From: Antarctobacter albus
Lineage (GTDB): Bacteria > Pseudomonadota > Alphaproteobacteria > Rhodobacterales > Rhodobacteraceae
Assembly (NCBI RefSeq): GCF_900101505.1
Contig: NZ_FMZI01000001.1
Coordinates: 124,001-188,000, forward strand
Reading direction: 5' to 3'
Length of the DNA: 64,000 nucleotides
Shown here piece after piece: positions 1 to 64,000 of this stretch; position 1 is the first letter of the stretch; every line of letters starts with the position of its first letter. The translations under genes and the position numbers were made by a program. The notes beneath the pieces were generated by a model, which worked only from the letters and a program-made list of their open reading frames with translations, was not told the origin of the DNA and did no database searches.

Positions 1-271
1 GGGTGCCCGCCAGCGTGTCCGCGTCGATGCCGTTCAGAAAAGCCTTGTCCAGCCCGCCCCAGAGCGCGTTGCCCTCGCCGAAGGCGATGGAATAGCCAAT
101 GGCAAACCACAGCACGCTCATCAGGAAGGCGATGGCATAGCAGTGCATGAAGACGCTCAGCACGTTCCGTGCCCGCACGAGGCCGCCGTAAAACAGCGCC
201 AACCCCGGTAGCGTCATGAACAGCACCAAGGCTGTCGCCACGATGATCCAGGCGGTATCCGCTCCGTTCAT
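1..271 (-). CDS. amtB: Ammonium transporter, N-terminal part (cut by window edge)
   Basis: The reverse strand reads from an ATG at 271 off the left edge, giving about 90 residues. The translation begins MNGADTAWIIVATALVLFMT and continues with LPGLALFYGGLVRARNVLS, the first transmembrane helices of Amt/MEP channels with the conserved LFYGG(L/M)VR block. A strong ribosome site (GAGGAGGGAC) lies just upstream of the ATG. Amt proteins conduct ammonium across the inner membrane under PII control. The usual partner glnK is not upstream here: the next gene on that side is cinA, after 391 bases. The C-terminus and any downstream partner lie outside the window. Confidence 0.9.
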   Translation of the reverse strand, partial: MNGADTAWIIVATALVLFMTLPGLALFYGGLVRARNVLSVFMHCYAIAFLMSVLWFAIGYSIAFGEGNALWGGLDKAFLNGIDADTLAGT

Positions 272-363
272 GTCTCTTGTCCCTCCTCTTGGATTGCGGG
301 GCAGAAAGACGAAAACGGATGCGGAAAAAAGCGGCATCAGGGTCAAGAGGCGCGCAAAACGGT

Positions 364-381
364 GGCTCTTTGCAAAGAGCC
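364..381. promoter_or_regulatory. Perfect palindrome upstream of amtB
   Basis: GGCTCTTTGCAAAGAGCC is a perfect 18-bp palindrome 93 bases upstream of the amtB start, in the AT-richer part of the intergenic region. It could be an operator or a short hairpin. It does not match the enteric NtrC consensus (TGCACC-N5-GGTGCA). Confidence 0.4.
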
Positions 382-600
382 TCAAGAATAGGCTTAAATT
401 TTGGATAATGCCCGCATATCGGGCAAAGAAAGGAAGTCTCAAGCTCCGTCTACGATGGCTTATCCCGGCGTACGGCGGCGGGCGACGGAATCGTTAAACT
501 GCCTGTTTTCTAGGCATGTTGCGATGCCTTCAGGCTAGGAAAATCCCGATGCGCCCCCGGAACGGCTTGGTCAGCGACCCGGTCAGGCGTCCGGGGTCAC

Positions 601-649
601 TTTGTACAAAATGCTGGAATCGACGTACGTTTCGTACGTTTTGTACAAA
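601..649 (-). repeat. Copy 1 of a 49-bp TTTGTACAAA element
   Basis: Read on the minus strand, it starts TTTGTACAAAACGTACG and ends GCATTTTGTACAAA. It matches the element at 54457-54505 at 39 of 49 positions without gaps. Both ends are the palindrome TTTGTACAAA, and an ACGTACG...GTACG core lies between. It begins 13 bp after the cinA stop codon and about 330 bp upstream of the amtB start. Confidence 0.8.
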
Positions 650-662
650 CTGAAAGCGCCCG

Positions 663-1127
663 TCAAAGCGCCGAAAGGATCAGGTCCAACGCGTGTTCCG
701 TTGCCGCGGCGCGCACTTCTGCGCGACCGATTGCACCATGTTCGATGGTCTCGGTGATCACGCCCGTTGCGCTGGCCAGGCCGTAGCAGACCCGGCCCTC
801 GGGCTTGAACTCGGACCCGCCGGGCCCGGCAATCCCGCTGATCGCAACAGCCACATCCGCCCGTGCCGCGGCGCGGGCGCCAAGCGCCATCTCGCGCACG
901 ACCTCTTCGGACACCGCGCCATGCGCTTCCAGCGTGGCGGGCAGGACGCCCAGCATTTCGGTCTTGGCGGCGTTGGAATAGGTCACGAACCCACGTTCGA
1001 ACACCGCCGAAGATCCGGCAATATCGGTCAGCGCGGCTGCGACCATGCCGCCGGTGCAGCTTTCGGCTGTGGTGATTGAGACTCCGCTTTCAGAAGCCTT
1101 TTCAATGACCTGCCTGGCAATGCTCAC
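663..1127 (-). CDS. pncC: CinA C-terminal family protein (NMN amidohydrolase type)
   Basis: The 154-residue protein consists only of the CinA C-terminal domain, with TAESCTGG near residue 20, GFVTYSN, and GIAGPGG near residue 100. Stand-alone domains of this size (PncC, E. coli YgaD type) hydrolyse nicotinamide mononucleotide to nicotinate mononucleotide in NAD recycling. The larger CinA with its N-terminal MoaB-like domain is absent. The gene overlaps pgpA upstream by 4 bases (ATGA), so the two are probably translationally coupled in the ispDF-pgpA-cinA operon. Family assignment is firm; the exact activity is inferred. Confidence 0.88.
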   Translation of the reverse strand: MSIARQVIEKASESGVSITTAESCTGGMVAAALTDIAGSSAVFERGFVTYSNAAKTEMLGVLPATLEAHGAVSEEVVREMALGARAAARADVAVAISGIAGPGGSEFKPEGRVCYGLASATGVITETIEHGAIGRAEVRAAATEHALDLILSAL

Positions 1128-1609
1128 ATCAGGACTCCATGTGACAGGCCAGCGAGGGCGATTGCGACAATCGCGGCGAACAGGCCCGCCACCACGTCAT
1201 CCAACATCACGCCCAAGGGGGTGCCCATGCGGTCGATGCGGCCGATCACCCAGGGCTTCCAGATGTCGAAGAGACGGAAGAGGACAAAGCCCGCGACCCA
1301 GCCGGGCCAAAGCCGCCAGACATCAACGCCCATGAACATGGCGCCGTAACTAACTGGAAAGATTGCAATCCACTGGCCTGCAAGCTCGTCGATCACGACC
1401 CAGGATGGGTCTTCGCCGTGGCCCTGCGCGGTCAGGTGTTGCACCGCCCACCAGCCCAGCCCGAAGGCCAGCAGCGTCAGCACCAGCAAGAGCCAGAACC
1501 CGCCCAGCAGGTGAATCCCGAAGGCCAGCGGCAGCGCCGCCAGCGATCCCCAGGTGCCCGAGGCGGGCCGCAGGTAGCCGACCCCGCCGACAGAGGCCAG
1601 CCATCTCAC
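1124..1609 (-). CDS. pgpA: Phosphatidylglycerophosphatase A
   Basis: 161 residues with the PgpA pattern: the N-terminal [10 protein letters not shown] segment, the acidic DELAGQW motif near residue 93, RLFDIWKPW, and [10 protein letters not shown] near the end. PgpA dephosphorylates phosphatidylglycerophosphate to phosphatidylglycerol at the inner membrane, and several hydrophobic helices fit that location. The start overlaps the ispDF stop by 4 bases and the stop overlaps the cinA start by 4, giving a tightly coupled ispDF-pgpA-cinA operon. Length is normal for the family. Confidence 0.92.
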
Positions 1610-2736
1610 GCCGACACCAGCGTCGCGGTGGCCAGCGCCGCGATCCCTTCTTCGCGTCCAGTGAATCCCAGCCGTTCCGAAGTGGTGGCCTTGATCGAGA
1701 TGCGTCCCGCGTCCAATGTCATTATTTCCGCCATTTTACCTGTCATTTCATGCGCATGCGGTCCGACCTTCGGGCGCTCACAGATCAGCGTCACGTCGAT
1801 GTTCCCGATCGCGAAGCCGCGGTCCCGCGCCAGTTCGACCGCATGGCGCAGAAATATCTCGCTGGCCGCGCCTTTCCACTGTGGGTCCGAAGGCGGAAAG
1901 TGCTGCCCGATGTCGCCCTCGGCCAGGGCTCCATAGATGGCGTCGGTCACGGCATGCATGCCCACATCCGCATCGGAGTGGCCTTTCAGCTTGTGACTGT
2001 GCGGAATCCTGACGCCGCAGAGGATGACATGGTCGCCTTCCTCGAAGGCGTGAACGTCAAAGCCATTTCCCAGGCGAATGTCCATTTGTCCTCGCAAGTA
2101 ACTGTCGGCGCGGGAAAAATCCCCCGGCGTGGTGATCTTTAGGTTGGCCTCGTCGCCCTGTGTGATGGCCACGTCCAACCCGGCGGCGCGGGCCACGGCC
2201 ACATCGTCGGCGGCCCCTCCCGGATGTGCGCGATGGGCGGCCAGGATCTCGGCAAAGCGGAACCCCTGCGGCGTCTGCGCGCGGTACAGGCCCTCGCGGT
2301 CGCGGGTGCCGGTCACGCGGGTGCCGTCGCCCGTCCAGAGCGCATCGGTCACGGGCAAGGCCGGTGCGGCGCCGGGATGGTGGTCCAGCGCGTCCAGCAC
2401 GGCGTCGATGACCGCAGGCGACACGCAGGGCCGGGCAACATCGTGAATCAGGACGTGCTCCGGCGAGTCCTGCGCCAGGGCCTCGAGCCCCGCGCGGACC
2501 GAGGCGGAACGGTCCGCACCACCTGTCACGATCCGCAGGTCCAGTCCCGCGGCGACTGCCTGTGCCTGAGACATGTCGTCGGGATGCACCACCATGACCA
2601 GGGGCCCGCGCCCGGCAAAGGCCTCGAGCGTCCAGCGCGCCACCGGCTTGCCCGCCACGCGCCGCCATTGTTTCGCCAACCCGCCGCCGGCCCGCGTTCC
2701 GCGTCCGGCCGCAACGATGATGATCCCTGTCTGCAT
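1606..2736 (-). CDS. ispDF: Bifunctional IspD/IspF of the MEP pathway
   Basis: 376 residues. Residues 1 to about 215 are IspD (MEP cytidylyltransferase), with the nucleotide-binding [16 protein letters not shown] and later HDVARP. Residues about 217-376 are IspF (2-C-methyl-D-erythritol 2,4-cyclodiphosphate synthase), with metal-binding [23 protein letters not shown] and the terminal [11 protein letters not shown] segment. The fused form is typical of many alphaproteobacteria. It catalyses steps 3 and 5 of isoprenoid precursor synthesis in the cytoplasm. It is the first gene of the minus-strand operon and is divergent from dusB across 196 bases. Confidence 0.96.
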
Positions 2737-2932
2737 GGTCCGTCCGATCTGTGCCGTCCTCTCATAGGCGCAGGTACGGTGGTGCGCAATCCGGCGGGGT
2801 GATTGATTAAAAAACGGGCATTTGTTCTGGAGGCGCCCTCGAATTGGGCCGGATAGATTGAAGAAAACAAAGCTCTCCCATAAGTCTCAATGACAGAGGT
2901 TACTTACACGCCATCGCACAAGGACTGGGCAA

Positions 2933-3913
2933 TTGGGCTTTGATCTTGGAGACCGGCGGATCACCGTACCCGTTTTGCTGGCTCCGCTTGCGGGAATCAC
3001 CGATCTGCCGTTTCGCACGCTTGTTTCGCGCTTTGGCGCGGGGCTGGTCGTGTCCGAGATGATCGCCAGCGGCGAGTTCCTGACCGAACGTCCCGGAACC
3101 CGCGAAAAGGCGGAGCTGGGCGCGCAGATCGAGAACACCAGCGTGCAGATCGCCGGGCGCGAACCGGGGCCGATGGCCGAAGCGGCACGCATGGTCGCCG
3201 ACATGGGCGCGCGGGTGATCGACATCAACATGGGCTGCCCCGCCAAGAAGGTGACGGGCGGCTGGTCCGGATCGGCATTGATGCGTGCGCCGGATCACGC
3301 GCTGCGCCTGGTCGAGGCGGTGGTGGAGGCGGTCGACCTGCCGGTGACGCTGAAGACGCGACTGGGCTGGGATGAGGATCACCTGAACGCGCCGCAGATC
3401 GCCCGCAGTGCCGAGGCGGCCGGGGTGAAGATGATCGTCATTCATGGCCGCACACGCTGCCAGTTCTACAAGGGCAAGGCCGATTGGGCCGCGATTTCGG
3501 AGGTGAAGAAGGCGGTGCAAGTGCCTGTTATCGCAAATGGAGACGTGATCGACTCCGCCGCAGCGCGCGCGGCGTTGAGCCGCTCTGGCGCCGATGGTGT
3601 CATGATCGGGCGCGGGGCGCAGGGCGCGCCCTGGCGCCTGGCCGAGGTGGCCCATGCGCTGTATGGAACGCCAGCGCCGGAGGTGCCCGAGGGCGCAGCT
3701 CTGATCGACATGGTGTCGGGGCACTACGAAGCCATGCTGGGCTTCTACGGCAAGACGCTGGGCAACCGCGTCGCGCGCAAGCACCTTGGCTGGTACATGG
3801 ACGCGGCCAATACGCCGCCGGGCCTGCGCAAGCGCCTGTTGACCGAACGGGACACGCAGGCGGTGCTGGATCTCCTGCCCGAGGCGCTGAGCGCCGAGGT
3901 GGAGGCCGCCTGA
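2933..3913 (+). CDS. dusB: tRNA-dihydrouridine synthase B
   Basis: 326 residues, an FMN TIM-barrel enzyme that reduces uridine in the tRNA D-loop. Visible motifs are LAPLAGITDLPFR at residues 16-28, INMGCPAKKVT with the catalytic Cys102, LKTRLGW, and IHGRTRCQ. A TTG at 2933 is taken as the start because an in-frame stop lies at 2891, no ATG lies between, and AAGGA precedes the TTG. The stop overlaps the ntrB ATG by one base. dusB before ntrBC is a widely conserved arrangement (compare dusB-fis in enterics). Confidence 0.93.
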   Translation: MGFDLGDRRITVPVLLAPLAGITDLPFRTLVSRFGAGLVVSEMIASGEFLTERPGTREKAELGAQIENTSVQIAGREPGPMAEAARMVADMGARVIDINMGCPAKKVTGGWSGSALMRAPDHALRLVEAVVEAVDLPVTLKTRLGWDEDHLNAPQIARSAEAAGVKMIVIHGRTRCQFYKGKADWAAISEVKKAVQVPVIANGDVIDSAAARAALSRSGADGVMIGRGAQGAPWRLAEVAHALYGTPAPEVPEGAALIDMVSGHYEAMLGFYGKTLGNRVARKHLGWYMDAANTPPGLRKRLLTERDTQAVLDLLPEALSAEVEAA

Positions 3914-4995
3914 TGAGTGAAACAGACCCAAACATCTGGTCTTCGCTGCCCGTGCCGGCCATCCTGATCGACGAGGACGATCGCATCGCCGACCTGAACC
4001 CGGCGGCCGAAGGCTTCATGAACAATTCCTCCAAGTGGCTGACAGGTCAGCCGATCTGGGACCGGCTCGCGGTGGATGCTCCGCTGGAGGAAAGCTTTTT
4101 GAGGGCGCGAGAGCATGGCACGCCGCTCTTCGTCAATGACGTCGACGTGGGAACGGGCGCGCGTCCGCCGCTGGTCTGCAACCTGCAGATTGCGCCGTTG
4201 TCCGGGCGTCCGGGCTGGATGGTGATGCTGATCTCGCCGCGCGAGCTGGCCGGGCGCATGACGCAGAGCCATTCGGTGAAATCCGCCGCGAAATCGGCCA
4301 TCGGCATGGCCGAGATGCTGGCCCACGAGATCAAGAATCCGCTGGCCGGTATCGCCGGAGCGGCCCAGCTTCTCAGCATGAGCATCGGCCAGGATGACCT
4401 TGAATTCACGGATCTAATCGTGGCCGAGACGCGGCGGATCGTGAAGCTGCTAGAGCAGGTCGAGCAGTTCGGAAACCTCTCGGCGCCGGAACTGCGCGAG
4501 GTCAATATCCACGATGTGCTGGACCGTGCGCGGCGCTCGTCGCTGCTGGGGTTCGGGGCGCACATGAAGATCATCGAGGACTACGATCCCTCTTTGCCGA
4601 TGGCCCTGGGAGACCCGGATCAGCTGCTGCAGGTTGTCCTGAACCTGATCAAGAACGCCTCGGAGGCCGCCGATCCGAAGGAGGGCGGGACGATCCGCCT
4701 GCATACCTTCTACGAACACAGTTTCCGGCTGCGGCGGGCCGATGGCTCGGGCCAGACGCTGCCTTTGCAGGTCGAGATCATCGACGACGGCCCGGGCCTG
4801 CCGCCGGACATCAAGGGCGACATCTTTGACCCCTTCGTATCGGGCAAGGAGAACGGCACCGGCCTCGGCCTGGCGCTGGTCAGCAAGATCATCTCGGATC
4901 ACGACGGATGGATTTCTGTCGACAGCGTTCCGGGCAAGACGGTTTTTCGCATTTCCCTGCCGCGGGCACCTGCGGCGCCAAAGGAGAGCAGCTAG
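3913..4995 (+). CDS. ntrB: Nitrogen regulation sensor kinase/phosphatase NtrB
   Basis: 360 residues. The start ATG at 3913 overlaps the dusB stop (TGATG), although the frame is open far upstream. The N-terminal PAS domain covers about residues 1-110; the dimerisation/phosphoacceptor helix has MLAHEIKNPLAGIAG with His138; the ATPase domain has NLIKNASEA, DDGPG and GTGLGLALV. NtrB phosphorylates or dephosphorylates NtrC according to PII (nitrogen) status. The protein has no membrane segment, as expected for a cytoplasmic sensor. ntrC starts immediately after its stop codon. Confidence 0.95.
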   Translation: MSETDPNIWSSLPVPAILIDEDDRIADLNPAAEGFMNNSSKWLTGQPIWDRLAVDAPLEESFLRAREHGTPLFVNDVDVGTGARPPLVCNLQIAPLSGRPGWMVMLISPRELAGRMTQSHSVKSAAKSAIGMAEMLAHEIKNPLAGIAGAAQLLSMSIGQDDLEFTDLIVAETRRIVKLLEQVEQFGNLSAPELREVNIHDVLDRARRSSLLGFGAHMKIIEDYDPSLPMALGDPDQLLQVVLNLIKNASEAADPKEGGTIRLHTFYEHSFRLRRADGSGQTLPLQVEIIDDGPGLPPDIKGDIFDPFVSGKENGTGLGLALVSKIISDHDGWISVDSVPGKTVFRISLPRAPAAPKESS

Positions 4996-6366
4996 ATGGA
5001 TGGCACAGTTCTGGTCGCCGATGACGACCGCACGATCCGCACGGTTCTGACACAGGCGCTGACACGGGCTGGATGCAAGGTGCATGCCACGTCCAGCCTG
5101 ACGACGCTGATGCGCTGGGTGAGCGAGGGCAAGGGGGACGTGGTCATCTCCGACGTCGTCATGCCCGATGGCAACGGGCTGGAGATGCTGCCCAAGATTT
5201 CCGAGGACCGGCCCGGGCTGCCGGTCATCGTGATCTCGGCGCAGAACACGATCATGACCGCGATCCAGGCGGCCGAGGCCGAGGCCTACGACTACCTGCC
5301 CAAGCCCTTTGACCTGCCGGACCTGATGAAGCGCACGGCGCGGGCGCTGGAAAACCGCAACAAGGCGCCCAAGCGCGAAGAGCCCGTGGTGGGTGCGGAT
5401 GAACCGGACGAGTTGCCGCTGGTGGGCAAGACCCCGGCGATGCAGGGGCTGTACCGGCTTGTCGCGCGGGTGATGAACACCGACCTGCCGGTGCTGATCA
5501 CCGGCGAAAGCGGCACGGGCAAATCCCTTATCGCCCGCGCGCTGCATGATTTCAGCGATCGGCGAACGCTGCCCTTTATCACTGTCACCGGATCGGATCT
5601 GTCGGACCTCGACGGGCCGGCGCGGGTGCTGGCGCGGGTCAAGGGCGGCACGCTCTTGATCGACGAAATCGCCGACATCAGTGACGAGATCCAGGCCCGC
5701 GTGGTGCGCATGATGGATGTGCCGGGCGATCACGTTCCGCGCTTCCTCGCCTCGTCCCAGCATGACCCGCAGTCGCTGATCGAGGACGGCAAGGTGCGAC
5801 AGGACCTGTTCTATCGTCTCGACGGGGCGGCGATCGCGGTGCCCAGCCTGCGCGAGCGGGTCGAGGACATCCCGCTCTTGGCGGAACACTTCCTGAACCG
5901 GGCCGAACGCGAAGGCGCGCCGAAACGCTGGCTGTCGGAAGGGGCGGCGGACCTGTTCCGCGTCTATTCCTGGCCCGGCAACGTGCGCCAGCTGGAAAAC
6001 GCCGTGCGGCGCCTGAGCCTGACCAGCCGGGCCGAGGAAATCACGCGCAGCGAGGTCGAGGCGGTGCTGGGCAACCAGCCGGAAACCGGACCGGTCCTGC
6101 GCGGCGGCGACAGCGACAAGCTGGGCGAAAGCGTGGGCCGCCACCTGCGGCGCTATTTCGACCTGCATGGCGCGATGCTGCCGCCGCCGGGGCTTTATGG
6201 CAGGATCATCCGCGAGGTCGAGGCGCCCCTGATCGAGATCGCGCTGGAGGCGACGGGCGGCAACCAGGCCAAATGCGCCGATCTGCTTGGCATCAATCGC
6301 AATACTTTGCGCAAGAAGATCACCGACCTTGATATTCGCGTGACACGCCGCCGGAAGTTGATGTAA
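4996..6366 (+). CDS. ntrC: Nitrogen response regulator NtrC lacking the GAFTGA loop
   Basis: 456 residues. Receiver domain 1-120 with Asp53; AAA+ domain with Walker A GESGTGKS at 170-177 and Walker B LLIDEIAD near 221; C-terminal Fis-type HTH with [15 protein letters not shown]. Between the two Walker motifs the ELFGHEKGAFTGA segment of sigma54 activators is missing: [20 protein letters not shown] runs straight into Walker B. The same loss is known in Rhodobacter capsulatus NtrC, which activates sigma70 RNA polymerase. The ATG directly follows the ntrB stop, so the pair is coupled. Confidence 0.95.
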
Positions 6367-6476
6367 AAGGGCCACATAAGTGTGGCCCCGCCGCCTCGGC
6401 GTGGTGAGAAGGCCACAAAATATGGCGGTCGCCGGTCTCTGGATACCCAGAGTCGGCACATTGACGAGGATAGGCT

Positions 6477-8750
6477 GTGGCCACGCGGGCACGCTCTTTG
6501 TACCGATTTCCGACCTGGGGGTCATTCTCACGCCTGCGTCGGACAAGGCTTTTCCAGAACATCGTGGCACTGTTCCTGGTGGCGCTGGGGCCGGTTCTGG
6601 CCTTTGCCACCTTCATGGTGCTGGGACCGCTGGACCAGGGGGCAGGGGCGCTGTCGCTGCGACTCGTCCTGCTGGCCGACCTTGTCTATGTCCTGCTGCT
6701 GGCGGCGCTGCTTCTGGCGCGGGTGGCCCGCATGGTGGCCGACCGGCGGGCGCAATCGGCGGGTTCCCGCCTGCACCTCAGGCTGACCGCGGCCTTTGCG
6801 CTGATGGCCCTGCTGCCGACCGTCACGGTGGCGGTCTTTGCGGTGCTGACCATCAACATCGGCCTGGAAACCTGGTTTTCCAGCCGCGTGCAGAACGTCG
6901 TCGGCGCCTCGCTCTCCGCCGCCGAGGCCTACGAGGAAGAAAGCCGCGCCGGGCTGATTCAGGATGCGCGCGCCCTGGGGGCCTTTCTCGATGCCAACCG
7001 CCGCCGCAACTTCGTCATGGACGACGGCGAGCTGCGCCAGGTTCTCAGCCAGGGGCAGGCCCAGATCCAGCGCGGGCTGCGCGAGGCCTTTGTCATCGAC
7101 AGCGCCGGCCGCATCCGGGCGCGCGGCGAACGGTCCTACCTGTTCGATTTCGAGGAACCTTCGGTGGCCGACTTTCTGCGTGCCGATGCCGAGGGCGTGA
7201 CCGTGATCCCGGACTGGGACAACAACGAGTTCCGCGCCCTCTTGCCGCTGGAAGCCTTTGCCGACCGATACCTTTATGTCAGCCGCGAGGTCGACGGGCA
7301 GATCCTCAACCTGCTGGACGAGACGCAGGAAACCGCGCGGTTCTACCAGCAGCAGGAAAGTGAACGGGGGCGGCGGCTGTTCGACTTTGCGCTCTTGTAC
7401 CTGGGCTTTGCCTTGTTGCTGATCCTGGCGGCGACCTGGGCGGGCCTGTGGTTTGCCGAGCGGCTCAGCCGCCCGGTGGGGCGTCTGACCGGGGCGGCGC
7501 AGCGCGTCGGGTCCGGCGATCTGGACGTGCAGGTGCCCGAAGAAGAGGGCGACGACGAGATTTCCATGCTGGGGCGTTACTTCAACCAGATGACGCGCCA
7601 GTTGAAAGGCCAGCGCGAGGCCCTGCTGGAGAACACCCGCCAGATCGAACGCCGCCAGCGGCTGTTCGATTCCGTCCTGTCCTCTGTCACTTCCGGGGTG
7701 GTGGGGCTGGACGCCGAAGGCAAGGTGACTTTCGTCAACCGTTCTGCCGAGCGGTTGCTGGGCTGGCACGAAACCCACCGCGCCGTGCCGCTGGGCGTGG
7801 CGGTGCCCGAGTTCGGCGCGCTGTTCGAACGGTTACGGGCCGAGGCGGTGGAAACCGCGCAGGAAGAGGTCAAGGTCAGCCGCGAGGGGCGGCTTGAACA
7901 CCTGTTGGTGCGTTTGTCCACGCGGCGGCGCCAGGATCGGTCGCTGGAGGGCTACGTTGTCGCCTTTGACGACGTGACGAACCTGGTCAGCGCCCAGCGG
8001 ATGGCCGCCTGGGGTGACGTGGCGCGGCGCATCGCGCATGAGATCAAGAACCCGCTGACGCCGATCAAGCTGTCGGCGGAACGCATCCAGCGCAGCTTTG
8101 CCAAGCGGTTGGACGGACCGGATGCGGAAAAAGTGGCGGACCTGACGGAACGGATCATGCGGCGCACCGACGACCTGCGCCGCATCGTGGACGAATTCAG
8201 CAAGTTTGCGCGGATGCCGGAACCGGAACGTCGCCCCGAGGACCTGTGCGAGATCCTGCGCGGCGAAGTCCTGATGCAGGAAACCGGCCAGCCCGGTGTC
8301 CGCTTTGTCACCGACCTGCCGGAAGAGCCGATGCCGGCGGAACTGGATTCCACCATGATCGGCCAGGCGCTGACCAACCTGATCAAGAACGCGGGAGAAG
8401 CGGTCGAGAGCCTGCAGGAAAAGGGCGCGCCCGAAAACTATCAGCCGGAAATCCGTGTCACGGCGGAGGCGCAGGAGGGCCGCGCCGAGATCCGTATCAT
8501 GGACAATGGCATCGGCCTGCCCGAGGACCGCGCGCGGCTATTTGAGCCTTACGTGACGACACGCGACAAAGGCACCGGTCTGGGCTTGCCGATCGTCAAG
8601 AAGATCATCGAGGAACATGGCGGAACGCTGGTGCTGGAAGATGCGCCCGCCTTCGCCGAGGGCGCGCACCAGGGCGCGATGGCGGTTGTGCGGCTGCCGC
8701 TGAACCGTGCGGCAGAGCTGCCGCGGGCGGCGGAGCTGGAAGATGTTTGA
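6477..8750 (+). CDS. ntrY: Membrane sensor histidine kinase NtrY
   Basis: 757 residues. Start is a GTG at 6477 preceded by GAGGATA. Several transmembrane helices lie in the first 150 residues and another near 310; then a HAMP region (RLSRPVGRLTGAAQRV), a PAS domain from about 390, the phosphoacceptor RIAHEIKNPLTPIK with His521, and the ATPase motifs NLIKNAGEA, DNGIGLP and GTGLGLPIVKK. NtrY pairs with NtrX and has been linked in alphaproteobacteria to nitrogen, redox and cell-envelope control. It lies 110 bases after ntrC and 27 bases before ntrX, on the same strand. Confidence 0.95.
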   Translation: MATRARSLYRFPTWGSFSRLRRTRLFQNIVALFLVALGPVLAFATFMVLGPLDQGAGALSLRLVLLADLVYVLLLAALLLARVARMVADRRAQSAGSRLHLRLTAAFALMALLPTVTVAVFAVLTINIGLETWFSSRVQNVVGASLSAAEAYEEESRAGLIQDARALGAFLDANRRRNFVMDDGELRQVLSQGQAQIQRGLREAFVIDSAGRIRARGERSYLFDFEEPSVADFLRADAEGVTVIPDWDNNEFRALLPLEAFADRYLYVSREVDGQILNLLDETQETARFYQQQESERGRRLFDFALLYLGFALLLILAATWAGLWFAERLSRPVGRLTGAAQRVGSGDLDVQVPEEEGDDEISMLGRYFNQMTRQLKGQREALLENTRQIERRQRLFDSVLSSVTSGVVGLDAEGKVTFVNRSAERLLGWHETHRAVPLGVAVPEFGALFERLRAEAVETAQEEVKVSREGRLEHLLVRLSTRRRQDRSLEGYVVAFDDVTNLVSAQRMAAWGDVARRIAHEIKNPLTPIKLSAERIQRSFAKRLDGPDAEKVADLTERIMRRTDDLRRIVDEFSKFARMPEPERRPEDLCEILRGEVLMQETGQPGVRFVTDLPEEPMPAELDSTMIGQALTNLIKNAGEAVESLQEKGAPENYQPEIRVTAEAQEGRAEIRIMDNGIGLPEDRARLFEPYVTTRDKGTGLGLPIVKKIIEEHGGTLVLEDAPAFAEGAHQGAMAVVRLPLNRAAELPRAAELEDV

Positions 8751-8777
8751 GCACGAAGAAATGAGAGGGCAGAGACA

Positions 8778-10193
8778 ATGAGCGACATCCTGATCGTCGA
8801 CGACGAACGCGATATCCGGGAATTGATCGGGGATATCCTCGAGGACGAGGGCTTTGCCACCCGGCTTGCAGGCAACAGCCAGGAGGCGATGAACGAGATC
8901 AACGCCGAGCCGCCGGCGCTGTTGATCCTGGATATCTGGCTGAAGGACAGCAAGATGGACGGGATCGACATTCTCAAGACCGTCAAGCGCGACAACCCCG
9001 ATATTCCCGTGGTCATCATTTCGGGCCACGGCAATATCGAGATCGCCGTGGCCGCCATCAAGCAGGGCGCCTATGACTTCATCGAAAAGCCCTTTAACAT
9101 CGACCAGTTGCTGGTGGTGATCCGGCGCGCGATGGAAACCTCGATCCTGCGGCGTGAGAACGTGCAGTTGAAACGTGGCGAGGTGAAATCCGCCGAGATG
9201 ATCGGTGAAAGCGCCGCCTTCCGCGCGCTATTGGGACAACTGGAAAAGGTCACGAAATCCAACGGCCGGGTAATGCTGACCGGCCCCGCGGGGGCGGGCA
9301 AGGAAGTGGCCGCGCGCTATATCCACGCCCAGTCGAACCGGGCCAAGGCGCCGTTCGTGACGGTCAACTGTGCCGGGGTCGAACCCGAGATGATGGAGGC
9401 GATGCTGTTCGGCCGCGAAACCGCCAAGCGCGGGATCGAACCGGGCCTTCTGGAGCAGGCGCATGGCGGGGTGGTCTATTTCGACGAAGTCGCCGACATG
9501 CCCACCGGCACCCAGTCCAAGATCCTGCGGGTGCTGGTGGACCAGCAGTTCACCCGCGTCGGCGGCAACGACAAGGTGCGTGTCGACCTGCGCGTGATCT
9601 CCTCGACCAACCGCGACCTGCAGGACGAGATCGCCGCCGGCCGCTTCCGCGAGGAACTGTACCACCGGCTGAACGTTGTGCCGATCGCCGTGCCCTCGCT
9701 GGCCGAACGCCGCGAGGACATCCCGGTGCTGGCGGGGCATTTCATCGAACAGTGCAACCAGGCCCAGGGCCTGCCGGTGCGCGAACTGACCGAGGAGGCG
9801 GTGGCGCTGATGCAGACGATGACCTGGCCGGGCAACGTGCGACAGCTCAAGAACCTGGTCGAACGGGTGCTGATCCTGGGCGATGGCACCGGGCCGATCG
9901 AGGCGCGGGAACTGCCGCAGGAAACCGCGCCGGGCGAGGATGCGGAGGGACGCGTGGTGCTGTCGGGCACGTTGGCGACGCTGCCGCTGCGCGAGGCGCG
10001 CGAGGCCTTTGAGCGGGAGTACCTGCTGACCCAGATCAACCGGTTTGGCGGCAATATCTCGCGCACCGCCTCTTTCGTGGGCATGGAGCGCTCGGCCCTG
10101 CACCGCAAGCTGAAGTCTCTGGGCGTCGTCACCTCGGCCAAGTCCGGGGCGCGGGTGGCGCGCGTGGATGCGCCGATCTCGGAAGTGTCCTGA
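8778..10193 (+). CDS. ntrX: Response regulator NtrX
   Basis: 471 residues. Receiver domain with Asp52 (LLILDIWLKDSKMDG), AAA+ domain with Walker A GPAGAGKE and Walker B VVYFDEVADMP, and a C-terminal HTH (NISRTASFVGMERSALHRK). The sigma54-contact GAFTGA motif is replaced by the LFGRETAKRGIEPGLLEQA region, as is usual for alphaproteobacterial NtrX. The start ATG has a purine-rich GAGAGGGCAGAG upstream. It is the cognate regulator of NtrY and probably the last regulatory gene of the dusB-ntrBCYX operon. Confidence 0.95.
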   Translation: MSDILIVDDERDIRELIGDILEDEGFATRLAGNSQEAMNEINAEPPALLILDIWLKDSKMDGIDILKTVKRDNPDIPVVIISGHGNIEIAVAAIKQGAYDFIEKPFNIDQLLVVIRRAMETSILRRENVQLKRGEVKSAEMIGESAAFRALLGQLEKVTKSNGRVMLTGPAGAGKEVAARYIHAQSNRAKAPFVTVNCAGVEPEMMEAMLFGRETAKRGIEPGLLEQAHGGVVYFDEVADMPTGTQSKILRVLVDQQFTRVGGNDKVRVDLRVISSTNRDLQDEIAAGRFREELYHRLNVVPIAVPSLAERREDIPVLAGHFIEQCNQAQGLPVRELTEEAVALMQTMTWPGNVRQLKNLVERVLILGDGTGPIEARELPQETAPGEDAEGRVVLSGTLATLPLREAREAFEREYLLTQINRFGGNISRTASFVGMERSALHRKLKSLGVVTSAKSGARVARVDAPISEVS

Positions 10194-10207
10194 ACGGCGT
10201 GGCCGGG

Positions 10208-10822
10208 ATGAGGATGACACGGCGAGCGGCCCTGGGAATGGGGGGCTTGGCGCTGGCGGGCTGCGCGGCGCCCCCGGGCGCAAGAGCGCCGGGCGAGGAG
10301 AGGCCGGGACCGGCCTTTGCCGAGGTTCCGGAGGCCCCCGCAGAGAAGATCGCGCTGCTGGAACGGGCCGTGCTGGACCTGGGGCCGGACGTGGACCCGG
10401 TGGAAGCGGCAGCGGTGGCGCGCATTTCCGTGCGCGAGCCTCTGGTCTGGGCGGACCGCTGGGACGCTGTGGACCCGCCGCTGATCCACAACATCCAGGT
10501 GAACACCGGCCGCAAACCGCGCGGGCTGTGCAAGGACTGGGCGGACGATCTCGAGGCGCGGCTGAAGCGTGAAGGGCTGCGCAGCCTTTCGCTGCATCGG
10601 GCCATCGCCAATGCCGACAACCTGCGGATCGAACATTCGACGGTCATCGTCTCGACCCGTGGCGCGCCGATGGACCGGGGGCTGGTGCTGGACCCCTGGC
10701 GGCTGGGGCGGGGGCGGCTGTGGTTCGGCCCGGTTGCCAGCGACCCGAAATACCGCTGGGTGCCACGCGCCGAGGTCTTTGCCATGAAACGGGCCCGCCG
10801 CGCGCGCCGCGAGGAGCGATAG
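10208..10822 (+). CDS. Putative Tat-exported lipoprotein of unknown function
   Basis: 204 residues starting MRMTRRAALGMGGLALAGC: a twin-arginine pair, a hydrophobic stretch and a lipobox (LAGC), so it is probably a Tat-dependent lipoprotein. The mature part has no motif I recognise with certainty. Conserved-looking segments are RISVREPLVWADRWDAVDPP, GLCKDWADDL (one Cys) and IVSTRGAPMDRGLVLDPW, and a basic C-terminal tail (RARRARREER) closes it. It begins 14 bases after the ntrX stop, so it may be cotranscribed. A GTG at 10199 or an ATG at 10214 are alternative starts. Function unknown. Confidence 0.75.
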   Translation: MRMTRRAALGMGGLALAGCAAPPGARAPGEERPGPAFAEVPEAPAEKIALLERAVLDLGPDVDPVEAAAVARISVREPLVWADRWDAVDPPLIHNIQVNTGRKPRGLCKDWADDLEARLKREGLRSLSLHRAIANADNLRIEHSTVIVSTRGAPMDRGLVLDPWRLGRGRLWFGPVASDPKYRWVPRAEVFAMKRARRARREER

Positions 10823-10839
10823 TCGTCGGAACGGGACTG

Positions 10840-10858
10840 TTTGCGGCTTTGCCGCAAA
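10840..10858 (+). terminator. Hairpin after the lipoprotein gene
   Basis: Perfect 8-bp stem TTTGCGGC/GCCGCAAA with a TTT loop, 18 bases after the stop codon. There is no U tract, so termination would be weak or factor-assisted. Confidence 0.4.
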
Positions 10859-10990
10859 GGCGCCCGCCCGCCGACCCTGATGCGCGCCATTCGGCGCGGT
10901 CTTACCGCTCAAGGAATCACCAGGGAACAGGCGTGCCGCTGTTCCCCGAACCCATCCCTCGCTTTCCTGCTGCCTGGACCAGCCATCACC

Positions 10991-11043
10991 GGGGCGCAAG
11001 GGCAAGCCGCGCGTTCGCGCGGGGCTGTGCCCCCTTGCGCCCC
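10991..11043. repeat. Nested inverted repeat upstream of trkA
   Basis: The outer arms GGGGCGCAAGGG (10991-11002) and CCCTTGCGCCCC (11032-11043) are perfect 12-bp complements. Inside them CCGCGCG-TT-CGCGCGG (11007-11022) forms a second perfect hairpin. The cruciform or RNA stem is very GC-rich and resembles dispersed intergenic hairpins of roseobacters. No second copy was found here. Confidence 0.7.
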
Positions 11044-11195
11044 GGCGCCGTCTGGCCCCGATCGGCATCATGCGAGAGATGGCTCCGGGGAACAGCGGCT
11101 CGGGACCGAGGATGCAACCCATTGACGGCGCTGCCCCCGCGTGCGAGGCAATGAGGCCAGAGCCGGGACGCGGTGCAGATCGGGGCGCAGGGCGC

Positions 11196-12572
11196 ATGAA
11201 GGTCATCATTTGCGGGGCGGGCCAGGTCGGCTGGCAGATCGCCCGCCATCTTGCCGGAGAGCGCAACGACGTCACGGTGGTGGACAACAATCCCGATCTC
11301 GTGCGCCGGGCCACCGACACGCTGGACGTGCAGGGGATCGCGGGCTTTGCATCCTACCCCGACGTGCTGGACAAGGCGGGCGCGCGCGACGCCGACATGG
11401 TGATTGCGGCCACCTATTCCGACGAGGTCAACATGGTCACCTGCCAGGTGGCGCATTCGGTCTTTGCGGTGCCGCGCAAGATCGCGCGGCTGCGCGCGGA
11501 AAGCTACCTGACGGCGATCTATTCCGACCTCTACCGGCGCGATCACATGCCCATCGACGTGGTCATTTCGCCTGAACGCGAGGTGGCCGACGCAGCCTTG
11601 CAGCGGCTGGCGGCACCAGCGGCCTTTGACACCGAGAGCTTTCTGGACGGCAAGACCCAGCTGATGGGGCTGACCATCGACGCGGGCTGTCCGATCGTGA
11701 ACACGCCCTTGCGGCAGCTGACCGACCTGTTTTCCACGCTGCGCTCCGTGGTGGTGGGGGTCCGGCGTGAGGGGGTGCTGTTCGCGCCGGAATCCGGCGA
11801 CCAGCTGTTCGAGGGGGACAGCTGTTACGTCATGGTGCATGCGGATGACGTGCAACGCACGATGGAGATCTTTGGCAAGTCCCTGCGCAAGCAGGAACGC
11901 GTCGTGATCGTCGGCGGGGGCAACGTGGGCCTGTCCGTCGCGCGGCGGCTGGAGACCGGCAAGATCCGCGTGCGCGCCAAGATGATCGAGCGTAACCGCA
12001 AGAACGCCGAACGGGCCGCCGAGGAGCTGGAGCGCACCATCGTCCTGCATGGTGACGGGCTGGACGCGGCGCTCCTGGTCGAGGCCGGGGTGGCGCGGGC
12101 GGATGCGGCGCTCTGCGTGACCGATGACGACAAGGTCAACATGCTGGCCGCTGTACGGGCCAAGGCGGCCGGTTGCCCGATGGTGATCGCCCTGATCAAC
12201 GACCCGACGCTGGTGCCCTTGATGGAACCGCTGGGGATCGACGCCTATATCAACCCGCGGTCGACCACCGTCAGCTCGATCCTGCGCCATATCCGGCACG
12301 GGCGTGTCAGCCAGGTCTATTCCATCGGCGATGCCGAGGCCGAGGTGATCGAGGCCGAGGTCCTGTCGACGTCGCCGATCTCCGGCAGCCGGATCCGCGA
12401 GATCGACTTTCCCGAAGGCGTCCTGGTGGGCGCGGTCCGCAAGGGGGACAAGGTGGTCAAGCCCACCGGCTCGCTCAGGATCGACGAGGGCGATCAGATC
12501 GTCATCTTTGCCCTCGCCGGCGATGTCCCGGAGGTCGAGCGCCTGTTGCAGGTCTCGATCGATTTCTTCTAG
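11196..12572 (+). CDS. trkA: Trk potassium uptake regulatory subunit TrkA
   Basis: 458 residues with two RCK halves. The N-terminal nucleotide-binding fold starts MKVIICGAGQVGWQIARHL, the second has VIVGGGNVGLSVARRLE near residue 240, and each is followed by a TrkA-C domain. TrkA is the cytoplasmic NAD(H)/ATP-binding gating subunit of the Trk K+ transporter. The ATG at 11196 is chosen because the conserved fold begins there; upstream in-frame ATGs would only add a low-complexity leader. trkH follows 66 bases downstream. Confidence 0.93.
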   Translation: MKVIICGAGQVGWQIARHLAGERNDVTVVDNNPDLVRRATDTLDVQGIAGFASYPDVLDKAGARDADMVIAATYSDEVNMVTCQVAHSVFAVPRKIARLRAESYLTAIYSDLYRRDHMPIDVVISPEREVADAALQRLAAPAAFDTESFLDGKTQLMGLTIDAGCPIVNTPLRQLTDLFSTLRSVVVGVRREGVLFAPESGDQLFEGDSCYVMVHADDVQRTMEIFGKSLRKQERVVIVGGGNVGLSVARRLETGKIRVRAKMIERNRKNAERAAEELERTIVLHGDGLDAALLVEAGVARADAALCVTDDDKVNMLAAVRAKAAGCPMVIALINDPTLVPLMEPLGIDAYINPRSTTVSSILRHIRHGRVSQVYSIGDAEAEVIEAEVLSTSPISGSRIREIDFPEGVLVGAVRKGDKVVKPTGSLRIDEGDQIVIFALAGDVPEVERLLQVSIDFF

Positions 12573-12638
12573 GCGCGGTCCGGTGAGGCAGATGGGGACC
12601 TTTGCCGTGACAGGCGTACAAGGGCGAGGCAACCGCCG

Positions 12639-14141
12639 ATGAAGACCATCGCGCGTCTGCCTCTGTTCCTGCTTCTGACCGGGCTCGGTTCCTTCTCGAT
12701 GCTGCTGCCGGCAGTCTTTGCCTATGTCATCGAAGAACACCACGACGCACGAACCTTTTTCTATGGCGCGCTGCTGGGGCTGATCCTGACCGCGCTGGTG
12801 GCGCTGGCCTTGGGCAACCGGCATCACAACCAGAGCGCGCTGCGCCAGCTCGTGGCGCTGGCGGCGGGGTTTGTCGTGCTGCCGCTGATTTTTGCGGTGC
12901 CCTTCCACGAGGCGGTGCGGACCACCGGCTTCGGCAATGCCTATTTCGAGATGGTGTCGAGCTTTACCACCACCGGGGCCACGATGTTCGACGCCGCGCG
13001 CCTGTCCGGGCCGGAACACCTGTGGCGGGCGCAGGTCGGCTGGATGGGCGGGCTGGTGATGTGGATCGCCGCCTCGGCGATCCTGGCACCGCTGGCGCTG
13101 GGGGGATTCGAGGTCACTGCCAGCGGTGAACCCGGGCAATCCATCGCCCAGGGCGCCATGAACACCGGGCCGACCAGCCCGGCGGAACGGCTGATGCGCA
13201 GCGCGCACGTCCTGTTCCCGGTCTATACGGGGCTGACTTTGGCGCTGACGGTGATGCTGCTGGTGGCGGGCGATCCGCCGCTGGTCGCGGTCAGCCATGC
13301 GATGTCGGTCATGGCGACCTCCGGGATCACGCCGCTGGCTGACCTGGGGGCCGCGCCCAGCGGCCTCGCGGGGGAGATGATTCTCTTCTGCTTTCTCTTT
13401 TTCGCCCTGTCGCGGCTGACCTTTTCCGCCGATACCCGCCAGGAACGGGGCCTGTTCTACGATCCAGAGTTCCGTCTTGGCGTCATGATCGTTGTGGCCG
13501 TGCCTTTGGCCATGTTCCTGCGCCACTGGGTCGCCTCGTTTGAGGTGGGAGAAGAACAGAACTGGATCGCGGGTCTGCGGGCGCTCTGGGGCGGGCTGTT
13601 CACGGCGGCCTCGTTCCTGACCACGACCGGATTCATCAGCGGCGACTGGGATACGGCACAGGACTGGTCCGGGCTGCCGACGCCGGGGATCATCCTGATG
13701 GGGCTGGCGCTGGTGGGCGGCGGCGTGGCGACGACCGCCGGGGGCGTCAAGCTGCTGCGGGTCTACGCGCTCTATCTCAACGGCAAGCGCGAGATCGAGC
13801 GCCTGGTGCATCCGCATTCCGTGGGGCGGGCGGGCCCCCTGGGGCGCCGCATCCGGCGCGAAGGGGCCTTTATCGCCTGGGTTTTCTTCATGTTCTTCGC
13901 GCTGACTCTGGCTGCAATGACGCTGATCCTGGGGGCCTACGGGGTGGATTTCGAACGGGCCACGGTGCTGACCATTGCGACATTGTCGAACACCGGGCCA
14001 CTGATCGACACCGCCGCGGTGATCGACCTGGCGTCGATCCCCTGGGACGCGCAGTTGATCCTGTGCCTGGCGATGGTGCTGGGACGGCTTGAACTGCTGG
14101 CAATCATCGTGATGATCAGTCCAGAGGTCTGGCGCGAATAG
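12639..14141 (+). CDS. trkH: Trk potassium uptake membrane subunit TrkH
   Basis: 500 residues, strongly hydrophobic with about ten membrane segments. The four pore-loop filters of the Trk/Ktr/HKT family are visible: [30 protein letters not shown] and LSNTGPLID. It forms the ion-conducting part of the Trk system and pairs with TrkA directly upstream. Length is normal. The next gene, hfq, starts 136 bases downstream on the same strand. Confidence 0.94.
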
Positions 14142-14277
14142 TTGCGCAGGAACATCCCCCGGGCATCGGGCGCACGGATTCGGGGATTTTCGGCTGGAAA
14201 CTCCCGCCGCAGCATACCATACTCCCCCAGACGAGGGCAGCCCGGCGCGCGGGCACGGCAAGAATAAAGGCAATTCA

Positions 14278-14517
14278 ATGGCTTCTGATAGACAGAACCT
14301 GCAGGACGCGTTTCTGAACCACGTCCGCAAGACAAAGGTCCCTGTGACGGTCTTCCTGATCAACGGGGTCAAGCTGCAGGGTGTCATCACCTGGTTCGAC
14401 AATTTCTGCGTCCTGCTGCGCCGTGACGGCCAGTCGCAGCTTGTCTACAAACATGCAATCTCGACCATCATGCCCAGCCAGCCGATCAACCTGTATGACG
14501 GCGAAGGGGACGCGTGA
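14278..14517 (+). CDS. hfq: RNA chaperone Hfq
   Basis: 79 residues with both Sm motifs: the N-terminal [20 protein letters not shown] block, [18 protein letters not shown], and the terminal [10 protein letters not shown] (YKHAIST is the Hfq Sm2 signature). Hfq hexamers pair small RNAs with mRNAs. The short C-terminus is typical of alphaproteobacteria. AAAGG precedes the ATG. The TGA stop overlaps the GTG start of hflX by 4 bases, reproducing the widespread hfq-hflX pair. Confidence 0.97.
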
Positions 14518-15791
14518 GAGAACACGCGCCGCCTGTGACCCGGGCGTGGGTCCTGCATCCTGATATCAAGAGCGACCCGGCACGCCGCGATGCCCAAATG
14601 GCCTTGGAAGAGGCCGTTTCGCTGGCACATGCCTTGCCGGGGCTTGAGGTCGTGGGATCGCAGATCGTGCCGTTGCGCGACCCGAATCCGGGTGCGCTGT
14701 TCGGCTCGGGCAAGATCGAAGAGTTGCGCGCCAAGCTGGAGGCCGAGGACATCGACCTGGTCTTGGTCGATGGCCCGGTGACGCCGGTGCAGCAGCGCAA
14801 CCTCGAACGCGACTGGAAGGTCAAGTTGCTGGACCGGACCGGGTTGATCCTGGAGATCTTCTCGGATCGTGCGGCCACCCGCGAGGGTGTGTTGCAGGTC
14901 GAAATGGCGCACCTGAGCTACCAGCGCACGCGCCTGGTGCGCGCCTGGACCCACCTGGAACGCCAGCGGGGCGGGCTGGGATTCGTCGGCGGCCCCGGCG
15001 AAACCCAGATCGAGGCCGACCGCCGTGCCATCGACGAACAGTTGGTGCGCCTGCGCCGGCAGCTCGACAAGGTCGTCAAGACGCGCGAGTTGCACCGCAA
15101 GGCGCGGGCCAAGGTGCCTTACCCGATTGTCGCGCTGGTGGGCTATACCAACGCGGGCAAGTCGACGCTGTTCAACCGGCTGACCGGCGCCGAGGTCATG
15201 GCCAAGGACATGCTTTTTGCGACGCTGGACCCGACGATGAGGGCGGTACGCCTGCCGACGGGCGCCGATGTGATCCTGTCGGACACGGTGGGGTTCATCA
15301 GCGATCTGCCGACGGAACTTGTGGCCGCTTTCCGGGCAACGCTGGAAGAGGTGCTTGCCGCGGATGTGGTCGTGCATGTGCGCGACATCTCCCACCCTGA
15401 GACCGAAGAGCAGGCCGAGGACGTGCGCGGCATTCTCGACAGCCTCGGCGTGGGCGAGGAAACTGCGCAGATCGAACTGTGGAACAAGCTGGACCGGCTG
15501 GGGCCGGAAGAGCTGGAAACCGTGCGTATCCGCGCCGCGCGCAACCCGGACGTCTTTGTCACCTCTGCCCTGACGGGCGAGGGGCTGGATGACTTCCTTG
15601 AGGCGGTGACAGAGGCGCTTGGCGCCGAACGGGTCGAAGAGGACCTGGTGCTGGGCTTTGCCGAGGGCAAGCGCCGGGCCTGGCTGTTTGAAAAGGGCCT
15701 GGTCGAGGACGAGCGCCAGGAAGAGGACGGCTTTCACCTGCGCGTGCTCTGGTCCGCACTCGACAAGGCACGGTTCGAGACGCTGGGCTGA
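14514..15791 (+). CDS. hflX: Ribosome-associated GTPase HflX
   Basis: 425 residues. The N-terminal HflX domain carries [11 protein letters not shown], the [11 protein letters not shown] linker and [13 protein letters not shown]; the G domain has the P-loop [15 protein letters not shown] (G3) and NKLD (G4). HflX splits stalled or heat-damaged 70S ribosomes. The GTG start overlaps the hfq stop (GTGA), so translation is probably coupled. An inverted repeat at 15807-15840 follows the stop codon. Confidence 0.96.
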
Positions 15792-15806
15792 TCGGCTCCC
15801 GGTGGA

Positions 15807-15840
15807 CATGCACCCCGTTTCATGCGATCCGGGGTGCATG
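15807..15840 (+). terminator. Inverted repeat after hflX
   Basis: Perfect 11-bp arms CATGCACCCCG (15807-15817) and CGGGGTGCATG (15830-15840) around a 12-base loop, 16 bases after the hflX stop. No long T tract follows (TTGATCC), so it is a terminator-like hairpin or an RNA-stabilising 3' structure. Confidence 0.5.
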
Positions 15841-15969
15841 TTGATCCATGTTCAGACATCCGGCGCCCTGCGCCGCATCCGAATTACGCTCCCGGCCTGA
15901 ACCGCCGGGCCGGGTGAGCTGTCGTCTGAACGTCTATGGCGCGGGATGCGCCGCACAAGGATCACTGTC

Positions 15970-16461
15970 ATGTCTTCTGAATTTCCGACCCTGCACATGA
16001 TGTGCGGGAAGATCGCCGCTGGAAAATCAACCCTGGCGGCCCAACTGGCCCGCCCCGAGGGCACCGTTCTGATCACCGAGGATAGCTGGCTGGACGGGCT
16101 TTTCGCCGACCAGATGGCCACGCCGCGCGACTATCTGCGATGCACGGGGAAACTGCGGGCGGTCATGGGGCCGCATGTTGCGGCGCTGCTGGATGCCGGG
16201 GTTTCCGTCGTGCTGGATTTCGCGGCTAATACTCTGGACCAGCGCGCCTGGATGCGCGGCATCCTGGAGGCGACGGGCGCCGCGCATGAACTGCACCTGT
16301 TGGCGCCGCCGGACGAGGTCTGCCTGGACCGGCTGCGCAGGCGCAATGCCTCGGGTGCACACCCCTTTGTCGTGACGGATGAGCAGTTCCACCAATTCTC
16401 CCGCCACTTCATGCCACCGGGGCCGGAGGAAGGGTTCAACGTGGTGCGACACGACTTCTGA
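15970..16461 (+). CDS. Small P-loop ATP-binding protein, kinase-like
   Basis: 163 residues. A Walker A (CGKIAAGKST) stands right at the N-terminus, followed by LITEDSWLDGLF, a Walker-B-like VVLDFAANT, and a lid-like RLRRRNASG before HPFVVTDEQFHQF. This layout matches small AAA_33/zeta-type nucleotide or metabolite kinases; the substrate cannot be read from the sequence. The start ATG at 15970 has AAGGA upstream and is preferred over an upstream in-frame ATG at 15946. It is convergent with the APH-type kinase, with a hairpin at 16473-16493 between them. Confidence 0.78.
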   Translation: MSSEFPTLHMMCGKIAAGKSTLAAQLARPEGTVLITEDSWLDGLFADQMATPRDYLRCTGKLRAVMGPHVAALLDAGVSVVLDFAANTLDQRAWMRGILEATGAAHELHLLAPPDEVCLDRLRRRNASGAHPFVVTDEQFHQFSRHFMPPGPEEGFNVVRHDF

Positions 16462-16472
16462 CGGGACCGGAG

Positions 16473-16493
16473 GTCCCGGGGCAGGCCCGGGAC
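16473..16493. terminator. Hairpin between convergent genes
   Basis: GTCCCGGG (16473-16480) and CCCGGGAC (16486-16493) form a perfect 8-bp stem with a 5-base loop, in the 36-base gap between the convergent kinase-like genes. It has no T tract on either strand and may serve both directions. Confidence 0.5.
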
Positions 16494-16497
16494 GGGG

Positions 16498-17376
16498 TCA
16501 GATCACGGCGCTGTCACGTTCCAGCAGGTCGCGGGCAATCTCCCAGCGTCGGCGTTGCCGTTTCGAGGGCGACACCGGCGTATTGGCCCAGAGGCTGATC
16601 GCGAAACAGCGTTGCAGGAACAGCCGGACCTCGGGTGCGGTGACATCGTCGCCATAGCCCTCGCGCAACGCCGCCAGGGCGGACTCGTCCCCGGTGAGCT
16701 CAAGCACGTCCAGGGCAAGGGAAAAGACGTCGCGCAGAGGTTCGTCCTCTTTCGCGTTTTCGAAGTCGATGCCCCAGACCGTGCCCTCGGGGCCGCTGAC
16801 GAGGTTGGAGAGCGTCAGGTCGCGGTGGGTGATGGCCCGGGAGGCAGGCAGGCCACGGACCGTGGCGCGCGTCTCCTTGAGCGCGCGTGCGGCGGAGACC
16901 AGCCCCTTTGCGTCGATCGGAGTACGCTCACCGGCCTCGACCGCATCCACCAGCCTGGTCAGCCAGTTGACCTGTCCCTTGGGCAGGAATTTTCGTTCGC
17001 GCAGGCTCAGCCCATGATAGGCGGCCAGCCATTCCCCGGCGGAGCGCAGCAGCGGGCCGGGGGCCTCGGTTTCCAGCCGTTCACGAAAGTCTGGGCCGCC
17101 AGCGTCCTGCATGACCAGCGCGCCCTTGCCGAACCACAACACGCGCGGCACGCGGTAGGGACCATGCGACAGCACCGCCGCCAGTTCCGCCTGCCGCAGC
17201 GCCTGTCGCGAGGCCTTTGCCTCGGCCTTGCGCGGCCAGAGCTTGACCACCGCCGGGACACGTCCGCGCGACGGGCGGTAAACCCAGGTATCCTGACCGT
17301 TGCGGAGCACTTCCAGCCGACCCGACCATTCCGGCCAGAGCTTTTTCAGCACCTCGGTCGCGCGGGCCTCGCTCAT
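16498..17376 (-). CDS. APH/choline-kinase family phosphotransferase
   Basis: 292 residues of the protein-kinase-like small-molecule kinase fold. The N-lobe has VVKLWPRKAEAKASRQAL and LVMQDAGG; the C-lobe has the Brenner motif ITHRDLTLSNLV and the metal site GIDFENAKEDEPLRD. Related proteins phosphorylate aminoglycosides, choline, sugars or lipid-linked sugars; no specific substrate is implied. Its start overlaps the stop of the upstream acylase-type gene by 4 bases (ATGA), so both are probably one transcript. Nothing in the context indicates drug resistance. Confidence 0.82.
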   Translation of the reverse strand: MSEARATEVLKKLWPEWSGRLEVLRNGQDTWVYRPSRGRVPAVVKLWPRKAEAKASRQALRQAELAAVLSHGPYRVPRVLWFGKGALVMQDAGGPDFRERLETEAPGPLLRSAGEWLAAYHGLSLRERKFLPKGQVNWLTRLVDAVEAGERTPIDAKGLVSAARALKETRATVRGLPASRAITHRDLTLSNLVSGPEGTVWGIDFENAKEDEPLRDVFSLALDVLELTGDESALAALREGYGDDVTAPEVRLFLQRCFAISLWANTPVSPSKRQRRRWEIARDLLERDSAVI

Positions 17377-19838
17377 GGTTTGACCAGCCGGGTGATCCCG
17401 ACAGAGGCGGCGCGTGCCAGACCCACGTCCAGCGACATCGGGATGTATTCGCCGCGCCGCCAGAGTTGGCCAAGGTCGTCGTAGTGGCGCGACAGCGGGT
17501 GGCCCGACTGGCCTGTGGCAGAGACAAAGACCGAACTGTCGGGGTCGGCGAAATCGTAGACGCCGCGATAGCCCGCGCCATGCACATTGGCGAAAGGATC
17601 GGGACCGCGCCCCGAGGTCACGCCCCGTTGGAGCGTGTGATCACCGCCCGAGGTCGTCTGGCGGATGTTCACGAAGTACCGCAGGATCGGCACCTGGCCC
17701 AGAACCGGGTGTTCGTGCGTCGCCAGGTGTTCGTCCCCCCAGCGCAGCGATTCCAGCGCCTTGCCGGAATGTTCCTCGATCCAGATCAGCGCGTCGTCCA
17801 ATGCCAGCCGTGCGATGTCGGTGCAGCTTTCCACCGCAGCTGACCGGATCACGTCGCACCAGGCGCTGGCCCCGTCCACATCGCGAAAGACGCGCTCGAT
17901 GAACAGTGGCTCGACATGGTCGAACTCTTCGGCCAGCGGGCCCAGATCGTCGCGGATCAGGCGGGCCTGTAGCGCTCGAAGCCAGGCAGAATAGAGCAAC
18001 GGCTCGGGCATGTGTTCGTTCATTTCACCGTTCCAGTTGGCCAGCAGGTCCAGCGCGCGCTGGCGGCGGCGTTCCGGCGTGCCCTCGGGCGCGGCCTCGG
18101 AGGTGTACCACAGGTCCCGCCCGATCAGCGGCAGCAAGGTGCGCGCGGCAGGCGACACCGTGTCCAGCTGGGCCTCGACGAAACTGTCGCGGGTGTGGAC
18201 CTTGCGGCCCTGCATCATGGTCTGCCAGCGCTGCACGCGCTGGCTGTCGCCCCAGTTATAGCTGACGTGGTCAGGGAAGGCGCGGTCCACCAGCTTGTTG
18301 TTGGTATTGCCGACGATGCCGCCCTCGGGGGCGAGGAACTCGGGGTTGGCCGAAAAGGGAAAGATCCCCTGCCAGCGGTTCGCCGCGATCCACCCGCGCG
18401 AGGGCAGGCGGCCCAGGCTTTCATGTGCGGGGTCGCGGCGCGGCATGGCGCCGACCAGCTTCAATGCCACGGTATCCGCGTCGATCAGGGTCAGGTTCTG
18501 CGAGGGCGCGACATAGAGGCGGGACGCTTCCATCGCCTCTTCGACCGATTGCGACATCATCAGCCCGATGGCGGCGGAGGCCGAGGTGTCCTGGTGGCTG
18601 AGCGCGGTCCAGGCCAGCGAGACCAGGTGCCCCGGCGGCGTGATCTTGTCCAGGTTGAATTGCGAGGCGGGCAGGATCGGGCCGTTGTCCGTCCACAGCA
18701 GGTTCAGCGTGACCGGCGCCTCACCCTTGATGCGGATGATGGATTGGCGGGTTTCGAAGGGTTTGAATCCGTCGGGCGTGCGATACTCGCCCTGGGCGTC
18801 CGGGTTCAGCTCTTCGAAGTACAGGTCCTGATCGTCGAGGTAGGAAGAGGTGATCCCCCAGGCCAGTTGCTCGGACCGGCCCACCATCAGGGCCGGGATG
18901 CCGGGGATCGAGGCGCCGATCACGCCGCCGGATTTCAACTGCATCCGGGCGAGATACCAGAAGGTCGGCGCGGTAAAGCCAAGGTGCGGGTCATTGGCCA
19001 GCAGCGTCCCGCCCGAGGCCGAGCGTTCCGGCGCGGCGGCCCAGACGTTGGACGCGCCCGCCAGCCCGCGCCGCGGCACCGGCCACAGGAAATCCCCCCC
19101 CACCGGCGCGGCACTGGCCTGGCGCGTGCCGCTGCCCTGCGGCAGTTGCGCGACACGGGGCAGGGCGGCGACACCGCTGCCGGGCATGTCGGGCAGGATG
19201 TCGGACAGGCGTTGTTCATCCCCCAACAGCAGGGAGGTCCGGGCGCGCAGCACCTCGTCCCCGATCTGGCCGGACAGTTGCAGTGCCATCAGCTTGATCA
19301 CCGCCAGCGAATCCGCCGGTTGCCAGGGCGCGATTTCCGCCTCGAAGAGAAAGAACTCGGGCGCGCCGCGTCCCAGGCTGTTGGCGTTGATCTCGGCGAT
19401 GCGCGCGTTGATGCCGGCGGAATAAGCTTCCAGCGCGTCCAGCGTGCGCGCGTCCTGATGCTCGACCGAGGCCTTGGCGGCGGTGTAGATGTCCAGCCGG
19501 CGCAACAGCGTGTCGGTGCGCAGGGTGCGGCGGCCAAAGAGTTCCGACAGGCGGCCCTGCGCGGTGCGGCGCATCATCATCAGCTGCCACAGCCGGTCCT
19601 GCGCGTGCACGTAGCCCAGCCCGAAGAATGCGTCGCGGTCCGACAGGGCCATGATATGCGGCACGGCGGAATTGTCGCGCACGATCTCGATATCGGCGGT
19701 GATCCCGGCCACGGGCAGGGTCTTGTCGTAGTCGGGCAGCGAGCGGGACCCGAGGTAGTAGGCAAGTGCCACGCCGATGACGATCAGGGCGACGGCCAGG
19801 CTGGCCAGCCGCAACAGCCATCGGAACACAACCGCCAT
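17373..19838 (-). CDS. Penicillin-acylase family Ntn hydrolase
   Basis: 821 residues. An N-terminal hydrophobic segment (residues 7-28) anchors or exports the protein. The alpha-chain region has IVRDNSAVPHI and GYVHAQDRLWQLMMMRR. After a spacer, GLAGASNVW gives the expected N-terminal nucleophile Ser263 of the beta chain, followed by LLANDPHLG. Family members are periplasmic, self-cleave at the Gly/Ala-Ser bond and hydrolyse amides such as beta-lactams or acyl-homoserine lactones. The substrate here is unknown. The gene is translationally coupled to the APH-type kinase and divergent from the dehydrogenase at 19942. Confidence 0.92.
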   Translation of the reverse strand: MAVVFRWLLRLASLAVALIVIGVALAYYLGSRSLPDYDKTLPVAGITADIEIVRDNSAVPHIMALSDRDAFFGLGYVHAQDRLWQLMMMRRTAQGRLSELFGRRTLRTDTLLRRLDIYTAAKASVEHQDARTLDALEAYSAGINARIAEINANSLGRGAPEFFLFEAEIAPWQPADSLAVIKLMALQLSGQIGDEVLRARTSLLLGDEQRLSDILPDMPGSGVAALPRVAQLPQGSGTRQASAAPVGGDFLWPVPRRGLAGASNVWAAAPERSASGGTLLANDPHLGFTAPTFWYLARMQLKSGGVIGASIPGIPALMVGRSEQLAWGITSSYLDDQDLYFEELNPDAQGEYRTPDGFKPFETRQSIIRIKGEAPVTLNLLWTDNGPILPASQFNLDKITPPGHLVSLAWTALSHQDTSASAAIGLMMSQSVEEAMEASRLYVAPSQNLTLIDADTVALKLVGAMPRRDPAHESLGRLPSRGWIAANRWQGIFPFSANPEFLAPEGGIVGNTNNKLVDRAFPDHVSYNWGDSQRVQRWQTMMQGRKVHTRDSFVEAQLDTVSPAARTLLPLIGRDLWYTSEAAPEGTPERRRQRALDLLANWNGEMNEHMPEPLLYSAWLRALQARLIRDDLGPLAEEFDHVEPLFIERVFRDVDGASAWCDVIRSAAVESCTDIARLALDDALIWIEEHSGKALESLRWGDEHLATHEHPVLGQVPILRYFVNIRQTTSGGDHTLQRGVTSGRGPDPFANVHGAGYRGVYDFADPDSSVFVSATGQSGHPLSRHYDDLGQLWRRGEYIPMSLDVGLARAASVGITRLVKP

Positions 19839-19941
19839 TTCGTTCTCCGTCCATATGGGCTAGGTCAGATCGCACCGGGATTAACTTGCCAGCCCGGGCT
19901 TGCCAAGGGCAGGCTGGCTGACGTGACGAGGGGAGAACAAG

Positions 19942-20814
19942 ATGGCGAAAACGGCGTTTCTGGGCCTTGGGGTGATGGGCTATCCGATGGCGGGCCACAT
20001 GGCCAAGGCCGGGCACGAGGTCACGGTTTACAACCGGACCGCCGCCAAGGCCGACAAATGGGTGTCCGAATACGGCGGCGCAGCGGCGGCAACCCCGCGC
20101 GAGGCGGCGCAGGGCGCGGATTTCGTCATGGCCTGCGTCGGCAACGACGATGACCTGCGCGGGATCTGCACCGGAGAGGACGGCGCCTTTGCCGGCATGT
20201 CCTCGGGCGCAACCTTTGTCGATCACACTACCGTGTCCCAGCAGGTGACGCTGGAACTGGCCGAACAGGCGGCGGAGCGCGGGTTGGGATTCGTCGATGC
20301 GCCGGTGTCCGGCGGGCAGGCGGGGGCCGAGAACGGCCAGCTTGTCATCATGTGCGGCGGCGATCAGTCGAACTACGACGCGGCAGAGCCGATCATGCAA
20401 TCCTATGCCAAGCTGTGCAAACGCCTGGGCGACAGCGGCGCCGGGCAACTGTGCAAGATGGTCAACCAGATCTGTATCGCGGGTCTCGTGCAGGGCCTGT
20501 CCGAAGGGCTGCACTTTGCCGAGAAGGCGGGGCTGGACGGCGCCGCGGTGGTCGATGTGATCGGCGGCGGCGCGGCCGGGTCCTGGCAGATGGTCAATCG
20601 CTACCAGACGATGATCGCCGACGAGTTCGAGCACGGGTTCGCCGTCGACTGGATGCGCAAGGACTTGGATATCTGCCTGCGCACCGCAAATGAAAACGGC
20701 GCCTCGCTGCCGGTGACGGCGCTGGTCGACCAGTTCTACAAGGACGTTCAGAAACTGGGCGGCGGGCGCTGGGACACTTCTTCGCTGATCAAGCGCCTGC
20801 GGGCGATGGGGTAA
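19942..20814 (+). CDS. 3-hydroxyisobutyrate dehydrogenase family oxidoreductase
   Basis: 290 residues. The N-terminal Rossmann motif FLGLGVMGYPMAGHMAKAGH begins at residue 5, the catalytic-region signature FVDAPVSGGQAGAENGQL sits near 118, and the catalytic Lys motif GAGQLCKMVNQ near 171. The family oxidises beta-hydroxyacids (3-hydroxyisobutyrate, tartronate semialdehyde, glyoxylate) with NAD(P). The conserved Lys and glycine-rich loop are intact, so it should be active; substrate undetermined. It stands alone between the acylase gene and the hybrid kinase. Confidence 0.88.
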   Translation: MAKTAFLGLGVMGYPMAGHMAKAGHEVTVYNRTAAKADKWVSEYGGAAAATPREAAQGADFVMACVGNDDDLRGICTGEDGAFAGMSSGATFVDHTTVSQQVTLELAEQAAERGLGFVDAPVSGGQAGAENGQLVIMCGGDQSNYDAAEPIMQSYAKLCKRLGDSGAGQLCKMVNQICIAGLVQGLSEGLHFAEKAGLDGAAVVDVIGGGAAGSWQMVNRYQTMIADEFEHGFAVDWMRKDLDICLRTANENGASLPVTALVDQFYKDVQKLGGGRWDTSSLIKRLRAMG

Positions 20815-20873
20815 GGCCGATGGCTTTTGCCGGGGACCAGGCGCTGCGCCGGGCCCCCGGTTGACCGGAGCGG

Positions 20874-22976
20874 ATGCCCTACCGACCCAGATCCAGTGCC
20901 CTTCTGATGCTCGGGGCCGGAGCGGCGCTGCTGGCGGTCGGAGTGCTGACAGCCGGTTTCTACCGGAGCCACATGGATTCGACCCGGCTGCGCGAGGTCG
21001 AGCTTCGCCTGTCCGACCTGTCGCAGGAGCTGTTGGGCGCCATCGGCTTTGACGGCATGATCCATGACTTCAAGAATTGCGTTCTGCGCGGCGCCACCGA
21101 GCCCGCATATTGCGACGAGGCCGAGGTCGAGGCCCACCGCGCGCTGGCGGTCTTGGATCGCATGGACGAGGTGGCCGAGGCGAACGGGCTGGTCCTGGAC
21201 CTGGCTGCTGTCAGGGCGTCGGCGGCGGATTACGGCGCCCGGGTGGACCGGGTGCGCGCGGCGCATGACCGGGGCCTGAGCGCTGGCCAGATCGATGTCC
21301 TGGTGCGCTATGACGATGAACCGGCGGTCGAAGGCCTGCGTGCCACGCTGGACCTTGCACGGCAAACCCTAGACGACCGTTTGACCGCGCTGCAGCGTGA
21401 CTACGCCGCGATGACCCTTGTCGGAGTGCTGTTTCCGCTGGTGCTTTCGGTCTGGTTCCTGCTGGCCGCCCGTCGCGATTTCCGGGCCGCGATGGAACGG
21501 CAGGCCCAGCTGGATGCCATCTTTGCCGCGTTGACGGGCGGACTGGTGGGATTCGACGAGGCCGGGCAGATCGTTCTGATCAACCCTACGGCGCGCCGGT
21601 TCCTGCATGTCGGCGATCGCGCGGTGCCTTTTGACTGGCCGGATCATGTCAGCCTGCCGTCCGGCCCGGAGGGGGATGAACCGTCCCTGGACCCCGTCAC
21701 ATGGGCGATGTCCGGTGGATCCAACGGTGAAGAAGTGCGGCAGCTTCGTATCGCGATCGGGCAGGAACCGGATCGTTACATGCGGCTTGGCAGTGCCCGG
21801 ATCAACCTGCGGGGCACCCGGTTGAGCGCGCTGCTCTACATGCAGGACGTGACCCTGGAAGAGCGCAACCGGCAGGTGATCGAACGTGACAGCCGGCTGG
21901 ATGCGCTGGGGCAGCTGTCAGGCGGAATTGCGCATGATTTCAACAACCTTCTGGCCACTCTTCTGTTTTCGATGGAACTTGCTTTGCAAGAAGAACCATC
22001 CGAACGCGCCGCATCGCTGCTGCGTCGCGCACGAGAGGCGGTCTGGTCCGGTCGCGGCCTGACAGACCGGTTGCTGGCCTTTGCCCGGCAACAGCCCGGC
22101 CGGGTCGAGGTCTGTGCCGTCGACTGTGTATTGGAAGATATCGAGATCCTGTCGCGTCCGGCCCTCAGCGGTGAGGTCGCGCTGAGACTTTTGCCCGAAG
22201 AACCGCAGCTGCAGGTGCGATGCGATCCGGGGCAATTGCAGAATGCCTTGCTGAACCTTGTCCTGAACGCCCGGGACGCGATCCGGGGGGCGGGCAGGGC
22301 CGGGATCATCACGCTTGGCGCGCGGGCGGTTGGCGATGATCTTGTCGAACTGTCGGTCGGCGACGATGGCGAAGGCATGTCGGACGAGGTGCGCCGCCGC
22401 GCGGCGGACCCGTTCTTTACCACCCGCCGCGGCCACGGCGGCACCGGGCTGGGGCTGGCGATGGTCTATGGTTTCGTCCAGCAGTCCGGCGGGGACATGC
22501 GGATCTACTCGGTCCCGGGGCAGGGGACGACCGTGCGGCTGACGCTGCCGCGTATTGCCGGGACCCCGGGTCTGACAGTGGCGGACAGCTGGGCCGACAT
22601 GCCTGCCGGGGCGGGTGAGACGGTGTTGCTGGTCGAGGATGAGCCATATCTGCTTGATCTCACTCGGGGACTGCTGCAGCGGTTGGGGTACGAGGTCGTC
22701 ACGGCGCCCACGGGGCAGGCGGCCTGGGCGCTGATCGAAGCCGGACAGGCCTATGACCTGCTGTTGACCGATGTCTTCATGCCCGGGGGCCTGTCCGGGC
22801 TGGATCTCGCGGAACGCGTCGCCGCGCGTGACCCGGCGCGCCCCGTGATCCTGATGTCGGGGTTTGCCCTGCATCCGGACGTGGGCGCGGCCGGTCCCCG
22901 GTTCCGCCACCTGCAGAAACCCTGCACGCCGCATGTGCTGGCCCGGACCCTGCGCGAGGCCCTTGAAACGCGCTGA
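20874..22976 (+). CDS. Membrane-bound hybrid histidine kinase
   Basis: 700 residues. Transmembrane helices at about 10-30 and 179-198 enclose a roughly 145-residue periplasmic sensor. A PAS-like region at 212-330 is followed by a HisKA domain with GGIAHDFNNLL (His354), HATPase motifs NLVLNARDAI, DDGEGM and GTGLGLAMVYG, and a C-terminal receiver with Asp633 (LLLTDVFMPGG) and the LQKPCTP lysine. The sensor opens with GFDGMIHDFKNCVLRG (58-73) and has Cys69 and Cys80. No response-regulator gene is adjacent, so output is probably through another phosphorelay. Signal unknown. Confidence 0.9.
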   Translation: MPYRPRSSALLMLGAGAALLAVGVLTAGFYRSHMDSTRLREVELRLSDLSQELLGAIGFDGMIHDFKNCVLRGATEPAYCDEAEVEAHRALAVLDRMDEVAEANGLVLDLAAVRASAADYGARVDRVRAAHDRGLSAGQIDVLVRYDDEPAVEGLRATLDLARQTLDDRLTALQRDYAAMTLVGVLFPLVLSVWFLLAARRDFRAAMERQAQLDAIFAALTGGLVGFDEAGQIVLINPTARRFLHVGDRAVPFDWPDHVSLPSGPEGDEPSLDPVTWAMSGGSNGEEVRQLRIAIGQEPDRYMRLGSARINLRGTRLSALLYMQDVTLEERNRQVIERDSRLDALGQLSGGIAHDFNNLLATLLFSMELALQEEPSERAASLLRRAREAVWSGRGLTDRLLAFARQQPGRVEVCAVDCVLEDIEILSRPALSGEVALRLLPEEPQLQVRCDPGQLQNALLNLVLNARDAIRGAGRAGIITLGARAVGDDLVELSVGDDGEGMSDEVRRRAADPFFTTRRGHGGTGLGLAMVYGFVQQSGGDMRIYSVPGQGTTVRLTLPRIAGTPGLTVADSWADMPAGAGETVLLVEDEPYLLDLTRGLLQRLGYEVVTAPTGQAAWALIEAGQAYDLLLTDVFMPGGLSGLDLAERVAARDPARPVILMSGFALHPDVGAAGPRFRHLQKPCTPHVLARTLREALETR

Positions 22977-23379
22977 GAGCGGGACGAGGGGCCACGCGCG
23001 TCGCAATCGCTATTGTCATTCCCATCCTGCTGGCCTTATGTTAGCGGTCAGGTTGCGCGCAGAACATGCCGCGCCGAAGATTTCGCTGACCGTGGACCCT
23101 GACATACCGGACCCGGCCAGACCGATCGGGCCGCAAGGCCATAGTCCCTGCCCGGACCGCCACAAGCGACGGGCGCAATGAATGGGCGCCGTCCCGGCCC
23201 AATGCCGCAGACGCGCGTCGGAGAAGAACCGCGATGAAGCGCGCGACTGACATGAGGCATGAGGCAGGGACATCGGTTTCCCGCCATGCCATCGCGCACC
23301 ATCTCGCCCAGACAAGACACGCTTCAACCGCCGCGCGCCCCCCGGGGCCGGCGGTGCGTTGGGTGTGCAAACGGATAAC
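22977..23379 (+). other. 403-base leader region of rne
   Basis: No gene is supported between the hybrid kinase and rne. A promoter-like pair at 23013-23041 would give an untranslated leader of about 330 bases for rne. In Rhodobacter sphaeroides the rne 5' UTR has been reported to yield a small RNA (UpsE), and RNase E leaders are autoregulatory in enterics; this leader is long enough for either. No conserved structure was verified. Confidence 0.5.
23013..23041 (+). promoter_or_regulatory. Candidate rne promoter
   Basis: TTGTCA (23013-23018), a spacer of exactly 17 bases and TTATGT (23036-23041) form a plausible housekeeping promoter facing rne. Predicted start is near 23048. The -35 box is good and the -10 box mediocre. 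Confidence 0.45.
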
Positions 23380-26300
23380 ATGGCAAAGAAAATGCTCATC
23401 GACGCCACCCACGCGGAAGAGACCCGCGTCGTGGTGGTGGACGGAAACAAGGTCGAGGAATTCGACTTCGAGTCCGAGAACAAGCGGCAGCTCGCCGGCA
23501 ACATCTATCTAGCCAAGGTCACACGGGTCGAACCCTCGCTGCAGGCGGCGTTCGTCGATTACGGCGGCAACCGTCACGGCTTCCTGGCCTTCTCGGAAAT
23601 CCACCCCGACTACTACCAGATCCCCATCGCTGACCGCCAGGCGCTGATGGAGGAAGAGGAAGAGGCCGCGCGCGCCGCTGCCGAGGAAGAGGAAAAGCCC
23701 AAGAAGTCCCGCTCGCGCTCGCGCAAGCGGTCGACGAAGGCATCCGACAAGACGGACAAGGCGGAGAAGTCCGACAAGCAGGCCGAGACCGCCAAGGAAA
23801 CCAAGCCGCGCGAACCCAGCGGCATGGAAACCATCGACCTCGACGACGACCTGGAAACCGGCGAGCCGGGCGAGGGCCTGTCGCCGATGGAAACCGTGCA
23901 CGAGACCCCGGTTGAAGAGCCGGAGGCCGCTGATCCAGCCCCTCAGGAAACCCCGGTCGAAACCGATCCGGCGCCGGAACCCGCGCCCGTCGAAACGCCA
24001 GTGCAGCCTGAGCCCCAGGCCGACCCGGCCCCGGCCGAAGTGCCCGCTCCCGCCGAGGCGCCCGAGGTGCCCGGTTCCGAAACCGCGGCGGACCCCGCGC
24101 CGGCGACCGAGGCCCTGACGCCTCTGGACACCGAGGCCGCCGCCGAACCGGCGCCGACCCCGGACGACGAGGACACCGCCGAAGCGGCAGAGCCCGAGGA
24201 CGCACCCGAGAGCGAAACGCCGCCGCGCCCCATCGCAGAAGGCACCAAGGACGAGGCCGCCGTCGTCTCGCAAGAGCCGGACTCTGGCGATGATACCGTG
24301 ACGCCAGAAGAAACTGCGGAAGAGACCCCGGTCGAGGCGCCCGACGCGGCAGAGCCGGTGGCCGAGGTTGTCGCAGAGGCCGATCCTGCCCCCGTGGCGG
24401 AGGACAGTGCCGAGGACGACGTCGCGCCCGAGGCGTCGGACGATGACGACGAAGAAGACGAAGACGACAAGGACGATGCCGCGGCGCGCGATGCCTCGAT
24501 CGAGTCCGTGGCCGACGACGACACCGAAGAGGACATCCGCCCGGTCCGCAAGCCGCGCCCGCGCCGGTACAAGATCCAGGAGGTCATCAAGGTCCGCCAG
24601 ATCATGCTGGTGCAGGTCGTCAAGGAAGAGCGTGGCAACAAGGGCGCTGCGCTGACCACCTACCTGTCCCTGGCGGGTCGCTATTGCGTGCTCATGCCCA
24701 ACACCGCACGTGGCGGTGGCATCAGCCGCAAGATCACCAATGCGACCGACCGTTCCAAGCTCAAGGAAATCGCGCAGTCGATCGACGTGCCCAAGGGCGC
24801 GGGCCTGATCATCCGGACGGCAGGCGCCAAGCGCACCAAGACCGAGATCAAGCGCGACTACGAGTACCTGCAGCGTTTGTGGGAGCAGATCCGCGAACTG
24901 ACGCTGAAGAGCATCGCGCCGGCCAAGATCTACGAGGAAGGCGACCTGATCAAACGGTCGATCCGCGATCTCTATTCGCGCGAAATCGATGAAGTCCTTG
25001 TGGAAGGCGAACGGGGATACCGGGTCGCGAAGGACTTCATGAAGATGATCATGCCGTCCCACGCCAAGAACGTGAAACACTACAACGAACAGATGCCGCT
25101 TTTCGCGCGCTACCAGGTGGAAAGTTACCTGGGCGGGATGTTCAACCCGACCGTGCAGCTGAAATCCGGTGGTTACATCGTGATCGGCGTGACCGAGGCG
25201 CTGGTGGCCATCGACGTGAACTCGGGCCGCGCCACCAAGGAAGGCTCGATCGAGGAGACCGCGACCAAGACCAACCTGGAGGCTGCCGAGGAGGTGGCGC
25301 GCCAGTTGCGTCTGCGTGACCTCGCGGGTCTGATCGTCATCGACTTCATCGACATGGACGAGCGCAAGAACAACGCCGCCGTCGAGAAGAAACTGAAGGA
25401 CAAGCTCAAGACCGACCGCGCCCGCATCCAGGTGGGCCGCATCTCGGGCTTTGGCCTGTTGGAAATGTCGCGCCAACGCCTGCGCCCCGGAATGATCGAG
25501 GCGACGACGCAGCCCTGCGCCGCCTGCCACGGCACCGGCCTGATCCGCTCGGACGACAACATGGCGCTGCAGATCCTGCGCCAGATCGAGGAAGAAGGCG
25601 TGCGCCGCCGTTCGCGCGAGGTGCTGGTGAAATGCCCCATCGGCATCGCCAACTACCTGATGAACCAGAAGCGCGAACATGTCGCCATGATCGAGGCGCG
25701 CTACGGCATGTCCGTGCGCATCGAGGGTGACCCGCATCTGGTGGCGCCCGACTTCTCGATGGAGAAGTTCAAGACCGCGACCCGCGTCGTGCCCGAGGCC
25801 ACCGCACCCGTTGTGTCTGTCGACACGTCGTTGATGGATCAGGTCGACGAGGACACCGAGGCCGAGCAGGAAGAAGAGGAAGAGGCGCCCCAGGCCGAAA
25901 AGCCGGAGACCACCTCTGACGACAATGGTGACGAGGGCAAGCCCAAGAAGCGCCGTCGTCGTCGCCGTCGCAAGTCGAAGTCCAAGGACAACGGTGAGGG
26001 ATCCGAGACCGGCGCAGAGGGCAGCACCGACAAGGACGACTCGGCCAAGGAGGCCGAGAAGCCGGTCGAGGCTGTCGAGGCTGCGGATGAAGCCAAGACC
26101 TCCGAGGCCGCTGAGGCGGATGCGCCCAAGGCAGACGAGGGTGAGGATACGGCCAAGCCCAAGCGGACTCGCACCCGGTCGCGCCGCACGCGCAGCAAAC
26201 CCGCCGATGCCCAGACCGAGACGGACGAGGGGGAGGTGGCAGTAGCCGAGACCGCCGAGGCCAAGCCCGAAGCGACACCGGAGCCGACACCGAAAGCCAC

Positions 26301-26685
26301 CGAGGCGCCCGCCGCCGAAGTGGCGGAGCCAGTCGCCGAGGCCGCGCCTGTCGCAGAGACAGCGGAAGCGCCCGAACCCGAGGTGAGCGAAGCCCCGGCC
26401 GAGGCCGCGGCGGAAACGACCGAGGACAAGCCCAAGCGCGCGCGCACGCGTCGCAAGGCCTCTGACGTGATTGCTGCCGTGGTTGGCACCCCGGTCGCGG
26501 AAACCGCCGTGGAACCGGCCTCGGCACCCGAGGAAACGACCGAAGACGCATCGGAAGAGGCTCAGCCAGAGGCCGCCGCAGCGCCTGCGGAACCTGTGGC
26601 CGAAGAGGCGCCGGAACCGGTGACGGAAACCGCCGAGGCAGAGGACAAGCCCAAGCGGCGCGGTTGGTGGTCCCTGGGCCGCTGA
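23380..26685 (+). CDS. rne: Ribonuclease E with a large acidic insertion
   Basis: 1101 residues from the ATG of MAKKMLIDATHAEETRV. The S1 domain starts at about 39 (GNIYLAKVTRVEPSLQAAF) but is interrupted near 84-392 by some 300 residues rich in Glu, Ala, Pro and Asp; it resumes at RYKIQEVIKVRQIMLVQ. The catalytic DNase-I-like region has VAIDVNSGRAT and IVIDFIDMDERKNN with metal-binding aspartates, and the Zn-link CAAC lies near 713-716. The C-terminal tail from about 810 is again acidic with Arg/Lys clusters (KKRRRRRRRKSKSK), the degradosome/RNA-binding type, and ends in RRGWWSLGR. It is the main mRNA-decay and rRNA-processing endonuclease. Confidence 0.96.
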   Translation: MAKKMLIDATHAEETRVVVVDGNKVEEFDFESENKRQLAGNIYLAKVTRVEPSLQAAFVDYGGNRHGFLAFSEIHPDYYQIPIADRQALMEEEEEAARAAAEEEEKPKKSRSRSRKRSTKASDKTDKAEKSDKQAETAKETKPREPSGMETIDLDDDLETGEPGEGLSPMETVHETPVEEPEAADPAPQETPVETDPAPEPAPVETPVQPEPQADPAPAEVPAPAEAPEVPGSETAADPAPATEALTPLDTEAAAEPAPTPDDEDTAEAAEPEDAPESETPPRPIAEGTKDEAAVVSQEPDSGDDTVTPEETAEETPVEAPDAAEPVAEVVAEADPAPVAEDSAEDDVAPEASDDDDEEDEDDKDDAAARDASIESVADDDTEEDIRPVRKPRPRRYKIQEVIKVRQIMLVQVVKEERGNKGAALTTYLSLAGRYCVLMPNTARGGGISRKITNATDRSKLKEIAQSIDVPKGAGLIIRTAGAKRTKTEIKRDYEYLQRLWEQIRELTLKSIAPAKIYEEGDLIKRSIRDLYSREIDEVLVEGERGYRVAKDFMKMIMPSHAKNVKHYNEQMPLFARYQVESYLGGMFNPTVQLKSGGYIVIGVTEALVAIDVNSGRATKEGSIEETATKTNLEAAEEVARQLRLRDLAGLIVIDFIDMDERKNNAAVEKKLKDKLKTDRARIQVGRISGFGLLEMSRQRLRPGMIEATTQPCAACHGTGLIRSDDNMALQILRQIEEEGVRRRSREVLVKCPIGIANYLMNQKREHVAMIEARYGMSVRIEGDPHLVAPDFSMEKFKTATRVVPEATAPVVSVDTSLMDQVDEDTEAEQEEEEEAPQAEKPETTSDDNGDEGKPKKRRRRRRRKSKSKDNGEGSETGAEGSTDKDDSAKEAEKPVEAVEAADEAKTSEAAEADAPKADEGEDTAKPKRTRTRSRRTRSKPADAQTETDEGEVAVAETAEAKPEATPEPTPKATEAPAAEVAEPVAEAAPVAETAEAPEPEVSEAPAEAAAETTEDKPKRARTRRKASDVIAAVVGTPVAETAVEPASAPEETTEDASEEAQPEAAAAPAEPVAEEAPEPVTETAEAEDKPKRRGWWSLGR

Positions 26686-26703
26686 TCCGAAAATGAAACA
26701 AGG

Positions 26704-26735
26704 AAAAGGCCCCGCCGAACCGGCGGGGCCTTTTT
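26704..26735. terminator. Bidirectional intrinsic terminator between rne and Hint protein 1
   Basis: Perfect 10-bp stem GGCCCCGCCG (26708-26717)/CGGCGGGGCC (26721-26730) with an AAC loop, flanked by AAAA on the left and TTTTT on the right. Either strand therefore gets a U tract. It separates two convergent genes. Confidence 0.92.
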
Positions 26736-26756
26736 CGTTTTCCCGGAGGCCGTGGC

Positions 26757-27638
26757 TTACGCGGTCAGGCGAGTCGCCTCAATCGTGCGATCCAGCCGAT
26801 CGCGAATCTCGGCGGGCAGCAGGCGGCGCGAGGAGACGCGGGGCCGGTTCATTTCGGGAATGATCCGCTCCGCCCCGTAGAGGTCCAGATATTCCTGGAA
26901 ATTGTCGAACTGGCTGCGGGCGACCGCGTCCACGAATGTTTCGGCCGGGGTCCCGTTGGCCAGGATCACGTCATGGGCGGCGGTTTCGATATGGTAATAG
27001 GTCACGCGTTCGGGGAGCTGAGACATGGGAACAAAGGCGATGCTGTCGCCGTTCACAAGGGCAGCCGCGTTCACGACAAGTCCGTCCAAGATCAGGCCGT
27101 GATCTGCCGTAACAATCAGATCGCTGTGGGGCAAGCCATTGCCCAATGCCCCGGCACGAACGCAAACGGCCTGCAGGGCGTTGCCCGCCACCGCGTTCAA
27201 CCGTGTCACGACGCCGATCCAGATCACCTGTGTTGCGCCGCCCTCATCCGTGGCGACAAGATCGCCGGACCGCAACCGCTCGACTGCAACCTCTCCTCCC
27301 GGTGTTGCGATCAGCGTACCGGGGGCAAAGCAGGCGCCGGTGAAGGTCGCGCCATTGTCAGTGTAGGTGGCCGGTGGGCCAGCAGGGACCTCGTCCATGA
27401 AGACGACGTCATAGGTCGGATCGGAGTCCCAGTTGAACACCGGCCAGACCTTGCCGTTCACGACCGCCGTACCGACGTAGGTATAGCCACTTGAGAACGC
27501 ATTGACACTGTCGCCGATCTCGAAACTGGTGTCGGCTTCACCATCCGTCAAAACCTCGTTGAACGGCCCCTGGACCGCGGCGCCTGCCAGCGCGCCGTTC
27601 TCATAGGTGACGGAGTAGGTGGCCGTGAAGCTGCCCAT
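26757..27638 (-). CDS. Hint-domain protein 1
   Basis: 293 residues from the ATG at 27638, which has AAAAAGGATACG upstream; a longer in-frame ATG at 27704 lacks this. Residues 1-100 look like an unprocessed presenter domain (Thr/Val/Gly-rich beta). The Hint domain starts at Cys103 (CFAPGTLIATPGGEVAVERL) and includes VTADHGLILDG and NGDSIAFVPM. The C-terminus carries [18 protein letters not shown], which recurs in the protein at 58874. The terminal His-Asn of self-splicing inteins is not seen, so splicing is unlikely. No signal peptide is evident; export by a non-classical route is possible. Function unknown. Confidence 0.85.
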   Translation of the reverse strand: MGSFTATYSVTYENGALAGAAVQGPFNEVLTDGEADTSFEIGDSVNAFSSGYTYVGTAVVNGKVWPVFNWDSDPTYDVVFMDEVPAGPPATYTDNGATFTGACFAPGTLIATPGGEVAVERLRSGDLVATDEGGATQVIWIGVVTRLNAVAGNALQAVCVRAGALGNGLPHSDLIVTADHGLILDGLVVNAAALVNGDSIAFVPMSQLPERVTYYHIETAAHDVILANGTPAETFVDAVARSQFDNFQEYLDLYGAERIIPEMNRPRVSSRRLLPAEIRDRLDRTIEATRLTA

Positions 27639-27782
27639 GATCGTATCCTTTTTCACAAACTGAAGGGGCGCCGCCGCAGGCGGACAGCCAAATTGTGACG
27701 CCACTATACAGCTTTGGTCCCAGTCACCAAGCCTTACGACCGAGGCTGGGCAAATCGGCCCGGCGCCGGGACATGTCAGCCG

Positions 27783-28004
27783 TCATCCCTTGCGGATGCG
27801 CCAGGTGATTGCGCCGTCCGCTTCCTCGTGGCCTTCCAGCACATGCCCGGCCTCGACGCAGAAATGCGGCACGTCCACCACCGCCGCCGGGTCGTCCGTC
27901 ATCAGCAGCAGAAGCTCGCCCGGGGCGATGCCCTGCAGGCGCTTGCGGGCCTTCAGGACGGGCAGGGGGCAAAGCAGGCCGAGGGCGTCGAGTTCATGCG
28001 TCAT
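27783..28004 (-). CDS. TusA-family sulfur carrier protein
   Basis: 73 residues with the family signature LDALGLLCPLPVLKARKRL, whose Cys12 carries persulfide sulfur, and the LLLLMTDDPAAVVDVPHFC core. TusA-type proteins pass sulfur for tRNA thiolation, molybdenum cofactor or oxidative sulfur metabolism. It is divergent from ccdA (110-base gap), which fits a thiol/sulfur neighbourhood. Which TusA role applies cannot be said from sequence. Confidence 0.88.
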   Translation of the reverse strand: MTHELDALGLLCPLPVLKARKRLQGIAPGELLLLMTDDPAAVVDVPHFCVEAGHVLEGHEEADGAITWRIRKG

Positions 28005-28114
28005 GCGCCTGATCTAGCCGCTTGTCCCGGCAAAGAAAAGCGCTCTCGCGCCATGCCGGAGATGTGACAGAGAGGTCAGGTGACGCCGCCGCGCCAATAG
28101 CCTATGTCGGATCC

Positions 28115-28870
28115 ATGTTCGGAATCGAGATCATCGACGCATCGCTTTTGCCCGCCATGTTCGTGGCGCTTCTGGCCGGGGTCATATCCTTTCTCAGCCC
28201 CTGCGTGCTGCCCGTGGTACCGCCTTACCTCGCTTACATGAGCGGGGTATCCCTGACGGATCTCGGCGACCGCGCGGGGGCGAGCAGGAACAAGGCGCTG
28301 ATGCCGGCGCTGTTCTTCGTGCTGGGCCTGTCGACGGTCTTTCTGCTGATGGGATTTGCCGCCTCGGCGGTGGGCGCGGCCTTTTTGCAGTACCAGGACT
28401 GGTTCAACACCGCCGCGGGCATCACCGTCATGGTCTTTGGTGCGCATTTCGTGGGTGTCTACCGGATCGGCTTTCTCGACCGCGAGGCGCGGCTGGACGC
28501 GGGCGACCGGGGCGGTTCGGCCTTTGGCGCCTATATCCTCGGGCTGGCCTTCGCTTTTGGCTGGACCCCCTGCATCGGTCCGCAACTGGGAGCGATCCTG
28601 AGCCTTGCCGCCTCTGAGGCCTCGGTCACGCGCGGCACGGTCTTGCTGGGGGTCTACGCGGCGGGACTGGGCATTCCCTTTCTGCTGGTCGCGGCCTTCC
28701 TGCCCCGGCTTGGCGGCCTCATGGGCTGGATGAAACGGCACATGGAACAGATCGAGCGGGCGATGGGCCTGCTTCTGTGGACCATCGGGCTCTTGATGCT
28801 GACGGGCGGCTTCTCGTCGCTGTCCTTCTGGCTGCTGGAAACCTTCCCGGCGCTGGCGACCCTGGGCTGA
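28115..28870 (+). CDS. ccdA: Cytochrome c biogenesis protein CcdA
   Basis: 251 residues and about six transmembrane helices. The two redox cysteines lie in SFLSPCVLPVVPPYLAYMSG near residue 25 and WTPCIGPQLGAILS near residue 155, the paired Pro-Cys motifs of the CcdA/DsbD membrane domain. It passes electrons from cytoplasmic thioredoxin to periplasmic thiol-disulfide proteins used in cytochrome c maturation. The ATG at 28115 starts the conserved protein; the frame is open further upstream but that part is non-conserved. Confidence 0.93.
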   Translation: MFGIEIIDASLLPAMFVALLAGVISFLSPCVLPVVPPYLAYMSGVSLTDLGDRAGASRNKALMPALFFVLGLSTVFLLMGFAASAVGAAFLQYQDWFNTAAGITVMVFGAHFVGVYRIGFLDREARLDAGDRGGSAFGAYILGLAFAFGWTPCIGPQLGAILSLAASEASVTRGTVLLGVYAAGLGIPFLLVAAFLPRLGGLMGWMKRHMEQIERAMGLLLWTIGLLMLTGGFSSLSFWLLETFPALATLG

Positions 28871-28933
28871 GGCTGCTGCCTTACTCTCGCCGAAAAGCCC
28901 CGTTACCATTGTCGCAACAATGAGGTGCGGACG

Positions 28934-30175
28934 ATGGGCATTGGTCAGGCCGAAACATCGCAGGACGTCAGCAGACGCCGGGTCTTCTATATTCCCGGCT
29001 ACGATCCGATTCATCCGCGCCGCTACCGCGAGCTTTACCGCAAGGAGGGCGCCACACAGGCGGCGATCTCCGGCTACGAGATCGGGCTGAAGCCCAAACG
29101 CACCGGCGGGCTCTACGGCTGGCATGTCGAAAGCGTGATGGCGGGGCAGCAGGTCTCGGCGGATGTCGAGGTTCTGGTCTGGTCCGACATCGTGCGCGAC
29201 AGCATGTCGACCTCCATCCCCGCCACCTACGCACAGCTTGTCCGCACCGCTTGGGAGTATATCGCGACCGGCGCGCTGTTCCGGCTGATGCGGCTCCGCA
29301 AGGGACCGGTGATTGCTGCGCTCTATCCGATCGGAATGCTCTTGCTGCAACTGTTGGCGGCCCTGCTGGCGGGCTGGGCCGGGTTCGCGCTGATCGCGCA
29401 GCTGTCGCCTTGGCTGGGCATCGGGGCAAACGCACTGGGCCTGCTCGTCTGGGGTAGCATCGCCTGGGCGCTGCTGCGCTGGTTCAAGAAGAAGGACGGC
29501 AAGCTGTTCGCCTATTACCTGATGCATGACTACGCCTATTCGGCCCGGTTCCGGGGGGCAAACCCGCCCGAGCTGGAGGCGCGCATGGGCGACTTCGCCG
29601 GGATCATCGCCGAGGCGTTGCGCGACGACGTAGACGAGGTGCTGGTGGTCGGACATTCCTCCGGCGCGCATCTGGCGGTCTCGATCCTTGCCGACCTGAT
29701 CCGCGCGGGACGGGTGCCCGCCAATGGCCCTAAACTGGCGTTCCTGAGCCTTGGGCAGGTGGTGCCTATGGTCTCTTTCCTGCGCGACGCGCACCGGTTG
29801 CGGGCCGACCTGCGATACCTAAGCGCGCGCGAGGAACTGACCTGGGTCGACGTGACGGCGCCGGGGGATGGCTGTGCCTTTGCGCTCTGCGATCCAGTCA
29901 GCGTCTCGGGCGTCGCGCCAGGGAACAAGCGCTGGCCGCTGGTGTTTTCGGCGCAGTTCACGCGCTCGCTGTCGCCCGAGCGTTGGAAGGAACTGCGGTG
30001 GAAGTTCTTTCGCCTGCATTTCCAGTACCTCTGCGCCTTCGACCGACCGTTGGACTACGACTATTTCCAGATCACCGCCGGGCCGGTCAGCCTGGGCACG
30101 CGCTATGCGAACCGTCCGCCCTCGGCCAGCCGGATCGACGTGGCGGTGTCGAAGTACACGAGCATTGCCGCATGA
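28934..30175 (+). CDS. Membrane-associated alpha/beta-hydrolase-like protein
   Basis: 413 residues. The N-terminus has RRVFYIPGYDPIHPRRYRELY (a PGYDP oxyanion-like loop); two hydrophobic helices at about 128-175 divide the protein; then VDEVLVVGHSSGAHLAVSIL gives a GHSSG nucleophile elbow. The C-terminal half has WVDVTAPGDGCAFALCDPV and QITAGP. This suggests a serine hydrolase with a membrane hairpin; substrate unknown. Its stop overlaps the P450 start by 4 bases (ATGA), which points to a shared pathway. ATG 28934 with GAGGTG upstream is preferred over GTG 28925. Confidence 0.75.
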   Translation: MGIGQAETSQDVSRRRVFYIPGYDPIHPRRYRELYRKEGATQAAISGYEIGLKPKRTGGLYGWHVESVMAGQQVSADVEVLVWSDIVRDSMSTSIPATYAQLVRTAWEYIATGALFRLMRLRKGPVIAALYPIGMLLLQLLAALLAGWAGFALIAQLSPWLGIGANALGLLVWGSIAWALLRWFKKKDGKLFAYYLMHDYAYSARFRGANPPELEARMGDFAGIIAEALRDDVDEVLVVGHSSGAHLAVSILADLIRAGRVPANGPKLAFLSLGQVVPMVSFLRDAHRLRADLRYLSAREELTWVDVTAPGDGCAFALCDPVSVSGVAPGNKRWPLVFSAQFTRSLSPERWKELRWKFFRLHFQYLCAFDRPLDYDYFQITAGPVSLGTRYANRPPSASRIDVAVSKYTSIAA

Positions 30176-31521
30176 CCCCACCGAAACCGGCGGCGCGGCC
30201 TGACCGGGTCTCGCTCTGGCGCTACGTCAAGCTCTTCCGGCAGGACATCCTCTCGGCCCAGCCCGCGCGGCTGTACCGGGCCAAGATGGCCGAGTTCCGC
30301 ACCCCTTTCTTCCGGTCCTACCTGCTGAATCAGCCGGAGTTGGTGAAGACCGTGCTCAAGGATCGCCCGATGGATTTCCCGAAATCCGACCGTATCGGCG
30401 AGGGGCTGCGGCCCCTGCTGGGCGAGTCCGTCTTCCTGACCAATGGCGAAACCTGGCAGCGGCAAAGGCGCATCATCGACCCGGCTTTTGAGGGTGGGCG
30501 CCTGCGCGAGACCTATCCGGCCATGTGGGACGCCGCGCAGGCCGCGCTGGCGCGTCTGACCGCGCGGGCAGGGCAAGAGGTGGAGATCGAGGAGATCACC
30601 AGCCACGCGGCGGCGGACGTGATCTTTCGCACCTTGTTTTCCATCCCCATCGAGGACGAGATCGCGCAAGAGGTCTTTCACGAGTTCCGCGCCTACCAGC
30701 GCACCCAGCCGATCCTGAACCTGGCCGCCTTCATCCCGGTTCCGGGCTGGATGCCTCGGTTCTTCCGGCGGGACACCAAGGCCGCCGCCCGGCGCATTCG
30801 GGGACTCATCACCCGGCTGACCGAGGACCGGCAGGTGGCGATTGCCGCCGGGACCGCGCCCGACGACTTGGCCACCAAGATCATGACGACGCGCGATCCC
30901 GAGACGGGCCAGAACTTCAGCGCTCAGGAGATGGTGGACCAGGTGGCGATCTTCTTCCTTGCGGGGCATGAAACCAGCGCCTCGGCCCTGGGCTGGGCGC
31001 TGTACCTCATGGCGACGCATCCCGAGTGGCAGGAGAAGGTGGCCGAAGAGGCGCAGGTGCTGACGACCTGCGATTTCGCCGACATCTCGAAACTGCGGAT
31101 CAGCCGCGACGTCTTCCGCGAGGCGTTGCGCCTCTACCCGCCGGTGCCGATGATGGTGCGCGAAACCACCTGCCCGGAACGGTTCAGGGATCGCGACATC
31201 CCGCAAGGCGCGCAGATGGTGCTCAGCCCCTGGCACCTGCACCGTCACGAGGGGCTGTGGGACAACCCCGACGGTTTCGATCCCGCCCGCTGGCAGACCG
31301 AGAACGGCAAGCGCTGCGGGCGTGAGGCCTACATGCCCTTTTCCGCCGGGCCGCGCGTCTGTACCGGGGCCGGTTTCGCGATGGTCGAGGGCGTTTTGCT
31401 GCTCTCGCTGATCCTGCGCGACCTGCGGGTGACGCCGGTCGCGGGCCACGAACCGGTGCCCGAGGCGCATCTGACCGTGCGGTCGCGTGACGGGATCTGG
31501 CTGCATGTGATGCGGCGCTGA
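30172..31521 (+). CDS. Cytochrome P450
   Basis: 449 residues. I-helix FFLAGHETSASALGW (oxygen-activating AGxET), K-helix EALRLYPPVP (ExxR), and the heme-binding FSAGPRVCTGAGFA with the axial Cys397. Overall similarity looks closest to the CYP4/CYP102-like fatty-acid hydroxylase style rather than the shorter soluble bacterial P450s, but that is inference. No fused reductase is present and no ferredoxin gene is adjacent, so electron partners must be elsewhere. The start overlaps the hydrolase stop, making a two-gene unit. Confidence 0.94.
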   Translation: MTPPKPAARPDRVSLWRYVKLFRQDILSAQPARLYRAKMAEFRTPFFRSYLLNQPELVKTVLKDRPMDFPKSDRIGEGLRPLLGESVFLTNGETWQRQRRIIDPAFEGGRLRETYPAMWDAAQAALARLTARAGQEVEIEEITSHAAADVIFRTLFSIPIEDEIAQEVFHEFRAYQRTQPILNLAAFIPVPGWMPRFFRRDTKAAARRIRGLITRLTEDRQVAIAAGTAPDDLATKIMTTRDPETGQNFSAQEMVDQVAIFFLAGHETSASALGWALYLMATHPEWQEKVAEEAQVLTTCDFADISKLRISRDVFREALRLYPPVPMMVRETTCPERFRDRDIPQGAQMVLSPWHLHRHEGLWDNPDGFDPARWQTENGKRCGREAYMPFSAGPRVCTGAGFAMVEGVLLLSLILRDLRVTPVAGHEPVPEAHLTVRSRDGIWLHVMRR

Positions 31522-31557
31522 GGCGGAAGACCGGCGAAATCCCGTCTGTGCGTCGCA

Positions 31558-31569
31558 GTTAGCGATAAC
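31558..31569. promoter_or_regulatory. Candidate CceR/PckR-type operator before the aldolase gene
   Basis: GTTAGCGATAAC is a near-perfect 12-bp palindrome 83 bases before the aldolase ATG, next to a TATACC -10-like box at 31585-31590. It fits the TTA-NCGN-TAA pattern I associate with the LacI-family carbon regulator CceR of Rhodobacterales. A half site, GTTATCG, lies at 31606-31612. Confidence 0.5.
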
Positions 31570-31651
31570 CCTTGTCGCGGCCACTATACCCACCGCACGG
31601 CCTGCGTTATCGAAGCGGCAAACGCCTTTCTTCTCATCACACGAGGATTTC

Positions 31652-32554
31652 ATGGGACAGGACGCCGCCACCTTTGCCAAACAGGTCGACCAGATGCGCA
31701 CCGGAGCCGGTTTCATCGCCGCGCTGGACCAGTCCGGGGGCTCTACGCCCAAGGCGCTGCGTCTCTACGGCGTGACCGAGGACATGTATGACGGCGAAGA
31801 CGCCATGTTCGGCGAGATCCACGAGATGCGCAGCCGAATCATCACGGCCCCGGATTTCACCAATGCCAAGGTGATCGGCGCCATCCTGTTCGAACGCACC
31901 ATGCGCGGCGAGGTCGAGGGCCGCCCGACGCCGCAGGCGCTCTGGGACGTGCGCGGCATCGTGCCCTTCCTGAAGATCGACAAGGGGCTGGAAGACAAGG
32001 CGAACGGCGTCCAGCTGATGAAGCCGATCCCGGGCGTCGAGGAGACCCTGAAAGAAGCCGCCGAGTTCGGCATCTTCGGCACCAAGGAACGGTCCGTCAT
32101 CCACGAGGCGAACCCCGAGGGCATCAAGGCCATCGTCGCGCAGCAGTTCGAGCTGGGCATGACCGTGCTGGCCGCGGGCCTTGTGCCGATCCTGGAGCCC
32201 GAGGTTGACATCAACTCGGCCACCAAGGCCGAGGCCGAGGCACTGCTCAAGGCCGAGATCAAGGCGCATCTCGATCAGCTGGCCGAGGGGCAGGACGTAA
32301 TGCTGAAACTGACGATCCCGACCGAGGACGGTCTTTACGACGACCTGGCCGACCATCCCCGCGTGATCCGCGTGGTGGCGCTTTCGGGCGGCTATTCCAC
32401 CGACGAGGCCTGCGAACGCCTGGCGCGCCAGCCCAAGATGATCGCCTCGTTCAGCCGCGCGCTGGCCGAAGGGCTGACCAAGCAGCTCTCGGATGCCGAG
32501 TTCAACGCGGCGCTGGCGGCGAACATCGACAAGATCTACAAGGCTTCCGCCTGA
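31652..32554 (+). CDS. Class I fructose-bisphosphate aldolase
   Basis: 300 residues of the bacterial class I fructose-bisphosphate aldolase family (short FBA-I). Visible are FIAALDQSGGSTPKAL near residue 21, VPFLKIDKGLEDKANGVQLMK and the VPILEPEVDI strand, with MLKLTIP carrying the predicted Schiff-base lysine region. It interconverts fructose 1,6-bisphosphate with dihydroxyacetone phosphate and glyceraldehyde 3-phosphate in glycolysis and gluconeogenesis. ACGAGGA lies before the ATG, and a strong terminator follows at 32582. It is monocistronic. Confidence 0.93.
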   Translation: MGQDAATFAKQVDQMRTGAGFIAALDQSGGSTPKALRLYGVTEDMYDGEDAMFGEIHEMRSRIITAPDFTNAKVIGAILFERTMRGEVEGRPTPQALWDVRGIVPFLKIDKGLEDKANGVQLMKPIPGVEETLKEAAEFGIFGTKERSVIHEANPEGIKAIVAQQFELGMTVLAAGLVPILEPEVDINSATKAEAEALLKAEIKAHLDQLAEGQDVMLKLTIPTEDGLYDDLADHPRVIRVVALSGGYSTDEACERLARQPKMIASFSRALAEGLTKQLSDAEFNAALAANIDKIYKASA

Positions 32555-32581
32555 TCCACGGCAGTAGCCGACGGTCAAATC

Positions 32582-32614
32582 AGCCCCGCGTCCGCACCGG
32601 ACGCGGGGCTTTTT
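32582..32614 (+). terminator. Intrinsic terminator after the aldolase gene
   Basis: Perfect 12-bp stem AGCCCCGCGTCC/GGACGCGGGGCT (32582-32593, 32599-32610) with a 5-base loop and a T run. Confidence 0.93.
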
Positions 32615-32818
32615 GCTGATCTGTCGCGAGTTTTCCGGAAAGCTTTGCGGTGATTTCAGGTGCTTGGCGCCGGACGGGGGTTTTCCACACCTGCGCGGGC
32701 CAAGGATTGCCGCCTATCTTGCGTCTCATATTCGACGTTCGGACCAAGGCAGGACGCAACCGCCCCCGGACGGACCAAGGACCCAGGACCAAGCATTTAT
32801 AGTCAAAGGAACAGACCC

Positions 32819-33331
32819 GTGAAAAACTTTGCCAAGATCGTCTTCGCCGCCCTCGCGCTGACCGCCACCTCCGCTGCCGCAGGGCAGGGGGACAAGATCA
32901 CCGCGATGGGCTATGGCCATTCCCAGCAACAGGCCAAGATTGTCACCATCCAGACCTGGACCGCCGCGGCGCATGAAAGCTACGGCTATGCCGACTGGAA
33001 CACCGCCTATGTCGGCCAGATGGAATGCGTGCAGAACTACGCCAAGAGCACCAACGAGATCACCACTTTCTCGCGTGAGGTGATCCGGGTCGGCGGCGAC
33101 CAGAGCGCGCCCTGGTCCTGCATCGTGAGCGGCTACCAGGACGTCAAGACCGGCTACAACGGCGGCTATGACGGCTACAAGCCGGCCAAGGGCTACGGCC
33201 ACAAGGCCCCTGCCTATGGCAGCCACAAGAAAGTGCCGACTTTGGGCTATGGCAGCGGCTATGCCGGTCACGCCGGCGGCTACACCGGGGGCTATGGCGG
33301 CGGCTACGGCGGCTCGGCCTACAAGTACTGA
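32819..33331 (+). CDS. Secreted Gly/Tyr-rich protein of unknown function
   Basis: 170 residues from a GTG start with AAAGGA upstream. The first 22 residues (MKNFAKIVFAALALTATSAA) are a clear Sec signal peptide. The middle part has two cysteines (QMECVQNY, PWSCIVSGY) and reads like a small compact domain; the last 55 residues are Gly/Tyr/His/Lys-rich with GYGHKAPAYGSHKK and GGYTGGYGGGYGGSAYKY. The low-complexity tail resembles adhesive, matrix or nucleating proteins. I do not recognise a family. It stands alone between the aldolase gene and the convergent WYL regulator. Confidence 0.78.
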   Translation: MKNFAKIVFAALALTATSAAAGQGDKITAMGYGHSQQQAKIVTIQTWTAAAHESYGYADWNTAYVGQMECVQNYAKSTNEITTFSREVIRVGGDQSAPWSCIVSGYQDVKTGYNGGYDGYKPAKGYGHKAPAYGSHKKVPTLGYGSGYAGHAGGYTGGYGGGYGGSAYKY

Positions 33332-33347
33332 TTTCGGGCTGGTCCGA

Positions 33348-33380
33348 GCGCGGCCATCCCCACGTTCCCCCTGGCCGCGC
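33348..33380. repeat. Inverted repeat after the Gly/Tyr-rich gene
   Basis: GCGCGGCCA (33348-33356) and TGGCCGCGC (33372-33380) are perfect 9-bp arms around a 15-base loop, 17 bases after the stop codon. It is the first of two stacked hairpins in a convergent gap. Confidence 0.5.
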
Positions 33381-33390
33381 CAGCCCCGAA

Positions 33391-33421
33391 GACCCCGGTG
33401 TTCCCCTCCCGCACCGGGGTC
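33391..33421. terminator. Hairpin between convergent genes
   Basis: GACCCCGGTG (33391-33400) and CACCGGGGTC (33412-33421) form a perfect 10-bp stem, followed by ATTTCAT. It probably terminates the Gly/Tyr-rich gene and, on the other strand, the WYL regulator gene that ends at 33436. Confidence 0.7.
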
Positions 33422-33435
33422 ATTTCATGTCTGCC

Positions 33436-34098
33436 TCATCCGGACGTGCCGCGCCGCCAGTCGGCCAGAGTCTTGCCCGGTTCGTCCACGAAGAGCCCGG
33501 GCAAAGGGGTGAGATCGTCGATCCGATCGACCCGCAGGCTTAGGAACCCGCCCTCTGTTTCGTCCCAGCCGACGCAGGTCCAGACCCGGCCGAAGTAATC
33601 CAGGTGCAGGGGGCGGATGTCATGGCTCTTGCCGCCGGTACTCACCCGCAGGCGCTGACGGGCGCGGATCGCCGCGCGGATCACCGGCATATGGACAAAA
33701 CCGCGTGCCGCCTCGGCAAAGGATTCCGTGGCAAAGCCGAAAGGGGCAGGGGCGGGGCCTGCGTCCTCTGGCAGGACCGCCTCGATCTTGGCCGCCAGGG
33801 ACCGCGCGGCACCGGCCTGTTCCGGCAGGTCGGAAGCCCCCAGCGCGGCCAACGCGAGGTGCAGCGCCTCCAGCTCGTCCTCGGTCAGGTTCAGCGGCGG
33901 CAGGGTGATCGCTGCCTGCACAGTGTAGCCGTATCCGCGCGCGCCCTCGACGGGCACGCCAGAGGCGGCCAGCACTTCCATGTCGCGGTAGATCGTCCGC
34001 ACCGAGACCCCCAGGTCCTGGGCCATCGCCTCGGCGGTGTGCAGCTTGCCGTCGCGCAGGCGCTGGGTCAGCGCGTAGAGCCGGTCCTTGCGGTTCAT
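33436..34098 (-). CDS. HTH/WYL-domain transcriptional regulator (YafY family)
   Basis: 220 residues. The N-terminal HTH_11/DeoR-like helix-turn-helix reads MNRKDRLYALTQRLRDGKLHTAEAMAQDLGVSVRTIYRDMEVL. A hydrophobic middle segment leads to a C-terminal WYL-type ligand-binding domain, with HLDYFGRVWTCVGWDET and FLSLRVDRIDDLTPL. Such proteins often regulate a neighbouring operon in response to a nucleotide or other ligand. The ATG at 34098 has AAAGGAAAGGACG upstream. Its divergent neighbour is tatA, and four TGACAA boxes lie in the shared upstream region. Confidence 0.88.
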   Translation of the reverse strand: MNRKDRLYALTQRLRDGKLHTAEAMAQDLGVSVRTIYRDMEVLAASGVPVEGARGYGYTVQAAITLPPLNLTEDELEALHLALAALGASDLPEQAGAARSLAAKIEAVLPEDAGPAPAPFGFATESFAEAARGFVHMPVIRAAIRARQRLRVSTGGKSHDIRPLHLDYFGRVWTCVGWDETEGGFLSLRVDRIDDLTPLPGLFVDEPGKTLADWRRGTSG

Positions 34099-34202
34099 CC
34101 GCCTGCGTCCTTTCCTTTGTCCAACCGGCGAGCGGGGCCGGGATTCGCGCCTGTTGCCCGGTGTCGCGGTGGGCGATTCCGGGCAAGAAGCCGCGTACAT
34201 AC

Positions 34203-34237
34203 TGACAAAATCCTGACAACTGACAAGCTCATGACAA
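34203..34237. promoter_or_regulatory. Four TGACAA boxes (spacing 11-7-11)
   Basis: TGACAA occurs at 34203, 34214, 34221 and 34232, so the boxes form two pairs of period 11 that repeat with an 18-base unit. They lie 105 bases upstream of the WYL regulator start and 120 bases before tatA. A TATATA box at 34287 could serve the tatA promoter. The arrangement looks like an operator for a protein binding direct repeats. Confidence 0.55.
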
Positions 34238-34356
34238 AACGAGTGCGCGAGCGCGGCGCTTTGGCCCTTTTTCGGGGCTCAAAGTCTATATAGATAGCCG
34301 CAGTGGCATTGATGCGCGGAGCCGGTGCGGTCTCCGCCGACCTGAGGAGAGATATC

Positions 34357-34584
34357 ATGGGTATCGGAAACATCGGCCTTCCCGGCCTTCTGCTGATCGC
34401 CGTTGTCGTGCTGGTGCTGTTCGGCCGCGGCAAGATCTCGTCGCTGATGGGCGAAGTGGGCAAAGGCATCACCGCCTTCAAGAAAGGCGTGAGCGACGGC
34501 CAGCAGGAACTGGAAGACCAGAAGGCGGACGAGGCCAAGGACGTGACCCCCGCCGAGGAAAGCAAAGACAAGGACAAGGTGTAA
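34357..34584 (+). CDS. tatA: Sec-independent translocase subunit TatA
   Basis: 75 residues. The single N-terminal membrane helix ([16 protein letters not shown]) is followed by the [23 protein letters not shown] amphipathic helix with the TatA FG-motif, then an acidic tail. TatA multimers form the passage of the twin-arginine translocase for folded proteins. ATG 34357 has GAGGAGAGA upstream. tatB starts 6 bases after the stop. One client candidate in the window is the Tat-type lipoprotein at 10208. Confidence 0.95.
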
Positions 34585-34590
34585 GCCACC

Positions 34591-35073
34591 ATGTTCGATC
34601 TCGGCTTCGGCGAACTGCTGGTCATCGGCATCGTTGCGCTGATCATCGTCGGTCCCAAGGACCTGCCGGTGCTTTTTCGCAACGTGGGCCGGTTCATGGG
34701 CAAGGCGCGCGGCATGGCGCGCGAGTTCAGTCGCGCAATGAACGACGCGGCGGATGAATCCGGCATGCGCGATGTGGCCAAGACCTTCAAGACGGCCACC
34801 AACCCGGTCAGCAGCGCGATGGACGGCGTCAAGGACGCCGCCAAGTCCATGACCAACCTGGACCCGGACAGCGAGACCGGCAAGCTGGCGAAGGAACGCG
34901 ACGAGGCCAGGAAGAAGATCGAGGCCAACGCCGCGCGCAAGGCCGCCGAGCGCAAGCAGCGCGAGGCCGAAGAGGCCGCGCGCCGGGCCGAGGAACTGGA
35001 GGCCTCTCTGAAGGCCCCCGATGAGGCGGCCGCGCCCAAGGCGGCCCCGGACGAAGGGGACAAACCGGCATGA
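34591..35073 (+). CDS. tatB: Sec-independent translocase subunit TatB
   Basis: 160 residues. The helix begins [20 protein letters not shown] and is followed by [20 protein letters not shown], the TatB-specific GP(K/E)DLP motif. A long charged Lys/Glu/Ala-rich helix (about 100-150) is typical of TatB. It receives the twin-arginine substrate with TatC. The stop overlaps the tatC start by 4 bases (ATGA). Confidence 0.95.
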
Positions 35074-36044
35074 ATAATGCCCAGGACGAGATCGAGGACA
35101 GCTCGGCCCCGCTGATCGAGCATCTGGCAGAGCTGCGCACGCGACTGATCCGGTCGGTGGTGGCGCTGCTGATCGGTATCTGCATCTGTTTCATCCCGCT
35201 GGGCGGCGATTTCATCGCCGAACACATCCTGCGGTTCCTGCTGGTCCCGATCGAAACGACGCTGCGCGCGCTGGGGGACCCCTCGCCGACGCTGCAATAC
35301 ACCAGCCCGCAGGAATACCTGTTCGTGCTGTTCCGCATCGGCTTGGTCTTTGGGTTTGCGATGGCCTTTCCGGTCATCGCGCACCAGATGTGGCGCTTCG
35401 TGGCGCCGGGCCTCTACCGGTCCGAGAAAAGCGCCTTTCTGCCCTTCCTCGTGGCCTCGCCGGTCATGTTCCTGCTGGGGGCAAGCTTTGCGCATTTCGT
35501 GGTGACGCCGCTGGCAATGGCCTTTTTCCTTGGCTTCACCGATGCGCCCTCGGTCTTTGCCAACCTCATGTCGGGCACGGTCGACCCTGACGGGATCGCC
35601 GCCGCCGTGGTGCCCGAGACGAGTGAAGGGCTGAAGATCACCTTCTTCGGCAAGGTCAACGAGAGCCTGCAAACCTCCCTGGTCTTCATCATGGCCTTCG
35701 GCCTGTGCTTTCAGCTGCCGGTTCTCTTGACGCTGATGGGCAAGGCGGGGTTGGTCTCGGCCGATGGTCTTGGCAGCGTGCGCAAATACGCGATGGTCGG
35801 CATCCTGGTGCTGGCCGCGCTGGTGACGCCGCCGGACGTGGTCACGCAGGTGATCCTGTTCACGGTGGTCTACGGTCTCTACGAGATCTCGATCATCCTG
35901 GTGCGCCGCGTCGAGAAGAAGCGCGAGGCCGACCTGAAAGAACAGGGTCTGTGGTTCGAGGAAGAACCCGACACCGAGAATGATCCGCTGATGGACGAAT
36001 TCGACGAAGAAGAATTCGACGAAGGCGAGGGCCGCCAGAAATGA
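35070..36044 (+). CDS. tatC: Sec-independent translocase subunit TatC
   Basis: 324 residues, six membrane helices. N-terminal [19 protein letters not shown] is the signal-peptide docking region; [18 protein letters not shown] and [34 protein letters not shown] are conserved TatC blocks. The protein is about 60 residues longer than many TatCs because of an acidic C-terminal tail ([20 protein letters not shown]). The stop overlaps the next gene, an AAA ATPase, by 4 bases, so that gene is translated with the tat operon. Confidence 0.95.
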
Positions 36045-36901
36045 GCGGAAAGAAGGCCAAGAGCACCGCGGCGCTGGAACGCATCGCCGCGGCGCTGGAA
36101 CGGATGTCACCCGCACCGCAGGCAGAGCCGGAGTTTGACGGGGCAGAAGCCTTTGTCTGGCATGTAGAGCCGGACCGGCTGGTGCCGGTGCCTCAGGTCA
36201 ACCGCATCCCGCTGGAGTTGCTGGTGGGGATCGACCGATCCCGGGACACGCTGTTGGCAAACACCCGCCAGTTCGCCCGTGGCCTACCGGCCAACAACGC
36301 GCTCCTTTGGGGCGCGCGGGGCATGGGCAAGTCGAGCATCGTCAAGGCGATCCACGCCGCCGTCCGCACAGAGGGGCACGACCTGAAACTGGTCGAGTTG
36401 CAGCGTGAGGACCTGGCTTCTGTCGGTCGTCTGCTGAACGTGCTGCGGGGCACCGATCATCGCTTTGTGCTGTTCTGCGACGACCTGTCGTTCAGCCATG
36501 ACGACGAGCACTACAAGAGCCTCAAGGCCGTGCTGGACGGTGGCATCGAGGGACGGCCCGAAAACGTTCTGTTCTATGCGACCTCCAACCGGCGCCACCT
36601 GATGCCGCGCGACATGATCGAGAACGAACGGTCCACGGCCATCAACCCGTCGGAGGCGGTCGAGGAAAAGGTGTCGCTGTCGGATCGGTTCGGCCTGTGG
36701 CTGGGCTTCCACCCCTGTTCGCAGGACGAGTACCTCGAGATGATCCGGGGCTATTGCGACGCCTATGGTGTCAGCGTGGCCGAGGACGAGCTGCGCGCCG
36801 AAGCGGTGGAATGGCAAGCGACGCGCGGGGCGCGGTCTGGCCGGGTGGCCTGGCAGTTCTTTACCGACCTGGCGGGTCGCAAGGGCGTCTCGCTGGGGTG
36901 A
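36041..36901 (+). CDS. AAA-type ATPase of the DUF815 family
   Basis: 286 residues. The Walker A is LLWGARGMGKSSIVKA near residue 88, Walker B RFVLFCDDLSFSHDD near 142, and the sensor-1-like LFYATSNRRHLMPRDM follows, as in the DUF815/YcaJ-like ATPases. The C-terminal lid has QDEYLEMIRGYCDAYG and ATRGARSGRVAWQF. Function is not established; the family behaves like a loader or remodelling ATPase. It overlaps tatC by 4 bases (ATGA), a linkage that suggests coexpression with the Tat translocase rather than a proven partnership. Confidence 0.88.
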   Translation: MSGKKAKSTAALERIAAALERMSPAPQAEPEFDGAEAFVWHVEPDRLVPVPQVNRIPLELLVGIDRSRDTLLANTRQFARGLPANNALLWGARGMGKSSIVKAIHAAVRTEGHDLKLVELQREDLASVGRLLNVLRGTDHRFVLFCDDLSFSHDDEHYKSLKAVLDGGIEGRPENVLFYATSNRRHLMPRDMIENERSTAINPSEAVEEKVSLSDRFGLWLGFHPCSQDEYLEMIRGYCDAYGVSVAEDELRAEAVEWQATRGARSGRVAWQFFTDLAGRKGVSLG

Positions 36902-36904
36902 GCT

Positions 36905-37603
36905 CTAGGCCCCCGGGCGTTCGCCACGGCGTGAGGCGATCCGGGTCAGCGGGCCGAGATTGAGCCAGTCGGGCAAGCGCCGCATCGCCCAGCTGTCTCC
37001 CAGAACTTCCAGCCGCCGGGTTTCGACCGCCCGGGAGGGGCTGATGTCTCCGCGCAGCAGATAAATCGCATCCGGCAGCGTGCAGGCGAGGTAGAGGTTC
37101 ACCTCGCCGCCCGGATCGTCGACACAAAGCTCACAGGTGCCTTTCTGGTTCAGGAACCACCAGAAACGTTTCGAGTCGACCTGGTCGGTCAGGTCGAGCC
37201 GGACCAGGCAGCGCCCGGGACCGAAGGCCCCCGGATCGCTGCCGCTTTCCAGCCCCCAGACAAGCAGGCCCAGGTCGATCTCGTGTTCTTTCAGCGCGCG
37301 GCGGGTCCAACGCTGGCCCCAGATGCCCAGGGCCTCGACCAGCGGTACGAACTCCGCCCCCGCTTCGGTCAGGCGGTAGCCGGGGCGTTTTTCTCCCATG
37401 TCGTAGCGTTCGATGACGCCTTCCTCGATCAGCCATTTCAGGCGGGATGACAGCAGCGAGGGGGACATCAGCGGCACGCCGCGTTTCAACTCGCTGAAGC
37501 GGCGCGGTCCTGCGGCGAGATCGCGGACGATCAGCGCGTTCCAGCGTTCGCAAAAAAGCTCCGCCGCCTTGGCGACCGGACAGAACTGGCCGTAGGATTT
37601 CAC
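36905..37603 (-). CDS. HxlR-family winged-helix regulator with extra C-terminal domain
   Basis: 232 residues from a GTG at 37603 (conserved start KSYGQFCPVAKAAELFCERW). The HxlR winged helix covers residues 1-100, with LIVRDLAAGPRRFSELKRGVPLMSPSLLSSRLK and a wing YDMGEKRPGYRLTEAG. About 130 further residues (LVRLDLTDQVDSKRFWWFLN) form a possible ligand domain of SCP2-like type. An ATG at 37642 would add 13 residues. It is divergent from the SAM methyltransferase, with 93 bases between them, an arrangement typical of local control. Confidence 0.85.
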   Translation of the reverse strand: MKSYGQFCPVAKAAELFCERWNALIVRDLAAGPRRFSELKRGVPLMSPSLLSSRLKWLIEEGVIERYDMGEKRPGYRLTEAGAEFVPLVEALGIWGQRWTRRALKEHEIDLGLLVWGLESGSDPGAFGPGRCLVRLDLTDQVDSKRFWWFLNQKGTCELCVDDPGGEVNLYLACTLPDAIYLLRGDISPSRAVETRRLEVLGDSWAMRRLPDWLNLGPLTRIASRRGERPGA

Positions 37604-37696
37604 GCCGGCCCCCGTTGCTACAGATCTTGAACTATACCGCATGGGCCTCTGTGCGTCACCTTCAGGGGACAAGCCAACAGCCTTGGAGGACGGACC

Positions 37697-38515
37697 ATGA
37701 CCACATCCACTGCTTCGGCCGGACAAGTTTCGACATCGGCCGCCGAAATCTACGACGCCTTTTTTGTCCCGGCCCTGTTTGGCGCCTGGGCCGGGCCGCT
37801 CTGTGACGCTGCGGGAATCGAGGCGGGCAACTGCGTGCTGGATGTCGCCTGCGGCACCGGAGCGACAACCCGAGAGGCGGCGCGCCGGGCCGGCGACCGG
37901 GGGCAGGTCACCGGGCTTGACCGCAACGACGGCATGATTGCCGTGGCCCGCCGGAACGAGGCCGGCATTACCTGGGTCGAAGGCCTTGCCGAGGACCTGC
38001 CCTTTGCGCCGGAAAGTCTAGACGTGGTGTTGTGCCAGTTCGGCCTGATGTTCCTTGACGACCGGGCGGCGGCGATCGGTGAAATGCGGCGGGTGCTGCG
38101 TCCCGGCGGCAGGATTGCCCTGTCGGTCTGGGACCGCGTCGCCAACTCGCCGGGCTATGCCGCCATGATCGCGCTCATCGACGAGATGTTCGGTGCCGAT
38201 GCCGCCGGGGCGCTGCGCGCGCCCTTTGTGCTTGGCGACATGGCGGCGGTCAGGGAGGTGCTCGAGGCCGGCGGGCTGGGCGGGGCGCATGTCACCACCT
38301 TGACCGGCACAGCGCGTTTTGCCTCGATCCGCGACTGGGTGCGCACGGATGTCAGGGGATGGACCCTGTCGGAGTTCATCGATGACGCGGGGTTCGAGGC
38401 CCTGGTGACAGCGGCAGAACAGCGGCTGGCGCGATTTGTCGACGGTGACGGCAGCGTGGCGTTTCCGGCGCCCGCGCATATCGCGGTCTGGACCAAAGGA
38501 CCGCAGTCCGCCTGA
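37697..38515 (+). CDS. Class I SAM-dependent methyltransferase (UbiE-like)
   Basis: 272 residues. Motif I is VLDVACGTGATTREAARRAG at about 48-67; motif II has GLDRNDGMIAVARR; motif IV is LDVVLCQFGLMFLDD with EMRRVLRPGGRIALSVW. This is the Methyltransf_11 fold common in quinone and small-molecule methylation. The ligand is unknown. GGAGGA stands before the ATG. It is controlled in all likelihood by the divergent HxlR regulator. It is convergent with the nlpD-like gene, with a terminator at 38536 between them. Confidence 0.85.
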   Translation: MTTSTASAGQVSTSAAEIYDAFFVPALFGAWAGPLCDAAGIEAGNCVLDVACGTGATTREAARRAGDRGQVTGLDRNDGMIAVARRNEAGITWVEGLAEDLPFAPESLDVVLCQFGLMFLDDRAAAIGEMRRVLRPGGRIALSVWDRVANSPGYAAMIALIDEMFGADAAGALRAPFVLGDMAAVREVLEAGGLGGAHVTTLTGTARFASIRDWVRTDVRGWTLSEFIDDAGFEALVTAAEQRLARFVDGDGSVAFPAPAHIAVWTKGPQSA

Positions 38516-38535
38516 GTCCGGGGGGCAAAGAGACC

Positions 38536-38560
38536 GGCCCCGTCGCAAGGCGACGGGGCC
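38536..38560. terminator. Terminator between methyltransferase and nlpD-like gene
   Basis: Perfect 10-bp stem GGCCCCGTCG/CGACGGGGCC with a CAAGG loop. On the minus strand it is followed by the T-rich GGTCTCTTTG, so it best serves the nlpD-like gene; it may act in both directions. Confidence 0.8.
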
Positions 38561-38578
38561 AATACTATGCTTGCGGGA

Positions 38579-39745
38579 TCAGCGCAGGTAGGACATCGGG
38601 TCTGCGCTGTCGAGACCCTGGCGCACTTCGAAGTGCAGGAAGCCGACCTCGCCCGGGGCGACGCGCGCGATCTGCTGTCCACGGCTGACGGAATCGCCCA
38701 CGTTCACGCTGATGTCCGCGACGTTCAGGTAGACCGTGTTCACGTTGTCCGGGTGACGGACGATGATGAAGCTGGAGCCGTTGGTCTTTTTCGACACGCT
38801 GATGACCGATCCGGCGGCGGCGGCCGAAACCGGCGTGCCGGGCGAGGCGCTGATGTCGATGCCAGGGTTCGAGCCGGGATTGTATTCGCGGATGATCGAG
38901 CCGGAGACCGGCATGGTCATGCTGCCCTTGGCCTTGGCCTTGTTCTGGCCGATGTCGGCGACGGGTTCTTCGGGCTTGGGCGTCGGGTCGGCGGTGCCGC
39001 GCGGTTTCGGTGTCTCCGCGGGCAGCGGCGCCGCAGCCGAGGGCGGCACCGGCGTGGGAGACCCCGATCCCGGGGGCGTGGTCGCGGGGTCGCTGCTGCG
39101 CGGCTCCGTCGGCTTGGCCACGGGGATCAGCAGGTACTGGCCTTCGCGGATCGCGAAATCCCGGTCCAGCCCGTTCCATTCGGACAGGGCGCGCGGCGAC
39201 ACGTTGTAGAGCCGGGCGATGGTAAAGGCGGTTTCGCCACGCGCGACCTTGTGCCGGACGGGTTCGACGCCGGTTTGCGGGTCGGCTGAGCGGCGCGAGG
39301 TGTCCGGGGCGCCGTCGATCGCGTTGGAGGCCAGGGTGGTCACGTCCACGCTGGACGGCGGACGGATCGGGCCGGTGGTGGTGGCGCCGGTCGCGGGCGA
39401 GGGTTCCGCCACGCGGCGGGGCAGGGCGATGATCTCGCCCCGGCGCAACGGATCGTTCGGACGGATGCCGTTGTACCGGCCCAGCTCATCGGCCGGCAGT
39501 CCGATGCGGGCGGCCACGTCGGCCAGCGTATCGCCCCGCTGGGCCACGGCGACCTGGTAGCTGGGGTAGGAAATGATGCCGCGATTGTCCGGTTCCGGCC
39601 GGGCGGTTGTCGCCTTGAGCGCGGCATCGGTGGTGTCGACGCCACCGCCGATCCCGCCGCGCAGGTCGAAATCGAGCCCGTCGGAACAGGCGGAAAGCAG
39701 GGCAACAAGGGCAAGAGCCGTCATGGGGCGGGAGGCAGATGTCAT
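38579..39745 (-). CDS. nlpD: LysM/LytM lipoprotein, NlpD-like, with degenerate M23 site
   Basis: 388 residues. Signal peptide with lipobox LSAC (Cys20). Two LysM domains (about 63-110 and 164-212) bind peptidoglycan; a Pro/Thr/Ser-rich linker leads to an M23/LytM domain from about 270. The zinc-binding residues are mostly lost: the canonical HxxxD position reads NPGIDISAS and the HxH motif reads VYLNVAD, with only FLHFEVR retained. That is the pattern of non-catalytic amidase activators such as NlpD and EnvC. It lies downstream of surE and pcm, the order seen in enterics (surE-pcm-nlpD). GAGGATATCGAG precedes the ATG. Confidence 0.9.
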   Translation of the reverse strand: MTSASRPMTALALVALLSACSDGLDFDLRGGIGGGVDTTDAALKATTARPEPDNRGIISYPSYQVAVAQRGDTLADVAARIGLPADELGRYNGIRPNDPLRRGEIIALPRRVAEPSPATGATTTGPIRPPSSVDVTTLASNAIDGAPDTSRRSADPQTGVEPVRHKVARGETAFTIARLYNVSPRALSEWNGLDRDFAIREGQYLLIPVAKPTEPRSSDPATTPPGSGSPTPVPPSAAAPLPAETPKPRGTADPTPKPEEPVADIGQNKAKAKGSMTMPVSGSIIREYNPGSNPGIDISASPGTPVSAAAAGSVISVSKKTNGSSFIIVRHPDNVNTVYLNVADISVNVGDSVSRGQQIARVAPGEVGFLHFEVRQGLDSADPMSYLR

Positions 39746-39822
39746 CTCGATATCCTCACATGCACCCCTTGTCTCCGGGGCGTCACAGGTTGGCGGCGCC
39801 TGTCCGACACCACACCGGGCGG

Positions 39823-40464
39823 TCAGTCCTTGCCAAGCCCTTCGACCAGGGGAACGAAACGCACCGGACGCATCTCGTGATACTCGTACCCACTGTCCGT
39901 CCGCGTCACGCGGATCAGGCTTTGCACGGCGTCGGACTGGCCCACCGGCACGACCATGATACCGCCAATCTTCAGTTGCGCCAATAGGGGGCCGGGCGGG
40001 TCTTCGGCGGCTGCGGTCACAATAATGCGGTCAAAGGGCGCCTGGTCGGGCAATCCGAAAGAGCCATCGGCAGTGAAGGCGGTGATGTTGGTCAGTTCCA
40101 GCGCCTCGAAGACCTGGCGCGCCGCATGGACCAGCCTGCGGTGCCGGTCGACCGTGTAGACCCGCCTTGCCAGCTGCGACAGGATCGCCGCCTGGTAGCC
40201 CGATCCGGTGCCCACCTCCAGCACCTTGTCGCGCGGCCCGATCTTCAGCGCCTGGGTCATCAGGCCCACGACGGAGGGCTGAGAGATGGTCTGACCGCAG
40301 GCAATGGGCAGGGGCATGTCGTCATAGGCGCGGTCGGTGAAATAGCCCTGGATGAAACGCCCGCGGTCGATGCTTTCCATTGCGTTCAGCACGGCTTTGT
40401 CCGTCACGCCCTTGGAGCGCAGCGCAAAGAGGAATTGCATCTTGGCTTCGGCGTCGAAGCTCAT
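39823..40464 (-). CDS. pcm: Protein-L-isoaspartate O-methyltransferase
   Basis: 213 residues. SAM-binding motif [20 protein letters not shown] near residue 79, preceded by [21 protein letters not shown], the PCMT signature; [13 protein letters not shown] follows near 174. It repairs isoaspartyl damage in ageing proteins. The ATG overlaps the surE stop by 4 bases, giving a surE-pcm coupled pair, and the nlpD-like gene follows after 77 bases. Confidence 0.94.
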
Positions 40465-41246
40465 GAAAAGGCGTCTTTCAGGCTGTTCAGCGCTGCGTGG
40501 TCGGTCAGGTCGGCCAGCATCGGCGTGACCGTGATCCAGCCCTTGAGGTTCATGTCCGCGTCGGTGCCGCTGTCGGTCGCGGCCCGCTGGTCGCCGCCGC
40601 GTACCCAGAGGAACCGCCGGCCGGACGGCGAATGCGTCGCCTCGACCGAAAAGCGGGTGTCGCGGCGCAGGCCCTGCGGCGCGACGGTGGTGCCCGCCAC
40701 GTCAGCGGCCGGGACCGGCGGAAAGTTCACGTTGTAGAAACGGCGATAGCCGCCCGCGTGGGCGGGATCGGCGGCCAGGATGGCACGCACCGTGGCGGCG
40801 CCATGTTTTGCCGAGGCTTCGAAGGGATTGTCGGCCTGGGCATTGGCGGGGCCGTAATATTGCGACAGGGCAATGGCGGGCAGGCCCTGGAGTGCGGCCT
40901 CCATCGCGCCGCCCAGCGTGCCGGAATAAAGCGCGTTCTCGGCAGAGTTGTTGCCCCGGTTCACCCCCGACAGCACCAGGTCCGGCGCATTGTCCTTCAG
41001 CACGTCGTGCAACCCGGCCAGCACGCAGTCCGCCGGGCTGCCTTCCGCGGCGAAGGTGCGTTCATCCAGTTGGGCGATCATCGTCGGGTGGCTGTAGGAT
41101 ATGCAATGCGCCACGCCCGATTGTTCAAAGGCGGGGGCCACGGTCCAGACTTCGCCCGATGGCCCGGCCAGCTCGGCGGCGATGTCGGAAAGAACCTTGA
41201 GACCCGGCGCGTTGATGCCGTCGTCATTGGTGATGAGAATGCGCAT
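40461..41246 (-). CDS. surE: 5'/3'-nucleotidase SurE
   Basis: 261 residues. The N-terminal metal-binding [19 protein letters not shown], the GTPADC-like [12 protein letters not shown] and [22 protein letters not shown] are the SurE signatures with active-site Asp/Asn residues. SurE removes phosphate from nucleoside monophosphates under stress or in stationary phase. It is the first gene of the surE-pcm-nlpD-like cluster. Confidence 0.95.
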
Positions 41247-41363
41247 GAAAGGCGTGCCCGTGCTGATTTGTTCTTCTCTAGGGGCTGGGGCGCCTGCGTT
41301 GCAACCCTATCATGGGCGCTGAGGTCCGGCACCTCGGGGGCGAGGTACCGAAGCCACGGATTA

Positions 41364-42026
41364 TCAGGCGAGCGCGGCCAGCAGGCGCGCGGCCTCCGCC
41401 TCTGGCGTGGCCAGGGCGTCGCGGTTTTCACCGGGGTGGAACCGGGCGCGTACGGCGGTGGCCATCGGGCGCGGTTCCAGCACATGGACACGGGGGCCGG
41501 TGCGTTCGGATTCCGCGGCCCAGCTGCGGGCCAAAGCGATCTGCGCGGCCTTTGTGGTGCCATAGAGACCGTAGAATTTCTGTCCCTTCACCGGATCGTC
41601 GAAGAACAGCGCCTGACCGGTCTCGCCCAGCAGGGGGGCCACGAAAGGCACCAGGTGGCCCATCGCGTCGGCATTGGTGGCCAGCGATTTCTGCCATTCC
41701 TTCGGGTCGATATGGACCGCCGGGGTCAGCGCACTGGCATGAACCGCCGTATGTGCCCAGAGCGCCAGCGTGCCCTCGCCCTCGGGTGTCTCGGGCGACC
41801 AGCGGTCATGGATCGAGCGGCAGAGGTGGGCCATCGCGTCGCGGTCGGTGACATCCATCGGCGCCAGGGTGGCCTGGCCGCCCTTTGCCTTGATGCGGTC
41901 GTCGAGCTCTTCGAGCCCGCCGACGGTGCGGGCCACGGCGATGATGTGAAAATCGGGCGCAAGCGCCTCTGCCAGGGCAAAGCCCAGGCCACGAGAGGCG
42001 CCGGTGATGAGGGCGAGCTTGGTCAT
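41364..42026 (-). CDS. Short-chain dehydrogenase/reductase with altered active site
   Basis: 220 residues. Cofactor motif ALITGASRGLGFALAEAL at the N-terminus and a YGTTKAAQIALARSW segment with Tyr and Lys of the YxxxK pair. The catalytic serine strand, normally IxxxSS, reads ALFFDDPVKG, so the usual Ser is not visible, and the Asn region reads SLATNADAMGHLV. It may be an SDR with a changed mechanism or a non-catalytic member. Start ATG 42026 precedes the Rossmann strand. Substrate unknown. Confidence 0.82.
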   Translation of the reverse strand: MTKLALITGASRGLGFALAEALAPDFHIIAVARTVGGLEELDDRIKAKGGQATLAPMDVTDRDAMAHLCRSIHDRWSPETPEGEGTLALWAHTAVHASALTPAVHIDPKEWQKSLATNADAMGHLVPFVAPLLGETGQALFFDDPVKGQKFYGLYGTTKAAQIALARSWAAESERTGPRVHVLEPRPMATAVRARFHPGENRDALATPEAEAARLLAALA

Positions 42027-42077
42027 GTCAGGCCATGTGCCGGGCTTTCGCGGGCGCGTCAAGCGCGGCGCGTTGCC

Positions 42078-42641
42078 TCAATCCGCGGCCAGGTGGGGGC
42101 GGATGTCGTCGCCGCAGGCAGCGTAGATCTCCAGCAGGTCGTCAAAGGAAATCCCCTGGGCCTGCGCCTCGGCCAGCGGGCCGTCTGTCGCCGTCACCTG
42201 CGGGCGCTGCGCCGGGTCGGGCAGGGTCAGGGTGACCGCGCTATCGGCCTCGTCCTCGAACAGGGGAAGGGCATTGGCCAATAGCCCCTCGGCGGGGCCG
42301 AAGGGCTGGTCCGGGTTATCGACCGTGGCCAGATAGGCGCGAAACACGGTCTCGGGCACCTCGACCCAGGGACCGAAGGAGAACCCGTCATCGCTGCCAC
42401 GCAGGGGCAGGGTCAGCACGGCGCGCAGGAAATAGCGCGCCCCGATGCGGCAGAACTCCGGCCCCAGCCGGTCGTCCCCGATTTCCAGGTCGTTCTCATC
42501 CGGGCGCGGCCGGTGCGGCCAGTCGTCCGGCGCGTCGAACCCGATGTCGTAGATGCCGGAAAACTGTCGTCCGCAGCAGGGGCAGACCCTGTCGGGGGCA
42601 TTGAAACGGCGCCAGCGGCTGTCGAGGGCAAGAAGGGTCAT
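42078..42641 (-). CDS. DUF2199-family protein
   Basis: 187 residues. The N-terminal VCPCCGRQFSGI motif (a CxxC pair, possibly metal-binding) is followed by FDAPDDWP and DRLGPEFCRIGARYFLRAVLTLPLRG, then SFGPWVEVPETVFRAYL, the layout of the DUF2199 family. The role is unknown. ATG 42641 begins the conserved part. The SDR gene follows 51 bases downstream on the same strand, and the next gene upstream is divergent. Confidence 0.82.
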   Translation of the reverse strand: MTLLALDSRWRRFNAPDRVCPCCGRQFSGIYDIGFDAPDDWPHRPRPDENDLEIGDDRLGPEFCRIGARYFLRAVLTLPLRGSDDGFSFGPWVEVPETVFRAYLATVDNPDQPFGPAEGLLANALPLFEDEADSAVTLTLPDPAQRPQVTATDGPLAEAQAQGISFDDLLEIYAACGDDIRPHLAAD

Positions 42642-42739
42642 GGCTCTGGTGTGCGGCGCTTTGCCGGGGTGGTCAAGAGGCTGGGCAGCCAGTCCGCCTT
42701 GCGGCATGCTGGTGGCATGGGAAAGACTGGAGAGTGACG

Positions 42740-43051
42740 ATGCTGAAACGGAGTCTGATGGTCTGTGCCTTGCTGGTGCCGGGGACCCTGGCGGCCGATG
42801 AGATCTCGGGCGACTGGTGCGCGCCGGACGGGCAGATGCTGACCATCAAGGGCAGCCGGGTGGTCGCCCCTTCGGGAATCGAGACCGATGGCCAATACAG
42901 CCGCCATCGCTATCAGTTCGTCATGCCCGAGGGAGGGCACGACGCGGGCGTGACCGTGGTGATCCGGCAATTGTCGGAGGAAGAGGCGCTGGTCAGTTTC
43001 GGCGAGGGCGCGCCCGTCAGCTGGACGCGCTGTCGCGACGTGACCAGCTGA
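42740..43051 (+). CDS. Small secreted protein of unknown function
   Basis: 103 residues. Signal peptide MLKRSLMVCALLVPGTLAAD, then a compact domain beginning ISGDWCAPDGQMLTIKGSRVVAPSG and ending SWTRCRDVTS. The two cysteines may pair in the periplasm. No family recognised. ATG 42740 is preferred to the GTG at 42734. It is convergent with the 88-residue protein at 43054, separated by only two bases. Confidence 0.7.
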   Translation: MLKRSLMVCALLVPGTLAADEISGDWCAPDGQMLTIKGSRVVAPSGIETDGQYSRHRYQFVMPEGGHDAGVTVVIRQLSEEEALVSFGEGAPVSWTRCRDVTS

Positions 43052-43053
43052 TC

Positions 43054-43320
43054 CTATTGCGCGACGGGCTGGGTCAGCCAGCGGGTCTTGCCCTGTTGCA
43101 GCAGGGCGATGCGGCCATCCTCGATGGCCACGATCGGGTCGCGACCGATCTTGTCACCGGCTTTCAGCGTGACGACCTTGCCTCGCGAGGTCCGCACAAG
43201 GGCCTTGCGGGCCTCTCCGCCGCCGAAGGTGCCCAAGAGGATCAGCTTGTCGAGGTTGCCCGTCGCGGGCGTGGTGGCCGCCGCGATGACGGCCTGCGGT
43301 GTTGCGGTTTCCTGTGCCAT
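43054..43320 (-). CDS. Small PilP/GspC-like domain protein
   Basis: 88 residues. After an Ala/Thr-rich N-terminus the sequence LDKLILLGTFGGGEARKALVRTSRGKVVTLKAGDKIGRDPIVAIEDG is the short beta-barrel pattern of PilP/GspC HR-type domains, found in pilus and type II secretion inner-membrane proteins. There is no signal peptide or membrane helix here, so the resemblance may be only to the fold. It lies downstream of purF on the same strand, 146 bases away. Function unclear. Confidence 0.6.
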   Translation of the reverse strand: MAQETATPQAVIAAATTPATGNLDKLILLGTFGGGEARKALVRTSRGKVVTLKAGDKIGRDPIVAIEDGRIALLQQGKTRWLTQPVAQ

Positions 43321-43466
43321 GTCCTGGTTCCGTTTTGAACAGATCAGGGGCCATACTGCGGCGCAGCATCAGGGGGAAGAGCGGCACACTGGTATGTGCG
43401 GAGGCCTGCCGGTGCGGCCTCCGTCCTGGGCGCTTTTCCGCTATCGCGGGCAACAGGAGAAGGCGG

Positions 43467-44966
43467 CTATTCCGCCGCCTTCATCTGAAAGCCCTTTTCG
43501 ATCATGTCCGCCGGTTCCACCGGGTATTCCCCCGAGAAACAGGCGTCACAGTATTGCGGGCACTTGGTGTCGCGGCCTTCGGCCTCGCCCACGGCGCGGT
43601 AGAGACCGTCGAGCGAGATGAATTTCAGGCTGTCGACGCCCAGGTGGGCGCACATCTCGTCCTCGGACATGGTGGCGGCCAGCAGCTTTTCGCGCTGGGG
43701 CGTGTCCACGCCGTAGAAACAGGGCCAGGCGGTCGGCGGGCTGGCGATGCGGAAATGCACCTCGGCGGCGCCGGCGTCCAGGATCATTTCCTTGATCTTG
43801 CGGCTGGTGGTGCCGCGCACGACGGAATCGTCCACGAGGATCACCCGCTTGCCCTTGATCAGCGCGCGGTTGACGTTGAGTTTCAGCCGCACACCCATGT
43901 TGCGGATCTGCTCTGTCGGCTCGATGAAGGTGCGGCCCATGTACTGGTTGCGCACGATGCCCATGCCGTAGGGAATGCCGCTTTCATGGGCGAAACCGAT
44001 GGCGGCGGGGGTGCCGCTGTCGGGCACCGGGCAGACCAGATCCGCGTCAACCGGCGCCTCTCGGGCCAGTTCCACGCCGATCTGGCGGCGGGTTTCGTAG
44101 ACGGACCGCCCGCCGATGATCGAATCGGGGCGCGAGAAATAGACATGTTCGAAGATGCAGAACCGCGGTTTCGCCGGGCGGAAGGGGCGCGACGATTCCA
44201 CGCCCTTCTCGGCGGTGATGACCACCATTTCGCCCGGTTCGATCTCGCGTACGAATTCGGCGCCGATGATGTCCAGCGCGCAGGTTTCGGACGACAGGCA
44301 CCAGCCGTCGCCCACCTTGCCCAGAACCAGCGGGCGCACACCCAGCGGGTCGCGTACGCCGATCAGCTTGGTCCGGGTCATGGCAACGACGCTGAAGGCG
44401 CCTTCGACACGGCGCAGCGCGTCTTCCATCCGGGCCGGGATGTCCCGTTGCAGGGACCGGGCCATCAAGTGGATGATGCATTCGCTGTCCGAGGAGGACT
44501 GGAAGATCGAGCCACGCTCGATCAGCTCGCGCCGCAGGGCCTCGGCATTGGTGATGTTGCCGTTATGGGCAATCGCCGCACCGCCCATGCTGAATTCGCC
44601 GAAGAAGGGCTGCACGTCGCGGATCTGGGTCTGGCCCTTCGAGCCGGCGGTGGAATAGCGGACGTGGCCGATGGCCAGCTGACCGGGCAGCGTTTCCATC
44701 AACGAGGCGCGGGTGAAGTTGTCGCGCACGTAGCCGAAGCGCCGGGCCGAGTTGAACCCGTGGTCCGGATGGTGCGAGACGATGCCGCCCGCCTCCTGTC
44801 CCCGGTGCTGCAGGGCGTGCAGGCCGAGCGCGACGAAGTTGGCGGCGTCGGTCACACCGACCACGCCGAAGATACCGCATTCCTCTTTCAGCTTGTCGCC
44901 ATCGTCCGGATCGCGGACGGCGTCGAAATCGAAAGGATGTGCCGGTGGGAAAATAGGGTCGGACAA
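43467..44966 (-). CDS. purF: Amidophosphoribosyltransferase
   Basis: 499 residues. The glutaminase nucleophile is exposed by removing a propeptide: CGIFGVVG begins at about Cys30. Later blocks are QHRGQEAGGI, NGNITNA, and the PRPP motif VILVDDSVVRGTTSRK. It makes 5-phosphoribosylamine, the first committed step of purine synthesis. The gene is preceded by a candidate promoter at 45001-45029. cvpA lies upstream on the same strand across 332 bases, matching the common cvpA-purF pair. Confidence 0.96.
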   Translation of the reverse strand: MSDPIFPPAHPFDFDAVRDPDDGDKLKEECGIFGVVGVTDAANFVALGLHALQHRGQEAGGIVSHHPDHGFNSARRFGYVRDNFTRASLMETLPGQLAIGHVRYSTAGSKGQTQIRDVQPFFGEFSMGGAAIAHNGNITNAEALRRELIERGSIFQSSSDSECIIHLMARSLQRDIPARMEDALRRVEGAFSVVAMTRTKLIGVRDPLGVRPLVLGKVGDGWCLSSETCALDIIGAEFVREIEPGEMVVITAEKGVESSRPFRPAKPRFCIFEHVYFSRPDSIIGGRSVYETRRQIGVELAREAPVDADLVCPVPDSGTPAAIGFAHESGIPYGMGIVRNQYMGRTFIEPTEQIRNMGVRLKLNVNRALIKGKRVILVDDSVVRGTTSRKIKEMILDAGAAEVHFRIASPPTAWPCFYGVDTPQREKLLAATMSEDEMCAHLGVDSLKFISLDGLYRAVGEAEGRDTKCPQYCDACFSGEYPVEPADMIEKGFQMKAAE

Positions 44967-45298
44967 GAGCAGCTCCGAATCCGCTTCGCATTTGCAGCAT
45001 TACTTAGTCGCCAGCGCGCCGAATGTCACGAAACGATTACAAGAGGTTTCGCGGCCTCGGCCTTGGGCGGCGGCGCAGACCCGCTCAAAGGGCCGGTTGC
45101 ACAACCTCTGCGTCTCGTTTGGCCCGGGGCTATTCTATTGATGGTTGCATGATCCCGCCCCGGGACCCTTTGCTGCGCCGTTTTGCATCCTGCAAACAGG
45201 GTGGAGGCAGCAGAACGTCGGCGCCAAGCGCCTTTTTGCGGGCTCTGCCAACTACAGGCGAGCCGGGGAACAGATTGGGGGTGATTTCTGGGCTCAGG
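44967..45298. other. 332-base gap between cvpA and purF
   Basis: No gene seen. Contains the purF promoter candidate (45001-45029) and a small hairpin TTTGCA-TCC-TGCAAA at 45182-45196 that may end the cvpA transcript. Confidence 0.5.
45001..45029 (-). promoter_or_regulatory. Candidate purF promoter
   Basis: On the minus strand GTGACA, 17 bases, TAAGTA reads toward purF. The predicted transcript start near 44995 leaves a leader of about 30 bases. Confidence 0.45.
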
Positions 45299-45856
45299 TC
45301 AGGGCGCTTCGCAGACGCTGACCAGTTGTTCGTACTGCGCGGTGATCCAGCCAAGCGCCTGCTCGGGGTTCTGTTCCTCGATCTGGTCGGTGAACTGGGC
45401 AAAGACCGCCGCCGACCGCGAGTCGTTGATCATCGGAATATCCTGCGAGGTGATCACCACTTCGTAGACGAAGAAGGCGATGGCAACCAGCAGGATGCCG
45501 CGCGCCACGCCGAAGAGAAAGCCAAGCGCCTGGTCCAGCCCGCCAAGCGCAGACCGCTTGATGAGTGAGGAAAACAGCGGCGTGAACAGCGACACGACCA
45601 CCAGCGCCAGGGTAAAGATGGCGGCAAAGCTGGCGATCACCGCCAGTTCGCAGCTGTCAGCCAGGAATTCGCCGATGACCGGGATCTCCTTGACCAGCGG
45701 TTGCAGCTGATCGGCAAAGAGAAAGGCCACGATGGCGGCGGCGACCCAGCCCAGGATCGCCATCGTCTCGCGCACCAGGCCACGGGAATAGGCCAGCAAC
45801 GCCGAGAGCAGGATGACGACGCCCACCACGCCATCGACGATTGTAAAGCCTTCCAT
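45299..45856 (-). CDS. cvpA: CvpA-family inner-membrane protein
   Basis: 185 residues with four hydrophobic segments: VDGVVGVVILLSALLAYSRG at the N-terminus (the CvpA D-motif), ILGWVAAAIVAFLFA, SFAAIFTLALVVVSLFT and LLVAIAFFVYEVV. The conserved GLDQALGFLFGVARGIL loop is present. CvpA is needed for colicin V export in E. coli and is linked to envelope stress and biofilm traits. It lies between radA and purF; its start is 75 bases after the radA stop. Confidence 0.9.
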   Translation of the reverse strand: MEGFTIVDGVVGVVILLSALLAYSRGLVRETMAILGWVAAAIVAFLFADQLQPLVKEIPVIGEFLADSCELAVIASFAAIFTLALVVVSLFTPLFSSLIKRSALGGLDQALGFLFGVARGILLVAIAFFVYEVVITSQDIPMINDSRSAAVFAQFTDQIEEQNPEQALGWITAQYEQLVSVCEAP

Positions 45857-45931
45857 CTGCCGCGTCCGCCTCTTCTGCTCGGGCCCTCTGGCCCCTTTGT
45901 CGTGACTGTTACCGTGGTTTCCCCCGGTCCG

Positions 45932-47299
45932 CTATCCCGCACCGAAGACATCGCCGACAAAAGCGGTCAGATCGGGCATCCGGGTCAGCGCCATGCCGCC
46001 GGACGCCGTGGCCTTTCCTCCCTCCGGCAGGATCGCCTTGGAGAAACCAAGTTTGCGCGCCTCTTTCAATCGGTTTTCGGACTGCCCGACGGGACGCAGG
46101 CTCCCTGATAGGCTGATTTCGCCGAAAACGACAGTATCCGGGGGCAGCGGGGCGTCCTCACGGGCGGAAAGTAGCGCAGCGGCCACAGCAAGATCGGCGG
46201 CCGGTTCGCCCACGCGCATGCCGCCCGCCACATTCAGATAGACGTCCAGACCGGCAAATGGGATTCCGCAGCGCGATTCGAGGACCGCCAGGATCATCGC
46301 CAGCCGCCCGCCGTCCCAGCCCACCACGGTCCGGCGCGGCTGGCTGTGCGGGCTGGGAGCGACAAGGGCCTGGAATTCGACCAGAACGGGCCGCGTGCCC
46401 TCGATCCCGGCAAAGACCACCGATCCCGGCGCCGGCTGGCCGCGTTCGGCCAGGAACAGGGCCGAGGGGTTGGGCACTTCCGACAGGCCGCCGCCGGTCA
46501 TCTCGAAGACGCCGATCTCATCGGTGGGGCCAAAGCGGTTCTTGACGCTGCGCAGGATGCGGAACTGGTGCCCGCGCTCGCCCTCGAAGTAGATCACGCT
46601 GTCGACCATGTGCTCGACCACGCGGGGGCCCGCCAGCTGGCCCTCCTTGGTCACATGGCCGACCATCATGACGGCGCTGCCGGTGCGCTTGGCAAAGGTT
46701 GTCAGTTCATGCGCGGCGGCGCGCACCTGGCTGACCGATCCCGGCACGCTGTCGACGTTGTCGGCCCACATGGTCTGGATCGAATCGATGATCGCCAGGT
46801 CGGGGCGGCTTTCGTCCAGGGTCGTCAGGATGTCCCTCAGGTTGGTTTCCGTCGCCAGTTTCACCGGCGCCTTTTCAAGGCCCAGCCGGCGGGCGCGCAG
46901 CCGCACCTGTGCGCTGGCTTCCTCGCCCGAGATATAGACGACCTTCAGCCCGGCATTGGCAAAGGCCGCCGCCGCCTGCAACAGGAGTGTCGACTTGCCG
47001 ATCCCCGGGTCGCCCGCCATCAGCACGGCGCTTGCGGGCACCAGCCCGCCGCCCAGGACACGGTCGAACTCGTCCAGGCCGCTGGCGGTGCGCGGCGGCG
47101 GATCTTCCTTGGTGGACAGGTCGCTCAGCACCACGGCGCGGCCACGCGACTTGCCCAGGCTCTTGCCAGAGGGGCCCTGGCTCAGCGGCTTTTCCTCGAC
47201 GATGGTGTTCCACTCGCCACAGGTCTCGCAGCGGCCCGCCCACTTGGTGCCAACGGCGCCGCAGGACTGGCAGACGAAACGGGTCGAAGCTTTGGCCAT
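45932..47299 (-). CDS. radA: DNA repair protein RadA
   Basis: 455 residues. N-terminal zinc finger CQSCGAVGTKWAGRCETCGEW; RecA-like core with Walker A MAGDPGIGKSTLLLQAA; the RadA-specific KNRFGPTDEIGVFEM; and a C-terminal Lon-protease-like domain with GDLAVAAALLSAREDAPLP. It promotes branch migration in homologous recombination. The gene heads the radA-cvpA section of the minus strand. Confidence 0.96.
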   Translation of the reverse strand: MAKASTRFVCQSCGAVGTKWAGRCETCGEWNTIVEEKPLSQGPSGKSLGKSRGRAVVLSDLSTKEDPPPRTASGLDEFDRVLGGGLVPASAVLMAGDPGIGKSTLLLQAAAAFANAGLKVVYISGEEASAQVRLRARRLGLEKAPVKLATETNLRDILTTLDESRPDLAIIDSIQTMWADNVDSVPGSVSQVRAAAHELTTFAKRTGSAVMMVGHVTKEGQLAGPRVVEHMVDSVIYFEGERGHQFRILRSVKNRFGPTDEIGVFEMTGGGLSEVPNPSALFLAERGQPAPGSVVFAGIEGTRPVLVEFQALVAPSPHSQPRRTVVGWDGGRLAMILAVLESRCGIPFAGLDVYLNVAGGMRVGEPAADLAVAAALLSAREDAPLPPDTVVFGEISLSGSLRPVGQSENRLKEARKLGFSKAILPEGGKATASGGMALTRMPDLTAFVGDVFGAG

Positions 47300-47390
47300 G
47301 TGGTCTCCGCTGGCAGGTCACGGGGGGCTTATGCCGCATCCCGCCGCCGGGGCCAATGGGGCGGCGGGGCCTTGCGCCGCGCGCGTGTTT

Positions 47391-47453
47391 CTTTGGGCCG
47401 AAAATACCTCCGGGGGTGAATGGGCCGCAGGTCCAGAGGGGGCAGCGCCCCCT
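47391..47453. repeat. Roseobacter-type dispersed intergenic sequence
   Basis: The stretch has CTTTGGGCCGAAAATACCTC, then CCGGGGGTGAA, and ends in a perfect hairpin AGGGGGC-AGC-GCCCCCT (47437-47453). I recognise closely related strings (GGCCAAAATACTCCGGGGG plus a G/C hairpin) as frequent in Rhodobacteraceae intergenic regions. Only one copy is in this window. It lies between the pqiA-like gene and radA. Confidence 0.6.
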
Positions 47454-47465
47454 GACCCGGTTGGG

Positions 47466-47936
47466 TCAATCCACCGGCCGGGACTTTTCCACAAGGCCCA
47501 GCACGACCGACCCAAGGATGCAGCCGGTGAACAGGTAGAGCCCCCAGGCGGTTTCCACCCGGCCCACGCCCATGCCCTGCGCCAGCGTGATGTAAAGCGC
47601 AATCAGAAAGACATCCGCCATCCCCAGTCGTCCGACCACGTTCAGGGCGGGCAGGGCGCGCCTGTCCAGAAAGCCGAACTGTACCAGCGCCAGTCCCAGT
47701 GTCTTGATCAGCGGCGCCACCAGCGCAAAGAGCGTCACCAGCAGCGCAAGGAATACATCCGTGCCCCAAAGTGACTGCAAACCCGATACCAGGCTTATCT
47801 CGCTCATGCCGAACAGCGGCAGCAACCCGGCACGCATCAGCGGTGCAAACCAGGAAATCGGGTACAGCAGGAACAGCAAGAGGTTGAGCCAGCGCAGGTG
47901 GCGGCGCCAGTCCGCGGCCCCCGAGGCCGCTGTCAC
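47466..47936 (-). CDS. PqiA-like membrane protein
   Basis: 156 residues with four membrane segments: LNLLLFLLYPISWFAPLMRA, VFLALLVTLFALVAPLIKTL, LGMADVFLIALYITLA and ETAWGLYLFTGCILGSVVLG. This is one PqiA-type (paraquat-inducible A) unit; E. coli PqiA has two such units and cysteine motifs, which are absent here. The start is a GTG at 47936 that overlaps the upstream stop (GTGA). PqiA/LetA proteins work with MCE proteins in lipid transport, which fits the mlaFE genes just upstream. Confidence 0.8.
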   Translation of the reverse strand: MTAASGAADWRRHLRWLNLLLFLLYPISWFAPLMRAGLLPLFGMSEISLVSGLQSLWGTDVFLALLVTLFALVAPLIKTLGLALVQFGFLDRRALPALNVVGRLGMADVFLIALYITLAQGMGVGRVETAWGLYLFTGCILGSVVLGLVEKSRPVD

Positions 47937-48319
47937 GAGGTCCACCACCACAGACCCACGAGCCCGGCCAGCATCGCCAGGTGTATGAGATCGATCCAGC
48001 GGGCCCGGACACCGGGCAGCGTCCCGCTCAGGCCCAGGATGATGGAGGGCACGATAAGGACGGGCAGGCCGCCGCCCTCGGCCATGGTGCGTGCGGCAGC
48101 CGTGTAGAGAACCCCGTTGTTGAGGCCGAAAGCGGGCGCAAAGACCGTCGCGACGCCGGCCAGCGACATCATGAACGCCACCAGCGCCAGTCCCTGGGCA
48201 AGGCCCCGGCCGAGCAACAGACGCAAGAGTGCGAGGATCGCCAGGACTTCCAGGTAGAGGAACTTCTTGGCGAAGAGAAAGAAAAGGACCACCGGATCGG
48301 GCTGGAAGATGCCGTTCAT
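47933..48319 (-). CDS. Small membrane protein between MlaF and PqiA-like genes
   Basis: 128 residues with about four membrane helices: VVLFFLFAKKFLYLEVLAIL, GLALVAFMMSLAGVATVFA, LIVPSIILGLSG and LIHLAMLAGLVGLWWW. No family recognised. Its ATG overlaps the mlaF stop by 4 bases and its stop overlaps the PqiA-like start by 4, so it is made together with both. It may be a short subunit of the same lipid-transport complex; that is inferred from coupling only. Confidence 0.72.
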   Translation of the reverse strand: MNGIFQPDPVVLFFLFAKKFLYLEVLAILALLRLLLGRGLAQGLALVAFMMSLAGVATVFAPAFGLNNGVLYTAAARTMAEGGGLPVLIVPSIILGLSGTLPGVRARWIDLIHLAMLAGLVGLWWWTS

Positions 48320-49062
48320 CGCACCGCCTCGATCGGGCCCTCGGCGCGGCCAGAGATGAACTGGTCGACGTAAGGGTCGCCGCTGCTGTCCAGCTGTGAC
48401 ACGGGGCCGGTCCACTGGATGACGCCATCGTGCAGCATGGCCACGCGGTCGGCGATGGCGCGGACGCTGGTCATGTCATGGGTGATGGTCATGGCGGTGG
48501 CGCCCATCTCGGTCACGATCTCGCGGATCAGCTCGTTGATGACCCCGGCCATGATCGGGTCCAGCCCGGTTGTCGGTTCGTCAAAGAAGATGATTTCCGG
48601 CTCTGCGGCGATGGCGCGGGCAAGGCCGACCCGTTTCTGCATCCCGCCCGAAAGCTCCGCCGGCAGGCGGTCGGCCACGTCGGGTTTCAGGCCCACGCGA
48701 CGCAGTTTCTCGATCGCGATGGCGCGGGCCTCGTCGCGCGGTTTCTTGAGCGAGCCGCGCAGCAGGCGAAAGGCCACGTTCTGCCAGACCGGCAGGCTGT
48801 CGAACAATGCCGCGCCCTGGAACAGCATCCCGAAGCGGGCCAGAAAAGCGTCGCGATCGGCCTTTGTCACGTCCTGTCCGTCCAGCGTGATGGTGCCGCT
48901 GTCGGGGGGGACGAGGCCCAGGATGCATTTCAGCAGCACCGATTTGCCGGTGCCCGAGCCGCCGATGATGACCATCGAGCTGCCCTTGTCGATGGTCAGG
49001 TTCACGTCGCGCAAGACGTGGTTTTCGCCGAAGGCCTTGGAGACATGGCTGAGGTCGATCAT
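48316..49062 (-). CDS. mlaF: Mla-type ABC transporter ATP-binding protein
   Basis: 248 residues. Walker A IIGGSGTGKSVLLKCILG, the signature PAELSGGMQKRVGLARAIA and Walker B IIFFDEPTTGLDP; the switch His is in ITHDMTS. The SGGM signature and the SVLLKCI helix are typical of the MlaF/Ttg2A/Mkl branch, which powers phospholipid or sterol movement across the periplasm. It lies 106 bases after mlaE. Confidence 0.92.
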   Translation of the reverse strand: MIDLSHVSKAFGENHVLRDVNLTIDKGSSMVIIGGSGTGKSVLLKCILGLVPPDSGTITLDGQDVTKADRDAFLARFGMLFQGAALFDSLPVWQNVAFRLLRGSLKKPRDEARAIAIEKLRRVGLKPDVADRLPAELSGGMQKRVGLARAIAAEPEIIFFDEPTTGLDPIMAGVINELIREIVTEMGATAMTITHDMTSVRAIADRVAMLHDGVIQWTGPVSQLDSSGDPYVDQFISGRAEGPIEAVR

Positions 49063-49109
49063 GAGGCACCATCCAAGGGGCCAGGGACGAGCGCGTTTGA
49101 ACGCGCTTG

Positions 49110-49133
49110 GAAAGCGTCTTCGAAGACGCTTTC
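49110..49133. repeat. 24-bp perfect palindrome between mlaE and mlaF
   Basis: GAAAGCGTCTTC followed by its exact complement (GAAGACGCTTTC) makes a 24-bp palindrome. A second, smaller inverted repeat GCGCGTTT-GA-ACGCGC lies at 49091-49106. The RNA hairpin sits inside an operon and may tune mlaF expression relative to mlaE. Confidence 0.65.
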
Positions 49134-49168
49134 TCCGTCGGTGGCCAATCGGTTGCGCAAGCTGACGC

Positions 49169-49951
49169 TCATAGCGAGAAGAACGCCCCCGTCAGCAGGA
49201 AGTTCGCGGCCAGGATCAGCACCGCCGCCGCCTCGACCGAGCCCTTGGTGGCGCGGCCCACGCCCTGGGCGCCGCGGCCTGAGGCCATGCCGAAATAGCA
49301 GCCCATCAGCGTCGCCAGCCCGCCAAAGGCGCAGCCCTTGACCAGCGAGGAAATCACGTCGAGCGGTTCGAGGAAATCCATCGTGTTCTTGAGATAGGCG
49401 GCTGGGTTGAACCCCAGCGAACCGGTCGCCACCGCGTAGCCGCCGAAGATGCCGATCACATCCCCCACCGCCACCAAAAGCGGCACCACGATCAGCCCGG
49501 CCAGCACCCGCGGCGCGACGAGGTATTTCATCGGATCGGTGGACAGCGTGACCAGCGCGTCGATCTGTTCCGTCACCTTCATGGTGGCGATTTCTGCCGC
49601 GATGCTCGATGTCACGCGCGCCGCGATCATCAGGCCCACCAGCACCGGGCCCAACTCGCGCACCATGCCGATGGCGACAATCTGGGGCACCACCGCCTCT
49701 GCATTGAAACGCGCGCCGCCGGAATAGATCTGTAGCGCCAGGGCCGCGCCGGTAAAGATCGCCGTCAGCCCGACGACCGGCAGCGAGAGCCAGCCGATGT
49801 TCAACAGCGCCAGGCCCAGTTCGCGGCCATAGAAAGGTGGGCGCAGCACGTGGCTGAGCGCGGTCAGAGCAAAGAGCGTGACACGCCCGACGACGGCCAT
49901 CAGCGCCAGTGTGGCGCGCCCCAGCGCGCCGAAGGGCGACAGCAGGATCAC
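49169..49951 (-). CDS. mlaE: Mla-type ABC transporter permease
   Basis: 260 residues, five membrane helices. [12 protein letters not shown]-type motif reads [22 protein letters not shown], followed by [32 protein letters not shown], both characteristic of MlaE/YrbE permeases. Start GTG 49951 overlaps the alr stop (GTGA), giving alr-mlaE-mlaF as one operon. No MlaD/MCE gene is in this window. Confidence 0.93.
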
Positions 49952-50985
49952 GCGCCGGTGTAGGTGCGGGCGTAACGCGCACCCAGCGAGGTCAGGATCT
50001 CGTAGCCGATGCTGCCGGCCCAGTCGGCCAGTGTGTCGACGCTCTGGTGACGGCCCAGCAGTTCAAGGCGTTCCGGCGTTTCCGCCACCGCCGTCACGTC
50101 GACGCCGATCAGGTCCATCGAGATGCGGCCCAGCACCTCGCACCGGGTTTCACCGGCCCAGAGATGGGCCTTGTGGCTCATGGTGCGCAGGATGCCGTCG
50201 GCATAGCCGGCGGCAACGGTGGCGACCCGGGTCGGACGTTCGGCGGTCCAGGTGTTGCCATAGCCCACGGTTTCGCCCGGTTCGACGTCGCGGACCTGGA
50301 TCACCGGCAGATCGACAAAGGCCACGGGCCGCGCATCGACGAAGGGCAGACCGCCATAGACGCCGATCCCGGGACGGGTGATCTCGAAATGATAATCCGG
50401 CCCCAGCAACACCCCGCCGGTGGCCGACAAGGACCGGGGCGCCTCGATCCCGTCGGTCATCTGGCGGAAGGCCTGCAACTGGCGGGCATTCATCGGATGA
50501 TCGGGTTCATCGGCGCAGGCAAGGTGGCTCATGATGAGGGCAGGGTGCTGCGACAGGGCGATATCGCGCAGCGCGCTCCACTCTGCGGGTTCCATCCCCA
50601 GACGGTTCATGCCGCTGTCCAGCTGGATGCCGAATCCGTGGCCCGGCAGGCTTTCCACATGGCGCAGCATCTGGTCGATGGAATTGATCATCGGGGTCAG
50701 CTGCGCATCGCGGATCAACCCGGCATCGCCCGCCATGTGGCCGGAAAAGACGCAGATTTCCGGACCCGGGCCTAGGATGCGGCGCAATTCGGCGCCTTCT
50801 TCGGCGATGGCGACAAAGAACCGCCGCGCGCCTTCGGCGGCCAGCGCCGGGGCGACCCGTGACAGCCCGAGGCCATAGGCATCCGCCTTGACCACGGCGC
50901 CGGCCTCGGCCTGTGCCATGTCGGCAAGTGAACGCCAGTTGGCGCGCAGCGCCGCGAGATCGATGGTAAGACGTGCCTGAGCCAT
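49948..50985 (-). CDS. alr: Alanine racemase
   Basis: 345 residues from ATG 50985 ([17 protein letters not shown]). PLP lysine motif [11 protein letters not shown] near residue 35; the second catalytic Tyr in [21 protein letters not shown] near 295 and [10 protein letters not shown] at the end. It supplies D-alanine for peptidoglycan. The frame is open for 94 codons upstream without family similarity, so the inner ATG is used. It leads the mla operon, an envelope theme. Confidence 0.94.
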
Positions 50986-51104
50986 GCCCGCTGTCTTTCT
51001 CAGGTTCTGGGTGAGGGTCAAGCGCGAAATCGCCGCGTGTGCGGGCTGGACGGCGGGCCTTTGCCGCTTATGCTGGGTTTCCGGACGGAGCGGGAGGGTC
51101 AGGA

Positions 51105-51878
51105 ATGTATGCGGCATTGCGGCTTGAGGGTCTGCTGTTCCTCCTGGCGCTGCGCTATCTGACCCGTATTCCGGTGCCGCGGGGGCTGCCGGTCTCGGAC
51201 GACCTGATGGTGCGGGCGGTGAAATACCACCCCGCCGTGGGCGCGCTGGTGGGCGGGATCGGGGCATTGATGCTTTGGGCGGCGGCGCCCGTCCTGCCCT
51301 GGTCCACGGCGGTGATCCTGTCGCTGGCCGCCACCCTGCTGGCGACGGCGGGATTTCACGAGGCCGGGCTGGCCGATGCGGCCGAGGGGCTGTCTGTCGG
51401 CCGTGACCGGGCCGAGGTCATCCAGATCATGGATCACACCCGGCTGGGCACCTATGGAGCCCTGACGCTGGCCGTTGTCCTGGGGCTGAAACTGACGCTC
51501 CTGGCGGGGATGTCGCTGGGGCAGGCTTGCCTGGCGCTGATCGCCGCCCATGCGGTGGGCCGGATGGCGGCGGTTCATGTCACGTTGATCACCGTTCATG
51601 CCCGCAGCGAGGGGATGCAGAAATTCGTCCCAAAGGTCACGCCCGATGGCTATCGTGTTGCGCTGGCCTGCACGCTGGTAGTGCTGGCGCTGGTCGTGAT
51701 GCCGCTGGGCGGCGAAGAGGTGCTCTGCGCGTTCATCGGGGCGATCCTGCTGGCTCAAGCCTTCCGGGCGGTCTGCGTGGCGCGGATCGGTGGATATACC
51801 GGCGATTGCCTGGGTGGGTCCGTGCTGTTTGGAGAACTCGGGTTCTACCTCGGGTTAATTGTCTGGTTTCAGGTGTAA
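51105..51878 (+). CDS. cobS: Adenosylcobinamide-GDP ribazoletransferase
   Basis: 257 residues, about six membrane helices. The N-terminus [18 protein letters not shown] and the core [19 protein letters not shown] are CobS signatures. The active-site stretch, usually HEDGLADxADG, reads [11 protein letters not shown] near residue 87, so one acidic residue is replaced by Ala and another by Glu. The enzyme joins adenosylcobinamide-GDP and alpha-ribazole in the last steps of B12 assembly. No other cob gene is adjacent. GGGAGGGTCAGGA precedes the ATG. Confidence 0.88.
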
Positions 51879-52009
51879 TATCAGGTCATTGCATGGCGGT
51901 CTTCGGGCGGTGCACGAAAGCGTCTCTTTCAGCCTTCGGCAACCCGGCCCGGCGGATCTGACGCCTCTTGTCCCGGGTCGGATTGCCGGTCTGCCCGACG
52001 GTCGTTCGA

Positions 52010-53497
52010 TTACACCTGGCCCGCGTCGCCGTGCTGCCACGGCTTGACGAGGTTGCCGAAGCGGGTGAACTGGCTTTCGAAGGAGAGTTCGACCGTGCCG
52101 ATGGGACCGTGACGCTGCTTGCCGATGATGACTTCGGCCTTGCCGTGCAACCGGCTCATGCGTTCCTGCCAGGCGGCCATTTCGTCCAGCCGGTCGTCCG
52201 AGGGTTTTTCCCGTTCGGCGTAATATTCCTCGCGGAACACGAACATGACCACGTCCGCGTCCTGCTCGATCGAGCCCGATTCCCGAAGGTCAGAAAGTTG
52301 GGGCCGCTTGTCGTCGCGGCTTTCGACCTGGCGCGAGAGCTGGGACAGGGCGATGACCGGGATGTTCAATTCCTTGGCGATGGCCTTGAGACCCATCGAG
52401 ATTTCCGCGATCTCCTGAACCCGGTTGTCGGCGGTGCCGCGCAGCAGTTGCAGGTAGTCGACGATGATCAGGTCCAGCCCGTGCGTCCGTTTCAGACGGC
52501 GCGACCGCGCCGCCACCTGGCTGATCGGCAGGGCGGGCGTGTCGTCGATGTAAAGCGGGCAGGCCTCGAGATCCTTGGCGGCCTGGACGAAGCGGCGGAA
52601 CTCGGTTTCGTCCATGTCACCCTGGCGGATCTTGTGGCTGGAGATTTCCGAGGCCTCGGCCAGGATCCGGCCCGCCAGCTGCTCGGCGCTCATTTCCAGG
52701 CTGAAAAAGCCGACGACACCGCCGTCGATTGCGCCGGTACTGCCGTCCGGGCGTTCGCCCTTCCTGTAGGCCTTGGCGATGTTGAAGGCGATGTTGGTGG
52801 CCAGCGAGGTCTTGCCCATCGAGGGGCGTCCGGCGAGGATCAGAAGGTCCGAGGGATGGAGTCCCCCCAGCTTCTTGTCCATGTCGATCAGCCCGGTCGA
52901 GATGCCGGCAAGCCCGCCTTCGCGCTGGTAGGCCGCGTTGGCAACATTAACCGCCTCTGTTACGGCCTTGAGAAAGCTTTGAAATCCGCTTTCGGTCTGA
53001 CCCTGTTCCGCCAGCTTGTAAAGCGCCTGTTCCGCCTCGACGATCTGTTCGCGCGGCTCGGATTTCACGTCGACCTTGGCCGCCTTGTCCGAGATGTTCT
53101 TGCCCAGGCGGATCAGGTCACGGCGCACGGCCAGGTCATAGATCATCTGCGCGTAGTCGCGCACCGCGAAGGTCGAGACGGCGGAGCCGGCAAGCCGGGC
53201 GAGATAGGCGGTGCCGCCCAGTTCCTTGAGACCCTCGTCGTCCTCCATGAAGGCCTTGAGCGTGACCGGCGAGGCGAGGTTGTTCTTGGCGATGCGTGCA
53301 GCGGCGATTTCGAAAATACGGGCGTGCACGGGATCGTAGAAGTGCTGCGCGCTGATGATCGCGGCAATGCGGTCGTAGATGTCGTTCTCGGTCAGGATCG
53401 CGCCCAGGAGCTGCTGCTCGGCCTCGATCGAATGGGGCATGGTCTCGGCGGACTGGACCTCGATTCCGGTCGGATTGATTGTGGCGATCTCGTTCAT
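52010..53497 (-). CDS. dnaB: Replicative DNA helicase
   Basis: 495 residues from ATG 53497, which has GGGGGAGAAAA upstream. The N-terminal primase-binding domain has PHSIEAEQQLLGAIL; the RecA core has Walker A LAGRPSMGKTSLATNIAFN and Walker B LIIVDYLQLLRG; DLRESGSIEQDADVVMFVFREEYY follows. DnaB is the hexameric fork helicase. pyrE lies upstream on the same strand across 206 bases that hold a nested inverted repeat. Confidence 0.97.
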   Translation of the reverse strand: MNEIATINPTGIEVQSAETMPHSIEAEQQLLGAILTENDIYDRIAAIISAQHFYDPVHARIFEIAAARIAKNNLASPVTLKAFMEDDEGLKELGGTAYLARLAGSAVSTFAVRDYAQMIYDLAVRRDLIRLGKNISDKAAKVDVKSEPREQIVEAEQALYKLAEQGQTESGFQSFLKAVTEAVNVANAAYQREGGLAGISTGLIDMDKKLGGLHPSDLLILAGRPSMGKTSLATNIAFNIAKAYRKGERPDGSTGAIDGGVVGFFSLEMSAEQLAGRILAEASEISSHKIRQGDMDETEFRRFVQAAKDLEACPLYIDDTPALPISQVAARSRRLKRTHGLDLIIVDYLQLLRGTADNRVQEIAEISMGLKAIAKELNIPVIALSQLSRQVESRDDKRPQLSDLRESGSIEQDADVVMFVFREEYYAEREKPSDDRLDEMAAWQERMSRLHGKAEVIIGKQRHGPIGTVELSFESQFTRFGNLVKPWQHGDAGQV

Positions 53498-53586
53498 TTT
53501 TCTCCCCCACTGCTCGGGATGGCGGCATAGCAAGCGCAGCCGCCGGGGTGCAAAATGTATGTTTCTGGGGATAAGCCGGGGATGCT

Positions 53587-53662
53587 CCCCACCACATGAT
53601 ATTGCCAGCCGGGGCGCCCTGCCGTCAATATCTTGACGGCACGACTCGGGGCTGTGGTGGGG
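53587..53662. repeat. Nested inverted repeat between pyrE and dnaB
   Basis: Outer arms CCCCACCACA (53587-53596) and TGTGGTGGGG (53653-53662) enclose an inner perfect stem GCCGTCAA-TATC-TTGACGGC (53621-53640). On the minus-strand transcript this forms a long two-part hairpin 90 bases before dnaB and 40 bases after pyrE. Confidence 0.6.
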
Positions 53663-53703
53663 GTGCCACAGGCAACGTGCTCTTTGCAGAGCTTAACGCG
53701 TGG

Positions 53704-54375
53704 TTAACCCTCGGCGCGGGCGGCGCGCCAGGCGTGCGGATCCTTGAGGAACGACTCGACCTCGGACAGGACGCCGGCATGTTTCGCGGGGGCCTCGGCC
53801 AGCACCTCCCACCAGGTGCAGAGGTGGTGGAGGTCTACGCCGTGGTCGCCCAGGGTTTTGATCGTCTCGGGGAAGATGCCGTAGTAGAAGATCACCGCCG
53901 TGTGGCCACAGGTGGCGCCGGTGTCGCGAATGGCATCGACAAAGCTGAGTTTCGAGCCGCCATCGGTGGTCAGGTCCTCGACCAGCAGCACACGCTGGCC
54001 TTCGGTCATGGCGCCCTCGATCCGGGCATTTCGACCGTAACCCTTTGGTTTCTTGCGCACATAGGTCATGGGCAGGCCCATGCGCTCGGCCACCAGGGCG
54101 GCAAAGGGGATGCCTGCGGTTTCGCCCCCGGCGATGTTGTCGAAGGCCTCGAAGCCTGCGTTGCGCATGACTGTGACGGTCAGGAAATCCATCAGGGTCG
54201 AGCGGATGCGCGGGAAGGAGATCAGCTTGCGGCAGTCGATGTAGACGGGCGACAGCTGGCCGGAGGCGAGCTTGAACGGTTCATCGGTCATGAAGTTGAC
54301 CGCCTCGATTTCCCAGAGCATCCGCGCGGTCAGGCGGGCCATTTCTTCGGCGGTGGGATAGGTCGAGGGGATCAT
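53704..54375 (-). CDS. pyrE: Orotate phosphoribosyltransferase
   Basis: 223 residues. [27 protein letters not shown] near residue 25, and the PRPP-binding motif [18 protein letters not shown] near residue 123. It makes orotidine monophosphate in pyrimidine synthesis. Its length suits the alphaproteobacterial branch. The upstream region holds copy 2 of the 49-bp repeat, 82 bases from the ATG. pyrC, another pyrimidine gene, lies 2 kb away on the same strand. Confidence 0.95.
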
Positions 54376-54456
54376 GGCGCGTGCTCCGGCTGTCTGGGTC
54401 GCGCCGGATTAGCGCGTTGCGCGCCGGTTTTGAAGGGGGGATCGCATCCCGCGGAT

Positions 54457-54505
54457 CTTGTACAAAACGTACGTTTTGTACGCCGAAATCCGCATTTTGT
54501 ACAAA
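54457..54505 (+). repeat. Copy 2 of the 49-bp TTTGTACAAA element
   Basis: Begins CTTGTACAAAACGTACG and ends GCATTTTGTACAAA; 39 of 49 bases match copy 1 (601-649, minus). It contains a perfect 22-bp palindrome at 54460-54481 with half site GTACAAAACGT. It starts 82 bases upstream of the pyrE ATG and ends 13 bases from the stop codon of the HELVH gene. Confidence 0.8.
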
Positions 54506-54518
54506 CCGCGCGCAGTGC

Positions 54519-54989
54519 TCAGCAGCGGGCGTAGATCCGGCCCCAGAACATCCGGTTCGGAAGCGGGTCGGTGGTGCGGGTTTTCTTCAGGTAGCGCCCG
54601 CCCAGGGTGTAGGCCTCCGGCTCGCCCATCGCGAGACAGTCCCAGCTTTGCGAGGCGCCGCTTTTCCATTGAACGTAGTGGACCAGTTCGTGCAGCAGGA
54701 TCTCTCGCCACAGGGGGTTGTCCGTGGGGCTGTCGAAGTCCTCGGCATAGTCGATATGGGCCGGGGCCAACACGTAGATCGTGCCATTGGGGCCGTCGGT
54801 GCGTGCAAAGAGCGCGTTCAGACGATCGTCTACCCCGTCCTCGGGCATCAGATGGGCGACGCCGCTGTAATATTCGCGGGTCAGCTCCTGCGGGCTCATG
54901 ACGCGCACAATCGGGTGCGGCAGGTCATGGGTGTCATAGTCTGTCTCTTCGCCAATCCAGGCGAGCAATGCGTCGATGAGGATATCCAC
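54519..54989 (-). CDS. Small HELVH-motif protein, putative metallopeptidase
   Basis: 156 residues from a GTG at 54989 with AAGGGAG upstream (a frame open to 55082 has no ribosome site and overlaps likely operator DNA). The LLHELVHYVQW segment is the HExxH zinc motif, with a possible third ligand in GEPEAYTLGGRYL. RVMSPQELTREYYSG and GTIYVLAPAHIDY lie before it. No signal peptide. It resembles minimal gluzincin-type domains of unknown function. It is divergent from a CadC-like regulator. Confidence 0.78.
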   Translation of the reverse strand: MDILIDALLAWIGEETDYDTHDLPHPIVRVMSPQELTREYYSGVAHLMPEDGVDDRLNALFARTDGPNGTIYVLAPAHIDYAEDFDSPTDNPLWREILLHELVHYVQWKSGASQSWDCLAMGEPEAYTLGGRYLKKTRTTDPLPNRMFWGRIYARC

Positions 54990-55043
54990 GACCAAAGTCT
55001 CCCTTGCAAATGCCAGGAGTCTGAGACGCGAACGGCCGGAAAG

Positions 55044-55072
55044 TCCTGAACTGGTCCTGAAAGTTTTCTGAA
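55044..55072 (+). promoter_or_regulatory. Three CTGAA heptamers at exact 11-bp spacing
   Basis: TCCTGAA (55044), TCCTGAA (55055) and TTCTGAA (55066) are direct repeats one helical turn apart, lying between the divergent HELVH gene and the CadC-like gene. Direct repeats of 10-11 bp are the standard site layout for OmpR/PhoB-type winged helices, the domain found in the adjacent regulator. A TGCTAAT box follows at 55087. Confidence 0.6.
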
Positions 55073-55114
55073 TTCTCGCCAAACTCTGCTAATTTGAGGG
55101 CTATAGGAGCGTGA

Positions 55115-56728
55115 TTGCCCGAAATGATTGCCGAATCGCAGCAGGCCGACACGACGTCGGGTAGGGAATTTGATGACAGTGCGCTGCGGCCCCATGCGGC
55201 CGCGATGCTGGCTTACTTCCGTGCTCGTCCGGGTGAGGTGGTCAGCAAGGAAGAGCTTCTGGATGCGGTCTGGCCCGAGACGCATGTTTCCGAGAACTCG
55301 TTGTATCAATGCGTTTCGGAACTGCGCAGGGCGCTGAAAGATCATGCTGGAATGGCGCTGCAAACCGTACCGCGCCGGGGTTATCGGCTGGTATTGAAGG
55401 CTGCGGGCGAAGGGGCGGGCGCGGGTCCCGGTTCGGGGCAGGTCGCCCGACCGCGCGGTGCGGCCCTGCTGGGTTTGGGTGTGCTGGCCGGAGGGATGCT
55501 TGTCGCGCTGGCCGTGCTGCTTTGGCCGGGTCTCAAGGGCGAGGCCTCACTGGCAGAACGTCCTTCCGTGCTGGTCGGGGCGTTCCGCAACGACAGCGAT
55601 GACGTACGCTGGGACCGACTGGGCCGGGCCCTTGCGGGGGATATTGCCAATACCTTGTCAGATGAGGGCTGGTTGCGCGTGATCGAGGGCGAACAGGGCG
55701 CGGCCCGCTATCGGCTTGCCGGCAGCATCCAGGCCGAGGGCGACCGGATCGCCGTGCAGGCGCGCCTTGTGGAAGTGTCCAGCGGAGAGATCGTCTGGGG
55801 CGAAACGTGGCGAGACGGGACGGGCGGATTCTTTGCAATCCAGGATGCGATCACCGACCGTGTGACCGGCGCACTGCGCGGGACATGGACCGGTGCGATT
55901 GCCAGCAACGACCGCCGCGCGGTTCATCGGCGCGGGACCGAGAGCCTCGACGCCTATGAACATTTCCTGATCGGAACCGAGCACAAGCACCGATTTACCC
56001 CCGCCGACTACGAGATCGCCGTGGCCCATCTTGAAACGGCCATCGCACTGGACCCGCAGTTTGTTCAGGCCTGGGGTACACTGGCGGTCGTGCATGCCCT
56101 GCGCGGCAGCAACGCGGCCACGCCCGAGGCGCTAGCACCGATCTTTGCGGACCGGATCGAGGCGATCGAGACGGCGGCGCGCCTGGCACCGGAAGAGCCG
56201 CAGGTGCTGGTGCAGATGAACTGGCTGGCCGGTCACCGGGGCGAGACGCTGCGCGCCGAACAGCTGTTGCGGCGGGCGGTGGAGCTGGCGCCCAACAACC
56301 CCGACATCCTGGCCGAGGCCGCCTGGATCGGGAACTGGCGCGGCGAACTGGGCGAGGATTCCGTCGCCTGGTCGGATCGGTCCAAGGTGCTCAACCCGGA
56401 CTGGCCGGCCTGGTACGCCGTGGGCGCGGGTCTGTCGCGGTTCAACCTTGGCCAGTACCGCGCGGCCATCTCGGCGCTGGAAGAGGCACCCGATTTCATC
56501 GAGCGCCATCTTTATACCGCGGCGGCGGCGGCGCATCTGGGCGACCAGCCCGCGGCAGAGGCCGCAAGGGATCGCCTGCTTGAAATGAAACCCGATTTCA
56601 GCCTGGACACCTATTCCGTCGCCCGCGCGATCCATGATCCGGCCACGCGTGATCGGCTGTACTCGGGGGCAAGGGCCGCGGGTGTGCCGCTCAGCCCACG
56701 CGCCAGTGCAGGGGCATCATTGGATTGA
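55115..56728 (+). CDS. CadC-like winged-helix regulator with TPR-type C-terminus
   Basis: 537 residues. TTG 55115 is used because AGGAG lies 5 bases before it; ATG 55124 is the alternative, but its spacing is poor. Residues 20-95 form an OmpR-type DNA-binding domain ([43 protein letters not shown]...RRGYRL). A single membrane helix follows at about 115-135, then a domain with [14 protein letters not shown] and [29 protein letters not shown], and TPR-like repeats to the end. This is a one-component membrane-bound regulator like CadC/ToxR. The 3' end overlaps the convergent pyrC by 38 bases. Confidence 0.86.
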
Positions 56729-57725
56729 AGATCGTCACCGGGCCGTCGCCGGTCTCGATCTTGTCCGGGTAGCTGACCGGTTCGCCCTTGGTCAGGGTCA
56801 CGCGCGTCTCGTTCGGGGGCAGGCGGTAGAAGGCCGGGCCGTTGAGCGAGGTGAACGCCTCCAGCCGGTCAAGCGCGCCGTCCTGTTCAAAGACCTCGGC
56901 GAGGATCGACAAGGTGTTGGTGGCGGTGAAACAGCCCGCGCAGCCGCAGGCGTTTTCCTTGAGCGGGTCGATGTGCGGTGCGCTGTCGGTGCCCAGGAAA
57001 AAGCTGGCATCGCCCGAGGTGGCGGCGGCGCGCAGCGCCAGCCGGTGTTCCTCGCGCTTGGCGACGGGCAGGCAGTAGTAATGCGGCTTGATCCCGCCCA
57101 CCAGGATGGCGTTGCGGTTGATGACCAGGTGATGCGTGGTGATCGTCGCGCCCAGGTCGTCGCCGCCCGCGCGGGCGTAGTCGGCACCCTGGCGGGTGGT
57201 GATATGTTCCATCACGACGCGCAGGCCGGGGGTGGCCCGGCGGACCGGGTCCAGGATGCGGTCGATGAAGACGGCCTCGCGGTCGAAGATGTCGACATCC
57301 GCGTCGACCACTTCGCCATGCACGCAGAGGGGAATGCCCGCCTCTGCCATCGCCTCGAGCACGCCGCGCACCTTGTCGAAGTCGCGCACGCCGGAGGCAG
57401 AGTTGGTCGTGGCGCCCGCCGGGTAGAGTTTCACCGCCGTCACGATGCCGTCCGCATGGGCGCGGACCACGTCGTGGGGGTCGGTTTCCTCGGTCAGGTA
57501 GAGCGTCATCAGCGGCTTGAAATCCGCGCCCTCGGGCAGGGCGGCCAGGATGCGGTCGCGATATGCGGCGGCCTGGTCGCCGGTCACGACGGGCGGCACG
57601 AGGTTGGGCATGATGATGGCGCGGGCGAAGTCGCGGGCGCTTTCGGGGGCGATTCCCTGCAGCATGGCGCCGTCGCGCAGGTGCAGGTGCCAGTCGTCGG
57701 GGCGGCGGATGCTGATCTGTTCCAT
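56691..57725 (-). CDS. pyrC: Dihydroorotase
   Basis: 344 residues from ATG 57725. [15 protein letters not shown] carries the HxH metal pair; [14 protein letters not shown] has the carboxylated Lys; MEHITTR and [14 protein letters not shown] give further His ligands; [10 protein letters not shown] has the catalytic Asp. It closes carbamoyl aspartate to dihydroorotate. Its size and motifs match the E. coli PyrC type. It ends 38 bases inside the convergent regulator gene. Confidence 0.95.
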
Positions 57726-57778
57726 GCCGGAGCCGTTAGCACGCGGACCGGCGCCGCGCCAGCCTGTCGTGGGGCGTC

Positions 57779-58711
57779 TCAGGCGCTGTCGTCGGTGGCC
57801 TCGATCTGGGCCAGGCGGCGACGGAAGCGGGGGGCATGCATCCGCGCCACCACGTTCTCGCACAGGATGCGCGTCAGCTCCGTCCGGCCATCGGCGTCCA
57901 GCCGGTGCAGCAGGCGGCGCAGGTAGGGCGGGTGGTCCCGCCGGGCGCGCAGCATCGAGGCAAAGAGCGCCGGGGAAAGGCGGTCCTCGGCGGCGGCGGA
58001 GAGCAGGCCGGGAAGCAGGTCGAGCGCCCGGAAATCGGCCTGAAGCGCGCCGCCCATGAAGGGCGCGCGGTAGCGGGCGACATTGGGTTTTTCGAACAGG
58101 GCGGAATGCATCGCATCCAGCCGTTCGCGGGGATCGTAGATCACCCAGGCCTTGTCGGCGGCGTCGATCATTTCCGGCGCGAACCCGTAGCGCGAGGTGA
58201 AGTCCCGGCGGCGTTCCTCGGCAAAGCGGTCGTCCCATTCGGCGACGCGCGGGTCCAGCGTGGCCTGCGGTTGCAGCATCAGGACGCGGGCGCCGGGGGC
58301 GGTGACGGAATAGGCGCCGGCGGCATAGCCGCAGGGACCGGCGCCGTAGAACAGCACCGTCTCGAACTCGTCGAAGAAACCATCGTCCTGCAACTGGTCG
58401 AAAAAGGCATAGACGCGGGGATCGCGGAACCATGTGTCGCCGTGGCTGAGCAACGAGAGCGAGGACCAGCCCGCGCCGCCCACCATGTCGAACCCGATGG
58501 GGGTGCGGGTTTCCGACAGCGCCTCGATCCCCGACATGCTCTCGAAGCTCACGATCAGCGTGTCGCCGTCCTCGACGAAGATGGCGGCATGGGTCTTGCC
58601 CATCGGTTCGGCAAACCCCTGTTCCTCTCCGATGCGCCTGAGCGCGCCAAGCCACTCGCTGCGGGAGAGGTGGCTGAGGTCGGGGGCAAAAGTGCTTTGG
58701 TGCGATTCCAT
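57779..58711 (-). CDS. Roseobacter-conserved alpha/beta-hydrolase-like protein
   Basis: 310 residues from ATG 58711 ([20 protein letters not shown]). The core is [35 protein letters not shown], a strand-turn-helix like a modified nucleophile elbow (GAGPCG), then [16 protein letters not shown]. Relatives are often labelled phosphoadenosine phosphosulfate reductase in databases, but no PAPS-reductase motif is present. No signal peptide. Function unknown. It lies 53 bases upstream of pyrC on the same strand. Confidence 0.75.
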
Positions 58712-58830
58712 ACCGGGCGGTCCCTCGTATTCCGCAAAATAAGACGCGGATTTGAGGCGAATATACCCGGTATTTTCGGCGAGATTGTGGTGCGCGGGTG
58801 GCAAAAGGGTGCGGCGGCGCCGTGATGTGA

Positions 58831-58857
58831 AAGCGCCGCCCTGTGAGAGCGGCGCTT
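58831..58857 (-). terminator. Terminator of Hint protein 2
   Basis: AAGCGCCGC (58831-58839) and GCGGCGCTT (58849-58857) form a perfect 9-bp stem with a 9-base loop, 16 bases after the Hint gene stop on the minus strand, followed by TTTCAC. Confidence 0.75.
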
Positions 58858-58873
58858 GGTTCTGTGTGTTGCC

Positions 58874-59806
58874 TCAGGCGGCGCGGTTGCCGGCCATGCG
58901 TGCCTTGAGCGCCGGGGGCAGCAGGCGGCGCGAGCTGACACGCGGCATCGGCATCTCGGCAAGCGCCGGTTCTTCGCCGAACTGCGCGATGTAGTCGGCG
59001 TAGTTGTCAAAGCTGCGGCGGCCGACGTGGTCGATATAGGTTTCCGACGGCGTGGCCTCGGCCAGGATGATCTCGTGGTCCTCGGTCTCGATGTGATAGA
59101 CGGCAAAGCTCTCGCCAAGCTCGGACAGCGGCAGCCAGTCGATTGTATCGCCGTTGACCAGCGCACTGGCATTGACCAGCATCCCGTCGATCAGCAGTGC
59201 ATGGTCGGCGGTCAGCACCAGGTCACGCTGCGGCAGGCCATCGCCAAGGGCGCCCGCGCGCAGGCGCACCGGTTGCAGGCGGTCGGCCGGGCCGAAGCGG
59301 GTCGAGACTTCCTGCGTCCAGATCCATTTCACCGGCACGCTGCGGCCATCGGGCGTGAGCACGGGGTCACCCATCGACAGGGTTTCCACGGCGCGCGCGC
59401 CCTCGGGGGTCGAGATCAGGGTGCCCTTGCCGAAGCAGAGGTAGACGTTGCTGTCGCTGGTTTCGGATTGGAACGTGTTCGAGGTGCCGGAATTGGCAAC
59501 CAGCGTCTGCGTTGTCGCATCGGGAATGACCAGCGCATAGTTGCCGCCACCGTCGGTAAAGACGGGGTATTCGACACCGTCACCGCCCGAAATCGTGTAG
59601 CCGGTGAAGGTTGCTCCGCCGCTGGCGAAGGTGTCGACGCCCGCGTCCAGCCGGCCGTCGTCGTCCTGGTCCACGATCGTGCCCGAAGTGTCATCGGCGG
59701 AAAACAGGCCACCCCAGTTCAGGCTGCTGCCCGGGGCACCTTCGGTGCCGTTGAATGTGACGCCGGACAGCAGGACATTGCCCTGTGCTTCGTAGTTGGT
59801 GGGCAT
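58874..59806 (-). CDS. Hint-domain protein 2
   Basis: 310 residues, homologous in layout to the protein at 26757. The N-terminal 120 residues are a Gly/Thr/Asn-rich beta region with a calcium-type loop [11 protein letters not shown]. The Hint domain starts at Cys124 ([20 protein letters not shown]) and includes [13 protein letters not shown] and [14 protein letters not shown]. The C-terminal [18 protein letters not shown] nearly repeats that of protein 1. A strong ribosome site (AAGGAGATTTCC) precedes the ATG. No Sec signal. Self-cleavage at the Hint Cys is possible but unproven. Confidence 0.85.
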
Positions 59807-59958
59807 GGAAATCTCCTTAGCAAAAAGTTGGAACGTTCAACCCATTGAATTGCTAGGGTTTCAGGTTGAGGATTCAACCGTTCAGCCGAAAAAGGTGCAA
59901 AAAGAAAAAACATTTTATCCTTGACGTCCGATCCGCGTGCACACGCAGCCGCGCGAAA

Positions 59959-61008
59959 TCAATGCTGGTCGCCGGCCTGTCTTGCGTGGGTGGCGTGACG
60001 GGCCAGCACGCGCGCGGCCTGGATCGGCACCGGGCGTGAGGGCGGAGTCATCAGCAGGCGCGCAAAGAGAGCGCGGTAGGGTTCCTGCGCCAGCAAGGCC
60101 TCCAGCCTCTGGTGGCGCCAGGCGACCGCCCCGGCGTGCAGCCGGGCCAGCTCCGGGTCGGCGGCGAACGCGGCGCGGCGCTCTGCCACGCCGGGCAGGG
60201 ACAGGATGCTGCGGTCTTCCTCGTTGCACCAGTTGCGCTCGACCCAGTAGTCCATGCCAAGCGCGTGGTCCGAATGGACCGCGCGGCCCCGGTCGGCCTT
60301 CAGCAGGTAGCTTTCCATCGCGCCGAGGGCGTAGTGATTCAGCTGGGCCAGTGCATAGTTCGACCGGCCGTACTGGGAAAAGATGCGGCGGGTGCGGAAC
60401 TGGTCGTCCAGCTCGCGGCCCTCGCCGTCGAACCAGCGCGCGTTGTCCAGCCTTGACTTGTCGGGCGCGCGGGGACGGTGGACGCCCAGCCGGGCATAGG
60501 TGCCGTCATTGCGGTAGAGCGTCTTGAACATCGCCGCGCGCCAGGGCCAGTGCATGACCACCGGCGCGGCGGCGGTGAATTGCCCGGTGATCGGTGCATC
60601 GGCGTACCGCGCCACCCCGGCATTGCCGAAGAGCCGCCAGGTGAGCGTGATGGCCGTGGCCTCGGGCAGGGCGGCGATCAGCGCGGGCAGGGTGCGGTCG
60701 CCTGCGTGGACATTGACGTATTCGTCGATGTCCAGCGCCAGCAGCCAGTCGGCCCCGGTGACGGCGGGCGCCGCGTCGGCCAGTTTCAACCCGGTGAACT
60801 GGATGCCGCGTTCGTCATGGGGGCCATCGTTGCGGATATGGGTCAGCGGCGCGACCTGTGCCAGCCGGTCGAGGATCGCGTCGGTGCCGTCCTGGCAATC
60901 GTTCGAGAGCGCGACCACATGGGTCACGCCACAGGCCAGGTGATGCGCCAGCCAGTCCAGCAGGAAGGCGCCCTCGTTGCGGACACAGAGAACGGCGGTG
61001 ATCTTCAC
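59959..61008 (-). CDS. Family 2-type glycosyltransferase (short paralogue)
   Basis: 349 residues from a GTG at 61008 (KITAVLCVRNEGAFLLDWLAHH). The donor-site strand is ALDIDEYVNVHAGD (DxD-like), followed by TWRLFGNAGV and QLNHYALGAMESYLLKADRGRA, the layout of the glyco_tranf_2_4 family that makes surface polysaccharides. Its core is clearly related to the C-terminal half of the protein at 61776. It ends the minus-strand glycan cluster, 64 bases after the FkbM gene. Confidence 0.85.
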   Translation of the reverse strand: MKITAVLCVRNEGAFLLDWLAHHLACGVTHVVALSNDCQDGTDAILDRLAQVAPLTHIRNDGPHDERGIQFTGLKLADAAPAVTGADWLLALDIDEYVNVHAGDRTLPALIAALPEATAITLTWRLFGNAGVARYADAPITGQFTAAAPVVMHWPWRAAMFKTLYRNDGTYARLGVHRPRAPDKSRLDNARWFDGEGRELDDQFRTRRIFSQYGRSNYALAQLNHYALGAMESYLLKADRGRAVHSDHALGMDYWVERNWCNEEDRSILSLPGVAERRAAFAADPELARLHAGAVAWRHQRLEALLAQEPYRALFARLLMTPPSRPVPIQAARVLARHATHARQAGDQH

Positions 61009-61072
61009 GCGGCGCCCCCGTGGCGGAAGGTCCCGGCGCAGAGGCCGGGACGGGGACATGTCCCGAGAGCCA

Positions 61073-61774
61073 TCACCAGCCCTTGCGGAAGGTGACGACC
61101 TTGGCCTCGGAGGCCTTGGGGAAATAGGTCAGCCCGGCGCGGTGCATGGCGTCAAAGACCGCCTGCACGCCCGACTGCCCGATCCATTGCGGGTGCAGCT
61201 CGATCACGGCGGCGCGCAAGCCGGACCAGTCGCCGGCCGGCAGCAGATCGGCCTCGGCGCCCTCGATGTCGCAGACCAGGACATCGGGCGTTTCCGCCTC
61301 CAGCACCGGGGCGATGGCGTGCTGCATGATCGGGACTTCTTCTGTCACGCTGTCCGGGTCGGCCTCGCGGTCCATCGAGGAGGCGAGGAAGTTCCTGCGG
61401 ACGTAGAAGGGGACGGGATCGCCCGCTTGCGGTGACAGCAGCGCGTTGCGCAGGTCGACGTTTTCCACCCCGTTGGCCGCGTGGACAGAGCGGATGTAGG
61501 GGATCAGCGCCGGGTTTGCCTCGTAGCTGACCACGCGCGCGACCTGTTTCTTCACCGAGAGAAGCGTGGACATGTAGCCGATGCCGCCGCCCAGCTCCAG
61601 CACCCGGTCGCCCGGGCGCACGACGCGCACGACCGCGTCGCATTCCTTGCGCTCGTAGGCGTCGGATTTCAGTGCGCCGCGAATGCGGCCCTTGGTGATC
61701 TGCGGATGCTTGGGGATCTTCAGCCCGCGCGAGTGCAGGTAGGGATCGCGGGGGGCGGGCTCGGCGCCGTCCAT
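61073..61774 (-). CDS. FkbM-family methyltransferase
   Basis: 233 residues from ATG 61774. SAM motif I DRVLELGGGIGYMSTLLSV near residue 56; VSYEANPALIPYIRSVHAANGV (acidic loop); and PDVLVCDIEGAEADLL, the FkbM metal/substrate motif. FkbM enzymes O-methylate sugars or other polymers. The ATG lies one base after the upstream stop codon, so it is translated with the large glycosyltransferase. Confidence 0.9.
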   Translation of the reverse strand: MDGAEPAPRDPYLHSRGLKIPKHPQITKGRIRGALKSDAYERKECDAVVRVVRPGDRVLELGGGIGYMSTLLSVKKQVARVVSYEANPALIPYIRSVHAANGVENVDLRNALLSPQAGDPVPFYVRRNFLASSMDREADPDSVTEEVPIMQHAIAPVLEAETPDVLVCDIEGAEADLLPAGDWSGLRAAVIELHPQWIGQSGVQAVFDAMHRAGLTYFPKASEAKVVTFRKGW

Positions 61775-61775
61775 C

Positions 61776-64000
61776 TCAGGTCTCCATGTCGAGGGCGAGC
61801 GCATAGGCCACGCGTTCGGTTTCCGTCAGGTCCAGCGCCAGCGCCTGCCGGTAGAGTTCCTCGAACTCGGGCATGCCGTGCAGTTCGGCGGCCTTGGCGC
61901 GGTGCCATTCCAGCGCCCGGTGATGCGCGGCGCGCAGGGTGTCGTCACGCATCAGCCGGTCATATTCGGCCCGGACGCGGGGGATGTTGCGCTTGATCGT
62001 GATGTCACGGTGCACCGACCAGTCCATGCGGATCCAGTAGTTCAGCCCGATGTTGCGGTCGACATGCAGGGCGCGGCCCCTCTGACGCTTGATCAGGAAG
62101 CTTTCGGCGGACCGCAGGGCGTAATGGTTGAGTTGGATCAGGTCATAGCCGATGGTCCGCTTGGAACTACGCCAGCCGTTGCGGATCGCCGCCTCCGTCA
62201 TGTCGCGGCCCGAGCCGTTGACCCATTTCACGCGGTCCTCGAACCCCTCGGCCAGCTTGTTGGGCCGGTGGCACGAGATCTTTTCGTAGGCGCCTATGTT
62301 GCGGAACATGGTCTTGAAGCCCCAGACCGTGTGCGGCTTGGGGCAGTATTTCGGGGCGCAGGTGTCGAATTGCTCGATCACGAAACGGTCCTGAAAACGG
62401 CGCACGCCATTGTGCCCGAACAGCCGCCAGGTCATCGCGATATTGGTGGCGTCCGGCACCCGCTGGAACACGTCCGAGAGCGTGCCGTTGCCGCAACGGA
62501 TGTTGACGAACTCATCGACGTCGATATGGGCGATCCAGTCGGCCTGCCTGATCACCTCCTCGTCCAGCGCGGCATCCAGCGCGTGCTGTTGCGGGGACTT
62601 GCCGGACCAGGTGTTGTTGTCGCGGTGATGGACGATGCCCAGGGCATCCAGCCGCTGCAGGATCTCGACCGTGCCGTCGGAACAATCGTTGGTATAGATC
62701 AGGAAATTGTCGAAACCGACCGCGCGGTGATAGGCGATCCATTCGAGGATATAGGGCCCCTCGTTCTTCATGCAGGCCACGACCACATTGCCGGTCGACC
62801 CCTTGGGCAAAAGGCGATGCGGGGCAGGGGTGAATGCGGCGGCCAGGTCCTCTTCGTTGACGCGGCCCAGCTTGTTGTGTGGGGCGTAGGGCGAGCCGTG
62901 CAGCCGCACGAAATTCTGTTTTGCCTGCGCGGGCAGGGTCTCTGCCGCGGCGTCGGTCAGGGGCGGTGTGTCCGGCTCTGCCGGGGTGTCGCCGGTCAGA
63001 TGGGCCAGCTCCTCGGCCCTGGCCGCACGCTCTTCCTTGTCGCCCTGAGCGATGCGCCAGCGGAAGGCCATCAGGTACTGCGTCGCACGGAAACCACGCG
63101 TCGGGTCCGTCTCTGTCCAGTCGCCGCACATGGGGTCGGCCTCCATGTCCTCGGGCGACATGCCGGGATGGGCGGCGCAAAGGGCGGCGATGTCCTCTTC
63201 GAAGCGCATGGAAATGGCCGAGAGGCCGCCCGCGAGGATCGCGCCGCCGGGCACCTTGATCTCTGCCAGCAGCTTGCGCCAGAGCGGACGGGGCAGCAGG
63301 ATGTCCTGCCGGTCGAGAAGGCGCAGCACCGCATCGTTGAACAGCCGCGCGCGGGTCAGCCAGGCCGCCGAGGGCAGGCGCGGCAGATCCTCTGCCTCGG
63401 CCTTGCCGATCTGGGCGGAAATGCCAAAGGCGGCGCGCAATTCATCCGTCGCCTGCTCGGACCAGAGCCGGTCGCGGTTGATCGAGCGGAACTGCACCGT
63501 ATCGGCGCCAAAGACCGCCTCCCATTCCTCTTGCAGGCGGGTGTAATCCAGCCAGAAGTTGGCACCCTGCACCTCGCCGAACAGCCCGGCCAGGGGCGCG
63601 GTCTCGGGCCGGGTGTCCAGCGCGGCCTGCCAGTAGTCCGGGGCCGCCAACAGGCCCAGTTCCAGGTCCAGAGAGCGCGCGCGCCCGTCCAGGACTTGCG
63701 CGCCATAACGTGCGACCAGCGCACGGGCCGGTTCGTCCAGCCAGGCAACGATGCGGACATCGGTCGAGATCGGCGCCAGCAGGTCGCGCAGGCGCTCCAG
63801 CTCGGCCCGGGTGCTCAGCGAGGTTCCCAGTTGATGCGCCGAGAGGATCAGGGCCTGCGGCGCGTCACGGGCGACCTCATGCGCCAACTGGCGGGCCACC
63901 TCGTTACGCAGGGCTTGCTGTTTCTCGGGCAGCATCAGGCCGCGGTTGAAGCGCAGCACATCCGGGCGGTCCGGGTCGCTGACGGCCATGAACAGGCGGG
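61776..64000 (-). CDS. Sulfotransferase-like/glycosyltransferase fusion (5' end outside window)
   Basis: At least 740 residues; the frame is open to the right edge, and RLF precedes the first Met (63989), so the true start lies outside. Residues 40-190 from that Met resemble bacterial sulfotransferases (LILSAHQLGTSLST, VRIVAWLDEPARALV, FWLDYTRLQEEWEAVFGADTVQFRSINRDRL). Residues about 395-700 are a family 2-type glycosyltransferase (VACMKNEGPYILEWIAYHRAVG, HIDVDEFVNIRCGN, TWRLFGHNGVRRFQDR, QLNHYALRSAESFLIKRQRGRA). The fusion suggests one protein that adds and sulfates a surface sugar. Confidence 0.82.
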   Translation of the reverse strand, partial: RLFMAVSDPDRPDVLRFNRGLMLPEKQQALRNEVARQLAHEVARDAPQALILSAHQLGTSLSTRAELERLRDLLAPISTDVRIVAWLDEPARALVARYGAQVLDGRARSLDLELGLLAAPDYWQAALDTRPETAPLAGLFGEVQGANFWLDYTRLQEEWEAVFGADTVQFRSINRDRLWSEQATDELRAAFGISAQIGKAEAEDLPRLPSAAWLTRARLFNDAVLRLLDRQDILLPRPLWRKLLAEIKVPGGAILAGGLSAISMRFEEDIAALCAAHPGMSPEDMEADPMCGDWTETDPTRGFRATQYLMAFRWRIAQGDKEERAARAEELAHLTGDTPAEPDTPPLTDAAAETLPAQAKQNFVRLHGSPYAPHNKLGRVNEEDLAAAFTPAPHRLLPKGSTGNVVVACMKNEGPYILEWIAYHRAVGFDNFLIYTNDCSDGTVEILQRLDALGIVHHRDNNTWSGKSPQQHALDAALDEEVIRQADWIAHIDVDEFVNIRCGNGTLSDVFQRVPDATNIAMTWRLFGHNGVRRFQDRFVIEQFDTCAPKYCPKPHTVWGFKTMFRNIGAYEKISCHRPNKLAEGFEDRVKWVNGSGRDMTEAAIRNGWRSSKRTIGYDLIQLNHYALRSAESFLIKRQRGRALHVDRNIGLNYWIRMDWSVHRDITIKRNIPRVRAEYDRLMRDDTLRAAHHRALEWHRAKAAELHGMPEFEELYRQALALDLTETERVAYALALDMET

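Follow-up and report, generated by a model that had tools for sequence, protein, structure and literature searches.

A polar four-box GTAC element scattered along a Roseobacteraceae chromosome may mark sites of chromosome organisation

Introduction

What does a short sequence built from GTAC boxes do when it recurs between genes of unrelated function? We met this question in a window of 64 kb, bases 124001-188000 of contig C34 in a genome of 5.26 Mb and 36 contigs (G000). We take the host of the element to be the Mameliella/Antarctobacter group of the Roseobacteraceae, and NCBI taxonomy resolves a Mameliella query to Antarctobacter, Roseobacteraceae. An earlier note had described a 49-bp element with two copies in the window and offered three readings of it: an operator for one regulator of amtB and pyrE, a dispersed site for chromosome organisation, or an RNA element.

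Both copies lie where they were said to be. Copy 1 (601..649, minus strand, box 1 at the 649 end) separates cinA/pncC from amtB. Copy 2 (54457..54505, plus strand) lies between pyrE, whose start codon is 84 bp from its box 1, and a minus-strand ORF of 187 aa in the ORF list or 156 aa by the gene caller, which has no family match. Compared by eye, copy 2 and the reverse complement of copy 1 align ungapped, with 39 of 49 positions identical. Other details of the description were right in part. A minus-strand stop codon lies 13 bp from each copy (that of cinA at 663, that of the ORF at 54519), but the common geometry that this implied falls away, as opposite ends of the element face the two stops. 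The perfect palindromes claimed for both ends fail for copy 2, where one end is the imperfect CTTGTACAAA, and the central ACGTACG is repeated in copy 1 only, copy 2 having a single occurrence.

Results

Architecture and copy number

The true repeat unit is 43 bp long and consists of four GTAC boxes at offsets 0, 9, 18 and 39, which gives the rigidly spaced plan GTAC-N5-GTAC-N5-GTAC-N17-GTAC. From box 1 to box 4, the boxes of copy 1 occupy 643..646, 634..637, 625..628 and 604..607 on the minus strand, and those of copy 2 occupy 54460..54463, 54469..54472, 54478..54481 and 54499..54502 on the plus strand. The element is not limited to these two copies. GTACN5GTACN5GTACN17GTAC matched exactly 36 times in G000, while the reversed control had no match, and a further copy with a single mismatch (L064) brings the genome-wide number to at least 37, or about one per 140 kb. 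The set analysed below holds 36 copies, namely 35 exact ones and L064; the exact copy L340 (C21:154k) is outside it. With up to three mismatches, a 17-base half of the element gave 75 matches genome-wide versus six for its reversed control. Within the 64-kb window, TTTGTACAAA with at most one mismatch occurred four times against 0.10 expected, a count that none of 100 shuffles reached. Three extra half-site matches outside the set (C22:18956, C30:193538 and C32:2540) were considered as a special operator of a reader protein and rejected, as they look like chance.

The 5-bp spacers between boxes (s1, s2 and s3) read AAAAC or GTTTT, in either direction, and intermediates are few. The 12 bases ahead of the last spacer (mid12) approximate GNCGATTCCNGC, and AAA directly follows box 4. 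Past this AAA, a degenerate right-hand motif (cGGcAAGG...GTTAACC) is present in roughly half of the copies and absent from both window copies.

Genomic placement

According to gene calls based on codon usage, all 36 analysed copies lie between genes. The one apparent overlap, at L042, is with an over-called N terminus, and the true left neighbour of L042 is an opposed HI0933-like gene. The gene on the box 1 side runs on the same strand as the element in 26 of the 36 copies, with its stop codon 5-26 bp away in 19 of these 26. Convergent genes flank 16 of the 36 copies, and one copy sits within the purE-purK junction. The neighbours include trpF, rplQ, yggS, purE-purK, an S41 protease gene, cobF, gatB, xth, uvrA, a GidA-family gene, gyrB, fabA, rpiA, cinA, pyrE, amtB and a glutamine synthetase gene. 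A scan of the left neighbour of every one of the 36 copies, and of some right neighbours, revealed no functional theme, and the copies are not placed upstream of related genes. Because they adjoin genes of unrelated function, a regulon is not supported. An operator of one amtB/pyrE regulator was accordingly rejected on gene content and on placement, with most copies behind the 3' end of the box-1-side gene.

We compared the left flanks of the 36 copies with the related genome G003. All but one (L035, unplaced) mapped to its chromosome, which makes up 4.72 of 5.3 Mb, and none mapped to the smaller contigs. The 35 projected sites lie 23 to 2261 kb from dnaA, the nearest within 23-41 kb, and their distances between origin and terminus fit a uniform distribution (KS p=0.53). 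Their spacing is not significantly more even than random (CV 0.83 versus 0.96), as 17% of random sets were equally even.

Orientation and GC skew

The copies are strongly polar. When each is read from box 1 to box 4, 34 of the 36 copies have a positive 8-kb GC skew (p=2e-8), the exceptions being L041 and L049. The same was found for 49 of 53 copies in two further genomes, which we take to be Mameliella sp. CS4 (G004, matched at 100% by a 248-bp CS4 fragment) and Mameliella sp. MMSF_3455 (G005); L081, at a locus edge, was omitted from this count. Beyond these, all 20 copies compared in G349, a genome of another genus, follow the skew (20-kb flanks). In G115, where 3-kb windows were used, the agreement is weaker at 6 of 10.

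Genes agree with the local skew in 148 of 283 cases in G000, 177 of 349 in G349, 305 of 641 in G003 and 185 of 334 in G002 (48-55%). Since genes show no skew bias, gene direction is not the cause of the polarity. Furthermore, copies that stand behind an opposed gene still follow the skew (9/9 by script, 10/10 with L042).

Local skew served here as a stand-in for replication direction, which it may represent at every copy. Two contigs contain the origin or the terminus. On C30 the sign of the skew switches around dnaA (104 kb), from which a minus copy at 79 kb and a plus copy at 145 kb diverge. On C34 the switch is near 500 kb; before it lie plus copies (178, 243 and 394 kb) and beyond it minus copies (545 and 616 kb). 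The orientation is thus from origin to terminus for both copies on C30 and for five of six on C34. The exception is window copy 1 (C34:124.6 kb), which points the wrong way for its arm and matches only the negative skew of a local pocket. The earlier note had named orientation-biased, scattered copies as the mark of a chromosome-structure site, and its reading as a dispersed chromosome-organisation site is so far supported by copies that nearly all keep to one skew strand and, this exception apart, flip at origin and terminus on these two contigs.

The pocket around copy 1 spans about 20 kb of a positive arm (C34:104-127 kb, the left end of the window). The matching region of G003 has a slightly negative skew (-0.007), and the element that G003 itself carries there is reversed too.

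Projected on G003, 27 of the 35 copies follow the local skew and 25 follow the arm. We tentatively ascribe this weaker agreement to rearrangement between the species. Local skew travels with inverted segments, so the past orientation of the copies is shown more surely than the present one.

The KOPS-like motif GGGNAGGG follows the skew at 68 of 101 occurrences in G000, 60 of 82 in G349, 125 of 149 in G003 and 77 of 98 in G002. The element is more polar than GGGNAGGG in G000 and G349.

Conservation and age

Conservation was examined at two distances. At the cinA locus the element is nearly unchanged in CS4 and MMSF_3455 amid DNA that aligns poorly, so copy 1 has orthologues in both; G001, G002 and G003 have none there. 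Copy 2 has its orthologue (L123) in MMSF_3455. Located through flanking genes, a copy with the exact pattern was found in at least one of the two species for 32 of the 36 sites. The whole pattern is kept at no fewer than 49 of 72 possible places (36 copies in two species), whereas a neutral set of 16 bases at 76% identity would, by an arithmetic estimate, survive intact in about 1% of cases. Across 48 measured orthologous pairs, 766 of 768 box positions are identical, a figure partly ascertained because the loci were chosen by a pattern that demands the boxes, which makes 49/72 the safer one. Identity is also high in s1 (236/240), s2 (239/240) and s3 (233/240) and reaches 521/576 in mid12. For comparison, the DNA around the same pairs is 88% identical upstream (mostly coding), 78% in the left flank, 81% directly right of the element and 74% farther out. 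The direction of the spacers is identical in 48 of 48 pairs. The earlier note had named a lack of further genomic copies and of conservation in relatives as grounds against it, and both are clearly contradicted.

Among 394 genomes of the family, a draw that included only G000 and G001 of the genus, the bare pattern was found in three: G000, G349 (21 copies) and G115 (6). For G349 we compared 20 of the 21 exact copies. The script called 16 of the 20 orthologous, all in equal orientation (14 by strong and 2 by weak gene matches), and the pair L153/L340 is a fifteenth secure orthologue, likewise in the same orientation. Over 15 such pairs of G349 and G000, no difference occurs in box 1, and the remaining boxes read GTAC on both sides except in one pair (L064). 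Between the boxes, s2 (28% identical) and mid12 (37%) have changed throughout. The direction of s1 agrees in 11 of the 15 pairs (48% expected, p=0.046). In G115, 3 of 10 copies are near G000 sites according to the script, one of them in opposite orientation.

Many sites are therefore old and inherited, and their spacer code has shifted as a set. That the code was re-set together at old sites fits co-evolution with a reader, and the divergence of s2 and mid12 at the G349 sites fits an altered specificity of that reader.

Two of the sites are common to three genera: the element adjoins xth at one and the HI0933-like gene at the other, a few bases away in every genus (for L042, the start codon was set by eye). 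No candidate reader gene stood out beside this pair of sites. In the Mameliella genomes a thioredoxin-TPR gene directly follows xth. At the corresponding G349 locus (L320), two minus-strand ORFs separate these genes, some 100-1500 bp to the right of the element, which has stayed with xth. One of the ORFs begins MFKDLTGRKFGTIMADPPWQF and looks MT-A70-like by eye.

Other dispersed repeats

G003 and G001 are without the GTAC element (half-site search, and no four-box array in the G003 DNA fetched). They carry a second dispersed element, with 55 matches in G003 and 52 in G001, one stray match each in G002 and G004, and none in G000 or G005. It consists of CTGTCCACGCGTGGACAG, a linker and then TTACAGAGRCG...TTTTACG...GTTAGG, and can also be written CTGTCCACGCGTGGACAG...TCAATGGGTTACAGAGRCG...GTTAGG, as at L295 and L312 on the G003 chromosome (C1:1924661 and C1:4471870). 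In the 755 kb of G003 that was fetched, 17 of 17 copies follow the local skew, while by chromosome arm 34 of the 55 G003 matches agree (p=0.10). The second element was found at four of 35 sites of the Mameliella GTAC element (L040, L043, L059 and L067). Chance might give about one of 35, so this sharing of places is only suggestive. Neither dispersed element came up when 400 kb of G002 was searched by k-mers.

For a further motif, CCCGGGATATTT, a strand bias is evident in G003 (13/15) and G002 (9/10) and absent from G349 (8/14) and G000 (1/4). Since other dispersed motifs of the relatives are strand-biased, polarity alone is no proof of function.

Several repeats were noticed as well. The intergenic motif CCCCGGGATATTT, alongside which GGGGCAGCGCCC is also frequent, occurs in the fetched regions of G003, G002 and G349, with one copy in the window at 47414 on the minus strand. 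It has the strand counts given above for CCCGGGATATTT (13/15 in G003, 9/10 in G002, 8/14 in G349 and 1/4 at the G000 loci). A palindromic repeat, GTAGGCCGGGCTTCAGCCCGGC, is present at about 8-10 places in the 755 kb of G003 (L311, L315 and others). Within the window, a dispersed repeat of about 290 bp (10822-11110) lies between an ORF and a downstream gene of 500 aa, presumably TrkA-like. It has many places of 71-78% identity in G004 and fewer in G001, G002 (to 81%) and G003; in G005 most pieces are short, with identity up to 98%. It had no match in Rfam.

Discussion

The best reading of these results, to which we give slightly less than an even chance, is that the element is a lineage-specific, polar protein-binding site for chromosome organisation or segregation. 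It would be an intergenic, chromosome-wide putative binding site of a single sequence-specific protein. Spread and polarity together point to chromosome organisation or segregation. Such a protein would read the four GTAC boxes in duplex DNA by their fixed spacing, and the cluster of three boxes with a single box 21 bp away would make the site asymmetric and give it a direction. About 37 sites, without obvious clustering between origin and terminus, would then point mostly along the movement of the fork. Most likely the protein would use this arrow in organising or segregating the chromosome, where it might load, steer or stop a DNA translocase, an SMC-type machine or a wrong-way fork. The spacers would suit a duplex reader. 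A-tracts narrow the minor groove, and a swap of A-run for T-run between boxes would keep it narrow while altering any reading of a single strand. That G001, G002 and G003 live without the GTAC element counts against this explanation. Our confidence in it was lowered a little, from an even chance, because the second element agrees by arm at only 34 of 55 matches compared with 17 of 17 by skew.

How does the element compare with known systems? SRS, the sequences read by SpoIIIE, are oriented from origin to terminus, and Ter sites are sparse, asymmetric and oriented on each arm. The sites matS (MatP), NBS (Noc) and SBS (SlmA) occur as tens of copies of one protein site and serve chromosome organisation; they are single symmetric palindromes, confined to the terminus or excluded from it. 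Omega heptads tolerate either box direction. With tens of chromosomal copies the element resembles matS, NBS and SBS, but it is asymmetric, polar and spread along the arms, with no restriction to the terminus as in matS. With the tandem boxes of operators such as the met-boxes of MetJ and the omega heptads it shares, by analogy, short box arrays at fixed spacing; it differs in its 9-bp box period with a distant fourth box and in not standing upstream of a regulon. It is like Ter sites, whether of Tus or RTP, in being sparse, asymmetric and oriented, yet its sites lie near dnaA and along the arms, and its box architecture is unrelated. In behaviour it is like KOPS and SRS, with an orientation from origin to terminus on both arms and a direction read by a protein (for the orientation of KOPS, see the abstract of PMC2680272). 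By local skew this orientation holds for the element (34/36 and 20/20), and it is weaker on G003 (25/35 by arm). KOPS, however, are 8-mers, whereas the element is 43 bp long, intergenic and built on four fixed boxes, and it has no 8-bp G-rich motif of the type recognised by the FtsK gamma domain. This clade also has its own skewed KOPS-like GGGNAGGG, which the consensus of the element lacks. REP/BIME sequences with their RAYT are likewise dispersed, intergenic (as are 36/36 copies here), palindromic and near 3' ends, but unlike them the element has four boxes at rigid spacing, keeps orthologous positions, follows GC skew and comes with no RAYT. The element works like an orienting set of sequences but departs from KOPS, Ter, REP and matS in the defining features named above.

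The alternative that survives best, although we consider it rather unlikely, is a non-autonomous mobile element whose insertion was strand-biased and linked to replication, for instance into single-stranded DNA at the fork, and whose copies were later fixed and partly co-opted. The copies are dispersed, intergenic, rich in palindromes and strand-biased, sister species hold other dispersed strand-biased families, and a 43-bp unit of four boxes is hard to imagine arising de novo at 37 places without copying. Inverted pockets that took a copy along fit a past insertion bias as well as they fit a present function. The arm-level count of 34/55 for the second element raised our estimate for this explanation marginally. 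Against it, the Y1/HUH transposase of the REP/IS200 type (PF01797) was absent from 10 genomes, while 5 of 14 control genomes were positive. A plasmid, phage or viral origin was considered and rejected, with no match in 72,556 plasmid records (PLSDB, E<=1) and one chance-level match of 24 bp to a Leuconostoc phage (two records). In IMG/VR the spacer-typed pattern had no match, and the untyped pattern matched at least 120 stretches that we judge to be mostly chance. Moreover, positions are stable across species and genera and strongly conserved, and site A, from which the element is absent in G000, looks like a local rearrangement and not like a clean empty site.

We regard as improbable that the element is a site of a global regulator or a roadblock to transcription, which would insulate 3' ends or act as a polar terminator. 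The frequent position shortly behind the stop of a same-strand gene, or between convergent genes, would be expected of such a site. Yet the copies follow the skew even behind a reversed gene, genes overall have no skew bias, the neighbours share no functional theme, and a strict GC hairpin with a T-run was found in the 175 bp after only one of the 36 copies.

The probability is equally small for a structured RNA or a single-stranded DNA hairpin formed by the self-complementary boxes, the latter as a lagging-strand signal. Three of four tested copies fold better than all 200 shuffles, as would be expected from self-complementary boxes; window copy 2 does not. The s1 and s2 spacers of the G000 copies also tend to be complementary (Fisher p=0.01), but those of G349 are little or not complementary. 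The folds vary from copy to copy, 9 of 36 copies have a broken central stem, and changes on the left of the outer stem (columns -3, -2 and -1) mostly face an unchanged A. Pairing is thus not conserved and shows no covariation, and these uncompensated stem changes argue against a conserved fold and for reading as a duplex. The RNA element proposed earlier loses further ground in Rfam, where the sole match in 12 loci, to a cobalamin riboswitch, lies outside the element (in L300). A Chi-like or Ter-like signal of fork polarity or strand, serving recombination, repair or replication restart, would account for the near-complete agreement with the local leading strand but is the least probable of all, with far fewer copies than Chi, no Tus (PF05472) in eight genomes (only E. 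coli was positive among 14 control genomes) and no concentration in the terminus half, the 35 sites on G003 being compatible with a uniform spread.

Among the open-access papers listed for TTTGTACAAA and its longer forms, none describes either dispersed element, and GTCCACGCGTGGAC brought up no paper; subscription papers were outside the scope, and most papers that match TTTGTACAAA we take to concern cloning primers. Passages of PMC7901474 on FtsK, KOPS and dif in Dinoroseobacter likewise describe no such elements.

A broader reading concerns the family as a whole, and we hold it to be doubtful. The Roseobacteraceae may possess chromosome signposts that are polar with respect to replication and rapidly re-coded, each lineage having a site code, and presumably a reader, of its own. 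Such a set could be lost and replaced within one genus, partly at the same places, unlike FtsK/KOPS, MatP, SlmA/Noc and Tus. Mameliella and G349 would use four-GTAC arrays, G001 and G003 the CTGTCCACGCGTGGACAG...TTACAGAGACG element. The arm-level count of 34/55 led us to trim our estimate for such a class slightly. To our knowledge polar DNA signals that span a chromosome are few, and for those mentioned above a reader has been identified. A sparse, asymmetric and strongly conserved element that keeps to the local leading strand more closely than KOPS-like motifs in the same DNA and changes its code would point to an undescribed chromosome-organising protein, and the change of code between relatives would point to co-evolution of site and reader.
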